Shown piece after piece: positions 1 to 64,000 of a stretch of 64,000 nt of DNA. The position numbers and the translations under genes were made by a program. Position 1 is the first letter of the stretch. Each line of letters opens with the position of its first letter. A model generated the notes under the pieces. It worked only from the letters and a program-made list of their open reading frames with translations. It had not been told where the DNA came from and searched no databases. Origin of the DNA: Bolinopsis microptera (Eukaryota; Ctenophora; Tentaculata; Lobata; Bolinopsidae); the NCBI RefSeq assembly GCF_026151205.1, contig NC_087074.1:8845726-8909725 (forward strand). Direction: 5' to 3'.

Positions 1-130
1 ATATAATTTAAAATGTGCTTCAAGTTTCCATCAAGGCTTAGATAGGGGACAAACCTAGGTTGTTGCTGGAGACAGATGTGGATACTGTTTGGGAATTTCT
101 AGATCTTGTACTCGTTAGCTGAGTAGAACC
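1..130 (-). pseudogene. Fragment of a further LDLa-GPCR copy at the window edge
   Basis: Positions about 64-115 closely match positions about 5024-5085 of the LDLa-GPCR on the same strand, around the shared 17-base core CTGGAGACAGATGTGGA. The matched part lies in the linker after the LDLa repeats of copy 1. Only this short block is recognisable, so it may be a relic or the edge of another tandem copy lying to the left. No open frame of useful length accompanies it. Confidence 0.45.
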
Positions 131-556
131 TTCGTCATATATTAATACATTTTTATGTGCTGGGTGTTAATAAATTGTGTGTATTTTCCAACATGCATCC
201 AAGTTGCTGCAGCTCTTTGATGTAGCACAAAAACTTCGAAGACTGCACTATAGCAGAATCTATATAATTATTACTATTCGACGTAAAAGTCTAGAAATGA
301 ATTGTACCTTTAGTACCGATTCAGCATCAAGGCGGATGGCATGTAACCAGGTCATACAGTGGTTAAATTATAATTAACTGGTTAAATAAATATAACAACA
401 TCAATGCATTTCCTGTTATTTTCCAATCACAATCAAGTTATGGTTTACACAATATTGATTTTAAATCGCAGTATACAATTAAGTTTAGCTTCACTAACCA
501 CAACTGAATTAATCATAGTGGTGTTAGCAATGTTCTATGTTGGATTGTACATGACT
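131..556. other. AT-rich intergenic sequence
   Basis: I see no coding signal, repeat or RNA gene here. It would contain the 3' UTR of the LDLa-GPCR copy 1, whose pre-insertion stop codon lies at 557-559. Confidence 0.4.
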
Positions 557-3500
557 TTAATCCTCTCGAATATGCACCTTAACAGTCACAGTCCCATTTA
601 TCTCTGTTGGGACTCCGTCGGGGGGGGGGGGGGGGGGGGGGGGGGGTACCAATGGCATAAATGGCATAATGGAGAATTGGCCAAGCAAAATTTCCATTTA
701 TGCCATGAAATTTCTATGCCATTTGACGATTTTTATGCCATTTGTCTCCATTTTATGCCATTCGAAATATGAAATTTTAAAACTTTGAACTGAGAATTTA
801 ATAACGAATAGTCTGCACCCTACTAGTACTGTCCACCTTTATCTCTATTTATTGTACTGACCCTGGTCATTAGAAACACCCCTAAAAGTTCGTTTTTTGA
901 CAAAAAAATTAAAACTTCTGTAATTTCATTTCTGTTTTTGTTACGCATTCGATTTTTGGTATGCGTATAGAAAATCGATACGGCTTTAAAATGAGATGTT
1001 CGGCGACCTCCTAGCTCACTCACTAGACTCAGTAGGAGTGATTTAACTGCGAGGGACAATTGAGGCTAACAAATTAGCCTCACCACTTTCAAAAAGGAAC
1101 TTTCTCATGTTACGTCCATGATATCCAAGTTGCAAGTATAATCCATAGTGATTATACTTGATCGAGATCTAAGCTTTAAATATTCGAGGTGAAAATGAGG
1201 CTAACAAGTATACGTTTGTGTATATTTTCGAGCATGTTCGGTATTGTGACTATCTAATGTGTCAACAATAAAAATGTATTCATCCTCTTCAAGTTCAACA
1301 TTTCAGAAATCGCAGAGTCTTCTTGTAGGAGGCCAAAATGAGGCTAATAAATGATTCGACCGCATTTTAAGTTTTAACTTTAATGTACGGAAACATGTTA
1401 TAGACCCACTATAAAACTTGTAATTGTAGCCTGAAGGTTATTGAGACTTTATCGAAACTTATGTGAGGTTGGATTGAGGCTAACTTCCCTCCTTGAGGCA
1501 AAATTGAGGCTAACAGATACACTACGCAGACAAACGTCACTGTGCCAGCTATCAAGTAGTTGCTGAGCAGCAGCAGCAGTTAGATGAAGAAAATGAAGTT
1601 GAGGAAGGAAATGTATTAGAGCTGTTGGCTAGAGTAGGCCCCTTACTTCTATGGAGCTCTCTGGCCAATTGCTCTGGCAATGCTCTCCATGGGGCCATGT
1701 AATATCACATGATCTGATATCATGCCAAATTAGACTCTAAACTATAAAGTATAATACAAATGGAACTGTTTGAGAAAAAACATTTTTCGTTACTTGGAAA
1801 GAGAATACTTACTCAACTGTCAGCATAACGAATCAGACGTACCTTGGTCCTTGATCTTATATGTACTTGTGACGGTCTTGTTTTGTATTTAACTCTGCTG
1901 AAGAAGCAATTCCCTAATGCTGAAATCGTCACTTATTACCTTGGAAGTGATCAGAATGAGCAGCTGTTTGCATTTATTCGGGTTTCTTTTTCATCTGGTC
2001 GCTCAAGAAATATGGATGCGATAACTATGGCCCATGGAATGGAGAGAAAGAATGTGTACAGTGCTTTATCATTACATGAAGACACATCTGCAATTGCACA
2101 TGCACGTGGAAGTACAGTTTTGCATCCTACAGTTCACCTAAAAAAGGTTAAATCTACTGGCCAAAGCAGAACGAGTGAAATGGACTGGTGGTATGATAAG
2201 CCTAGGCAAGTTGGCAAAAACGCTGGACAGGGCATCGAGGGACTGCATTAGAGAAGGGAAAAGAAACAATTTCCCTGTGTTCGCCGCAGTCGCAGATCCT
2301 GAAGAACGGAGTGGGAAGCCAATCGTCCATGGCCAAGAACTTTCTTGGGAAGCTGTAGATGATGAAGCTGGATGCCTCGAGGATGAGGACGACTTAGCTT
2401 ATGAGGTAGAACCTGGAGTTGATGATTGTGATGATGGAGAAACGATATCAACAGATAAATATGGAACACTATCCTTCCGGTCTTTTGAGACACTCACGCT
2501 CAATGGAGGAAGAAGCACTTTATCAACAAAATCTCGTCTTTCAAGATTCAAGGGGGACGCGTTTGGAGTGTCTTCTGATGTTCGCATATACAATCAACCT
2601 GAATGCGGATGTTCAACAGGTTTGAAAGCTGGCAGTACAGAAACTCTTAAAGTCTTCAAATCTCAGCAGGACTTTGCAACAGGAGTGGTTAGATTTATTT
2701 GTTATAAGTCATGCCCGATGAAGTACTACTGCCAGGAACATAGCCTAATCAATGGATCTCCTAATGTTTGGCTACTCGTCGAAGACAAATACATCAGATG
2801 CATTGTTCCTTGATGACATTCAAAATCGTTGTGTTGTCAATGTTTGTATTCTGTACATTTTGAACATCTCACAATTTGCTATTCTTGAATAGTGAAATGT
2901 TTGGTATATATTTGATATAATACATTTCTATTTTCTTTATTTAGTTATTTGTCATATGAATCTTTGACTTTAACGATCATTCCAAGCGTTATAAAGCATG
3001 AAACATGTCTCTTATTCAAGTACTAATAGTATTTGCGAATCTAAAGTCATCCTAAAGGTCAAATATGAAGACCTAAATTAATGGCATAAATTGGCATAAA
3101 TGGAGAATTGGCCAAGCTAAATTTCCATTTATGCCATGAAATTTCTATGCCATTTGACGATTTTTATGCCATTTGTCTCCATTTTATGCCATTGGTACCC
3201 CCCCTCCGTCGTCGACTGCTGCTTTTACTACTGATCCATTCTGGCGGCTTTCTTCATTTCTATTCCGGGTTTTGAGACCAACAGCAACTTTATTCTCATA
3301 GGATACATTCCTGCCTCTAGATGCTCGTCCCTTGTTGTCACGATTATCAAAATATTTATCTGTATCTTTATCTATATCTTTATCTACATCTTTATCTATA
3401 TCTTTATCTATATCTTTATCTATATCTTTATCTATATCATTATCTATATCTTTATCTATATCTTCCTCTACTTCGTTCTTTGTTATGATGTTTTTGTCCT

Positions 3501-6500
3501 TTTCTACACCACTGTCAGCTCCACTTGCATCTATTCGGATATTTATTTGATCCATTTCGTTAACCTTAGCTTTTGATTTATAATCAAAGAGGTGTTCGAT
3601 AACGCTCAAATAAATTCCTGGGTTGACAATTTTGGCAAAAATCATTTGAAAACGTGCCTGTAGAACGCCTGCCACAACATCGTCGTAAAGTAAGGGATTG
3701 ATCACAGAGTTGATCGGTAGGATCATCATGGAAAAGATACCATACCAGGGAGTGGCATCTAAAACTTCCAAAGAATGTAAGGCACAGATCACTGTGAAAG
3801 GCACCCAACAGCAAAAATCGGTGGTAATGATTAGTGCAATTTTCCTGTTAGTTTTGCGGTTTCTTTTATTGAGTTTATTATTATCAAGAGAGGATGCTAA
3901 CGTTTTTGAAGATTTTCTCGAGACAAGACCGATAACAATATAAGATAACGTTATGAAAAGAAAGCAGATGAGGTTAACTGCGAGGTTGAACCACACAAAG
4001 TATTTTTGGGGATCATCTTTCTTCACAAAATATTTGAAAAGGCAAACTCCATCATTTCCATAGAAATCCAGTTTAGTGACCATCAAAGTATGATCATCAT
4101 ATCCAAAATCATGAGAGAACATGTTCCTCACCATATTGATGATCATTTCCCAACTCAGGGTCATTTCTTTCATCCGTCCATAGTAAGCTTCAATGACTGG
4201 AAGAATGTTTTGTTTGTTTGGAGTTCCAATGAATAATTGGAGCTGGTCAGGAAACTTGAGTCCATTCACGAAGAAATCTTCTAAACCACGGTAAAATTGC
4301 AATAATTGCAGATATCGTGAATATGAAGGACACTCCAAGGACGACTCTGAGGCACTTTCCACGGCTAACTTCCCCGGGGGGCCTTAATGATTGTCTAATG
4401 CCATTCAGTCTGACTACGCTCAAACCTACCATTGAAAAAAGGGAAACTTGCGATCCAATTGTGCTAAGAACTCCGATTGTGGAACATTGGTAGCTGGTCA
4501 TCCATTCAATTTGATTTCGACAATAAGTCTTTCCAAAAATGATGGTGTCATAGGTTGCTACAACTAATAAGTAACATCCAACCAAAAGGTCACCAAAAGA
4601 TATGAGAATAATTAGAGATTTGTTATATAAAGCAACACTTGTTTTGCAACTTTTTAGAGCTCTGATGTTTCTTATTATGATAATCAGGTTTGTAGTCATT
4701 GCCAGTCCTCCTAAGAGCCATGTAGTCACTTTGAGGAAAAAAGTGTCTAGGATTTGTCTTGAGCACTGGTCATTGCATTCATCGGACTTATCTAAGCAAT
4801 CAAAATTACCATCACATTTACTAGTTTTTGGTATGAAACGAACGGAGGAACTACATTTGAAATGGTTACTACACGATGTCTCATCAGATGCATCTCCCCC
4901 GAAAATACTCATGGTCAGGAAAAATGAAGAGCTCTTTGACGCAGTTAACCTTGTCGAGGCTTGCGATGCTTCTGAGTCCTTTCATACAGTATGCTAGCCT
5001 CTTCAGGAGGCCGTTCTTCGAACTGGAGACAGATGTGGATATTGTTTGGGAACTTCTAGATAATGAACAAATCTTGTTCTCGTTTCCACACGTTTCAAGT
5101 CCGTCACAAAGTTGATTCAATTCCACGTAGCCGTTATCTCCTAAGAGACAGACAAAAACATTTTCGCAAGTTGTATCGCTGGTAACCAATCTATATGTCT
5201 TGCCCCTCCCACATGTTGGCCAAATCGCCAGTTCGTCGCTTCCATCTATGCAGTCTTGTACACCGTCAATTAACCAGGTTAAAGGCAATGTCAGCAAACC
5301 TGCTTTTCCAACTTTTATTTCGCAGGTGTTTTTGGTTTGACTGAGACATATTGGATGTAATTCGTCAGCATTGTCATCACAAAAACGTTTGTTGTCACAC
5401 ATCATGTGTTTGTGAGTGTAGCAGGATTTTGAAATGTTAAGACAATCACTTTCAATACGATCATCGCATACTGATACGCCCACAGCACAGATCATGTTTT
5501 TGGAAACAGTAGACTTGAATCCGTTTATGTTGCACGTAGCTCCAACCCTAGCTGGGTCTGTGCAATTTGTTTGAACTTCCTTCATGTCTGTGCAATAATA
5601 TTTATATTCTGCCAACTCCAAGTGATAAAATGTCACACATCTCGTAAAATTATGGATTGGCACCACAGTTTTCGAAAAGGATTGCACACATTTTTTCTTT
5701 GTATTTTCAGTAACTGTACAGTTGACCTCATCTGCTCTATCGTCACAATCTCTCGTTCCGTCGCATATCGAATTTGGATAAAGGTAGACAAATTCCCCAA
5801 AATATGTGCAATACATTCCATAAGTTAGGCCGTTACATATAGCCTCATCCTGGCAGTCTTCAACCTCACACCTATCATTACAGACAAACTTAGACTGAAC
5901 CACTAGTCCAGTTGGCAAGGTTGTCGTATCTGAACACCCAGTCTCATCGAGGTTTGTGTTTGTGCAGTCTTGAACGCCATCACAAACCCATCCCGATATT
6001 GCCAAATCTGTGAGGGTTACAACAGCGTTACTTCCTTTTTGGTAAAAGTCACACATTTGGTTTCCACATAATGTATCATCACTGTCCCTGTTCGTTATGC
6101 TATATCCTACAACTCGTCTGTCACAAGCTTGGTAGAAGTACGGATCCTCAGAGCAAGTTTGTCCATGTTTATATGGCAAGAACTTAGTACCAAGGTAATA
6201 AAACTCTTCAGAAGCATGGCACTTGTACTTCTCACCGCCCCATCTGTCATTTGAGCATCTGTACTTCAGAAACCCGCCATGTTCTCCAATGTGACACGAG
6301 TCAAGGTCATCTGAAAGATAATTGTCTGACATTTAGTTAAATCGAAAATAACCATAGCATAAAATCTCAGCCAAACTACTCTCATCTGACTACAATTCTC
6401 AATTCTGACTAAATCTAAATTTTGTTTTTAAAAGAGCTGAAGATCAACATGTAAATTTGGGAGAAAAGGGGCGGGGCATTTAAATCTAAAATGTATCGTC

Positions 6501-8055
6501 AATTTACTTGTTCTTAAAGTACTATCTTTCGATGTTGTTGTTTCAAATATCCAAGAAGTAACTGAATAATTAAAATTTGTTAGCGTCCATTTTGTTTCAA
6601 ATACCCAAGTAGTTTGTGGACTCCCATATTGATATAACCAAGTAGTAACGTAACTTGAAACATTTGTTTTCAATTCTGATGATCGACTTGTCATCGAATG
6701 TTCTTCCGGACCAGTTGTTGAATCTGAATTGGTAAGTAATTACACGCAGTATTTTGACAATATTTGATCAAAGTGAATGAATTTATCAATTTTAAGCTTC
6801 ATCCAGCTAGGGTTGATAATGAGATTACAATATGTTTATTTATTCATTTCATATCTGTCGTTGCTGCTACTGTTGTTTTAGTGGGGCCGCTATTTCAAAG
6901 CAAGGTTCCTTGAAAAAAAACCGCTATAGATCCGGTAATCGTACTGTAGTGCGACACGTACTCTAGTGCGACATGTACTCTAGTGCGACACGTACTCTAG
7001 TGCGAAGTCCTACAAAAACACCCTCTGTCGCACTACAGTACGTGTCGCACTACGATCCAGGTAGCGCACTCTAGTGCGACAAAATATCCTGACTTATTTC
7101 CAAGTTCAGGTCACATCCTATCCTTCTTATGGACCATTAAGTGATTCGTCGGGTCGGTTCACGTCACTTATTTCGAAGTGATCTTGCGAATACGATTCGT
7201 CGGTTCACATCACGTGTTTCGAAGTTATCCACTGATCATAATTCCTTCGGGTCAGTTCAAGCCACGTATGCAGTGTGTGATCCACTGGGTAACTCTTAAG
7301 CAGAATATGATCCTCATTCCTACCACACGCATCGTATGAAGGTATATCTCCAATTGGGATAACAATTTCATATGCTTGGGCCATAAATAAGGTCACGATG
7401 ATTCTACCAAAGCATCAAACAACATCAACATGTCTTCTTCAATCACCTTCATTCCTGGACGCTCTACTGGTTCAAGAAAAGTTATCCACGACGGATACCG
7501 CTACTGACTGGATAAGAATTGCGACGATAAGATCTACTGGCGATGCACTGAGAACTGAGAAGACCTGCTCCGGACGTCTCAGTCTGACAAACAACACTAC
7601 TGTGACCTGGACGCAGCTGAAAGCAACCCTTCCCTCGGAGATGGATTCCTTTGCTGCCTAGTGACTACTACGAACGTACCTGGGTCGGAACACAAACCTC
7701 CTCTCCCCCTTGATGGGCTGCACCAACCCTACTAGGTAGAAGTCCCGGAAATATTGACCTCTTTGGGCAATAGCCGGGTACTGTTCGAGAAAGTGTGAGA
7801 CAGTCTCCTCTCCGACTGACTTGGTGGTCGTTCGCCTCCGAGAGAGAGAGTTTGGTCTGTCTCTGATTTCTCGGGTGACCTCCGTCCCGCCGTTCGATGT
7901 TACTCCGTTATTGGCTCCAAGCAGGGACAAACAATACTGAGAATACTGATTATAAATTTACCTGAATTTGAAGCTTCCGATTTTAATGATGAAGTGGCTG
8001 AATCTGACGATTCTGACAGGAGTATCAAAACGAACGTTAACATTTTACTCTGCAT
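557..8055 (-). CDS. LDLa-repeat relaxin-receptor-like GPCR, copy 1 (frame-disrupted)
   Basis: Three coding blocks join with consistent phase-1 introns. Exon 1 (8055-7962) encodes a signal peptide, MQSKMLTFVLILLS. Exon 2 (6723-6508) is a Ser/Thr-rich linker. The long last exon starts at 6310. It encodes a Cys-rich ectodomain with several LDLa repeats (CDG..DC.D.SDE patterns), then a 7TM with the relaxin/LGR hallmarks [19 protein letters not shown] in TM6 and NPLLY in TM7. No leucine-rich repeats are seen, unlike vertebrate RXFP1/2. The DRY motif is replaced by VVRLN. Frame is lost near 4885-4960, where about 100 residues present in copy 2 are missing, and again near 4262-4300 after TM4 (LPWF). 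The tail contains an in-frame Asp-Ile-Asp-Lys repeat. A transposon at 621-3203 splits the last codons; without it the frame would run on to TAA at 557-559. It is probably a degrading duplicate of the copy at 45.9-49.8 kb. Single-base assembly errors could explain the second break. Confidence 0.8.
1060..1520 (+). repeat. Iterated TGAGGCTAAC motif inside the transposon
   Basis: The motif TGAGGCTAAC, with one TAAT variant, recurs five times near 1062, 1196, 1338, 1474 and 1505. The first is paired with an inverted half (TTAGCCTCA). The sequence between the copies is unrelated. The motifs lie between the left terminus and the transposase-like frames, so they could be protein-binding sites. Function is inferred only. 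Confidence 0.5.
1844..2813 (+). pseudogene. Decayed DDE-type transposase remnant
   Basis: Two overlapping frames (about 1844-2251 and 2175-2813) together read as one broken protein. The first contains LGSDQNEQLFAFIR, which resembles the conserved block (G-[ST]-D-x-x-E-x-x-F-x-x-x-R) near the C-terminal catalytic region of hAT/P-like transposases. The second has an acidic stretch and a Cys-rich end (ECGCS...CYKSCPMKYYCQ). A further short frame at 1555-1620 encodes a Gln/Glu-rich piece. A frameshift at about 2200 separates the frames. Placement inside an element with TIRs and an 8-bp TSD supports transposase ancestry. The exact family is unrecognised. Confidence 0.5.
3340..3475 (-). repeat. 12-bp minisatellite coding Asp-Ile-Asp-Lys repeats
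   Basis: A tandem array of TATCTATATCTT units runs in frame through the cytoplasmic tail of LDLa-GPCR copy 1. It encodes about ten copies of D-I-D-K with a few variants (DIDN, DVDK, DTDK). The frame is kept throughout. Copy 2 at 49.7 kb lacks the array, so it expanded after duplication. Confidence 0.85.
6935..7085. repeat. Short tandem/inverted repeat of GTAGTGCGAC
   Basis: Units of about 18-20 bp with the core ACTCTAGTGCGACA recur four times (6950-7005). They are followed by their reverse complement (GTCGCACTACAGTACGTG) and a further forward copy. This can form a hairpin. It lies in the first intron of LDLa-GPCR copy 1. Confidence 0.65.
7428..7640 (+). pseudogene. FLYWCH zinc-finger remnant
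   Basis: Reading forward, SGSRKVIHDGYRY, then LDKN and IYWRCTEN, and (after a frame change) TCSGRL and NNTTVTW follow the FLYWCH pattern (G-Y-x-Y ... YWRC ... C-x-R-L). An in-frame stop after DGYRY and a frameshift before the second Cys show it is broken. FLYWCH fingers are common in MULE-type transposons and in expanded host families. Here it sits alone in an intron beside a LINE fragment. Confidence 0.5.
7658..7930 (-). mobile_element. I-type LINE 3' fragment (degraded)
   Basis: The segment EETVSHFLEQYPAIAQ followed by GQYFRDFYL matches the C-terminal zinc-knuckle region of the LINE at 13.6-15.1 kb (EETVSHFLGQCPAIAQ). The nucleotide match near 7740-7810 to 13965-14040 is clear. Key Cys are changed and the frame is broken, so this is an old relic. 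Confidence 0.7.
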
Positions 8056-8733
8056 ACTGAAATGAAAGGTGATCATTGAACTTCTTTTCTAAGTTCTAAA
8101 AGTTAAAATAGCGTTTGGACGGTCTGAGAGAGTACTCCAATTTCCATTGTTCATCGCACGCCATTTTAAAATAGCTGCAGCCTGCAGCGCAGATAACAAC
8201 AGATGTATACGGAGTCGGAGGTACATATTTATTTAAGTTGTAAAGTAAGTGGTTTCAAAGTGACTGAGCAGCCGCACTAAGTGTACAAAACAGGCAATGT
8301 CACGAACCCTGCCCACAAATTTGATCTCAACAAGTTATCATAAATTGCAAACCTTTTGTTCAGTGAAATAATACGTTGTCGACGAAACAACATACTTTTA
8401 CTAGAGTAGCAGAGAGTAGTTGAGTATATTGTATAATGAACACGATTTTTGACAACAATTAAGTGTCCTTTGTAATAACGTATAGTGCGATGATACTTTG
8501 TAGACATGTGTGATGTCATAATTTTTACTTTACTTCTACTTTGTAATCGTCTAGATAGAATTAGAATAAAGAATCTCAATCAGTACTAACTAAAAATATA
8601 TATATATATGATCATAAAAATGACTCGAATAAAGATGACCCGGTATGGGCTAAACCTACTTTAAATTTGAAGTTGAACTGAAAGAGCAAATCAGATTGAT
8701 TCTTTGGATTCGTATGAACTATTTTTATCCCAG
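8056..8733. promoter_or_regulatory. Divergent intergenic region
   Basis: This gap separates the start of LDLa-GPCR copy 1 (-) from the first recognisable exon of the Delta-like gene (+). Any shared promoter and the unseen signal-peptide or N-terminal exon of the Delta-like gene should lie here. No clear TATA box or unambiguous upstream exon was identified. A weak candidate around 8150-8230 encodes a short Cys-containing stretch (ACSADNNRCIRSRR), but it is not convincing. Confidence 0.3.
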
Positions 8734-11700
8734 ATTCGACTAAAATTCGCTCTAATTGTGATTGGCGTTGAGAAGAATTATCCTAACAACGAGTACGCTA
8801 TGGCTAGTTTCGAGTTCGATCAAACTGGAGAATTCAGCGATAAAATAACTTTGCAGAGTGGCAGCGCATCTCTAACTTTTAGTTACAACGTGAGTTTTAA
8901 TTTGTAGGGAGGGAAGGTGCAAAAAAAACCGGGCCTTTTTAAAACTTTTTGAACGTTACGCCGCACTGTCTTACTATTAATGATTAAAGTACAAACATAA
9001 TTTTTTATTGGATGTTTTGTCGACAAAACATCCAATATTTTGCATTAAATTCTAAATTTAAAGGTTGATACTGAAACCAAGAAAAGCATTAAACCTAATT
9101 TGCATTGAACATAAATTACATTTAGGCGAGTTGTGCAGCAGATTATTACGGCACGTGCGACAAAATGTGTGTGCCACGTGACAGCCGCGCAGGACACTAC
9201 ACGTGTAATATCTCTACTGGAGATAGGATCTGCCTGGATGGATGGCGTGGGGAAAATTGTGATGCTGCTGATAGTTCAGGTAAAACAATAACAACTGACT
9301 ATACTTGTACTAGTAGTAGTGGGGGGGGTCCACGTTAAAAAAGTTAAATTCTAAGATCGAGATTTTGGAATTTAACATTAATTACTTTAACTTTTTTAAC
9401 TTTTTTAACATAAATTAAAAATCAGATTTTGGCTGACTAATCGGTTCAAATTTTAACATAATTACCCAAATTAAACTCAATTATGAGTGTTGATCTTTAT
9501 ATTTAGTACTAGTAGTACCTCGCTCTTGCAATTGTTTTCTGTAGTTGTAACTGATTTGATAACTCTACAAAAAAAACACCTTGTATCTATATATAGGGGG
9601 GGGGGGGGGGGGGGGGGGTGACATGTCTCCAATGTCTCCCGCACCTTATCTTTTCGAAAAAGACAACGACATTGGAGACATTGGAGACATTGGAGACACA
9701 GCTTTTGGAGACATTGGAGACATTGGGGTCATTGGGGACATTGGAGACACAGCTTTTGGAGACATTGGGGACATTGGAGACATTGGGGACATTAGGGACA
9801 TAAAATGGATATTAGGGGCATTGGAGACATTGGAGACACAGCTTTTGGAGACTCCTCCTCTTCCTCCTCCTCCTCCTCCTCCTCTTCCACCTCCTCTTCC
9901 ACCTCCTCCTCAGTCCTCCTCAGTCGTTCTCCTCCTCCTCCTGAGTCCTCCTCCTGGGTCCTCCTCCTCCTGGGTCCTCCTCCTCCTGGATCCTCCTCCT
10001 CTTCATCCTCCTCCTCCTCCTCAATCATCAGTCCTCCTCCTCAGTCCTCCTCCTCATCCTTCTCGTCAGTCCTCCTCCTCCTCAGTCCTCCCCAAGTCCC
10101 CCTCCTCAGTCCTCCCCCAGTCCCCCTCTTCCTCCTATTCAGTCCTCCTCCTCCTCCTCCTCAGTTCTCCTCAGTCCTCCTCCTTCTCAGTCCTCCTCCT
10201 GAGTCCTCTTCCTGAGTCCTCCTCCTGAGTCCTCCTCCTCCTCAGTTTTCCACCTCCTCCTCCTCCTCCACCTCCTCCTCAGTCCTCCTCAGTCGTTCTC
10301 ATCCCCCTCCTGAGTCCTCCTCCTGAGTCCTCCTCCTGGGTCCTCCTCCTCCTGGGTCCTCCTCCTCCTCCTCTTCATCTTCCTCCTCTTCCTCTTCAAT
10401 CATCAGTCCTCCTCCTCAGTCCTCCTAGCCTCATCCTTCTCGTCAGTCCTCCTCCTCCTCAGTCCTCCCCAAGTCCCCCTCCTCCTCAGTCCTCCCCCAG
10501 TCCCCTCCTCCTCCTATTCAGTCCTCCTCCTCCTCCTCCTCAGTTCTCCTCAGTCCTTCTTACGTCCTCCTCCTGAGTCCTCTTCCGATCCTGAGTCCTC
10601 CTCCTGAGTCCTCCTCCTCCTAGGTCCTCCTCCTTCTCCTCCTCCTCCCCCTCCTCAGTCCTTCTCCTCCTCCTCCTCTCTCAGTCATCCTCCTCAGTCA
10701 TTCTCCTCAGCCATCCTCCTCAGCCATCCTTCTCGGCCATCCTCCTCAGCCATCCTCCTCAGTACTCCTGAGTCCTCCTCCTGAGTCCTCCTCCTCCTCC
10801 TCCTCCTCCTCCTCCTCAGTCCTTCTCCTTCTCCTCCTCCTCCTTCTCAGTCATCCTCCTCAGTCATCCTCCTCAGCCATCCTCCTCAACCATCCTCCTC
10901 AGCCATCCTCCTCAGCCATCCTCCTCAGTACTCCTCAGTCCTCCTCCTCAGTCCTCATCCTCCTCCTCAGTCCTCCTCCTCATCCTTCTCCTTAGTCCTT
11001 CTCCTCCTCAGTCCTCCCCAGTCCCCCTCCTCCTCCTATTCACTCCTCCTCCTCCTCAGTTCTCCTGAGTCCTCCTCCTGGGTCCTCCTCCTCCTCCTGA
11101 GTCCTCCTCCTGGGTCCTCCTTCTCATAGGTCCTCATCCTTCTCCTCCTCAGTCCTTCTCCTCCTCCTCCCGAGTCCTCCTCCTCTTCCTCCTGAGTCCT
11201 CCTCCTGGGTCCTCCTCCTCCTAGTTCCTCCATCTTCTCCTTCTCCTCCTCAGTCCTTCTCCTCCACCTCCTCCTCCTCCTCAGTCATCCTCCTCAGTCA
11301 TCCTCCTCAGCCATCCTCCTCAGCCATCCTCCTCAGCCATCCTCCTCAGTACTCCTCAGTCCTCCTCCTTCTCAGTCCTCCTCAGGCCTCTTCCTGAGTT
11401 CTCCTCCTCCTCCTCCTGAGTCCTCCTCCTGGGTCCTCCTCCTCCTAGGTCCTCCTCCTTCTTCTCCTCAGTCCTACTCCTCCTCCTCAGTCATCTTTCT
11501 CCTCCTCCTCCTCCTCCTCCTCCCCCTCCTCCTCCTCCTCCTCCTCCTCCCTCTCAGTCATCCTCCTCGGCCATCCTCTTCAGCCATCCTCCTCAGTCCT
11601 CCTCAGTCCTCATCCTCCTCCTCAGTCCTCCTCCTCCTGGGTCTTCCTCCTCTTCATCCTCCTCAGTCCTCAGTCCTCCTCCTCAGTCCTCCTCCTCATC

Positions 11701-14700
11701 CTTCTCGTCAGTCTTCTTCATCCTCAGTCCTCCCCAAGTCCGCCTCCTCCTCAGTCCTCCCCCAGTCCCCCTCCTCCTCCTATTTAGTCCTCCTCCTGAT
11801 CCTCCTCCTCCTCAGTTCTCCTCAGTCCTCCTCCTTCTCAGTCCTCCTCAATCCTCTTCCTGAGTCCTCCTCCTGAGTCCTCCTCCTCCTCCTCCTCCTG
11901 AGTCCTCCTCCTGGGTCCTCCTGCTCCTGGGTCCTCCTCCTCCTAGGTCCTCCTCCTGAGTCCTTCTCCTCCTCCTCCTCAGTCATCCTCCTCAGTCATC
12001 CTCCTCAGCCATCCTCCTCAGCCATCCTCCTCAGTACTCCTCAGTCGTCCTCCTTCTCAGTCCTCCTCAGTCCTCTTCCTGAGTCGTCCTCCTGAGTCCT
12101 CATCCTCCTCCTCCTCCTCCTGAGTCCTCCTCCTGGGTCATCCTCCTCCTAGATCGTCCTCCTTCTCCAATCATACATCTACGTCTCCAGTGTCTCCAAT
12201 GTCTCCAATGTCTCCAAAAGCTTTGTCTCCAATGTCCCCAATGTCTCCAATGTCTCCAAAAGCTGTGTCTCCAATGTCTCCAATGTCTCCAATGTCTCCA
12301 GGACATGTCTCTGCACCCTATCTTTTCAAAAAAGACAAGAGACGTTGTAGACATTGGAGACATGTCACCCCCCTATATACACATAATTGTATAATTTACT
12401 AATATAATCATTCATATAATAGGAAAAAGCATGTCGGCCAACCACAAGTACACAGTAGTGGTCAATGGGTTGGAATTGCGGGACTGATTACAGGTAGTAG
12501 CGAATGCTATTGATGCCAAGTATAACGGGACGTCAGAAACTGGGAAGGAGTGGGCAGAGTATTTGGGGGATGAACATTACAGTCAGACTTCAGTCGGGAC
12601 CCAAGGAAATGGCTTACAGCCCGACCAATACTCATTAGAAGGGTGGCTGTCACGATATGGTCCGGAATGTTACACGGAACAGTTGGAAGAGGCGGGATTT
12701 GGATCACCCAGTAATTTCCAGTGTGTTCAGGAAAGTGACCTGGACAAGTTGGAAATATTTGACAAATGTCATCGGCTGACTATCCTGCATGCAGCCAAAC
12801 GGATCCTTATTAGAGGAGTAGCTAATATCGTGAAGGGAGAATGTTAGAATCCACGAAAATAACATCCCCTGGCCCTCCTCGTCAGGAAACACAGATTGTA
12901 TTGATACTTTTATAATGGACAATGGTACATAAATGAATTTATATATTTCTGAATAAGTTTCAATGTTCCATTTATTTAATATTATACAGCTAAATTAATA
13001 TTATTCAGCTAATTTATTAAATTACTTTTGCAGATATTTTAATTTTATTCTCTCGATAATTGAAAGGTTTTATTTTACCCAGCCTTGATATTGCTCGGTA
13101 GTTTTGAATTTCAATTGTTTTTATCATTTAATCAGTTTTTTAGTTTTCTTAAGTTTGTTTTATACAATTTAACTAGCATGTGGATTGGGCTGCTGTGATT
13201 ACTTTATTAACTACTAGAAAGCCCGTGGTAACAGGGACGAAGCTAGTAGTATTCTTTGAAAGAAAGTTTTAATCGCTTCAAAAAATATCCATCTCAACCG
13301 AAGATACAGCCGATTTAAATATAAAACACTTCAAAAGTTTAAACACAACGTAATTACCACAAAACCAATCAAAATGACGTTAAAACAATCTTTGCACGTG
13401 CATGTGTGCATTAAAACACCGTTGCTATGGAACCTTTTGGTTGTTACCTAAATTCATATTTTTCATCTAATTTGCACGTGGGCGGTCGTACAGACATACA
13501 GACAGAAACAATTCTTTGAATTTTAGTAGAGATGTAGTACAGTATCTCTGTAACCAGCGAGGTTTTTCCAAGACCTCTATATTTAACCAATATCCTTATC
13601 AGTTAAGCAGTTTTTTTTTTTTTTTTTTTTTTAGAGAGGCTGGGCCTGGTTGGCCCACGAGAGGATAGCATATGAATGCTTTGCCTACCTCTGGGGTATG
13701 GCAGTCCTGTGGGAGGATGCCAGTGGAATCAAGATGTGTAATCAAGGATGATGGTAAGTGTTGTGGGGTGTGTCATAGATAAACGCTTAAGTGGTGGTTG
13801 AGTGTGGAAGAGAGAGGCGAAATAAGACGGCGTTAAAGTAGTCGCTATGTTACACCTGTCTGGTCCAACTCCTCTGGCACCACTAAGCGTTTAGTGTGGT
13901 TTGTAAAGTTGACAATGGTGGAGATGTGTTGGTTGTCGAATATGTCATTGACAGAGAGGTAGTAGTCCCGGAAATATTGACCTCTTATTTGGGCAATAGC
14001 CGGGCACTGTCCGAGAAAGTGTGAGACAGTCTCCTCTTCGTCGCCGCATTTAGGACAAGCACTTGTGTCTGATTTGCGAATGGTGTGTAGGTGTTTGTTG
14101 AGGCCACAATGTCCCGTGATGAGGTGCACTGCAGTTCTATAATTTTGTCTGTTGTTACTGAGTGTAGTGTTGAGATTTTTGATGATGTTGATGTTTTTAT
14201 GTCCAAGTGTCAGTTTAGTGTGTCTGGGACCATCAGTAATCCATGATTCTTGATTAAGTTTTGTGACTTTGTCGTTGATCAGGCGTTTGATGTAAGATTG
14301 TGGAATTGGGCAATTCAAAGTGGATTCACTGGTTGTACCATTTTTGGCCAGCTCGTCTGCTTTTTCATTACCCCACAATCCAATGTGTGCAGCTATCCAT
14401 CTGATCTCTAAGGTGTTAGTGGATCCGAGTGTATTGAGGGTGTCGTAACAGTCTCTAGTAGTCCTACTCCTCGTTGAAGGTGAGGATATGGCTTGAATAG
14501 AGGAGAGACTGTCTGACCATATGATGATGTGTGTGTTTGTATAAGTTGATAGATATTTGCAAGCTTCGATGATGGCAGTGAGTTCTGTTTGATAAACGGT
14601 GCAATAATCGGGAAGCTTGAATGATCTTTCATCTAGTGTAGTGTTGTTGTTGTCTGTGGTGATAATATAACCAGCCCCGCTACCTGAGTCTGTGCGTGAC

Positions 14701-17009
14701 CCGTCTGTGTAGCAGGTGATGGTTTCACTGGGGATGTTGTCGATGGTGTTTTGGAGTGAGCCTCTATAACCAATGTTGTCAGCTCCAGGAGTGGTGACCG
14801 TGAAGCGTCGTTCAAGCATCATGGTTGGTATAGATAGGTCTCTCTCTGCTTTGGGTGGTATGTTGAGATCTACCATGAATTGTTTGTTGATAGTGGTGTG
14901 AGTTGTGATGGTACCTTTTCTGGGGGCGATAGTTTCGAGGGTTAGGCTTCCATAAGCTTGAAGCCTGGCTGTGCCCTTTGCTGCTTCACCTCTCAGGAAA
15001 AGTATGATATCTGGAGTGTTAGTGAGGTGGTTCAGTGCGATGAAGGGAGTACTAGGCATGGCACCAGACATCATTCTCAATGCCAATGCCTGAACTCGTT
15101 TGAACTAACAGTTAAGCAGTTATGATGAACCGTGTCAATTTTGAGCTCTTAATTTGCTTAACGGCGACTGCATTAGTTATAATGATCTTCAACTTTTATT
15201 TCACTAAGTTTATGAATTTACATAGTTACCAATTAGAATTTTTTTAATTTTACAATGATATGTGCAGGATGTCAGATCATTCTCTTTTTAAACTAAGCTG
15301 ATATTATTCCAACACCTCGAGATTTGACTGTCAAGTTTTCCTGCTATTTACAGCCATCCTGATCGTCAGTGAAAGGTATAGTTTATCGTTATTATGTTAT
15401 TACATAATCTTAAAACTCTATGATAGCACAATGAATGTACGAGAAATTAAACGCAGAGTTCGTGGAAGAATTGGGAGGGGGTGTGTCATCGACACTATTT
15501 TTAATTTTGTAATATAATACCGTGACACAGTGACTCTTTGTTTGAGCGATAACTTTTATGAAACATCATTAGAATTTTATTCAGTTATTAATTCATTACG
15601 ATTAGTATCACTAGATTTAATGATATAGATTATCATAGCCCTATTTTCAGTGTTGACACTGTGAATGGAATCTGTTGTTTTAAAAAAATTATTTATCAAT
15701 CAGCTGTTTTATATTTCTATGAATTATAATTTATTATTGTAATGATCAAATGTATCAATTATTTATCGGTTGTACCTATGTTATATGACTGTTTTACTCT
15801 TGTCATGGGCATTCCTATATTCCTACATGTAATGACTAATGAACAAAAATACCAACGCATGACCTAAAAATAAACTAGTCTAGAATATTCACTCCATTGC
15901 AATTTCAACCCAAATTTGAATTTATGTTAAAAAAGTTAAACTTTCTAAGCCTGAATTTTGAAATTTAACATTAATTAATTTAACTTTTTTAACTTTTTTT
16001 AACGTGGACCCCCCCCTAGTAGTGGTGCTGTTACATTCCATTATTTGTTTTCACTGCTGTAGCAAAAAAGTTTAAAGCCATTATATTTATACATATGTTT
16101 TCGTTCCTCGCATTATAAGTACCTTTATCTCGAAAATGCGAATTTTAAAAGACGCACTCTTCAGACGATCCGCCGGTTGTGACAAAGAATCCTATCACAG
16201 AATCTGGTGACGTGTCACCCTCTGAGGAGGGAAGTGACACTGACAATCACAAAGAGGGAAGTGACACTGAAAACAGTACAGAGAAAGCACTCGTTACTGA
16301 ACAAGATGCTTCGAAACAGGAGTCAAAACTCAAAATCGGTGAGTCTATGTTTAAATGCTAATTCATCAAATTGATTTTATTCATCAATACTGATTGCTCA
16401 AAACAAACAAACAATTTTTTTTTCAATTTTAAATCGATGATGGAGGAAAAAAATAACTTTTTCAGATATGGATACTATTTGGAAGATAACAGCAATCTGC
16501 AGTGGCCTGGTTATAGGAACAGTGGTTGTGATATTATGGATCTGGTACCAGACAAAATATAAAAAGAAAAGATCTATGCCCAAGATCGTAGTTAGCAACG
16601 AGAAGCTTTTCGAGAAGACAGGGAAATTTTTAATTGAACGCGAGAAAATTGGTGAGAAACTTGGAGGATAATTTAACCAGTCCGTGGTAGTACATTCGGA
16701 CCAGAATTCGACAGAAAATGTTCAATAATCCTAATATGGAATATCCCTAATAATACCCATTTCGGTAATGATCATTGATCGTACCTTTTACATAATTCAA
16801 AAACAGCACTCAATAATCAATACCGACTCATTTATCGTTATCTACCCACAGAACCAAGTGCACCTGGTGAAGACATCCTGGCAAGAGATCAAAATGGAAA
16901 CCTAGCTGCCTTCTCAAAAGATAACAACCTGACCAGCTACTCCATCCCCAACGTTAACAACAACTCGACTCCCCCTCCTGTAGAACAGCCTGATCGGCAG
17001 GAACTTTAA
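8734..17009 (+). CDS. Delta-like DSL-domain transmembrane ligand (5' end not found)
   Basis: Five exons join in phase: 8734-8889, 9126-9279, 16165-16338, 16466-16651 and 16852-17009, all with AG/GT borders. The first encodes a C2-like N-terminal segment ending SLTFSYN. The second is a complete DSL domain with six Cys (C-x4-YYGTC, CVPRD, GHYTC, GWRGENC). Known DSL ligands place EGF repeats after this; here an acidic Ser/Thr-rich stalk follows directly (EEGSDTDNHKEGSDTENSTE). Then come one membrane segment (ICSGLVIGTVVVILWIWY), a basic stop-transfer KKKR, and a cytoplasmic tail of about 90 residues. The product should be a cell-surface Notch ligand. It resembles EGF-less DSL proteins more than classical Delta. 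The long intron 9280-16164 is filled with mobile DNA. The stop codon lies inside the target duplication of a hAT element. Confidence 0.85.
9596..12373. mobile_element. G-run-tip element made of simple repeats
   Basis: The left tip is 23 G's then TGACATGTCTCCAATGTCTC. The right tip is ACATTGGAGACATGTCA then six C's. Flanks TATATATA (9588-9595) and TATATACA (12374-12381) look like a slightly diverged 8-bp duplication. After the tips, both ends share a unique block (CACCTTATCTTTTC with CACCCTATCTTTTC). Next come 9-bp GGAGACATT tandem repeats on the left (9670-9850) and their complement on the right (12180-12300). The middle, about 9850-12170, is nothing but (CCT)n/CAGTCCTCC arrays. It encodes no credible protein. 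Confidence 0.75.
9850..12170. repeat. 2.3 kb polypyrimidine (CCT/CTC) satellite
   Basis: This is an almost pure C/T strand built from CCTCCT triplets and higher-order units such as CAGTCCTCCTCCTCAG and AGCCATCCTCCTC. Blocks of several hundred bases repeat with small changes (for example 10020-10260 and 10400-10620). It could adopt triplex or other non-B structure. The apparent Pro/Ser-rich frames in it are products of the repeat. Confidence 0.9.
12431..12847 (+). pseudogene. SAM-domain protein, exon or retrocopy
   Basis: From ATG at 12431 the frame reads about 139 codons with a single in-frame TGA at 12485-12487, ending TAG at 12845-12847. The C-terminal 70 residues form a SAM domain: SLEGWLSRYGPECYTEQLEE, then FQCVQESDLDKLEIF and HRLTILHAAKRI. 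Alternatively the TGA lies in an intron, because GACTGATTACAG at 12482-12492 makes a plausible 3' splice site and coding starts at 12493. It lies within the outer G-run-tip element, so it may be captured cargo. SAM domains mediate protein-protein or RNA binding. The partner is unknown. Confidence 0.55.
12848..13599. other. AT-rich filler inside the outer element
   Basis: There is no coding signal or recognised RNA. The stretch is AT-rich and ends at the target duplication of the I-type LINE. Confidence 0.4.
13611..15108 (-). mobile_element. 5'-truncated I-type LINE insertion
   Basis: The insertion carries a 3' poly(A) tail (poly-T 13611-13632 on the plus strand) and is flanked by the 11-bp duplication CAGTTAAGCAG at 13600-13610 and 15109-15119. 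This is the signature of target-primed reverse transcription. Only the 3' end of ORF2 is retained. The intact flanks and open frame argue for a young insertion. A related relic lies at 7658-7930. Confidence 0.9.
13845..15086 (-). CDS. LINE ORF2 C-terminus: RNase HI and zinc knuckle
   Basis: The frame is 413 residues and uninterrupted. Residues about 135-270 form an RNase HI domain with the DEDD-type carboxylates in context: ITCYTDGSRTDSGSGAGY (first Asp), TELTAIIEACKYL (Glu), IIIWSDSLSSIQAI (Asp) and GNEKADELAKNG (last Asp). The C-terminus has a CCHC-like finger, CPKCGDEEETVSHFLGQCP. An RNase H domain plus a terminal CCHC knuckle typifies I-clade LINEs (I/Ingi/Nimb group). The reverse transcriptase and endonuclease are missing through 5' truncation, so it cannot move by itself. 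Confidence 0.88.
   Translation of the reverse strand: MALRMMSGAMPSTPFIALNHLTNTPDIILFLRGEAAKGTARLQAYGSLTLETIAPRKGTITTHTTINKQFMVDLNIPPKAERDLSIPTMMLERRFTVTTPGADNIGYRGSLQNTIDNIPSETITCYTDGSRTDSGSGAGYIITTDNNNTTLDERSFKLPDYCTVYQTELTAIIEACKYLSTYTNTHIIIWSDSLSSIQAISSPSTRSRTTRDCYDTLNTLGSTNTLEIRWIAAHIGLWGNEKADELAKNGTTSESTLNCPIPQSYIKRLINDKVTKLNQESWITDGPRHTKLTLGHKNINIIKNLNTTLSNNRQNYRTAVHLITGHCGLNKHLHTIRKSDTSACPKCGDEEETVSHFLGQCPAIAQIRGQYFRDYYLSVNDIFDNQHISTIVNFTNHTKRLVVPEELDQTGVT
15120..15930. other. AT-rich filler without genes
   Basis: I see no coding exon, RNA gene or repeat structure until the subterminal block of the outer element begins near 15920. Confidence 0.4.
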
Positions 17010-17010
17010 G

Positions 17011-18011
17011 CATAGATGCGGAGTTCGTTGATTTTTGGCGTAGAGTTCGTGGAGTTCGTTCAAAATTTGGAGTTCGTTAGAGTTCGTTGGAGTTCGTTAG
17101 TCAATTTTTCAAAAAAAAAACATGGAAAATGTTTTTTTTTAAAAGTAATCAGCTCAGGATTTCTCGCATGATCTCAGATATTTATTGGGGTAAAAATAAA
17201 GAATAAAACTATAATATTTTTGTATAAATAAATAAATAACGAGCAATACAGAATGTTAAATTTTACTAACTTTCAGCAGACATAACATCGGAAATATACT
17301 TCAACAGACTTGTTGAAGCATGTTTATGGGAACAGCGAACTTCCTGTTTTGACTTACAATAACGTAGATTTCCATGAACGTAAACCAGCTTTTCAACTCT
17401 ATCAGTCGACAATCTATTCCTCTTTTTATTGAATATATACTCAAATGTCTCACTGTCTACTTTACTGCTGAAAGTTGTACCTACAATGACATTTGAATCA
17501 TCAACTATACCTATAAGTCTATACACAGTGCACTTCAATTTCAAATAGTTCAGTCTGCTGTACATGGCAAAATAAAATGTATACATCATACACAATACAT
17601 GAACACTGAATGTACAATGTACATTCGGTGTGATCACAGCTGTTTACAGCAGAAGAAAACGAAACGCAACGCCAGAAGTACAAGTTGAAGTTTTCTGCAA
17701 CGTGTCCAGGGAACGTGCGCGCGCAAACTATTGGCGCCAGAATGTTCCAGTCGATCGACCAGTCCTTGTACTGTGAAATGTACAGTGTACACGCGACGCG
17801 TGGTAGAAGTTTCGAGTACCAATATGTTTAGTTGTTTTACAATCGTATTTTATGTGTTGAATTGGCTGAATTGTAAATACAATTTCTGTTTAATTTCATT
17901 TTACGTAAGTTGTACAAAACGAACTCCTCAAGAGTTCGTAATTTTGGGTTGATGAGTTCGTAGAGTTCGTTGTCACTGAGGAGTTCGTAGAGTTCGTACG
18001 TATCATCTATG
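17011..18011 (-). mobile_element. Non-autonomous hAT element, copy 1
   Basis: Terminal inverted repeats CATAGATG/CATCTATG are flanked by the perfect 8-bp duplication ACTTTAAG (17003-17010 and 18012-18019). GAGTTCGT motifs crowd both ends (about seven on the left, five on the right), all on the same strand. The only protein is a hAT C-terminal remnant. The element is nearly identical to the 1000-bp copy at 28551-29550, in opposite orientation. It landed on the stop codon of the Delta-like gene. The duplicated TTTAAG restores that stop, so the protein is unchanged and only the 3' UTR is displaced. Confidence 0.93.
17266..17637 (-). pseudogene. hAT transposase C-terminal (dimerisation) remnant
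   Basis: This is a 123-residue frame. The stretch NRLSTDRVEKLVYVHGNLRY matches the conserved hAT C-terminal dimerisation block (typically RLSPxRAEKLVYIHxNLR). The N-terminal zinc finger and catalytic domain are absent. It is a deletion derivative mobilised in trans, not an active enzyme. Confidence 0.75.
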
Positions 18012-18199
18012 ACTTTAAGAGAACAGCCAACAGTAGCCCGCTAACTGCGCCATCTTACCTGCACTACAACTGGAGTGTGAGGCTTCAAAGTGGGAGGTTA
18101 GAGGTGGTGTCTCATTATTCATTATCGAGGATGAGACAAAGATATTCAGCTAATAGATACTACTGTCTTATAGAGGCATTCCCCGTCTGAGCAGGATTT

Positions 18200-18360
18200 T
18201 TGCACTAACATATCTCTGTAGAATTCCTTATTCCACAAAAACACATTACGGTGGATTTGAGGCGATTGACAACAGAAGTGGAGTCACGATTTTGTAAATT
18301 TGTACGGCTTTATGAAATCAGGTTCCCAAACTATCCTTCCTTGTTTGTGAGTATTTACTA
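18200..18360 (+). other. Possible orphan exon
   Basis: A 5' acceptor-like TCTCTGTAG at about 18212-18220 precedes a frame reading DLRRLTTEVESRFCKFVRLY then EIRFPNYPSLF. It ends at a good donor (TTTGTGAGT). Composition looks coding, but no family is recognised and no joining exons were found. The rest of 18020-19020 shows nothing further. Confidence 0.25.
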
Positions 18361-19029
18361 TGAAATTATAATTATTAAGACATTTATTGGGAGTGTTCAG
18401 TCACATGTATTTAACAGTCTGTATGTGCATTGTGCATTTATAAAACTGAATAGTTAAGTATTGCTATTTGCTAATAGTAATAGGTAGTATGTAATATTGA
18501 CAGTTAATATCCCAAAGATAATTTTGCATTCATTTTCCAAATCTAGTTACGAAATAAAGGTATTTTCATTACCAATGCGTATATAAAGAAACGTTCTATC
18601 AACCTTTTTCTAAATGTCCCTCTTGAAAGTTTAAAATCGGAATTCCCTATTCCGATTAAATTTTCCGATCGTCCGGGAACTTGTGTACTTTAGATTTTGG
18701 AATGAGCAGTGAGCACCTTTACCTCACGGGTAATCTTGTGACGTTGCTCCCACTTTCCTTATGCTGATTTGATCCATTGAGATCTGATCCATCGATACGT
18801 GATTGACTATTTGAGGACATGATCGTGCTAGCCGTACAGTACACCGGTACACTAACAAGCTGTAACAAGCCGTCGATCACAACACAGCCTACAGTACACA
18901 TAGGAGAGCGGTATGGAGATCAGTCATCGCAATCCACAATAGCAACCAATCTTCAGTTTACTCCTCGACGCAATCAAGGCTCGGAGCAACCCTGTCCTGA
19001 ACCAATTTATATAACATTTAAACTATTGC

Positions 19030-19445
19030 TAAAAAAGTGTAGTAGTGTAAAAGGGCCTTAAAAAGTGTCTGTAAAAGAGCCTTAAAAAGCCTTAAAAAGT
19101 GTAGTGTAAAAGGGCCTTAAAAAGTGTCTGTAAAAGAGCCTTAAAAAGCCTTAAAAAGTGTAAAAAAGTGAACTTTTTGTCTCACCAAAGGTAGGTTTTA
19201 CCCCTCTTTTGCCTTTGGAAATGTACTATGTGAAGACTGATGAAAAATAATAGAAAAAAAAGAAGATATTGAGAAGATAAATTGGTTAAGTGTAATTTAA
19301 GGTGTAAAAAGTGTAATTCAGTTTAATTTATTGTAAAAAAGTATAATTTAGTGTACCTTTTTTACTACACTTTTTAATTTTACTACACCATACTGATACA
19401 CCAAAAAAGGCAAAAGTGTAGTGTAAAAAAGTGTAATGAGCCGGC
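19030..19445. repeat. GTGTAAAAGGGCCTTAAAAA tandem repeat region
   Basis: A unit of about 58 bp containing GTGTAAAAGGGCCTTAAAAA is present twice in tandem (19040-19155). Related GTGTAAAAAAGTGTAA motifs continue to 19440, partly in inverted orientation (TTTTTTACTACACTTTTT). It may be a decayed MITE. No target duplication was found. Confidence 0.6.
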
Positions 19446-19841
19446 GTATATCATTTACACCAACTCCTTTTGAAAATAAAACAATTTATAAGCATCAGAT
19501 TTTCCCGCTCCTCCGTGTAGAAATCACATTTAGACTTTAGAGTCGTATACAGTGGGCTAGCATTTCCAAACTGTGACTATTTTGAATGTGCCAGGACTGA
19601 TTCATGCTCATTATTTTGAAATAATTTTACTCCAAATTAGAACAAGGAAGTTATTTTCATAAACAATTATAATCACGAAATAATTGTAAGCACAAAAATT
19701 ATCAACTCGAATGAGCTGTTCTTGATCTGAAATATTGTTTATCGAAATCTTGACATCATCATTAATTTCTAAGCTAGAACGTTGTGAAATTGATAAACTG
19801 ATTGCTGTATATAACTATAATTATAAAACCAGCATACTTCA

Positions 19842-21638
19842 CTATGGTATCAAATCTGGGAGGAAGACTGTTTTAAAACGAAGTTTTTGATTAGGACTGT
19901 TTCTAGTGCATTTTTTAAAAGCTAATGTTGCGTCCTCAGGTTTGAACGTAAGACAAGTATCTTGAGCCTTGTTGGACAATTGTTCAGTAAGGATAGAATA
20001 ATGGAACTTCTGATGTCCCTCTAGATGGTGACATAAGGATAATCTGGTAGGAGTCCCGCCGATGTCAAAACACCTCTGCTTACCCCACCTGAGCTCAAAC
20101 CTCTTAGTAAGTCTGAGCTGGTTAACAAACGGCTGAGAACTGTCGCAGGGATGAAGTTTAAAAACATCATCACCCTCAACCTTGATGCATTGCTCACCAA
20201 ACATCAACCCTACAGCAATGTGGGTTTTAGAGGAGAAGCTCTCTATAACAGGATCCATCAAATGTTCCCTGATCCACTCCCAATCTCTATCACATTTCAA
20301 GTCTTGTAACAGTTTCTTATTCTCTGCAACAGCCCGCTCATCAGCATATGGATATCCAGGTCTCCCCTTCAAAAACTCCTCAAACTGATGATCATCTAGA
20401 TAAGATTTAGCAACGGTTACAACATTACTAGTCTTGGATGCGTGGACACGATCTCCGTGGATCTCTGGATTCCTAGAAGCAGCAAAGTGAAGACATCTAG
20501 AGCAGGGAACTCCCCAGATCTCCCCGCCACACATCAGATTCTTAAGAGACAGCTCTATATTCTCACCTCCCCACCCCACCAGTCCTTTTCCGAAATAATC
20601 TATTTCCTCTAGTCGCCGCTTAGTCATTAGAAATGCTCCACCCAAAATACCAGGTATCTGCCAAGGCACTGTTCCAGTGAAATATTTGATGACCCATACC
20701 CAGTTGAGATATGCGTCATATCCAAGACCATGACCATCGTAATCATCGTGAACCATCCTGAAGGTCTCGAAGAAATCAAACACTGGAGCAGCTATAGCAC
20801 GGTAATTTCTATCAGAGATTTGCAGTAGTGGCTCCAGAAATCCTTTCTTCATCTCAACATGACTATCCAGAACAAGTAAAGTGTCACCTCTAGCCTTCTT
20901 AGCTGCAAAAACCCTCGAATAAATCAGTCCCTTGTTAGTCTCAAACCTGAAATACCTGACAGAGACAGTAAATTGAGAAACAAGGGGCTCCACCCTCTCC
21001 AGGTCCGGATAAGAAGTGAAATTGCTGGCATCATCCACCAATATCAGCTCACATAAGTTATGCGGAGGAATAGCAGCTAGGATGGTGTAGATAGAGCGGA
21101 GCAGAAGAGAGAGGACCTCGTTATGATAATTCAGGACAACGGAGACAGTGGTGTTACTGGTGGGGTAAGTGATGTTCTCGCACCCAGGGGGTCTGTAGTC
21201 TGGAATATTCCGGAGCAGAGGTAGAGAGTCTACATAACTTTCATTGTACCCCTCTCTTGTATCAAAATAGGGCTTATCAAGTTTCTTGAACATAGCACTG
21301 TACTGGATGTTTGATTCCAGTTCTAAGCGTTGTATATATGAGGCATCCGTTTCAAAATATAGTTTTGATTTCGGGTCGGGCTTGGAAACTAAAACATCGC
21401 TACCGTGAACCAAAAAATTCTTAGTTTGATTAGTGATAGTTTCGTTTCTTTTTTTAGACCAAACCCCTGACGTCCAGTACATAAAACCCTCCTCAAAAGC
21501 TGAGATGCTGTAGAAAATACCCGCACAAAACAACAGAGATATACCAGTGCAGCAGAGGACAGTTCGAGTAAAACATCTTCTTCTTTGTAGTCGCATTCCT
21601 CTAAAAGGTAAAACATTGAAATGAAAGGTCAAATTCAA
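19842..21638 (-). CDS. Polypeptide N-acetylgalactosaminyltransferase
   Basis: An intact 598-residue frame without introns encodes a Golgi type II membrane glycosyltransferase (GT27) that starts mucin-type O-glycosylation by adding GalNAc to Ser/Thr. The start at 21638 gives a basic N-terminus, then a signal anchor (VLCCTGISLLFCAGIFYSIS, about residues 28-47), a stem, and the GT-A domain (TVSVVLNYHNE, ELILVDDASN). The metal-binding DxH is present as LVLDSHVE. The Gal/GalNAc-T motif is GLVGWGGENIELSLK followed by CGGEIWGVPCSRCLHF. The last 110 or so residues are a ricin-type beta-trefoil lectin with paired Cys (QRCFDIGG, DTCLTF). Length is typical for the family. Unusual points are DSHVE for the common DSHCE and the lack of introns, which would suit an old retrocopy or intron loss. 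A second in-frame Met at residue 15 is an alternative start. Confidence 0.93.
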   Translation of the reverse strand: MNLTFHFNVLPFRGMRLQRRRCFTRTVLCCTGISLLFCAGIFYSISAFEEGFMYWTSGVWSKKRNETITNQTKNFLVHGSDVLVSKPDPKSKLYFETDASYIQRLELESNIQYSAMFKKLDKPYFDTREGYNESYVDSLPLLRNIPDYRPPGCENITYPTSNTTVSVVLNYHNEVLSLLLRSIYTILAAIPPHNLCELILVDDASNFTSYPDLERVEPLVSQFTVSVRYFRFETNKGLIYSRVFAAKKARGDTLLVLDSHVEMKKGFLEPLLQISDRNYRAIAAPVFDFFETFRMVHDDYDGHGLGYDAYLNWVWVIKYFTGTVPWQIPGILGGAFLMTKRRLEEIDYFGKGLVGWGGENIELSLKNLMCGGEIWGVPCSRCLHFAASRNPEIHGDRVHASKTSNVVTVAKSYLDDHQFEEFLKGRPGYPYADERAVAENKKLLQDLKCDRDWEWIREHLMDPVIESFSSKTHIAVGLMFGEQCIKVEGDDVFKLHPCDSSQPFVNQLRLTKRFELRWGKQRCFDIGGTPTRLSLCHHLEGHQKFHYSILTEQLSNKAQDTCLTFKPEDATLAFKKCTRNSPNQKLRFKTVFLPDLIP

Positions 21639-22229
21639 CGATTAAAGTACCATCAAAATATGGTTTTGAGCTGTAAACGTTTTATCGTCATCGTTATTAA
21701 TTGCAATGATGGGGCACTGCTTGAACTGGTGAACGAATGATTAACACTAACAGGAAAAAGAGAGTATAAAAAGTGAGTAGATGCAGACGTTTGATGATGT
21801 TTGAAGGCTCGTGTTACTGTTACGCCGCCCCACATAGACTAGTGTCTAGCTTGATTAGTGGGCTCGGTATAAGTATGAAGTAGAACAGACTATTCTACAA
21901 GTACATGTAGCTGTTTCATTTAGAACGTACAGGATATACAGGATGACAGGTGTTACCGTGATTATTGCCGTCCCTACGCTTCTACGGCTTAGGTAAGTTG
22001 AACAATGTCAATGGACACATTGAGTGTTACGACGATAAATTGCATGGGCTAATATATAAAGTGTTATATACTTACATAAATCTCAAACTAGATTTCGTGT
22101 ACTATTCCCAAAAAATGAAAGTTTGATATATATATTAACTGAGAAGGCCCTCCAAGCAGTGTAATAATCTCAAATATCATGAGTTTAAATTTGCAAATTA
22201 TCTTTCGTTTCGATTTTTACAGCTCTCCA
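21639..22229. promoter_or_regulatory. Upstream region of the GalNAc-transferase
   Basis: It should hold the promoter of the GalNAc-transferase (-). On the plus strand a short hydrophobic frame starts at 21941 (MTGVTVIIAVPTLLRL) and ends at a donor-like GTAAGT (about 21990). It does not join in frame to the exon-like block at 22229, so I do not call a gene. Confidence 0.3.
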
Positions 22230-22434
22230 TAGGGCCTGTCATGATATCATGGATCGCTTAGGTTCCACCAGCTCAGGATCTGGTAGTCCTCATAATTTTG
22301 CGGCCTCTATGTATCTCGCACAACTCCGTAAGACCCTTAAGTGAGTTTGGCATGTGAAAATTTGCAGCCTTCCAGACATTGATTGGGTTAACGAGGTGTC
22401 GTACGTCACCTCAAGATCGGGTGACAGGGGGCTG
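22230..22434 (+). repeat. Inverted duplication, left arm, with exon-like frame
   Basis: About 200 bp matches, in inverted orientation, 25238-25433. The plus strand reads ACHDIMDRLGS, then GSPHNFAASMYLAQLRKTLK, and ends at a donor GTGAGT. The other arm reads ACHDIMDRLGSGSPHN and LARLRKTL on the minus strand. The left arm has a 12-bp insertion. Conservation of the frame suggests a former exon of an unrecognised gene. The L1-like LINE sits between the arms. Confidence 0.65.
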
Positions 22435-22455
22435 ATTATTTAGGCCAAATTCGCG

Positions 22456-24766
22456 TATACATTATTAAACTGATTAAAGTGGCTTTTCAAGCATGCTTTA
22501 GCTACGCCAATATTAATGGGTTTTTAAGCTCGCCTATTTATATTCTAAGAGGTCTTCACCAGGGTAGTCCACTGTCTCCTATTCTCTTTCTTATTGTGGC
22601 CCAAACTTTCTCGAATAAAATTCAGATTAATCCTAATATCAAGGGTCTTAACATATCAGGTGTGGAAATCTTACAGAGTCTCTTTGCAGACGACACCGAT
22701 CTGTTTCTAAAATCTTCAATTGAAAGTGTAGAGGCGGTTATGACAGAACTCAGAACTTTTGCTCAGTGCTCGGGGTGTAAAGCTAACATCGACAAAACTA
22801 GATGTATTCCTTTAGGTCGAGCTCGTCTTAATACAACTCTACTAGAATCCCTTCAAAGTTTATACGGCTATGATTTTATAACAAACAACTTCACCGCTTT
22901 GGGTATAGTTTATATGAACGATGGCTCACTGATGGATATTGTCAACAGTAATTATAATGATAAATTGATTAAGGTTCAGTCTTGGATAAACCGATGGAGC
23001 AAGAGGGATTTGACGCTTATGGGTAAATGCACAGTCATTAAAACCCTTCTCTTTTCCCAATTAACATACCTTGTTTCTCCTCTCCCTCGACCGGATGCTT
23101 CCTTTATCAGAATCTTTGACACGGCTATTTTCCATTTTCTTTGGGGTTGCAAACGCGATAAAGTAAAACGTGAGATTATTACCCGAAATAAGGAACATGG
23201 AGGCCTGGGACTTTTTTATTTATCTGATTTTATTATAGGTCTTAAAACCAGCCTCATATCCAAGCTACTAAATAATTCCTTTCACCACACTTGGAAAGAT
23301 ATTATGATTATGCAGCTGAAATTTCCTGACCATATCACCATCTCCGTAGAAAACGGTCTCGCTAAAACCAACTGCCATTTTACTCAAGACGTCCTTAATT
23401 GTTACACTGAGTGGAAGATAAGTTCGGTAAATGCAGCCTTGGGCTCTATTGATCACTGCGTGTGGTACAACCAAGCAATAACCGACATCGGGGCCAAACT
23501 TTGGAACAATCATCTGATTGATAAGGGAATATTTTACATCTCAGATTTTCTTTCTATAGACCAAAGTACAATCCTTAACTACGATATGTTCATTAACAAG
23601 TGGGAGTTGTCTCCAAATACTATTTCCAAAACTGAGTACTGTAACATTATCATGGGGATACGGAGATATAACTGCCCCACTATTAACTCAAGGAATATTG
23701 AGTTTGTTGACTCAAATATAAAACTTAAATTTTTACATTCTGTAACTGGACAGGTGAAGGGAAGTAAAATTCGGGATAAAATGTACGACTCTATCTGCCC
23801 AAACGAGCTGTCCCCATTACGTCAATGGGTTATTGACCTAAATAATCAACCAATAGATTGGGCGGTCGTTCTTAGCAACCTATTTTTCTTAGTATCTAAA
23901 AGTTTTAAGTTGATTCAATTTCAGTACAAGCTTTTAATGAGGATCACGACGTGTAGATACATGAGACACAAAATGAAAATTGTTACAGATACTCCCATGT
24001 GTAGCCTGTGTAACACATACTTAGAAACAATCCCTCATATCTATCTCCATTGTATCCACACAAATAGCTTCATCACAATACTTGAAGACTTTATAAAAAG
24101 GAAAATCGATAGAAATTACAAAGACCCCAATAAAATTAATTTTATAGTTTGTAATCACACTTCACAAATTATAAATTATTTTAATATTGTTGCCAAATGG
24201 TACATTAGCAAAAGATTTCAGGCAGGGGACATGCCAATCTGGCAGGGATATATCAAACTTCTTAAACTTTCACTTACTGGTGACAAAATAGGCCACAAAA
24301 GTTCTATTGTGTCGATCTTGGCCGATTAGGGCAAATTGTCCACCCCATTTATATTGCTGTCTTTGTTATTTATTATCAATGGTTATTGTTACTATCCTAC
24401 AGTACTACTAACTGTTTTTTTGTAGTACATGCCCTGCTTCCTTCCATTCCTAAACTACCTTACAAGCTCTTCCTCTTTTACACCCTTTTCAATCACTTCA
24501 TTTCACTCATTCACTTCATATCTTATTACCACAGTATCTGCCAAAACCAACATGGCCTATGTGGAAGGGGGCCTTGACGTTGTTGACAACTTGGCCCTGC
24601 ATCCCAAGCTGACGGTCGGCCTCCACTCTCTAAAAACATACCTTCAGTGAAGGCAGATGGTCAGCAAATAGCGATGCTAGGGCTTGGTGTGAACAAATCT
24701 TGACCTACTTTCACACCTTAGGGACGACCCCGGGGAGGGCCCCATTGGTTTTAGTAGGTTGCATTT

Positions 24767-24818
<52 letters not shown>
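22456..24818 (+). mobile_element. 5'-truncated L1-like LINE with poly(A) tail
   Basis: The insertion ends in a 48-base poly(A) tract (24771-24818). It is flanked by TTCGCG (22450-22455 and 24819-24824), which with the ambiguous A's may be a longer target duplication. It contains the C-terminal part of ORF2 and a 450-bp 3' UTR. The endonuclease and the N-terminal RT motifs are lost. Confidence 0.8.
22479..24329 (+). CDS. LINE reverse transcriptase, C-terminal part
   Basis: The frame is 616 residues and open throughout. It starts inside the RT palm: the LRGLHQGSPLSPILFLI block is followed by the catalytic SLFADDTDLFLKSS (FADD box, including two active-site Asp), then the CKANIDKTR thumb-entry block. 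The C-terminus has the zf-RVT finger, TPMCSLCNTYLETIPHIYLH. This arrangement without RNase H is typical of L1/Tx1-type elements. The frame continues upstream of the first Met, so 22479 is not a true start. The lack of stops suggests a recent insertion. Confidence 0.88.
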   Translation: MAFQACFSYANINGFLSSPIYILRGLHQGSPLSPILFLIVAQTFSNKIQINPNIKGLNISGVEILQSLFADDTDLFLKSSIESVEAVMTELRTFAQCSGCKANIDKTRCIPLGRARLNTTLLESLQSLYGYDFITNNFTALGIVYMNDGSLMDIVNSNYNDKLIKVQSWINRWSKRDLTLMGKCTVIKTLLFSQLTYLVSPLPRPDASFIRIFDTAIFHFLWGCKRDKVKREIITRNKEHGGLGLFYLSDFIIGLKTSLISKLLNNSFHHTWKDIMIMQLKFPDHITISVENGLAKTNCHFTQDVLNCYTEWKISSVNAALGSIDHCVWYNQAITDIGAKLWNNHLIDKGIFYISDFLSIDQSTILNYDMFINKWELSPNTISKTEYCNIIMGIRRYNCPTINSRNIEFVDSNIKLKFLHSVTGQVKGSKIRDKMYDSICPNELSPLRQWVIDLNNQPIDWAVVLSNLFFLVSKSFKLIQFQYKLLMRITTCRYMRHKMKIVTDTPMCSLCNTYLETIPHIYLHCIHTNSFITILEDFIKRKIDRNYKDPNKINFIVCNHTSQIINYFNIVAKWYISKRFQAGDMPIWQGYIKLLKLSLTGDKIGHKSSIVSILAD

Positions 24819-24820
<2 letters not shown>

Positions 24821-24824
24821 CGCG

Positions 24825-25237
24825 GCGCCGCGACAAGTCAAACTAGGCAAAATCGCGGTGAATTTGCGGCGAAAGATGATGTATTTGCAGAGCTAATTTA
24901 GATGTCATAAATTCGTTGACTAGCTTGTTAGTATAGATAGATTAGGGAGCGACAGGCTCGTTAGGCAAAACAATAGCATCTAACTTAATCAAAATAAGTT
25001 TATTACAATGTCGATATTTTGGTAAATTTCTAGCTTTCTGTCAGAAAATAAATTTACGGTTTCTATAACAGGGGGTAATTACTATTAGATATAAACTACA
25101 GTACAGCTGTACTTACACCCACATTCACAAGCATGCAAGCTCACCTGGTCCAATTAGCTCTGGTGACGTCACAGTCACTTGACCTCAGGCTCACAATCAC
25201 GTGACCTCAGATCCAATCAATTGGGTTCTGGCCTGGT
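24825..25237. other. Intergenic, no gene seen
   Basis: A GC-rich palindrome GGCGCCGCG lies at 24824-24833. Nothing coding was recognised. Confidence 0.35.
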
Positions 25238-25440
25238 CAGCCCCCTGTCACCCGATCTTGAGTTGACGTACGACACCTCGTTAACCCAATCAAAGTATGG
25301 AAGGCTGCAAACTTTCACATGCCAAACTCACAAGGGTCTTACGGAGTCGTGCGAGATAACGATACATAGAGGCCGCAGAATTATGAGGACTACCAGAACC
25401 TAAGCGATCCATGATATCATGACAGGCCTTAAGCTCTCCA
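25238..25440 (-). repeat. Inverted duplication, right arm
   Basis: Reverse complement of 22230-22434 with scattered substitutions. The minus strand reads KACHDIMDRLGSGSPHN then AASMYRYLARLRKTL. The match stops abruptly at GACAGGGGGCTGA on both sides, so the duplicated block has sharp ends. Confidence 0.65.
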
Positions 25441-25589
25441 ATCGGGAACCGGACACGAGGGCGGAGAACACATGGACGGTAGACACAATAGCGGTGGGCA
25501 CGAGGGCGTATGACACAAGGGCGGTGACTTGACATGGACAAACGGGTTTTTTGATGTTCTCAACAGTCTGGCTGAGGTAAAGCTTAGCT

Positions 25590-25895
25590 CGAAGAATTGG
25601 ATCTACTCACGTGTAAATTTGAAACAAAACATAGTGACGTGACAAATAATCACCCAGATTTAAACGAGCCAAAAATTGAGAGATTTTCCTTAAATATCTC
25701 AGCCAACTCAGCAGCAGATTTTGGCCGGGGGTTTGGTAACGACAACGTGCCTAGACCAATCAAACACGGCCTAGATGTTCATGTGACAAACTTGGCCTTC
25801 AAAATATCGCAGTCGCTGACGCTTATACGGTTACCCGGGTTTAGATCAGGGGTAGTACGTACCAAAACGGGTATTTACTTTGGGTAGACGAATTT
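25590..25895 (+). repeat. Dispersed repeat, copy A
   Basis: Related in the same orientation to 42424-42690. Shared blocks include TACTCACGTGTAAATTTGAA (TACTCATGTGTAAATTTGAA in copy B), TAGATGTTCA.GTGACA, and TTTAGATCAGGG followed by a GGGTATTT box. There is no coding capacity. The element class is unknown. Confidence 0.6.
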
Positions 25896-26199
25896 CACTG
25901 AGGGGTGTTACTGTTCACTCAATTTCAAACCATCAATCCTCTCAGTTTAAACCACCATCATTTAGGACGGTTTTTGTTCCGCCTTCGTGTCCATACTAAA
26001 ATGAATCATGTGATTCGCCCTCGTTTTAGGAAAGTAACGCCCTTGTGTCCCTCGTGTCCTCCGCTCTTGCGTCGCGTCTACCGCCCTTGTTTCCTATGCC
26101 CTAGTGTCTTATACCTCTCCAATCGGACTCTTTTTATAATTAGGATGAGATACCAACAAATGAGCAAGGCATCATATCTGGAATCATGATGAATCTGCT

Positions 26200-27280
26200 A
26201 CGATAGAGACAGAGCAAAGTCCAGTCAAGGTTTGGTTTACACCTGATCATAAACTCGGACTTTTACCGATTGTTGAAATTCGACATCTAGCGTCATTAAG
26301 TCCTGCATTCGCAATTTACCGGTCATTTTATTTTTGTAAGAAAGGTCAGCTGCTACCCTTGATTATTGTTCACTCAAACATACTCGTTATTGGGTGTAGA
26401 GCACATTTTTAAGAGTTCGGGGCACAGGTGTTATAGGCGTGTACATCAGAGCAGGAGGGGAAGGTATTCAACAACTAATAAAAAGATAAAACAGTGCACA
26501 CACGCTAGAAAATGAGTGCTGTAGCGTATGGCGGCTGGTAGTGGTACCTGATTTTACTTCTACTTCAGGTCTGATACTGGTAGTTGGTATTGAACTTTAT
26601 TTACACCGCAGTATAGAAGCTTAAACTTCCGTTGTCCTAGACATACTCATAGGCCGTATATACACAAAACACAGGCTGTACTACTACTACTACAAGAAAC
26701 TATTTAGCTCTCCAACTATGATTGTTCTACTTTATGTATTAGCTCGGACTGCCATCTATAATTTTTATCATATGATCATGATTATGCCCACACCGGCACT
26801 GCGCTATTTTCTCTTAGTCAACTCTTAGTCAACATTGGATTCCGATCTGTTATCGAAATTGTCAACATCACATTAACATGACCTCAAAAGCTGAATTTCC
26901 AGTCTGTTGTATTTTCTTCTTCCAATTCTTTACATATATTTCGTTTGTGTCAATTACTCGATAGGTATAGCTCTTACAAAATATGAACGGATTAAACAGT
27001 CTTACACTCTCCAAAGTTTTTACCGACAACCCAACTAAAAGCTGAGTACCCCAGGCCCAATTTTTTACAGAGGCATAATTTATGTGCGACACTTTTTCCG
27101 AACATCCTGCACAATTTTTCGCAATTTAAGATTTTAAAAACCAATGACCCACCATATCAATATGTTTGGGGGATTTTGAGACTAGTTTGGAAATCTTATT
27201 ACTGCGTGACCTTATTTACCGTTATTGCATCTACCTATTGATTATTCGACTGCTTTTTTACGGTATAGGTTATAGTTGTG
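26200..27280. other. AT-rich intergenic sequence
   Basis: No coding exon, RNA or repeat structure was recognised in this kilobase. Confidence 0.4.
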
Positions 27281-27284
27281 TTGA

Positions 27285-28094
27285 CTACCTTATCGGACCT
27301 TATTTGGACGGATGCATTACTTGAACGCTGGAGGCCCTAGCGTTCATCTTAATGTCCGTTCAAATAAAGTCCGTTCAATCAATGTCCGTCCAAGTTAAAG
27401 TCCGTTCAATTTTTTTCAAACATTTTTTCATTTCGAACTTTTTGTCCAGAATATGACAACTTTTCAAGTTCAGTCAATTTCAATAGCTATCATTAGACTA
27501 AACTATATTGTTGAATTAATAAAAACAAGGTATTATAAAATTTTAACAATCTGAATTGTAAATATCACATTATCTTGAAGTTGATCTTCGGCTTCTTCTA
27601 CCTCCACATTTTCTCTTACAACTGGTTGTCTGTCCAACTCGTAGTCGTACCACGCGGGCAATGAACGATCCCAATTGATCTACTAGAGAGATACTAGAAT
27701 GCCTAAAGTACAGCTTAAGCTTTATCTCTAGCCCCCCACTTGGTATAGGCGTCCTTCGGTGGCTTATGTCAGCTTCGATACCTTCTACCATACCACCCAT
27801 CTCGATAAAGTAGAAGACAAACCGGAATATCTCCCTAGGTATGTGACCGAAAGTATCTAATCTAGTCCTGTAGGTACCTTCGTACCTTCGTACCTTATCT
27901 GCACAGCGCAGATAAGCTTACTGTATGAAAAATGGATTTAAAAATCATTTGCTAAAATTTTTAAAAATTCAAAAAAAGATGAAAAAAATTCGGATTTTTG
28001 ATGGTTTTGATTGCCTTCTAGCGTTCATATTAATGTCCGTTCATAATTATGTCCGTTCAAGTAGTGTCCGTCCAAATAAGGTCCGATAAGGTAG
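27285..28094. mobile_element. TIR element with GTCCGTTCAA repeats and a captured coding scrap
   Basis: The inverted termini CTACCTTATCGGACCTTATT extend for over 100 bp. They carry several GTCCGTTCAA motifs and are flanked by TTGA on both sides (27281-27284 and 28095-28098). The centre contains, on the minus strand, the peptide RRTPIPSGGLEIKLKLYF. A nearly identical peptide occurs in the unrelated TIR element at 59326-60623. No transposase is present, so the element is non-autonomous. Confidence 0.75.
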
Positions 28095-28550
28095 TTGAAG
28101 TAAGATGTCGGTGTTCAACTTCAAAGGAAAAGGTTGCTCCTTTAATACAATTCTTGATTGAGACCACACAATTTAAAAAGTTTGCGCTTAAATGTTGCAT
28201 CTGCTATGAAATGTTTGTCAGTCCAGCAACCCAGACACTAACGGCACCTTCTGGAACCCATCCACCATCGCCAGCTCCAAAGCTACCGTCAATAGGATTA
28301 GAACAGAAGACTTACTAATCGTACTCAATTAACTCTTAAGGCGTACTCAAAACGTGAAAAAACAAAAATAATTTGAGTTATACTTAACTGTAAGTGTAAA
28401 TGATAATATGGTTTATTAAGTATACTTATAGCTGTGGTCAGTTAACTACCGCCCTCATCAGATAAATATTTCACGTGTGGCAGCGCAATTGTTTCTTATT
28501 CTACTTTTACTTTTAGCTCTCCTTCAAAGTTTTATCGGTGTTTCGGAAAC

Positions 28551-29550
28551 CATAGATGATACGTACGAACTCTACGAACTCCTCAGTGACAACGAACTCT
28601 ACGAACTCATCAACCCAAAATTACGAACTCTTGAGGAGTTCGTTTTGTACAACTTACGTAAAATGAAATTAAACAGAAATTGTATTTACAATTCAGCCAA
28701 TTCAACACATAAAATACGATTGTAAAACAACTAAACATATTGGTACTCGAAACTTCTACCACGCGTCGCGTGTACACTGTACATTTCACAGTACAAGGAC
28801 TGGTCGATCGACTGGAACATTCTGGCGCCAATAGTTTGCGCGCGCACGTTCCCTGGACACGTTGCAGAAAACTTCAACTTGTACTTCTGGCGTTGCGTTT
28901 CGTTTTCTTCTGCTGTAAACAGCTGTGATCACACCGAATGTACATTGTACATTCAGTGTTCATGTATTGTGTATGATGTATACATTTTATTTTGCCATGT
29001 ACAGCAGACTGAACTATTTGAAATTGAAGTGCACTGTGTATAGACTTATAGGTATAGTTGATGATTCAAATGTCATTGTAGGTACAACTTTCAGCAGTAA
29101 AGTAGACAGTGAGACATTTGAGTATATATTCAATAAAAAGAGGAATAGATTGTCGACTGATAGAGTTGAAAAGCTGGTTTACGTTCATGGAAATCTACGT
29201 TATTGTAAGTCCAAACAGGAAGTTCGCTGTTCCCATAAACATGCTTCAACAAGTCTGTTGAAGTATATTTCCGATGTTATGTCTGCTGAAAGTTAGTAAA
29301 ATTTAACATTCTGTATTGCTCGTTATTTATTTATTTATACAAAAATATTATAGTTTTATTCTTTATTTTTACCCCAATAAATATCTGAGATCATGCGAGA
29401 AATCCTGAGCTGATTACTTTAAAAAAAAACATTTTCCATGTTTTTTTTTTGAAAAATTGACTAACGAACTCCAACGAACTCTAACGAACTCCAAATTTTG
29501 AACGAACTCCACGAACTCTACGCCAAAAATCAACGAACTCCGCATCTATG
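28551..29550 (+). mobile_element. Non-autonomous hAT element, copy 2
   Basis: Ends CATAGATG/CATCTATG are flanked by the perfect 8-bp duplication TCGGAAAC (28543-28550 and 29551-29558). It is a near-perfect copy of 17011-18011 in opposite orientation, including the 123-residue hAT C-terminal frame at 28925-29296. The plus-strand flank 28477-28550 reads a hydrophobic run (LFLILLLLLALLQSFIGVSE), but no ATG or gene context supports an exon. Confidence 0.93.
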
Positions 29551-29559
29551 TCGGAAACA

Positions 29560-31134
29560 GTCGCGACTTTCCCTCATCGCATCATGACCAATGTACGTAC
29601 AATACAACAAGTGCTAAATTATATGATAGGGCTACTATTACATAGTTTTTATAAACATACAACCACTATAATTATGCACCAACTAATTATATCCATTCCA
29701 TTGGTCTTGGTGTGATGAGGGAAGTTTACAAAAGTTTGAGCTTGAAGAATAAACAATTGCATTGGGTATATTTTCAAATTAAGCCCTCAGTGCAAATTGA
29801 TCAAAATCGGAAAGAAAGAATTCTGTGCCAACTCTTCGCGCTTATTAAATTTTACAGTTTTGGCTGAATTTTTGACCAGTGACCAATCAGTGAGGAGTGA
29901 GGTTGGGGTGAGTGACTCAAGTCACCATCGAGATACTGGAACCAGTATATCCGTAGAAAACTTTGATGCAATACAAATTTTGAATATGTCCTATAACCGG
30001 TAGGACATTTTCAAATTTCAGCTTTCCGCGACCCAAATTTCGCTGTTTGAGCTCAATCGTGCATTCTTTCATCCACAATTATGAATTAACTAGTCTATAA
30101 TATAGACTATATAACGTCACATCTGGCTTCTCCTGGCTTCTGGTCAACATGGCAAATATGTAATGTTTTGCCACGAGTTTAGAATTAAAAATTGCAAGCC
30201 AGACGTCTGGGAAATTATCTTCAAACTTAATCATAAACAATAAACATCATTGCACAGCTGTTACGATCGCCTGGACAATAGCTTATGAATGTTTTGGTGT
30301 GCATAATCTCTCGTAGCCACCATATTTCGGTATTTGTATTGTTCAAGATATTGGCACACGTTGACTTTTCTTTTAATAGCGTTCCCAAAGTCTGGATGGC
30401 GGCGAGTATTGTTCGTTGAACAATAAAAATGCAATGCACATTATAGTCTCATTATAATCTCATTATAGTCTCATTATAGTCTCATGCATTATATTTATAG
30501 TTTCAGACAAGGTTGACAAGGGTTTACAAATTTAAAGATTCTAAATTTTTAAACCTAGTAATTAGTATAAGTCTGGCAGCTTCAAGGATATCGAAAGTTG
30601 CCCATGCCCAGTGTGCGACTTTGATACTCTTATTCCTGTATAAGTTTGCTTATAACTCTCCTTCAACGAACCATGCAGGGCTCAACTTAATAACATCATA
30701 ATAATTATCATTAAAATCACATTTTCGTTGGCTTAAACTCATTTGCATTCTGCAGCTGCAGGTTCGTTGCAGGTTCGTTGTTAATTTTAGGCTCCAATTC
30801 TCACTTTTCATGTTTTCAGGGTTCGGAGTCAATCGGCTATAGTTTAAATTTTGTTGCTATCTTTTTGTTGTTTTAATCAAAACAACATCTTTTTATTGAA
30901 GAACACGTACGGCGTATGTGAGTATTTTTATGTCTTCATGCCTCAGTTTTGGATTTGTCATTTAATCAACTCAGTATGTACAGGGTGGGCCAAAAGTCAA
31001 TACCCATACGTTGGCCTTAATAGCTCAGACACTGAGTGCCCTATTTATAAGTTATAACAACTTGAAATCTATGATGACATTAATTGATTATATTATATTA
31101 AATAACATTATTTTGCCAAGAAGAAAGAGATCCA
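29560..31134. other. Intergenic region upstream of a GPCR
   Basis: No gene is recognised. A short CATTATAGTCT array lies at 30440-30485. At 30979 the string TACAGGGTGGGCCAAAAGTC resembles one end of a mariner-type element, but the partner end was not found. The promoter of the GPCR starting at 31135 must be here. Confidence 0.4.
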
Positions 31135-32103
31135 ATGACGAATGTCACAGAATGGGAGGAACTAAAATGGGCTTGGAGCAATAAATCATCAAATTTAAGA
31201 ACCATTGTGGACCACCTCAAACCCTTCACAGTCCCAAGTGCTTTGGTGACCATCGTAGGAACTGTGAGCAATCTTTTGTCTCTCTCTTACTTCGTGACTC
31301 AGAGGAAGTCAGACAACCGACAAAGTGCAACAGAAGCCATCAACAAGCGACTGTTTATTTTGTTGAACTCTTATGATGTTATAGTTTGTGTTTCTCTGAC
31401 GGGCTTGCTGCTAACATTCACTCTTGATGGACCATTAGAATTGTTGATGGCTGCTTTTGTCGCTTTTATGTTTACAGTATTGTCTACATCCTTTATCACA
31501 TGTTCATTGGCAGTGATAAGAGCAATAAGCATCACTTGGCCCAGACATCAGCTGCATTCTAAAGTTATATTTTTAGCGCTAACACTTTACAGCATGGTCG
31601 CAATGACTCTGGTCTTACTTCCAGTAGATGTAAGTTACATTATTGAATTCTTGATCTTGATCTCAATATTCCTGGTTGTCCTATTGTCAAACGGTCTGTG
31701 CATTGCAAAACTAGTAAATTCTCATATAGTCTCGTGGAAAAAGGATGCAACAATCACCATCGGAGTCCTATCAGTCCTTTACTGCACGCTCAACATAGGC
31801 TTCTTGGTCGACTTCGGTCTTACGCTTTCCGAGTGCGACCTGGAATGGGGTGAATTGTGCCAGAGTAAAAACCCCTATCTTACAGCGACTAACTCTTTTG
31901 TTTTACTGCCCCTGAACTCAGCATGCAACCCGATTGTCTATTTCGTCAGAAACGCAGCCATGAGGACGTATATAAAAGACATGTGGAAGAAAATCACTAG
32001 ACATGGCTGTGGGAATTTGGGAGAAAATAAGAGGGAAACGGTCCGAGACACGGCTATAATATCATTAGATGAAGAGACAAACAAGATCACGGAAAAAGTC
32101 TGA
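31135..32103 (+). CDS. Class A (rhodopsin-like) GPCR, orphan
   Basis: An intact, intronless 322-residue frame encodes a seven-helix plasma-membrane receptor. N-glycosylation sites occur near the N-terminus (NVT, NKS). TM1 is about residues 33-55 (VTIVGTVSNLLSLSYF, the GN-type motif kept as VSN). TM3 ends SLAVIRAISITW, where the usual DRY is IRA. TM7 has the NPxxY motif in NSACNPIVYFV. The C-terminal tail is short and basic then acidic. Loss of DRY with a kept NPxxY suggests altered G-protein coupling. Ligand and subfamily are not recognisable. It is not closely related to the two LDLa receptors nearby. Confidence 0.85.
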   Translation: MTNVTEWEELKWAWSNKSSNLRTIVDHLKPFTVPSALVTIVGTVSNLLSLSYFVTQRKSDNRQSATEAINKRLFILLNSYDVIVCVSLTGLLLTFTLDGPLELLMAAFVAFMFTVLSTSFITCSLAVIRAISITWPRHQLHSKVIFLALTLYSMVAMTLVLLPVDVSYIIEFLILISIFLVVLLSNGLCIAKLVNSHIVSWKKDATITIGVLSVLYCTLNIGFLVDFGLTLSECDLEWGELCQSKNPYLTATNSFVLLPLNSACNPIVYFVRNAAMRTYIKDMWKKITRHGCGNLGENKRETVRDTAIISLDEETNKITEKV

Positions 32104-33166
32104 AACCGAAAATTACATAGATAGGGCAGAATCCAAGAATAGAAAACAACACAGCTCCGAGTAGTACCGTTCCACAGTAGAATATCAACAAAAGATGTTG
32201 CGGTAGACTTACAAAACTTTGATCTCGCCCGTTATTAGCCTCATTAGATGCAATTTGAACTTCATGATCGATAAATCAGCCAATGTTCGGTATATCAATC
32301 CATAGAAGCCTTGCTCAAAATATGAGCACTACCGCAGGATGAAGATTTTTACATATGATTTAAGACGAATCAAGTAAACTAATATTTTTGGGAACAAAGC
32401 ATATTATGAGATGTAACAATTGTTTACAAAACGCATTTCAACAATTTTGGAAAAACATTTAAATTCTTCCGCCTTAGTACAGCTCATGCTATGTATCATA
32501 TTAATTTTCTAATCAAAATTTAAACACGTGCTTTTTACATTAAACTGCCCTATTTACTTTCCCCGAACCACAAGACATGAGCCTTTCACGTCGATAATTA
32601 GCGGAGGTTTAACTTTGTTACCAAATTGATTCTATTCCCAGTTTTACAACGTAATTATAAAATAAGTTTGAATTGATTCAAATAATTAAGAAAATAAAAC
32701 GGTGTCAAATTAGAAAATAGCTTAAAACTTGTGAACAATCCCATTTTATTTTGGAATAACGCCGATTGAAGTTAAAATGGTAATAGTGCGAAAATAATTT
32801 AAATCTATTAAACCCATTTCAAATCTATTAAACCCATTTAAAGCCAACCTGTTTTACTTTTAATAGCATAACTGAAGCTAATTAACTTTAATTAGATGCC
32901 CGATACAAAATTTCCCGAATAAGAAAGCGTCAAGTTTTAATAACGTCACTTCTGTACGCGCGCTTTAGCTGAAAAAAATATTGCTTACAACTTTTAAATG
33001 ATACTTCTTCACGTAACATTTGTTAGTTCAAAAGTTAGTATTAGTGACAAAAAATCAATCTAACGACTTCTAAGATAAGGTAAAAACATAATTTAAGGTT
33101 AAAACGAGATGACAGTACTGTGCTACAATACATTTTTCTTGGTTAAGTTTGAAGTGATTGAAGTCG
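32104..33166. other. Intergenic, 3' flank between convergent genes
   Basis: AT-rich sequence between the GPCR stop and the merlin stop codon at 33167. A short tandem duplication (AAATCTATTAAACCCATTT) lies at about 32805-32840. There is no other feature. Confidence 0.4.
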
Positions 33167-36100
33167 TCACAGTGAGTGGAAGAACGCGATTCGTGATCTT
33201 GTTTCGCCCGCTGTGATCTGAAATAATTCAGTTGTTATTGTTTATCTTATCTACCACTATTACACAGATAGAAATAGCCAACAACATGTATCACGTGATC
33301 AAAGAGTCACGTGATCAAAGAGTCACGTGGCAAAATCCTTACCCGTCTGAGGGTCTGATATTTGTCTTCGTCAACGTACTCTATCGGTTCTTCTACTGGA
33401 GTACCATCCACTTTTAGAGCCTGGGGACGATGCAGTTTTTATTCAATGATGAAAAAGTTAGTACACGTACTAACTCAAAGAAAGTTAGGCTTAAGAGGGT
33501 CTATTATCAATTCAAAATGATTAGTTTTAAAACTTACATCCAATGTTGATTTGACGCTGTTCAGCTGGGTCTTGAACTCCTCATTCGCCTTCAATTCTTC
33601 TAACCTACGATGAAGAAAGTTAAAAGAAGCACTGAGTAGTTGATACAAAATTTAAATATTACTTAGAGACGAACATTGACGTGATTTCACACTAGAATGT
33701 TCGTGAAACGTTACAGTTGTCTGTAATCTGTATTAATATGATCCAATTTTAGCGCGATAAATAAATCGACGCGCGTGCAGTTTGGCGTGCAATCAGTCAA
33801 TCAATAGACTATATCGATAATTAATTAACAATCGATCGATTGACTGTTGATCGAATTGCATGCAGAAATTGAGTGAGCGGATATGATACGATTGATCCAA
33901 TCCGACTGATCGAAATAATCTGATCGCCCTATATATTTGTATAGATCTATCGATTATATATAATATATATCACGTGATCAAATATTGCGCGAACATTGAG
34001 AATCTTTTAATGTTCTTAAAACCGCGCGCGTTCCGTCTATGGACCCACTGTTTTTGTTCACCAGTAGATGTTTTCTTCTCAAAACTGTAAAAATGTCGCT
34101 TTTCAAAACTATGATTATGCGGACAAATTTGATTCTAAATATTACAAAAAAGTAGGTGCGTGCGCGAGTTTACGTAGATAATCAATACTGTCTGGAGTAG
34201 TGAAGTCAATCAAGATGTCAATTATTATTATGGACCGGGGCGAGTTATTTTATTATTATTTTTATTATCTTGACAGTAGCTGTTGCAATGTAACTTGAGA
34301 TTTGAAATTTATATTCCTTTATTCCTTGTATTCCTTGTATATATTTTATCAGACACAAAAAAAGTTCGACTCAAACCTTATCAAATGGTTTTAATTTTAT
34401 TGAGTCGGTATATGGTTCTGTGAAATCTGGTTCATTTATTTCCGGTGGATTGGTCTTTCTATACAGTATTTAACTGGTTTCATGGTACACCGTAGTTATT
34501 AACTGAAAGTGATGAATCTATAAGGAATGAAGTTCCGAGCCAATTTCTTCATTTAAAGTTTGAAAAAGTGACCTCTTCAACTGTAGAAAGTGACTTATTA
34601 ATCCTAGCAGGTAATTAACTCTGGATCCTCATCACATTGATTCCATTCTAAATTCTAGCCATAAACAAAACAAACATTACCAGATAACTCCGTTTACCAT
34701 TTGACATGTTCCAGTGCGAACGAGGCCTTCCCCGGACAAATCCTTGAAGGCAATCCTTCCCTAGCTAAAGTTCGAACAGTATAATTTATCTGATGAAGTG
34801 TATTACTAAGGTGCTCTGCTGATAATCGGTTTCACTAATTCACTCGCCATGGATTATAGGAAAAGGGCGCGTGTTTGTATTTCGCATTGGATATAAAGAT
34901 GACCAATGATATTGCAGTGTTTAAGTCACGTGCGCGTGATATACCGCGCTTGCGTGTGCTAGCTTGAGCTGAGATCAGATACAAACTTTTGTTCCTGACA
35001 CTCTCTCACTCGCTCTCTGCATTATACCTTCTGATAAACCTATCGCTTGCAGTTTGCTGAATATCTCTGTCATCTGTCATTTGCCTTAAAGTGATACCCT
35101 TCTCGTACGCTTTTGTTATTGTTATGGTTTCAATGTCATGAGAGCTACATACATCCAAGAAAAATGTATGATTTTGGCACTTTTTTATGTGGCACTGTCC
35201 ACTGTTTGTATTTTGCATTGTCGCCACGGTTGCAATCGTGGAGATAGCTGCCGCTACTTCCATACCCAACTTTGCCAAAATGGTCTTGTCTATAACTTGT
35301 GCCTAAACAATGAATTCAAGCTCATGCATATTCGCGGTGTAAAGCGCATCAGCAGCGCCAAACCACCCACTAAACCTGTTCCAACAGGAAAGAAAGGGGA
35401 TGTCCCTCCTGCACAAGACAATCATAAACGCAGCAGGAAGAATACATCAACTTTGAAGCCGCCTCAAGAGAAAAATGCTTCGAAATATTTTAGCAACAAG
35501 GATCTTCTCCAGCATTTGGACCAGTTGAAAGTGGATTGGACGTAAGAGATTTCGTGCATGATTCAAAAATCACTCGAATCAATGATGGCCTCTTATCTAC
35601 CCTCGCAAACAAGCCCGAACCCCCAGATATATCTTCGTCCGGGTGTTCAGTACTCAACTGTAGCCCTACCAACAAGCCCCTCATCTCCCCAGGGCTACCC
35701 TGCACACTGCAGTGCACAGCACCTGCAACAGCCTGCTCTCTACAAACCGTTGCTGGGAAAGTAGACCTCAAGTCAATACTTCCGATCTCCTCAGCATTTC
35801 TTCTTAACATACAAGGAATAAATCCTGGGATAAAGAACCAGCGATGGAAGTTAAAATCTCTCCACGAGAATTTAGCAACCAGCCCGCTCCACACTCCCTT
35901 CTTTATTCTGACTGAGACTCATCTGAAGCCATACCATGTTGAAGCGGAGACGTGTATCCCTGGCAACAGTACCATCAGAGCTGATCAAGACAAACGTGCT
36001 CAAGGCGGTGTAGCTATCTACCTACACCACTCTTTACCTGCTGACACGATAAAAGTATACTCTAACTCCTATTGTGAAGTTGCAATGGTTCACATCGCTA

Positions 36101-39100
36101 GCAGTAACTTTCTCCTTGTTGACGTGTACCGCCCTCCACAGGCACCAGTCGACAAGTTTGATGACTGTTTGTGTGTGATTCAAGACTTTATAGACCACCT
36201 CCCTGGCTCTCCTGAACTCTACATTGCAGGCGACTTTAATTTGCCGTTTATAGACTGGTCCAGTAAGTCTATCAAACCAAACTCCAGCAAATCGGCTTCC
36301 GACACGAACTCGGGACTAGCCTTTATGGAGTTCATATCTTCAAACTTCCTAGAGCAGCTAGTCGACGAACCCACTAGGAAGGACCAAAACATCCTTGACG
36401 TGATCCTCTCCAACAATATCGATTTAATCCACAGTTTATCAGTGTCAAAGACGGAGAAATCAGACCACGTCATAGTGAAACGTCCCTCCCTCCCTCCCTC
36501 CCTCCCTCCCTCCCTCCCTCCCTCCCTCCCTCCCTCCCTCCCTCCCTCCCTCCCTCCCTCCCTCCCTCCCTCCCTCCCTCCCTCCCTCCCTCCCTCCCTC
36601 CCTCCTTCCCTCCCTCCCTCCCTCCCTCCCTCACGCAACCTTACTTGAATGGTATTTGGAGATATATCTCTAGGATAATCTTGGTTTAAGCTTTTTGATG
36701 TGTAATACATAGATTCGGATGTAGGAACCAAGGCTCCTATTTGTTCTTTTAGAGCTCCACATTTGGAAATTATAAATTTGAGTGTATCAGTGTAGTTGTT
36801 TGGCGTCAGCTAGACTGGCATAAGTGGTCCGCACCCGACTAACAGCCAGCCCTCTGATTGGTCAGCGTGACTGCTATTCGATAGCTTATTGGCCAGATTG
36901 CGTGTCACGTGGTACCCTAGAAACGTGTGTTCAAGTTAATTTGCAGTAGAAATTCAACTGGGATGTTCGGTTTATCATTCTTTGTTACTCCCTGTTGGCA
37001 TTCTTTAGCGCTAAATGACATCAAGACCTAAAAACCTTAAGTTCTTAACTCGACTCAGGATTGTTGTATCATGTTATTGATTTTCTGATCAATTACCTGG
37101 CTTTTCAACTGGTTGCCGGGGTAATTTCATTGGATCCTCCTGCCCGGACAGTAATAATGTCATGTTGCAGGTTTGTTACAATTAATGATAGAGTCAATTT
37201 TGTTTTGAGCCTACCGTGATCTTCATTACATCTGCTACATTGATACCCAGTGTTATAACAGGTAGTAGATAAGCTTACTGATTGTTCTACTATAGTAACT
37301 AGTAACTAGTAACTAATAACTAGTAACTAGTACCTAATGACTTTTTAGTTTAATTGGAATCAGTTACTGGTACTTTTTCTATGAATCTACTCTTGGACTA
37401 AAGTTAAACTTAATAAAGTGATTCAGATCAGCGGCACATGAAGAAGGTTCGAGAAGAGAAAAGAAATTCCTCGAACGTTGCCAGAAGTCCCCCCATGGTA
37501 CGGAGTCCTCCCACCCGGAGGCTTCCCTGTAATAATGTCATGTTGCAGGTTTGTTACAATCGATCGTAACTAATATAATAATATTCTATAGATGTGGATA
37601 CTGGTGGGGAGGTGAAACACATTTGTTTACTTTAATAGTGAGCACATGTTCGGCGGGTTGAGGAGGTGAAACACATTTGTTTACATTTTTAGGGTAAGCA
37701 CATGTTCGGCGGGTTGAAGAGGTGATACACATTTTGTATTATAGAAGGCTTGTAACACTTGTAACGCTTTCTTGTTACCCCCCTTTGAAGGCCCCGGATT
37801 ATTTTCTGGACGAAACTTCAAAAATAACCGAGAAATCGACCTTCTTATTAACTCATTTTGATGACTGTTTCTAACCTAAAATTGCACGAAAAATCAATTT
37901 AGCTAGGTTTCAGAACCTATAAACACTTCCTTATCCCTCAAAATTGATGTTTTATGGTTGATACGAGCAACAAGCAACATATATTTTGATCCTTCGGTTC
38001 TACTCATGACCTAGGGGCTAGGCAGTTAAGCTGAACCCGACAGATCGAGGCAATCCTTATCTTAACTGATCAAACTGGTACTAACACAATTTTCAGATAT
38101 AAATGTTCTTTGCGATACGTTTATTGCAGCTTTGCAACTTGAGTGAAGACCAGAGTACGAAAACACACAGCAGATAAGCAACTCACTTTTGGTGACTGTT
38201 CCTCACGAACATTCTGATCCTGTAACATATGAACAGCTACAGGGAGATCGTCTCCTTAACACTTAACAAATCGAACAGGTACTATCACAATTTCCAGAGC
38301 ACAGCATGATAACAAAGTCAAAAGAAACACAATGAAGGTAGGTTACGAACACCACAATATAACAATCATACTAACAACTGAGTCAAGTTTATTCTGACGA
38401 CGGGCAGCCCTGATGTGCTCCGTGATCCTCAACGAGCGACCACTTGTAATAGAGGTGTTATGTCATGTGACGCGGACCTTGCCGTGCCAAGATGTGGTAG
38501 AGATAACAATGTTAGAGGGTCAAATAAAGATATTATTATTATCAAACATGTCAATCTTACAAATGTCAACAATCCTAAAACAATTTAGAACCGAAACGTG
38601 ATCCTTTGTAAAATTATATGTCCCAATAATCAAATTGACTTGTACTCAAGTATAAAGTTAAGTGAGTTGCTTACCTGCTGTGTGTTTTCGTACTCTGGTC
38701 TTCACTCAAGTTGCAATTTGCAAAGCTGTAATAAACGTATCGCAAAGAACATTTATATCTGAAAATTGTGTTAGTACCAGTTTGATCAGTTAAGCTGAGG
38801 ATTGCCTCGATCTGTCGGGTTCAGCTTAACTGCCTAGGTCATGAGTAGAACCGAAGGATCAAAACATATGTTGCTTGTTGCTCGTATCAACCATAAAACA
38901 TCAATTTTGAGGGATAAGGAAGTGTTTATAGGTTCTGAAACCTAGCTAAATCGATTTTTCGTGCAATTTTAGGTCAGAAACAGTCATCAAAATGAGTTAA
39001 TAAGAAGGTCGATTTCTCGGTTATTTTTGAGGTTTCGTTCAGAAAATAATTCGGGGCCTTCAAAGGGGGGTAACAAGAAAGCGTTACAAGTGTTACAAGC

Positions 39101-42100
39101 CTTCTATAATACAAAATGTGTATCACCTCTTCAACCCGCCGAACATGTGCAGTGCTTACCCTAAAAATGTAAACAAATGTGTTTCACCTCCTCAACCCGC
39201 CGAACATGTGCTCACTATTAAAGTAAACAAATGTGTTTCACCTCCCCACCAGTATCCACATCTATTAACTTATGTTAAACTTAATATCATAACTTAAAAT
39301 AATTATTGTTCCGGACGGTAGTGATATTGCGGGGTGTAACAAGTTTACAGTTATAACCTCACTTTATTAATAATTGTTTGGTGTAATAATTGTTTTGTTA
39401 AACTAATGATTGTTTGGTGTATTTCTCTAACCAACATAATGGTCAGGCATGTACGGAGACTTCCCTGCTAGCTCCAGCTCCTACGAGGACCTTATCCTTC
39501 TGATAGAGAAACTGAGAGAACTCCTCTGTCCTGGTCTTCCGCTGGTCAAGACCAGTTTGTACGAGCTGGAGCTCTTGTTCCATCCCTGGGTGGAAAGTTG
39601 GTACGCTAGTCCAGACCATGGAACATCAACGTCCTGCTGTTATTCAGAGCACTGATGTGGCTGGACGGAAATTCAGCCTCTAAAATTAGACTTGTTCTTA
39701 ATCTTCCCGGTATGTGGTGTTTGTGGGAAGAGTGCCGTTAATAAAAAATAATCTTCTTTTCCTGTAGCTTATATAATATCCTAATCTTGAACCCGTCTCT
39801 GATCCTGATCTAATACTGCAGTAATTATAGTGAGTAAGATAGAAGTAGTTAATAGAACTCTCCAAAAACGGTTGACAGGTCGAGTCGTGGCTAAGTAATG
39901 AACGATGAGAGCTCATTTTTGTCACGTGACAGCACTACTATAAAATATCCCTTATTATATATTCTCTACTCTGTGATCACCCTCCCCCCTCAGATATTCA
40001 AGAAGAGGAAGGAGAGAAGGAGGAACCACACAAAGGAATGTACAACGTGGCAGGAGGAGACCTCATCACCCAAATCTACGCCGCCTCCGGGCAACTACTG
40101 GACCTCACCTACCGGGCTAAAACACGGGTCTTCATAGTGATATGACTTTGATTTCGAATAGACTGATATTTATTGACATTTTTGGTTAGGTTCACGGTTA
40201 GGACATTGGACAGTTGTTATTTTTTACTTAGTTTGGTAATGTTATAATAATCTTGGTGTCAACTGTTTTATAGCGTAAATATTCTGTTATTCTAACAGCA
40301 CCGTTATAAAAGTGTTTTAATCCTTCAAACATATGTAGCTGATAGTGATATAATAACATATTGTAAAATTATTGAAATGTGACGTGCTCTGGTATATAAT
40401 ATATCGACTATTATGGTAGAATCTAGGTAGAATCTAGGTATATAAGAATCTGGTAGAATGGAGAATTTTGATCTATTTAACAGTTGGAGGCACGTTTGTC
40501 GTTTAAGAGGCAAATCGATCTCAATTTTAATTGCCCTTTCATAAATATCATCGTTGATAAACAGAGCTACAAATCTAAACAATCGTGAGATTTATCCTTG
40601 GCCGTGTAACAACTTCAAATTGTGGTATCTGTTCGCGATGCAAAACTGAAAACAAACCTTGAATGAAATTGAATCAAACAAACCTTAAATGAAATTGAAT
40701 CAAAACTTGCAGGAATAATGTTATTGCAATGTTATTGATAATTCGTGAATTCGTGCAACCTTATATAGTGCCTATAATTCAATTAGCTAATTACAGGCCA
40801 TGCGTTTCATAAACCATATTATGGCCCATTTCGGTCACAAATCGGAGCTTAGATTGAGTTAATTGCACGCGCGGTGGACAAATTGTGTAAAAACAACTAT
40901 GCTGTCACAAATAATGCGCGCTATAGAGGTGACCAATGAAATCACGGCATTAAAAACACGTGATAGCGCGCTGGCGAGTGAATTAGTAAAATCCGCTGAT
41001 AATTGTAGTAAAGCAATTAATAAATGCCAAAAAAATGACTTCCGCCGAGGCTCGATCCGGGGTGTTCTTCTTGGAAACGGCGACTAGACCGCCGAGCTAC
41101 GAAAGGCTCAGCAGATTTACAATATGTAACAATTTAAAGTTCATAAAAATACGCGCACGCACGTAACATTTCGTTATTTATGGATCCAAATAATAGCGAC
41201 ATTTTTACAATTCTGAGAAATAAACCTCGCGCGACATAAAGCGACATTTTTACAATTTCGTTTACAATTTTGCTAGAACACCTCCTCTTGTTCACACGCT
41301 TTGCTAGCAGTGGATATTATCTTCAATAACATGGCGAGAGAGTTGATTGAATTTATGTATTGTATTGTTTTACAAGAGAAAGGTAATAATGTGATCTGTG
41401 CCCTTACCAAACTTACGCAACACAAGTATCCACATTTTATCCGCGATGAAAAGGATAATTACTAAAAAACTTGGATCAATGCTAGCAAAACAGAACCCGC
41501 AAAATGACACAGATGATCTACAGATTACTGAAAAGAAATTACTTTGGGATAATTTACTCCTCACTATTAAAATAAATGCCAATATTCCTCCTAAAGATTA
41601 GATGTATTATGATTATGTCGACTGATTTGAACTAATTGGAGCCACAAGGCCGAGGGTGATTTTCAAAATATTTTTATATAGGGTCATTGACATTGTGACA
41701 TTATGTGTATACTGTTTGGAAAATTTTTATATTATGTCGACTGAATCTAAAGTCAGGGGTTAAGGAAGCGGGCGGGAGCCTGAATTTCCCAAGATTTGCT
41801 AATTTCCTTGTTTCCTCGTGGCAATGACCTAATTTGGTAGGGTATCGAGAGGTCACAACAATGTATAGTACATGGATTTCATTAGGCCTGACAGGGCCTC
41901 ATCTGATTACATTGGAGCAGTACTTTAATAGGGTTGTTGTGGTACAGATGTAGGTTACGTGTATTGGATAGGACATGGTATTACATGGTGTTAGGATGAA
42001 ATGAGGAAAGCTTCTCTTGGCAGATTAATAGATACATTTCTCTTCATATTCTCTTAGTCTTACATTTAAGAGTTAAGCTGAAACTTTAAGACTTATGCTA

Positions 42101-45100
42101 AAACCTAATAGAAGTTGAATTAGCACACGAGGCCGATATAACGTATACTTTCAACACTGCTGCCCGTTTAAACAGAACTATAAACTGTTAAATAGGTCCG
42201 CTGAAATGATTTCGCTTGTAATTTCTGTTTGTTGAGCACCGTTTGAATAACAATCCGGTCATTCAAACGTTTACAGGTAATAACTTATACAATATGCTTC
42301 GAACAATCATCATTGCCATTCAAAAATGAACACCTCATAGATAATGCGTCATTCATACTTCATAATCATAATTTATAATCATCCACTCTCAGAAATCGCG
42401 GCCAGTTTGAGGTATATTTTGGCGTGGACAATTGGTTCTACTCATGTGTAAATTTGAAGAAAAATAAACCGATGTTGAAATTCATCAGCCAAAGATTCTT
42501 TCTGAGGCCTACTCAGGAGCTGATTTCGGTGTTTGGCATAGTGCTTAGGCCAATTACAAACTGTTTAGATGTTCACGTGACATATTTGGTGCTCAGATTA
42601 CCCATAATCGCTATAATTACCCAAATTTAGATCAGGGTTCGTACGCCAGGACGGGTATTTCTTTTGAGTTGACGAATTTAATGCACAGTCAGTTCCACAG
42701 CATATAAACGAACTTTTATGATTATTGTACTTTCAACAAGAATACACTTTCAACAATAGTAATCTGTTTCTGTAAATAGGCCTTAATATATATGATTAAT
42801 GATACTTCAACAAGCCAGTAGTTTGTGTTTGCTTGTAACAAATTGGCGATTTTTCCCCGATCCATGACTCCTGTGCCGAAGGCACAAAAGAGTCAAGGAC
42901 AAGGGTTAGTGGACGAAGTTTCTTTTGCATATGTTAGCTTGCGTTGCGGCGCAGAACCAATCAAGTAAATCGTTAATTTCATCACGTATCCGGTATCCCA
43001 CTAGGCACTAATTGATAGCATATTATTTCGAGTTAGTATTACTATTTTGCACAGATCCGTGTCATATCAGGTTGCATAAACAATAAATATATGGTTACAT
43101 ATAAATTGGATTAATTGGATAATTATTAATTAGCTAATTAGCAAAAAATATTTTTATTGGCTTTAAATGATTGGAATAGGTTAAAACACGGAGAAAAGTA
43201 GTTTTTAGAAAAACTTCGAAAATTGTTCACATACACTTTTTTCGTGACTTGAAAAATTTTGAAAATTCGAGATATTTTTGTCGCCAAAAGTGATCAAATT
43301 GCATGAAACGTGGAGAAAAATGCTTTAAAAAATTCCGTAAATTTTTCGTTTCAAGAATACTAAAATCATAAATATTTGTAGTTGGAGTTCAGTAAATCTC
43401 GGCAGATTTTAGTAATCAGGAATTACTTAGTGGATAGGTCTGAAACGATATTAGAGTTTCACAATTAATTACAGTACAGCCTTATTGATTTTCACAGAAA
43501 CTGCACCAAAAGCACAGTCAAGATCGAACCGATAGCCTGCTGTACTATCGTTTTATTGACTTCAATACTTGAATCAGTTGGGTTAAGATAATCACGTTTG
43601 TAATAAATAAAACCTCTCTGTACCGTCAATTGTGCTTATTTAAACCGGCCTACCTGGATTACCAGACCTCTTCTTTTCCTCCACAATCAGACCGAGTTGT
43701 GCAAGAAATGTGATTTATCATAGCTCATATCGCTCATAGCTCCACAAGTTGCTCTGTCAAATGTTGCTTATATACTGAGAATATACAGGAAATATTTCCT
43801 TGTAGGTTTTTGAGGGTGATCTGTGAACAGACCTCACCCCCAACCTATAGGAATTAGATTTCTATACTATATGATCTTGTTGTTGTTGCTAGTGGCATAG
43901 GTGCGTATGTTTCTCCGGTATTCCTCATTGATGAGGAGAGGTATATTATTGAATATGGTGTGGAGGCACACTCTCGATGAACGTTTTTGACGTTGTCGAT
44001 TTCATATTCTCTCGAATTTTCTGTACACCAATGACACTATATCCGTCGTTTCTAAGCAATTTCCAAGAAATCCTGACTCTCCTGGAATTCATTTAACCGA
44101 ATTAATTATTACCGTTTCTTTACAACCCCTTGCTCGATCACGACGCTCGTATCTAAATCTTACCCTTGCCCGTATCTTACCCTTGTTGATTTTAGCCGAC
44201 CCTGACATATGGGGGTGATTTTAGGTATCTCGCATAGCAAATGAAGCGGTATGCAGTACAATGAAGAACAAGTCACAGTAGATGTTGGAAGGCGTATTTA
44301 CACTTGCTTCCTAGCTGTTCCTTGGTTTCCCTGGTCTTTTTTTGCCTTCTTCGAGCTGTAAATGAGCCATTAGGCCAAGCAGACGTTTTCATGATAAACC
44401 GTAAAATCTCTATACCGGGTCTCTCGCGGTATAAAGCGTTTCATATACCGCATTAAGGGCCATATAATATACACGTATTGTGTCCTATTGTGATTGAATA
44501 CAGCTCGATATTACTTATATCACCCACAAAATTCGATATGATAAATTATCACATTCCTTGCACAACTCGGTTTGATTGTTGAGGAAAAGAAGAGGTCTGG
44601 TAATCCAGGTAGGCCGGTTCAGATTAGCACGATTGACGGTACAGAGAGGTTTTATTTATTACAAATGTGATTTTCTTGGCCCCACTGATTCAATTATTGA
44701 AATCAATAAAATGATAGTACAGCAGGCTATCGGTTCAATCTTGACTGTGCTTTTGGTGCAGTTTCTGTGAAAAGCATTTTTATCCACGTTTCATTTTTTC
44801 ATGCAATTTGATCACTTTTGGCGAACAAAATAAGTGGACAGTTTTCAAAGTTTTTCTAAAAACTACTTTTCTCCGTGTTTTAAGCTATTCTGATCATTTA
44901 GAACCAATAAAAATTCAAATGTTTGCTAATTAGCTAATTGATAATCATCCAATTAATTGATTGTCTGACGTAACAATTGTCTTTACAAAAGTTTTTCTTC
45001 CTGATAAGATGAACACCCTCGATTAATCCGCAACCTTTAACACCCCTGTTCCATGCCCAATGAACGATGAACGAGGATGCACACGAGAATGGAATGATTT

Positions 45101-48100
45101 CCATAATTTCGTCGAAATTTCATATAGGTATCCTCGCGGTGATCCTCGTGCGATCCTCGTGGGATCCTCGCGATGACACCAGAAACTGCCTACATTTGTG
45201 ACAAAAGTGCAAATTTACCAATTTTGATACGCTGCGCGCAAGGAGAAAACCCTCGCGATACCCTCGCGAGGATGGCCATGGAAATGTCCAATAATTTCAT
45301 CGCGAGGAAATCATCCTCGTGGGGAAATTGTGCACGATGATGATTTACCCTCGCGAGGATAGGTATTTGCGCGAGGATTTGGAGGCAATATTCGAGGAAT
45401 TTATGGAAATCGTATCCTTGCACCCATCCTCGTTCATCTTTCATTGGGCATGGAACAGGGGTGTTACGATGCTCACAACAAGTTATTCGACAAACAAGAA
45501 AGGTGGTAAAAAGTGGTAAAAGTGGCAAAATGTGGCCTGAAGACACGTGGAAACTACATCACGGATCGGGAAATTGAGCGGCCATCCGCAAAAGAAAAGC
45601 GACCGCAATTTCTTGTTATCGTTGGAAACAATCGTTTAAAACGATTGTTAGCACTACCTAATACAAATATCAGCCCTTCATAAATTATTCAACGTTCATT
45701 AAATTCATAATCGCCAGACCGTTGAGTGAACGATTTTTTTGCTCTTATAATTATATTTGTTTACCTGACCGTATTTTCTTCTGCTTTTTATTTTTCATAA
45801 GCTCATTTTGTTTTTGGAAATTTCCGATGAAATATTTATGTTACACTAAATTCAAGGATTGAATAAGCTAAATTCTAAAGATCTCGACTCAATAAATCAG
45901 GTGGAACGAGAATGGAGGTCAAACTTTCCATCGCACTACTGATGGTCTTAGTTCAGTGCATCGTCTGTCAAGGTAAGATGATGTTTGAAATTGAATGAAT
46001 AAAATATACCTAATAATTGTTAGACTGTTTCTATTTCAAACCCAGCGAGTTTCTCTTGTAAACAACTCAAGTCCTGTGAACACACATATTAAAAATAATA
46101 TGTCATCATTTGTAGGAAACAGCTAAGGCGTGCACAAATTTAATAAATCTAACCGCGCACAATTTTAAACGTGCAAGTTCGTACGTTTAGTGCTTCTATG
46201 AGTACAATTTGATTGCCTTTATTAAATGCAGGACAGCGGAATTATACATGAATTGATGCTATCATTATTAACTATTCATGCAACACTCAGTAGTACGTTA
46301 CTTTACTCTATCAGGTGAATTCAAGATAAAGTGGTTTTCTAACAGAACATGTGGTAAATGGTATCCCCTCTCTGATGGCAGTCCTGCTGAGTGTGACCCT
46401 GATGGGGAGAACCCGTGTTGTAGTACGCGGGATGCAAATGGAAAGTGGGATGGAAAGTGTGGCAACACAACTGAGTATTGTTCTGATCCGGGCGGTGTTG
46501 ACTACAGGGTAGTGGATGGATTGAGAAATTCAAGAAAACATTGTACAGTTACGATAATAGGGGGCTTCCTTAAAAATGCATGTTTTAATGAAAAAAGGAA
46601 ACAATACTACTTCAAGTGTACCCACTCTGATGTGTACTTTAACCTGACTTTGAGGGGCCATTTCAAGGACGTTACTGCAGTTTGTGAGAACGATCCCCAC
46701 GTGTATCAGGCGTGTGGGTTCAATACACAAATAACGAACACGGATGTGCTGTGTGGAGGCTTGTTTTGCGATAAAAAATACATCAGATGTGATAAGAACT
46801 GCAGTGTAGATAAGAATTGTCCTGTATCACAAATCAATAAAACGCCTGACCCACCAGAGGTCACTGCAAATAGTTATGTTACTACTGCTGCTTATACCGC
46901 TACAACTATTAGAGAGTACTCAACTACAGAGATATGTAATGATGAATGTGACGACTCCGGTGACGACACTATTTGTATGGACGAAAGTGATTGTAACGGG
47001 TATAAATACGGAATTAACTGTACGTATTCGGGGAAGGACACGTATATTCCTGTAAAATGGATATGTAACGTATACAGCATGTGTGATGAAAGAGAGGATG
47101 AACAGGACTGTAAAGTTACAGAAAGTACCCCACACTCTTGTACACATTACTACAGTAAAGTGTCGTATAAAAAGACTATAACAGTACCAATATTCAACTA
47201 TACTAGATGCTCTGCATTTGATATAACGAGTATATATCCTTATAAGAGAATAATATATCCATACTGTCTGAACTATTTAGACCAGACTAACTGTTCTGAT
47301 ATAGAGCGAGTAGGGGGTATTGTTCTATTAATGGGTATAACTCGAATGTTTCTAAGTACATGTTGTGTTATGAACATGATAAGAAGACTAGTTTACCAGT
47401 TAAGTTATGTGACGATGACGTTCAAAACAACTGTTTATCACCGTCTACTTCCATTGATTGTAGAGTACACAAACACAGGATGTGTGACGGAGTGTGGGAT
47501 TGTCCTGATGGAAGTGACGAACTTAATGACATGTGTGAATACATGACGAAGGAATTTCAATGTGTCCGTAGGTTTAACTTTAAAAGTATGAAGTTCGGAA
47601 TACCAGTTTCTTGGATAATGGACAATGTGGTGGATTGTATGGACGGGTTAGATGAACATATTGTGAACCAGAGTTTCTGCGGCAACAGAACTGACAACAG
47701 CTATCGTTTTAAACAAAGTGATGAATCTTGCAAAAACGTATATTTGTGTTCGAAAGGTGATAAACCATATTACGTTCAATACGAACAACTTTGTGACGGA
47801 TTGGAGACGTGTGGTGACGGTGCAGAGAATGAGGTTTGTAGGATCGCTAGGGATTTCCCAAAGATCAATAAGACCGCTCTTCATCATGGAGAATTGCTAA
47901 ATGTATGCAGTGACTCTAACTGTGAAGTAAAAGAGTTCATACGACCCTGGATTGCAGATGTATTCGGAATAAAAAAGTTAAAGTTAATTGTTCCGACCTC
48001 TAAGGTTAATTGCAGCTATTTGTTTGGTGAATATTACCTGTTTCTCAGTTGCATGGATCTATGTCTAGATGCCTCGTGTCCTCTACATAAAAATAGAACA

Positions 48101-51100
48101 TTGTTGTACGATTCATGTCCTGAACAATATCCTGACCGTGTATATACACTTGCTAACAACTCTTTTCTGACGTTTGTTGAAAAGTCAAAGAAAGGCCAAT
48201 ATCACCAGAACTATTTTCAATGCAATAACAGTAGATGTGTGGAATACAAGCAAGTATGTGATCTCATAGATGACTGTGGGGACATGAGTGACGAGTTAAA
48301 CTGTGCAAATCACATGATTTGTGAAAACACTTTAAAGTCAAATAAACATCAGTTTATTTCCTTATCGCAGAGATGTGACGGCATATACGATTGCTTTGAC
48401 CTCTCAGATGAATGCAATGACATTTGTGGGAAAAGGATACTTGAAAACTTAACACTGCAGATATCATCTTGGATAATGGGGGTGCTAGCATTGATATTAA
48501 ACTCGTACACCGTATTCAGTGGAATAAAAACTATAAAGCATAGTGGGAATGAACGTATTTTAGCTAACAAGGCCTTGATCAGTCTAATCGGGTCAGGGGA
48601 TCTGGTTATCGGACTATATTTAGTTCTTGTGTCCTTCTATGATAGTTTTATATATGGAACTGGGTTCTGCAGACATCAAGCCGAATGGTTAACCGGAACA
48701 ACATGCTCCATATTAGGGGTCATCAGCACAGTTGGATCACAAGTCTCCCTTTTCGCAATGACAGCCTTGAGTGTCATCCGAATGTTCTGGCTTACTTTTA
48801 ACTTTTAAGCAAAAGAGTATTCCAGGCCCTGCAAACAGAAGCTCTGTTGTCAAGCTCGCTTTCCTAGCAACGGGAATCATCACCGCATCCCTTGCTATAG
48901 CTTTTATACCTTTGATATCTTCATTGGAGGAATACTTTGTACAAGGAATGTTTTATGATCCCATCTACAAATTTTTTGTCGGCTTCCCCAACAAAGAGAA
49001 ACATGTTGAAGTTCTTCAAGCTCAATACAATACCACAAACATCACTATGGATATAACCTGGAAAGAAATCGGTGACAAAGTGGACGGTATGTTCACTCAG
49101 CAATATGGACTTTTTAGTAGACGTCCAGTTCATTTTTATGGAAATGACGGTGTCTGCTTATTCAAGTACTTTGTTCGGAGTAACGATGCAAGAAGAATCA
49201 GGCAATCAGTAGGAAGTGGAGTTAACATCAGCGATCATAAAGGAGATCTTGTAGTTTGGCTGATGCTTGCCATGAACTTGGTCTGCTTCATTATCATCAC
49301 TTGTTGTTACATAGTCATCAATATCCAAACCAGAATATCTTCACGGAGATCAGGACAGGATCAAAACCCCGCTAGAGTAAGGGTAAACAGGGCTATACAG
49401 AACAAAATTACTATCATAGTTGCTACTGACTTCTTATGTTGGGTTCCCTTTACTATCATAAGTGGTATGCATAATATGTATTTAATTGATGCGACTAATT
49501 GGTACGTTTCTTTTGCCATGATAGTTCTCCCCCTTAACTCTGTTATAAATCCACTGATCTACGACAAGACACTAACAGAGTTCCTCGGAAGAAAGTTGGT
49601 GGAAATTAAATTAATTATCAGACTACGTGTCTCCATGGTTACGGAACTTATTCGGACGAGAATGGGTGGTGTAAAGAGTGTGAACAACGAGCTAGATGTC
49701 ATACAATCGGAACAGGAGGATCGAGAACTTTCAAATCATGTACTAGCTGAAACAGCAAATCTGTGAATTTATCTGTGAAGATTGAAGGAAATATCAATGA
49801 AAAGGATCATTCGATGATAAAACAACAACATTTTATAATAGGTACTTTAATTAGAGTGATGAGATGAAAACTTTGATTCATCTTATTGAGAGACCCTAGA
49901 TCTATTTTACATCTTTTAAAGTTTTAACACTCTGAACTCTTACTCTTATCATATTATTAGCTGTTTGTTTCTTAGCCAGTTTTTTCGGCGCAGGAAGTTG
50001 GTTGCTTATTGGCTGTCTCGTGTCAAAACAATATGGTTGTCAAATCTGAGTATCCATCACTAGTATCCATAAAGAAAATGTCAGGCTGTATAGTGGGATC
50101 CGGTATTAATGCTGCCTGGGGAGCCCCCAGCATAGTTTCAGCTATTGTTTCACTGCGTTCACATGCTGGCGCGTGTTTACTAACCTCACGTTCGCTCGTC
50201 GTGTTCTAATATTGGAAAATATCCAGATAGAACAAGAATTGCGCCTGTTGTTTCGTTTTGGCGGACGCTAGATTTCCATTTCACATTTACTATAAATTTA
50301 AGTATAAGCTCCAATCAGCTCACTTCAATCTTCATGATATTAATATTGATAAATTATGCATCAAATTGAAATACGGGAAACACTTGAAATTCAGTTCAAT
50401 TGCCGTAGAACTTAACTTGTATCTGTAATTCAAGAAATTATCAGCAAAGGTAAACTATACTCGTGTACACATCAATACACTACGCGTGCCACGTACAAAT
50501 TGGGCGTATTACCTAATAGTAATATTATACATTACATGCATCATATACATTAAAACACAGTCGCGCCGCGCATTCGTAGATCACAGGCTATCTATACATC
50601 ACATCTCCGCAAGCAATCCTCGCGCGCGCGCAACTTTTTCGTTGCATGGTAACGGACGTAAGGAAGGAAGGACACACGACATATTCAAACCCACCTATCT
50701 CGTTCTCCAAAATCCACGTTTTTCTGCAAAAACCTCCATTCGTAACCTTTCACTATTGCCTTTTTTCAAAAGGGTGAAAAGGAAAAAATTGTCTGATTGC
50801 AAAAAGGAAGGTATATAATGCGATCAGTAAGCTCTTTCGCGTAAGACAAATTATGAAAGGGCGCACAAATAAAAGGGTGGCATAAGATTCGCACTTATGT
50901 GACACTTATGTGACACAGTTGTGACACAGTTGTCAAATGTCGGAGGATATATCTAGGAACAGAGATTAAAATCGTTACTAGGAAATTGAATAGACTAACC
51001 GTGAGCTTTCAAGTTGCTGGACGAGTTCTTCTTTTTTCTTCACAGTAGATAAAGATTCTTCCTTGTTGATATACGACAGTATATCAGCCTGAAATTTTAG

Positions 51101-52768
51101 AGGTCTGTGAGACAACGAACAGATTTAAGCAAAGTTTGAAAAAAGCAAAGAAAAAGTAGCATTTTTATGCAATATAAACTAAAGCAGAATACCTTATCAT
51201 GTAAAACACTTTGTTGAGTGATCTCCATGAGCCTACCCCTAGCATCTTTCTCTCTTTCTCTGGCATTGTCCAACTCTTGTTTTAAACGATACGCCTCCGT
51301 TGCCCTGAACAAGGAATGAAATTTAGGAATCATTTCCAAACATCTTAAAGATACAATTAACCCTTAACACGTCTTACAATCCAAATTACATTTTATATTT
51401 CTCCAAAATCAAATACCGTTAGAGCTGGGAATTAACATTTAAGGGCGTTTTTAATACATGCACTTACTTTTCTCACGATATATTTTAAACGTACAACCCG
51501 ACAAAACATTGAACATTTACACACAATAGTTTTAATAAAAGTGTGGCTGAGTTGTTAACACCATATAGTTGTGCTCTTCATTACACAATGAGGCGCTGCC
51601 GCACATGCTAATATATGTGATAATTAAGTGCGAAAAAATGAATAAAACGTTGTTCAGATTGTGAGAAAAGTTTTTAATTGAATGTTTAACCGTAGAAATA
51701 GAAAAGCCCAGAAGAAAATTTTAAGGGGGAGGGAGCTTGAATTTTTTGACGGATCATAATTTAAAGTGGCTACTCTCACATCACATTCATTCCAGCATCA
51801 TTGTCTTCTGGACTGTAAAGTGTAAAGCTCAAACGTTAATTTGCAAGGTAACAAAAACAGCCCTATCTAGCGATATATAACGCTAGATAGCCGGAAGTTT
51901 ACTCAGATTTTAACATTGTCTTTAAATACAAATTGTCTTGAAAAATGAAATAAAATTGTTTTTGTGACAAAACTCACCCGACTTCAGCTTTAGAGGCAGC
52001 TTGGTGAGCATTCTCTTCGACATGCTGCAATTTCTCTTTCAGCATGAGATTCTCTTCGTTATTCTAAAAATATACAATATAACTATTAAATTTGGCAGAG
52101 TAAAATCGTGTCGTGAACTAAAATAGACATGGTCTTTGAGCACCACCTCCTTAATTATGTAATTTGTAAGCTTTACAATTTCTTAAGATTGATAAATTTT
52201 AAGGTTTTTATGAATCAGATGTAAGATTTGTATTGATAAATATCGAGGATGTGCGTATTTTCCCAACCTTATTATTTTCCTGTCTGATTCTCAGTATCTC
52301 CTGCTGTGCTTCTGTAGCTCGTTTAGCTAACAGATTAGCTTCTTCCTCTGCCAATTTTACCTTCTCTTCAAGAATCTCAGCTGCTTCTTCGCTTCTTTGC
52401 TGCAGGAATTGTTTAAAATTGACTTATTTTGAAAAATCAAGAGATGTGGCTTCGAAATTTTTTATTAAATTAGTTATAAACACAGCGATGAGCAAGGAAA
52501 AGAAGACAGTTTGACAATATCCACAATTCCTAAAACTATATCCGCAATCCTTAAAACCCGAGCTGCATGATAAGTGTTTAATCGAAATAAACCACTAACC
52601 AGTTTATCGTTTGCTTTCCTAGCGGAAGCTTCAAACTTTCTCAATCTAAATTCCAGCTCCTCTCGCTGGCGCATCGCTTCCTCCTTCATCCTCCTCTCCT
52701 TCTCCAGCTTCTCTCGTTCAACCTGCTTCCTTTTCTTCTCCTCCTGAACGGCGTGTGTGAGGTATCAC

Positions 52769-52799
<31 letters not shown>

Positions 52800-55700
52800 A
52801 TCACGTGTGTGAGGTATCACGTGTGTGAGGTATCACATGTGTGTGAGTGTGTGTGTGTGTGAGGTATCACGTGTGAGTGTGTGTGTGAGGTATCACGTGT
52901 GTGAGTGTGAGGTATCACGTGTGAGTGTGTGTGTGAGGTATCACGTGTGTGAGTGTGAGGTATCACGTGTGAGTGTGTGTGTGAGGTATCACGTGTGTGA
53001 GGTATCACGTGTGTGAGGTATCACATGTGTGTGAGTGTGTGTGTGTGAGGTATCACGTGTGAGTGTGTGTGTGAGGTATCACGTGTGTGAGTGTGAGGTA
53101 TCACGTGTGAGTGTGTGTGTGAGGTATCACGTGTGTGAGTGTGAGGTATCACGTGTGAGTGTGTGTGTGAGGTATCACGTGTGTGTGTGTGAGGTATCAC
53201 GTGTGAGTGTGTGTGTGAGGTATCACGTGTGTGAGTGTGAGGTATCACGTGTGAGTGTGTGTGTGAGGTATCACGTGTGTGAGGTATCACGTGTGTGAGG
53301 TATCACATGTGTGTGAGTGTGTGTGTGTGTGAGGTATCACGTGTGAGTGCGTGTGTGAGGTATCACTGTGTGTGAGGTATCACTTGTGTGAGGTATCACG
53401 TGTGTGTGTGTGTGTGAGGTATCACTTGTGTGATCTGCTGTGAGTACTATTACGTGTACAAAACACGGCTGTATGGCTGCCCTGTTGTAGTTCATACGGA
53501 TTCTCGACCTCCTACACTCATCTCATTACAAGCTCTATGACCAGTGGGTTATATTTACACTGATATTTTAAATCTGGGTGTCTACATGAGATCACCCCAC
53601 CAGCAAACACCGCTCTTTACTGTACTATTCCAGAGCGGTTGTGAGTGTGTTGCACAAGACTGTCTTTAGCTTATATACGATGTGGAGGCGATTAGCGAGT
53701 TTCAACAGTCAATATTGAGGATGACAGCGTAATACTGGCACATTAAAACTGGTTTTAAATTTTCATGTAATTTGTTCTCTGGCTGGCTGGTGTATTATTT
53801 TCACTGAGATTAAATTGTCGTGGTTTACAAGAAATGGAATCAGAGTTGAGCTGTCATTTATAAAGATCTGCTTAAAATGCAACCAACGCCTTGATGGCAT
53901 GGTGAAGTTCCCTTCGAGAAAAATCTCAGAGTTAATCGTGAGATAAATTTGATCAGCGATAACCGAATAAAGTCAGGAACTCGAGCATTCACCCACTGTT
54001 TAACCATTAAATCGATTACTTCTTAGTAGAGTTAACAAGATTACTTCTTTCTAGGATTCTACAGAATGACCCCTACCTTGGCTTGTTGCTTGAGCGCCTG
54101 GACGACCAGCGTGTCTCCTTTATGACGCCGTGTATATAACTCGTGGTTACCTACACACATCTGCAGGATCTGTAAAGAGAGAGGGGTGTTTATTGCATTT
54201 GCTACTCACTGTAAACTGAAAATTGTTAACAGTAAAGTTTTGATGATTTCTGAAGAAAAATTTCGATGACATAATATTATTATGTGAGTGTTTTGTGGTA
54301 TATATCGGAATTTTTGGGGTTCTACTGTAGTTTGATACTGTGGGGATCAGACAAATTATTATATTATAATGTTAAAACTATCAACCCAACCCCCAATTCC
54401 CCACCCTTTAATCAAGACAGTGCGAGTGTCAGCTATATAATGGTACGCGATTACCAGAGTAACAGTGGAACACCAGCGGTACAGCTGCTGTATTAACAAA
54501 TACCACGCGCGCCACACCCCAACTACAAGCAGCTGGTGCGTGATTATTTCAACTATTGAGGTTTGGAAAATTAGAGTAGATGGTTAGATCATCTTTATTG
54601 ACAGAAACTTTCCATCTGCTGATATGACAGTGTACACCAGTAATGATTTATAGAATACAGCATGCAACTATCTGTACAGTGTACGGTGTGTATATGTGTT
54701 CTTGACAGGTGTGTGTGATGTACGAGCGTTAACAGTATCTTAATGTAATCGTGACATAATCGAAATGGTACTGATAGTTGGAGTATGTCAAATGATGTCA
54801 TATTAATCAAGACACATTTCATGAATTCTTGATAACCTACATGATCATGTTATTTACTAGAATGTGTGATAGGTTTCAATAACTCTGCTCAATGGTTACT
54901 GGCTCTCATTCTCAATTTCTTTACATTAAAGTGCTACAATTTTGTGATGTCATAATAATATTATGATATTAAAATTACCATTCGATTAGTTCTGATGTTC
55001 TTAGTGAAGAACTTGAAATCTTCTGTCTTCTCGTTAACTGGCTTGATTGTAAACTGAAACGGGACAGTTAGACCACACAACCTATTCAAATCTCAGTTAC
55101 ATAACACATATTCTGAAAATGTAAGTGTCAACTAATCTGGCCATTTGTGGTTAAGTCGTTAGCAGCATGCAGTTATTGCAGACAGTAGTGGCATTAACTA
55201 GTGTGTAGCCTGTTAGAGGTATCAAATTCAAAACATTTGGAATAGAGATAGTAAATTAAAAACCTTTTTGTCTTGGAAAGATATGTTTTTAACTTCGCTC
55301 CAAGGGAAAGCTATCTTGGGTTTTTGTTGACTATCCATCTCTGTGATGTGCAGTCCACAAGCGTCAACACCAAGCCAGAGATCTGTTCCACGCTTGTTCT
55401 GGGATGCAGGATTCTATTCATCCGTTAAAAAGAATCAAAGTTTGGATTATCATAAATTTATTTTACAATTTAAAAGGTAGTACAAACATAGTTTATCTAT
55501 AATGCCGTTAGAATAGTATCAAGTTTAGAAACAGGTTTGTTTTCTTGGATAACGACGGTGGCCCAAAAGTAACTACTCACCAAATTTTGGGAAATCCCTT
55601 GAATTATCAAACTAAATGTGTCTATAAACTTTGGAGTTCCTAGCTCAAAGCGTTCTCGCTTTATGGCGACAATAGTTTAAAAAAGAGGGAGTGGCGTGCC

Positions 55701-58675
55701 ACACCCTCTGTAATCAATGAAATTTTGGGAAACTTTCAGGAATTCTAAGTTTGACCCATATCTATATTCTCTGAAATTTTTGTGAAATTCTGACACGAAT
55801 TACGTGAGTTATTAAAGGGTTGCGTGTGGGTAGTAACTTTTGGGCCACCCTGTATTTATCGATAGTTTCCGCATAAAATCTTTCTCTTATTAATTACAAA
55901 TGTCTCCCTCCCACAAGTGATCAACCACTCATATCACTGATTCTAACATAGTGACTTAAAATTCATTGCAAGTTAATCGTCCTGGGTGGTCTACCATCTA
56001 GTAATAAAACGTCAAAAATAACGTCAAAGGTTACTTGTATGATGTATATTATATCTTTTTCAAACCTGTATGAGGAAGTAATTGACACCAAACATCTTCA
56101 AACTCTCTGCTATCATGAGATACTGCATCTCCGCCCATTCTCTATCTCTGCGTGGGGAGAGAGGTTTGTGAGGTTCAAATAAAAAGCGTTTAAGAAGTTT
56201 TGAAAGTCATCTGCTTGATGTATAAGCAAACATGAATATTTCAAATTTAAGTCTTAATTAATGTCAACTCGAGAATTGAAGAGACTGTCCTATAAAATTC
56301 ATGCAGTCTTATTTCGCACCGCAGCATAACACAACTGCATGAAATGATTGGAATACGGTCCAATTCACTTGACAATCACTAAAGAGTTTGTCTATCCGTG
56401 TTCTACTGCCACCATCAAATTAGAACCTTATAAGGTTCTGAACCATAATATAAGTTAATGGTGGGAAACTCCCCAAAACTCAGCTATGTTCTATCAAATA
56501 GTCGAGACATCCCTCTGACCCACCCCTTTATTTTGTTAAATGGATGTAACCTGTCAACAGTGGAGCGGCAGGAATGTTGAGCGTACCAGTTTATAACGTT
56601 CTGTTCCCAGCCCTCTTTAGTTAACTGGTACTGGTTCATGACTTGTTCCGGGATGAGCTGCTCGTTGCCTAGCTGACCCACTTTGTGTTTTTGTGGGTCG
56701 TAGTCACCGTACTACGGAAATGTAAGAAAATGTTATAAGTTATGATTTTGTCAGATGAGTGCAGTACTCCCAATGGTTATGTTATATGTGACATGGTTAT
56801 GTTATATGTTATATATTATGTTATATGGCACAGTGCTGATAATGCAACTGCAACATGCTTCGTCATGCATTTTAGATACAAGGCATCACCGCACACGAAC
56901 AATGTCGTGATAAATCCAATCAAATAAAAACGTCAAACTTTAAAAAATCAAATTAAAAAACCTTAGCTTGCAGAGTGTAGGAGGCCAACATGACGCACAC
57001 TTCAGCAGGAGCGAATATAATCCGGGACAAGATCTGATCTTTTACTTGTAGATAGAACAAGTGCTTTGTTATATCCTGGATCAGATCGTTCACGTCCTGG
57101 GTGTGGAAATGTTACATCACGTGCTGTAATACTTTACAGTGTATAAGGGAAATTATCTAGCAGTAAATCTAGATAATTTGATGAAAATGGAACTAACGAG
57201 TGCAATGACATGCAATATTAAATACACCTGCAGAATTTTAGACTGGACAATGCAAAAAGTATGGAAGTTCAGGTGTGTGTGTGTGTGTGGTATTGGATTA
57301 ATAGCACTGCTAGTACTAACAGAACTGCAGGTTTACGGCCACGGGTATAAGCGAAAATAATGAAATTTTTTCGTAAAATTTAACATGGCTACCTATAGTA
57401 GCACCTATAGTAGTACCTATATAATATCAGTACCTGTGGGTAGAACTTGACGAGTAAGTTCAGCTGAACAGGTTTGTTATCATCACTAATATACACTTGG
57501 TCCACGATACGTTTCTCGTCAATAATCCACATTTGTCCAGCAGTTGTCTTGGTGGACTGCAGACCAAAGTACCAGGTCTCTCGTAGACCCATCGTGTTGG
57601 TCACCTTGTCAAACACTTCTTTTCCCGTAGCTTTGTACTGAGATGGGAGGATAGTTAAAGTCTGTAGAAAAATGGCACATAAAATGTTTTAAATGAAACA
57701 TGATTAACTTATACACGGTGGATTTGATTGTGTCCAGTTTTAACTAAAATTGAAACCTTTAGGACCAACGCAATGTTTCCTTACTAAACTAAAGCTTTAC
57801 TGTCGTAGAAAGCCCTCTAATTATCCAGTACAATTTCGTGCATTTGTATTTGTTTCAACCGAACTACATACAAAAGTAGAATGTTCAGATTAGTATGACG
57901 TGATCTCATGATAATTATGAGCGTGTCAGATCGCAACCAATATCACATAATATACTGATGTTAAATATGTAGAGGGTTAGAGGCGACCCATAATTAATTA
58001 GCATTTCAATCTGTATGTGATCTTGTGTCAACGTTCCAAACGACTAGGTCATACCAAAATATAAGTAAATCTAGACCATCTAGGAACACGCTGAGAGGTA
58101 TTTTAGGACGCTAATAAGATCAACATCGAAACTGCTTCACAACTTCTTCCTTGGTGAAGAATGCAATATTATCGCAATCACAATATTAAGAACCGTTTGT
58201 ATGTTTTCGGATCGCTAGGACATGTAATTCTTTTAAAAATTTAGCAAATGTTTTAACAACATGCTAAATGTGACGGTGCTGTGACGAACCAACGAACAGA
58301 AAATCTCGACATAATCAATATCCTTTTTCAACATGGCTAAACATCACTATTACGCTTTTTTTCGATGTGAGACAAGAAGTAAGAGCATGGGTACTATATA
58401 TAATGATATGATTTACGACAAACTACAATAAATTAGAAACATCATTTACAGATACAGATATAATATAACTGACAGAGCAGAAAAATTAGAAAAATTAGAA
58501 AAATTAGAAAAATTAGAAACATCACTAACATATTATACTTATTAAATACACCACTCACCGGGACACTAAACTCCATGTCCACATCAAGAGTCTGGATGTG
58601 AACAGTTAACAACTTCTTCGCCCTTGTAGGCCACATGTTTGAGCATGGCACTAGAGATCCAGTAAAACTATGAGC
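33167..58675 (-). CDS. NF2: Merlin (NF2) homologue, FERM/ERM family
   Basis: Sixteen exons were rebuilt, all with AG/GT borders and compatible phases: 58675-58559, 57661-57434, 57096-56962, 56711-56551, 56147-56066, 55398-55264, 55053-54979, 54169-54077, 52743-52600, 52399-52268, 52063-51978, 51304-51193, 51088-51000, 33604-33538, 33420-33343, 33217-33167. They total about 594 codons (human merlin has 595). The FERM domain covers roughly residues 20-320 ([54 protein letters not shown]). A charged coiled coil follows (residues 340-540), then the merlin-type tail ending SRIAFFHSL, against SRVAFFEEL in vertebrates. Merlin links cortical membrane proteins to Hippo/LATS signalling. DKYQTLRR before the tail recalls ERM proteins. 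The short initiating exon upstream of 58675 was not found. The 17.4 kb intron 33605-50999 holds other genes. Confidence 0.93.
34000..35100. other. Merlin intron, no gene seen
   Basis: AT-rich intronic DNA without recognisable coding sequence, until the LINE fragment that begins near 35.1 kb. Confidence 0.35.
35138..35545 (+). pseudogene. LINE ORF1 with CCCH zinc fingers (fragment)
   Basis: The frame contains [18 protein letters not shown] and later [14 protein letters not shown]. This matches a pair of CCCH (C-x5-C-x3-H type) RNA-binding fingers as found in ORF1 proteins of some non-LTR elements. Several finger Cys have changed (for example NEFKLMH where a Cys is expected), so it is decayed. 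A Lys/Pro-rich linker follows. The frame overlaps the start of the endonuclease frame by 10 bases. Confidence 0.55.
35536..36648 (+). pseudogene. LINE ORF2 endonuclease domain, cut by a microsatellite
   Basis: An APE-type endonuclease/exonuclease/phosphatase fold is clear: [10 protein letters not shown] (N-terminal block), [11 protein letters not shown] (catalytic Glu in TETH), [35 protein letters not shown] (GDFN) and [10 protein letters not shown] (SDH). After the SDH block the frame runs into a (CCCT)n tract at 36481, and no reverse transcriptase follows. The layout is CR1/L2-like. Truncation at the 3' side is unusual for target-primed insertion, so the 3' part was probably deleted at the microsatellite. 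Confidence 0.8.
36482..36633. repeat. (CCCT)n microsatellite
   Basis: About 38 tandem CCCT units with a single interruption (CCTT at 36603-36606) lie at the 3' break of the LINE endonuclease. Confidence 0.95.
36650..37590. other. Merlin intron with a duplicated 30-mer
   Basis: The sequence TAATAATGTCATGTTGCAGG plus TTTGTTACAAT occurs at about 37148 and again at about 37531. A short ACTAGTAACT array lies at 37305-37335. An exon-like AGATCAGCGGCACATGAAGA block at 37427-37510 might belong to the small gene at 39.4 kb, but no frame link is proven. Confidence 0.35.
37591..39262. mobile_element. Foldback element with 600-bp inverted arms
   Basis: The left arm 37591-38188 and right arm 38660-39262 are near-perfect inverted copies, separated by a loop of about 470 bp. 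Tips are GATGTGGATACTGG/CCAGTATCCACATC, flanked by TA. Inside each arm a 60-bp unit (GAGGTGAAACACATTTGTTTAC, broken here as GAGGTGAAACACATTT plus GTTTAC) is partly repeated two to three times. The loop encodes no recognisable protein. The arms would form a long hairpin when single-stranded. Confidence 0.9.
39447..40145 (+). CDS. Unrecognised two-exon gene nested in the merlin intron (frameshifted)
   Basis: Exon a (39447-39709) follows an acceptor TAATGGTCAG. It reads [20 protein letters not shown], then [15 protein letters not shown], and, after a one-base frame change near 39605-39615, [20 protein letters not shown] ending at a GTATGT donor (phase 1). Exon b (39994-40145) follows CCCCCCTCAG. 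It continues in phase as [20 protein letters not shown], then [20 protein letters not shown], and ends TGA. Base composition is clearly coding and richer in GC than the flanks. I do not recognise the family. The upstream exon(s), if any, may have been displaced by the foldback element. It could be a gene with an assembly error or a pseudogene. Confidence 0.5.
40146..41025. other. Merlin intron, no gene seen
   Basis: AT-rich, with a short direct duplication (AACCTTGAATGAAATTGAATC / AACCTTAAATGAAATTGAATC in part) at 40655-40705. Nothing coding is seen. Confidence 0.35.
41029..41115 (-). ncRNA. tRNA-like Pol III unit (SINE or tRNA pseudogene)
   Basis: On the minus strand a B box GATCGAGCC (41048-41056) exactly fits GWTCRANNC. 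An A-box-like TAGCTCGGCGG (41089-41099) lies about 40 bases upstream. A T7 run (41029-41035) just after gives a Pol III terminator. A full cloverleaf does not pair well, so this looks like a tRNA-derived SINE head or a tRNA relic rather than a working tRNA. Confidence 0.45.
41120..42420. other. Merlin intron, no gene seen
   Basis: No recognisable coding or RNA signal. Short similarity to 34080-34110 (GTAAAAATGTCGCT) suggests a dispersed relic. Confidence 0.35.
42424..42690 (+). repeat. Dispersed repeat, copy B
   Basis: Homologous in the same orientation to 25590-25895 with many substitutions (shared TAGATGTTCA.GTGACA and GGGTATTT boxes). No termini were identified. Confidence 0.6.
43108..44962. 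mobile_element. Second foldback element (diverged arms)
   Basis: The left arm (43108-43715) is inverted relative to the right arm (44560-44962). Matched blocks include AAGAAGAGGTCTGGTAATCC with its complement, GCAGGCTATCGGTTC, TACAGAGAGGTTTTATTTAT and ACTACTTTTCTCCGTGTTTT. The arms differ by many substitutions and gaps, so the element is older than the one at 37.6 kb. The loop has no recognised gene. Confidence 0.8.
45040..45464. mobile_element. CpG-rich MITE with CCTCGCGAGG motifs
   Basis: Inverted ends ACACCCCTGTTCCATGCCCA / TGGGCATGGAACAGGGGTGT are flanked by TA. The interior carries many ATCCTCG / CGAGGAT units and full palindromes CCTCGCGAGG, an odd GC- and CpG-rich content in AT-rich surroundings. 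No protein is encoded; the 118-codon minus frame across it follows from the inverted repeats. Confidence 0.85.
45912..49766 (+). CDS. LDLa-repeat relaxin-receptor-like GPCR, copy 2 (nested in merlin intron)
   Basis: Exon 1 (45912-45972) is a signal peptide, [20 protein letters not shown], joined in phase 1 to exon 2 starting at 46315. The ectodomain opens with a hevein/chitin-binding-like Cys module ([13 protein letters not shown]...CGNTTEYC). About six LDLa-type repeats follow ([26 protein letters not shown]). The 7TM has [27 protein letters not shown] in TM6 and NSVINPLIY in TM7, as in relaxin/LGR receptors, but no leucine-rich repeats. DRY is replaced by SVIRM. Two single-base frame breaks occur: one in a G5 run at 47313-47317 (six G would restore the frame) and one near 48790-48806 after TM3. 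Both could be assembly errors. It is a paralogue of copy 1 at 0.6-8.1 kb and is more complete. Confidence 0.87.
49767..50999. other. Merlin intron, 5' part, no gene seen
   Basis: It contains the 3' flank of the nested GPCR. A 110-codon frame at 50486-50818 has no family resemblance. No firm feature is called. Confidence 0.4.
52756..53442. repeat. GTGTGAGGTATCAC minisatellite in a merlin intron
   Basis: A 14-bp core GAGGTATCACGTGT alternates with GTGTGAGTGT spacers over nearly 700 bp, with a higher-order period of about 55-60 bp. It contains about twenty CACGTG palindromes. It begins only 12 bases from the 3' splice site of the merlin exon at 52743-52600, so it supplies most of that intron's polypyrimidine/branch region. 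Confidence 0.93.
53443..54076. other. Merlin intron remainder
   Basis: No repeat or coding feature was seen between the minisatellite and the exon at 54077. Confidence 0.4.
55551..55852. mobile_element. Mariner-type MITE
   Basis: The inverted ends GGTGGCCCAAAAGTAACTAC and GTAGTAACTTTTGGGCCACC are typical of mariner-family non-autonomous elements, and the element sits next to TA dinucleotides. It lies in the merlin intron between exons at 56066 and 55398. It does not encode a protein. Confidence 0.8.
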
Positions 58676-59325
58676 CTGAAATACATGTGAGTGTTAGCAC
58701 TGGAATATTAATTTGTTGAACTTTTTCTTATTGATTCATGATTGTGATGCAAGACCGATTCTTTGATATAAGACAATAGATTGATTTAATTCGACTCAAG
58801 GCTAATTATTTGTTTAAGATCAAGAAATTAATTTGAATCCAAATTAATAGAACTCACCATAGGTCATTACAATACTGTACAATAGTATCATGTTATCACA
58901 TCCTTATTTATTCTGATTGATCATATAATGCCATGTAGAATTTCTGCCTAGTTGAAATATGGCATGTGTTACATTGAAATCAATCATCCTTTTAGGATGT
59001 GTATACAAAACTAAGTATTTATAAAGATGTTCACCCATGAAGTGTTGGTTAATATATAACATTTCAACTAAGTTTGCAGCAATAAAATCCCTACACTGCA
59101 CTATGTTTTAATGTTAGCGATGAAACACAATACTAACTGGAATCGCAAAGTTGATCCCATTGGGGACAAATGTAACAGTGTGGGAATTTTGTCACAAATT
59201 ATCACAAACTTTGTAAAGCTTATTCATTTAAAATTATCTTTGCAACTTGGAGGTCCTCACTGTTTAATGTTAGAGGCAAATTTGTCATTGTAGAGAACTT
59301 AAATGTGAAACAAATTTTTTGTATA
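58676..59325. other. Upstream of the first recognised merlin exon
   Basis: The short initiating exon and promoter of merlin should lie here or beyond. No convincing start exon was found. Confidence 0.3.
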
Positions 59326-60623
59326 CCTTACTCGGGAATATTATAACCGGGATAAAGTGGTGGGTTTTGGAAGTTTCCGCCATATTTTTCCCGGTCAAAA
59401 ATTTTACTAGTCATAAAAAAACCCGCCGACTCAGATTATGGGGTTCCAAGGCTAGGGGGTGGTGATCATCATAGTTTACCTGAAGTCTCATATGTGCTAG
59501 AGAAGACTTTTGAAGCAGTGGATGGAGGGCTGTAACTTTATTGGCGGTTGCTACCATAATTTCGTTATAAAAATCACAATTTGGTTATAGAAATCAGATT
59601 TCAGGGTGGACCATGATTCTCACTTCTCTTGCCCATGAATCAGTGAATCGTAGAGAAGAAAACAATTTATATGAGTATTGCTGAAAGCACAGTGTAAGGC
59701 CTACACGGACCGCCTCTAACTAGCCAATCCCTGTTTACATGCCGTGTAGCAGGGGACTAGAAAGAGCTAAACTAGCAAGCGGGGCATAGCCAATACACTA
59801 TACTCCCATCATTGAGTATATTACCAACCAGAAGGAAAATTTCCTTGTGTTTGGAATCTACCAAGACGAAAGTTGTACAATCCAGCGAAATTCCGAAGAA
59901 TCATGTTATAGAAGAAAACGAAAATAATAATAATATATAATATATATTATAATAATAATGTCTCTAAAGATTGATCGCTTCTCGTGTGCAGTGTGTAGAC
60001 TAAAGAAAGAGGGAGTTTTTCCCGTTAAAGTAACTTGTGGCCACATCCCGCTAGAAGTGAGTAAACTGTGCCACTATTTCATGGTCCACAGTGGATTGAT
60101 TACTGGAGCAGTTGAAGATGCAAAGCCAAGACGTTCCCCAATACCAAGCGGTGGGCAGGAAATTAAGCTCCGGCTGACCTTCAGAGCAGTAGCCCCATAA
60201 GCGGACAAAATGAAAGTCTTGTTAAGACAACAATACAACTTCGAATTTGACGGCCAGCAGCTCAGTGGGATATCAATAATGATAATGGCGGGGACATTAT
60301 AGCGATAATGAGAATGAGAATACGCTTTAATGAAGATTTGACTTATTATTGCTTAGATTTATTTTCCTTTAAATAGACGTGTCATTTTTTCTATTTCTGA
60401 GTAATATCAATAACTGTAAATTGAAATAACTTCTTTAACAAGTAACAAAAACAGAAATTTCGGTTGAAAATTTGTTGACCTCTGAAAAAAAACTTGAAAG
60501 GTCGGCCACCGGTAAATACATGACCGGGATAATTTGGCGGGTTTTGGGAAAGTCCGCCATATTTTTCCCGGTCATTAATTTTCCCAGTCATAAATTAACC
60601 CGCTATAACATTCCCGAGTAAGG
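59326..60623. mobile_element. TIR element carrying a half-RING gene fragment
   Basis: Ends CCTTACTCGGGAATATTATA and, inverted, TATAACATTCCCGAGTAAGG are flanked by TA. Subterminal blocks (GGCGGGTTTTGG, CCGCCATATTTTTCCCGGTC) recur at both ends in direct orientation. No transposase is present. Confidence 0.8.
59958..60200 (+). pseudogene. Captured RING-like fragment
   Basis: The 80-codon frame starts MSLKIDRFSCAVCRLKKEGV then VKVTCGHIPLE, matching the first half (C-x2-C ... C-x-H) of a RING finger as in TRIM proteins. The second half is missing. It ends with RRSPIPSGGQEIKLRLTF, a peptide also found in the TIR element at 27.3-28.1 kb. It is probably a host or element gene fragment carried by a non-autonomous transposon. 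Confidence 0.5.
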
Positions 60624-60684
60624 TAGATAAAAATGTAATCACAATTCAATTTCATTTCACAATTATTCAAATAATTATTTTAAC

Positions 60685-60990
60685 TAATTTATACGCCATA
60701 CAGAGTGTATGGCGTATACATTTGTTATACGCCATACACTGGCAATTGTAAAGGCAAATAAAATAAAGGCAATTTGATAATCTATCTAGGCAATTTGGTA
60801 ATCTAGCTAGGCACACTTGGGGCACACCTGGGGCACAAAATTGAATTTCCTGGGGCAAATACAGTTGGGGCACACTTGGGGCACAGTCGAGGCAAAAAAA
60901 AGACTTTAAGCACAGTTTAAGTAAACTAAACACACTTAGGGCCCCAAGTGTGCCCCAATTAATTTTTTGCCCCAAGTGTGCCCCAGGAAC
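60685..60990. repeat. Inverted repeats TATACGCCATAC and GGGGCACACTTGGGGC
   Basis: TTATACGCCATAC flanks its complement (60690-60740). TTGGGGCACACTTGGGGCAC units on the left (60817-60885) face GCCCCAAGTGTGCCCCA on the right (60938-60988), making a likely small MITE or hairpin. No coding content is seen. Confidence 0.6.
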
Positions 60991-61389
60991 ATCTCTTATT
61001 GCTCGTCGTGGGTACAGAGGGAAGAAGATTGACATCAAACATGAGACCCTTCTATCAGAAGTCTCCTACAACCTCATCCCTGCCCCGATGATGGAGTAGA
61101 TGATATTTCAATGAAACTAATAAATCAATGAAACTAATTTATTAGTTTATATATAAAATAGAGTTTTAATACTTTCAACACTACTATATAACAAATAATT
61201 TGAGGTATGAGATATGATAGACGAGCGTAAGTGTTGACGTGCAAAGGACTGCTGTGAGTGTACTTGAAGATTACTCATCCTCCACCTTCTCATCAAAACT
61301 ATTCTCATCAAAACTACTATCTAGACTGAAGGTATTGTGTTTACAGTGTCTATTGTGCTTCTGAACATTGAACTCTTGATAATATAACT

Positions 61390-63272
61390 ATGTCAAATAA
61401 TCAGAGCTCAGACATTAGTCTCCACTCTTGTGAGCGCCCTTTAGAACATTTGAACTTTTCATTCCAGTCTGAAAAATCAGAGAACTGTAACAATTGTCTG
61501 TCAAAAGACATCAAGATTGACTTTTTAGAAAAAAAGTTGTCTTTATTGAATGAAATTATCAGAACTAGTGATCTCATTGCTCAGTACAATGATAGTCTCA
61601 TATCAGATCAAACTCAAATACAAGAACAGAGTTTTAAGTGTGAAAATTTGCTGCCAAACTTATCAGAGGAGATTGAATGTGAGATCATAACCATTACCCC
61701 TCAGTCACACGTTGTTATCAATCAAGTAGAAGCGTTTGATGTAGATGACATTGTTGTGGAAGATGTTGTATCGGACAGTTTGTTTGTTGACAACGATGTC
61801 GTGGACAAGGTTGTTCCACAGGAGGTTGTTGGAAACGAGATTGTTATCAGTGAGATTGTTGTTAACGAGGTTATGGCAGACGAGGATGATGTGTCTGATC
61901 TCCCTGTATCTACTGCTACTGGTGAATCACGGATCAACACCCCTAAGCCCAGAGACAAATATCCAAACTTGGTCCCTGCCCCTGTCTACGATCCTATAAC
62001 ACCGGGGCCAATGAATATATCTGTAACTTGTTCCCCATCACCAGTGAAACCAGTTACCCTACTAGATGATGGTCCATTCTCTAATTTTTCACTTGATCTA
62101 TTAATGGAAGAACTTGAGTTCAGTCACGGTTTTAAAAACCGGAAATCGGTTTATTTTGGTGACTTTCCCTATGAGTATTCAGGTGCAACACATGACCCAA
62201 AATGTGTACACAATGATTCCTACCTTGCTAAACTCAGCTCCTACATTAATGTGATATTACCCAATTTCAGACACAATAGTATTCTCGTCAATCTATATGA
62301 AACTGGAGCAGAGTTCATGCCAGCTCATAGCGATTCTGAATCATGTATTGTAGAACACTCTGATATTGTAACCATTTCACTTGGTGCGACGAGAACACTG
62401 CAAATTAGATCAAACGGCAGCAATGAAGTTGTGGGCTCTGTGCAGCTTCAGCATGGAGATGTCTTCATCATGTCCAAATTGTCTCAGGCTGACTTTCAAC
62501 ATGAGATACTGCCAGACGAAATGTGTGATGAACCCCGGATCAGCATCACCCTAAGACTGATGAAGCCCCCTAGGATCACTCAGTCAACTGAGTTTGGTCT
62601 GCGTTCACCGCCCCCACCCATCCCTCACTCAGGACACAAACTGACAGACTCTTCTTCACCTGCACTCTCAGTTTGCAAACAGTCAGCTAAAGCTTCACAA
62701 AAGTCTGTCCTATTCATAAGCAGCTCTATGTTCAGGTTTCTTGATGCGGACAAGTTATCATCGTCCACTGTTAGTGCTAGTAAACTGTTTTATCCTGGGG
62801 CTGATGCCAAAGTAATGTTAAATAAACTAAAAACTGACCTACACTCTGTTCCATCCCCATCTATTATTTATATTATGACAGGAACTAATAATGTGAACAC
62901 AGTCTATTTTGGCTCAAAGTCACTGAAGGATGCAGCGGGTGACATTAGTAATCTCTTAAATTATCTCAAGTCAGTGTATCCGAATGCAACAATTAATGTT
63001 CTCAATATTCTTCCCAGGAGTACAAAAGGCCGCAATGATGTTGTGGCAGAGCTGAATAAGGGTATTAAGGATATGTGTAGCAAAGATTCTTGTTTTAATT
63101 ACATTAGCACCCATAATTTATTTAACTATAAAGCTATAATAGAAGTGGATTCAGGAAAGAATTTTATTTTGCCAGACCATCTGCAAAAATATCTGATAAC
63201 TGTCACCTCAATACAAGCGGTGTTATTCGACTTGCTAAATTTCTGAAGTATTGGGCCCATAAGCAAGTTTGA
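61390..63272 (+). CDS. LINE ORF1: AlkB-type dioxygenase fused to SGNH esterase
   Basis: ATG at 61390 opens a 618-residue frame. Residues 40-75 are coiled-coil-like. An acidic, Val-rich region (about 115-170) follows. Residues about 235-392 are an AlkB-type 2OG-Fe(II) dioxygenase: YFGDFPYEYSGATHD, iron ligands H313 and D315 (MPAHSDSE) and H371 (FQHEI), and the 2-oxoglutarate Arg pair in RISITLR (R383, R389). After a Pro/Ser linker, residues 437-600 form an SGNH hydrolase (LFISSSMFRFLD for the GDS block, IYIMTGTNN). The frame misses the SGNH end. In the next frame, after an A5 run near 63185-63190, CHLNTSGVIRLAKFLKYWA supplies the block with the catalytic His and stops at 63270-63272, so a one-base indel is likely. 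Known relatives are the esterase-bearing ORF1s of CR1-type LINEs. The AlkB domain is the surprise. It may repair or demethylate the element's RNA or cDNA (inference). Confidence 0.88.
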
Positions 63273-63421
63273 ATTTTCAGAAAGATTGTTAACATTTATT
63301 TCATCTAGATAAGGGATAATTACACATTGTTCCTCATGTTTATTGAAGTTTTAGAAAGTTTTGTTATTATCTCATACAAATTTGCCAGTTCTGCAATTTA
63401 TCTTATTCTGACAAGTTTATA

Positions 63422-64000
63422 GCAGCATAAATTGGAAAAATTTTCATGCTCTCACAGCAGTTCTTGCATTAACCCGTGCATTAGTAAAATCACAGTTTCA
63501 TACCATGCCAAAAAGCTTGCAGTGGGACATTGCAACATGCAGGGAGGACTAACAGGTATGCCAAAATGTCTTGAAATCCAAGATCTAATCTGGAAAGAGA
63601 AATTAGATGTTTTATGCCTGAATGAAACAAATCTTAAATCGGATATTGACTCAGCCAGTCTAAACCTACCCAAGAATTTTACTTTTATCCGCAAAGACCG
63701 TCCTAACGACAATGGTCATGTGGGATGTGGCATTCTCATCAGTGAGCACATAAAGTTTAAAATGATTCAACTAAACTTAGTTTTGCAATATGACCAAATC
63801 GAGGCTATTTGGATCCATCTTACAGATTGCAATATTTTCATCTGCTGTTTCTACAGATCTGAGTTGTTTAGTCCTCTTGACAAATTTTTAGATTATATGA
63901 CAGACTGCATGATGAGTATAGGAAGTAAGAATGTTATTTGGCTGGGTGATGTAAATGTAGACCAAAACAACATCAGCAGTATGAACTATAAGAAATTAGA
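63422..64000 (+). CDS. LINE ORF2: APE-type endonuclease (truncated by window end)
   Basis: The frame is open from after TAG at about 63421 to the window edge. It reads KKLAVGHCNMQGGLTG (N-terminal block), LDVLCLNETNLKSDI (catalytic Glu), HVGCGILISEHI, IFICCFYRSELFSPLD and NVIWLGDVNVDQNN (GD-N block). No ATG precedes the domain; the first Met is the one in CNMQGG. Initiation by re-initiation or another route is therefore needed, or an upstream indel hides the start. The reverse transcriptase should follow beyond 64000. It is collinear with ORF1 and separated from it by about 150-200 bases, as in CR1/L2-like LINEs. Confidence 0.85.

Follow-up and report, generated by a model that had tools for sequence, protein, structure and literature searches.

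An ALKBH2/3-like dioxygenase domain joined to an SGNH domain in the ORF1 of a ctenophore LINE family, with relatives in Helitrons

Why would a LINE carry an AlkB dioxygenase in its first open reading frame? The question is raised by a frame near the end of the window, as we call the whole 64,000-nucleotide stretch of DNA that was analysed (G000:C3:8845726-8909725, inside the 264.65 Mb assembly of Bolinopsis microptera; Ctenophora, Lobata). This frame, ORF1 (61390-63246, + strand), encodes 618 amino acids laid out as coiled coil, disordered linker, AlkB, linker and SGNH, and is preceded by a 5' leader common to sibling copies (61200-61389, +), the 5' end of this copy being approximate. A first-pass annotation of the sequence had placed ORF1 at 61390-63272; its start holds, while its end runs past the stop at 63246, because the frame changes shortly before the last D-x-x-H motif of the SGNH domain, so that in this copy the end of that domain (63130-63272, +) has the motif in a different frame.

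The AlkB domain (residues 216-395; 62035-62574, +) was found by Pfam, a PDB search, alignments and fold comparison. PF13532 scored 66.7 bits (E 4.1e-18), well over its cut-off of 31.2, and the PDB sequence search of the ORF returned ALKBH3 (1.3e-14), ALKBH2 (2.4e-6) and, only at 0.36, the LINE esterase ZfL2-1 (4c1b). Its key residues are H313, D315, E317, H371, R383 and R389; the ligand positions previously assigned by eye (H313/D315, H371, R383/R389) were exact, and all five are invariant in a 34-row alignment. The SGNH domain within the ORF1 frame (residues 438-580; 62701-63129, +; S446, G470, N500) gave a weak match to PF13472 (E 0.0022), under the Pfam cut-off. Of two SGNH profiles compared with known structures, A4 matched 2hsj (E 6e-5), 1fxw (E 0.0012) and, only at 0.12, 4c1b, and A5 matched 6njc (E 2e-5) and 4c1b (E 0.00097). 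In the AlphaFold2 model of ORF1 (mean pLDDT 71.9), a predicted long helix at residues 34-80 (61489-61629, +; pLDDT 80-87 in the core, 62-68 at the ends), taken as a coiled coil by analogy, is followed by a disordered stretch; pLDDT is mostly 94-98 in AlkB, with one block at 84, and mostly 87-98 in SGNH. The structure-comparison list of this model contained no SGNH chain and was filled by AlkB matches.

Downstream lies the start of ORF2, an apurinic-type endonuclease (63432-64000, +) whose frame runs past the window to G000:C3:8912174. As called, it begins with TTG; ATG does not occur in frame before codon 36. The endonuclease match inside the window portion is below the Pfam cut-off, and the frame extended past the window end comprises 1009 codons, with the endonuclease followed by RVT_1 (E 1.1e-35). 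The reverse transcriptase that had been sought downstream of 64000 is thus present just outside the window, and the proposal of an AlkB-SGNH ORF1 belonging to a LINE is borne out.

The window holds several other features. One frame (22479-24329) matches RVT_1 and zf-RVT, but its sequence has no close likeness to the ORF2s of the AlkB LINEs. At both 3184-6332 (-) and 47360-49766 (+), an open frame for a rhodopsin-type receptor adjoins one with LDL-receptor class A repeats. A 2.3-kb degenerate pyrimidine-rich tandem array with extreme strand skew, in which a unit of 13 bases recurs about 180 times with 71% matches, spans 9852-12150. Directly downstream of the window element is a frame (L009 7637-10000) with a Ty3/gypsy-like reverse transcriptase, RNase H and an integrase-type zinc finger.

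A DNA search of the genome with the window ORF1 gave 38 matches: the window copy itself, 25 others that span positions 1-1854, another that spans 1-1843, and 11 that are partial. The 26 near full-length siblings are 98-99% identical to it, and in 20 of them an ORF1 frame of 630-632 codons is open through the D-x-x-H motif; in the genome search for SGNH, the match of the window copy stops at residue 144 of 181. Three siblings have a sharp common 5' boundary and differing flanks, as expected of new insertions. They share about 35 bases more upstream of the leader at 61200 before the flanks diverge, and they have in common a distal 3' portion that is missing from the window copy. The frame change, the missing 3' part and the nearly identical siblings with different flanks together indicate that the window copy is probably dead, while the AlkB-SGNH LINE family to which it belongs is probably young.

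A genome search with PF13532 gave at least 151 matches (from the best 150 of 587 candidates), of which 19 were examined for architecture with their flanks, together with the window element. Class A (L009, L016-L018, L023, L024) has the window type of ORF1. Class B (L019, L020, L025, L027) has a weak PHD-type zinc finger, its matches below the cut-off, then an AlkB-SGNH ORF1 and an endonuclease-RT ORF2; the SGNH of L019 and L027 was missed by Pfam and detected by the class A profile. In class B2 (L021 first ORF, L022) AlkB is present and SGNH is weak or unseen. Class C (L026 5291-7621; L028 5271-7799, -) has AlkB first, then a long linker and a doubtful SGNH (E 0.0079 in L028, no match in L026). 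The ORF2s are 49-54% identical among class A members and about 23-32% identical between classes A and B across the aligned parts. One frame entered in the tree of this internal set of ORF2s (L025 1116-4079) was set aside as evidence, as it has a full endonuclease of its own and may represent another element. We decided against a new ORF type for L021 4259-7267, in which endonuclease, AlkB and SGNH share one frame; this is probably one AlkB LINE nested in the ORF2 of another.

Class D consists of Helitrons (L010, at G000:C10:16870001-16879999, and L011-L015) with a single giant frame, at most 3388 codons long, in the order SGNH, AlkB, DUF6570 and Helitron_like_N. PF14214 (Helitron_like_N) was found in L011-L013 and, within their frames, in L010 and L014; it was not found on the contig of L015, which is placed here by 60-83% identity to other members over 316-486 residues. 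The GDS block, GTNN and D-x-x-H motif are visible by eye in all six (L010-L015). The same architecture, with PF14214 and PF05970 (PIF1-type helicase), occurs in four proteins from other records (P0161-P0164), the first three of which, as called, start downstream of the SGNH serine. Scoring all 51 candidates across the genome gave 41 Helitron_like_N matches. At least nine of these, in eight elements, have a same-strand AlkB no more than 5 kb away, counting AlkB matches from the best 150 of 587 candidates.

Is the pairing of AlkB with SGNH a property of the family or of this one copy? A first protein search returned 67 proteins, 66 with PF13532 (among the 7988 best-sharing candidates scored), and a search with a profile of the PHD-bearing type returned 93, of which 91 had PF13532. 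The organisms named among these relatives were Mnemiopsis leidyi and Bolinopsis microptera; a bacterial bin (P0116) also appeared, and we take it as a contaminant. In the genome, 88 SGNH matches were near-full, spanning at least 170 of 181 residues without stops (from the best 150 of 206 candidates), and 79 of these have AlkB within 1.5 kb upstream. The other nine stand in frames of just 214-325 codons, and for three of the nine an AlkB lies 2.3-5.3 kb upstream. A 537-codon relative (L041-L043) carries both domains. Copies lacking AlkB had been named beforehand as grounds for abandoning the fusion; with this degree of pairing, the fusion stands.

Of 187 rows entered in the AlkB alignment, including two human and four host-type AlkBs, 183 were kept, P0159 and P0160 being left out for want of an AlkB match and P0143 and P0048 for a short one. 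The H, D and E of HxDxE are present in 183/183 domains; 180 domains extend over the distal H and the two R, and all 180 have these residues. Among class A SGNH domains (62 database proteins and the sibling copy L029), S446, G470, N500 and the final D-x-x-H are found in 63/63 rows; among 100 class B rows, counting those that cover each position, S and G are found in 96/96, N in 95/96, and D and H in 91/91. By majority residue over 31 class A rows, conservation is lowest in the linker at 396-437 (0.33) and highest in the two enzyme domains (0.55 and 0.57).

Selection on the two domains was estimated as dN/dS by the Nei-Gojobori method, for pairs with dS below 1.6 and at least 8 differences. Same-class values for AlkB were 0.04-0.31 overall. 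Within class A they were 0.15-0.16 for L016 against the L023 group (dS 1.3-1.4), 0.21-0.31 for L034 against L023, L032, L033 and L035, and 0.16 for L024/L037; within class B, 0.17 for L019/L020 and 0.17-0.23 for L027/L038/L039; class C gave 0.04 and the Helitrons 0.11-0.29. A pair without class (L036/L040) gave 0.62, from only nine differences. For SGNH the same-class range was 0.05-0.32, except for L024/L037 (0.47) and L038/L027 (0.48), with eight differences each. Cross-class values were 0.42-0.64 for AlkB and 0.60-0.76 for SGNH, these pairs being saturated. With dN/dS well below 1, AlkB is apparently maintained in the elements, in line with the purifying selection between copies that the first-pass annotation had called for.

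The frame change in the window ORF1 and the absence of the distal 3' part found in its siblings are what an assembly join or a functionless one-off fusion might leave behind; the clusters of 67 and 93 proteins, most of them from other records, the siblings with different flanks, the low dN/dS and the 79/88 pairing led us to reject these explanations, together with decay of AlkB, and we regard a join or one-off fusion as scarcely credible. It is also conceivable that AlkB is retained merely as a nucleic-acid-binding fold, its chemistry dispensable. A Pfam scan of the window ORF1 found no RNA-binding module (RRM, zinc knuckle), so something else must bind RNA, and an ALKBH3 structure is described as solved with ssDNA bound. 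The iron and 2-oxoglutarate ligands, however, are invariant, which binding alone does not require, and we consider this explanation quite improbable.

To place the domain among AlkB homologues, we compared it with the host genes L001 (207 bits to human ALKBH2) and L002 (139 bits; ALKBH3). In a 45-row tree, the AlkBs of classes A, B and B2 and of the Helitrons form one clade (support 100/97), apart from both host genes and lying outside both ALKBH2 and ALKBH3, near ALKBH3. An earlier quick tree of 70 rows recovered the same grouping with an SH-aLRT of 94, unstarred. When class C is included, support is only 85/60; the class C AlkB stands apart on a long branch and is possibly an independent capture. 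The best fold matches of the AlkB model were ALKBH3 on ssDNA and ALKBH2, with lower scores for ALKBH5 and FTO (about 16 against 22-24). HxDxE is typical of ALKBH2/3, and both human rows of the alignment have it. Human ALKBH3 and ALKBH2 thus resemble the element AlkB in fold, ligands and HxDxE, but share only about 21-30% identity with it, and the element AlkBs form a clade of their own. Because this clade groups outside both, the element AlkB is ALKBH2/3-like rather than an ALKBH3, and is not ALKBH5- or FTO-like. Beside the host ALKBH3 gene there is a second ALKBH3-like frame (L003 1063-1950), which may belong to a host gene or to an element, with a weak SGNH match (E 3e-4) in a later frame of that locus.

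In the best tree the Helitron AlkB falls inside class B (B+D, 100/98). A LINE-only AlkB clade excluding Helitrons was not rejected (AU p 0.218), nor was class B alone (p 0.206). Since the Helitrons have the order SGNH-AlkB and the LINEs AlkB-SGNH, plain capture of one block is an insufficient explanation. LINEs pass through RNA and cDNA, and Helitrons through ssDNA; a single-stranded nucleic-acid intermediate is common to both and would unify the two carriers, and the presence of the same AlkB clade in other LINEs and in Helitrons makes an RNA-only explanation less likely. We suggest, tentatively, that SGNH-AlkB is a toolkit common to two kinds of element with no other relationship, RNA-copying LINEs and rolling-circle Helitrons, in which AlkB would repair single-stranded intermediates by direct reversal, and that AlkB has been passed between them.

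For the window ORF1, we propose with middling confidence that it belongs to a young multi-copy ctenophore LINE with a type IV ORF1 and an extra ALKBH2/3-type dioxygenase, working as follows. The coiled coil would multimerise ORF1p around the element RNA, as in ZfL2-1; the SGNH domain may tie the particle to lipid or deacylate a partner; and AlkB would strip Watson-Crick-face methyls (m1A, m3C) from the RNA and single-stranded cDNA or DNA of the element, lesions that would otherwise block reverse transcription or replication. ALKBH2/3-type enzymes act on m1A/m3C-type lesions. The first-pass annotation had offered demethylation of the element's own RNA or cDNA alongside escape from m6A/m1A marks. 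Given the ALKBH2/3-like fold and HxDxE, and the distance from ALKBH5 and FTO, we consider it more likely that AlkB repairs m1A/m3C in single-stranded intermediates, RNA or DNA, than that it serves to evade m6A. The fold does not prove the substrate, and since the element AlkBs are a clade of their own, not nested in ALKBH3, the substrate may have changed.

The main rival to repair is escape from the host, in which AlkB would erase silencing marks, be it m6A on element RNA or 6mA and other methyl marks on element DNA. Occurrence in both RNA- and DNA-moving elements would fit a common host mark, and there are precedents, in the portions of the sources available, in an orchid Ty3/gypsy AlkB (PMC9289625) and in fungal TET/JBP transposons (PMC12730594). 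However, the orchid domain is ALKBH5-like and the element AlkB is ALKBH2/3-like with HxDxE; our literature search for 6mA in ctenophores yielded a gastropod review and no ctenophore study, and overall we judge this rival rather unlikely. Less probable still is that AlkB and its SGNH partner act on another target, whether protein, lipid-linked, tRNA/mRNA or the host RNA pool, with effects such as raised translation or suppressed antiviral sensing. The substrates of AlkB homologues are diverse, and the frequent pairing with SGNH hints at a joint pathway; against this, the closest homologues work on nucleic acids, and in LINEs it is ORF1p that serves as the RNP protein.

If repair is indeed the function, mobile elements encode their own nucleic-acid damage repair, and transposition would have a limit that can be tested, namely alkylation or methylation of bases in the single-stranded intermediate. 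The family also makes a natural AlkB-ORF1p fusion available for biochemistry, and shows, in an animal phylum that branched off early, one enzyme domain common to LINEs and Helitrons.

A search by title and abstract found no AlkB LINE or AlkB Helitron among the best literature matches, in a collection covering few subscription journals, and none of the sources cited below describes one in the text available. As far as the available text of each source goes, several known systems are comparable in part. The orchid (Phalaenopsis) Ty3/gypsy element is likewise a retroelement encoding an AlkB dioxygenase, with demethylase activity in vitro and m6A-eraser-like behaviour, but it is an LTR element, its AlkB is ALKBH5-like, directed at m6A and on an additional separate ORF, and the portion available mentions no SGNH (PMC9289625). 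In fungi, 11 DNA transposon lineages, Helitrons included, carry TET/JBP, explained there by escape from silencing; as suggested here, a 2-oxoglutarate dioxygenase has been passed between element classes, though it is TET/JBP instead of AlkB (PMC12730594). SGNH/GDSL domains recur in mobile elements, as texim with fish Helitrons (PMC4021074) and as GDSL ORFs in bdelloid LTR and Penelope-like elements (PMC5408684); the word 'oxygenase' is absent from both main texts, as available. The type IV (esterase) ORF1 found in L2/CR1 LINEs such as zebrafish ZfL2-1 (PMC3905857, PMC4120745), from the text available, shares with the window type of ORF1 an N-terminal coiled coil, a C-terminal SGNH domain (S-G-N-D-x-x-H) and an endonuclease-RT ORF2 downstream. 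In the available text of a survey of 448 elements, esterase ORF1s were confined to vertebrate groups, whereas the window LINE is from a ctenophore, and the words 'AlkB' and 'oxygenase' are absent from its main text (PMC4120745). Esterase ORF1s and dioxygenase-bearing transposons are each already known; the window ORF1 differs from type IV in having AlkB between the coiled coil and SGNH.
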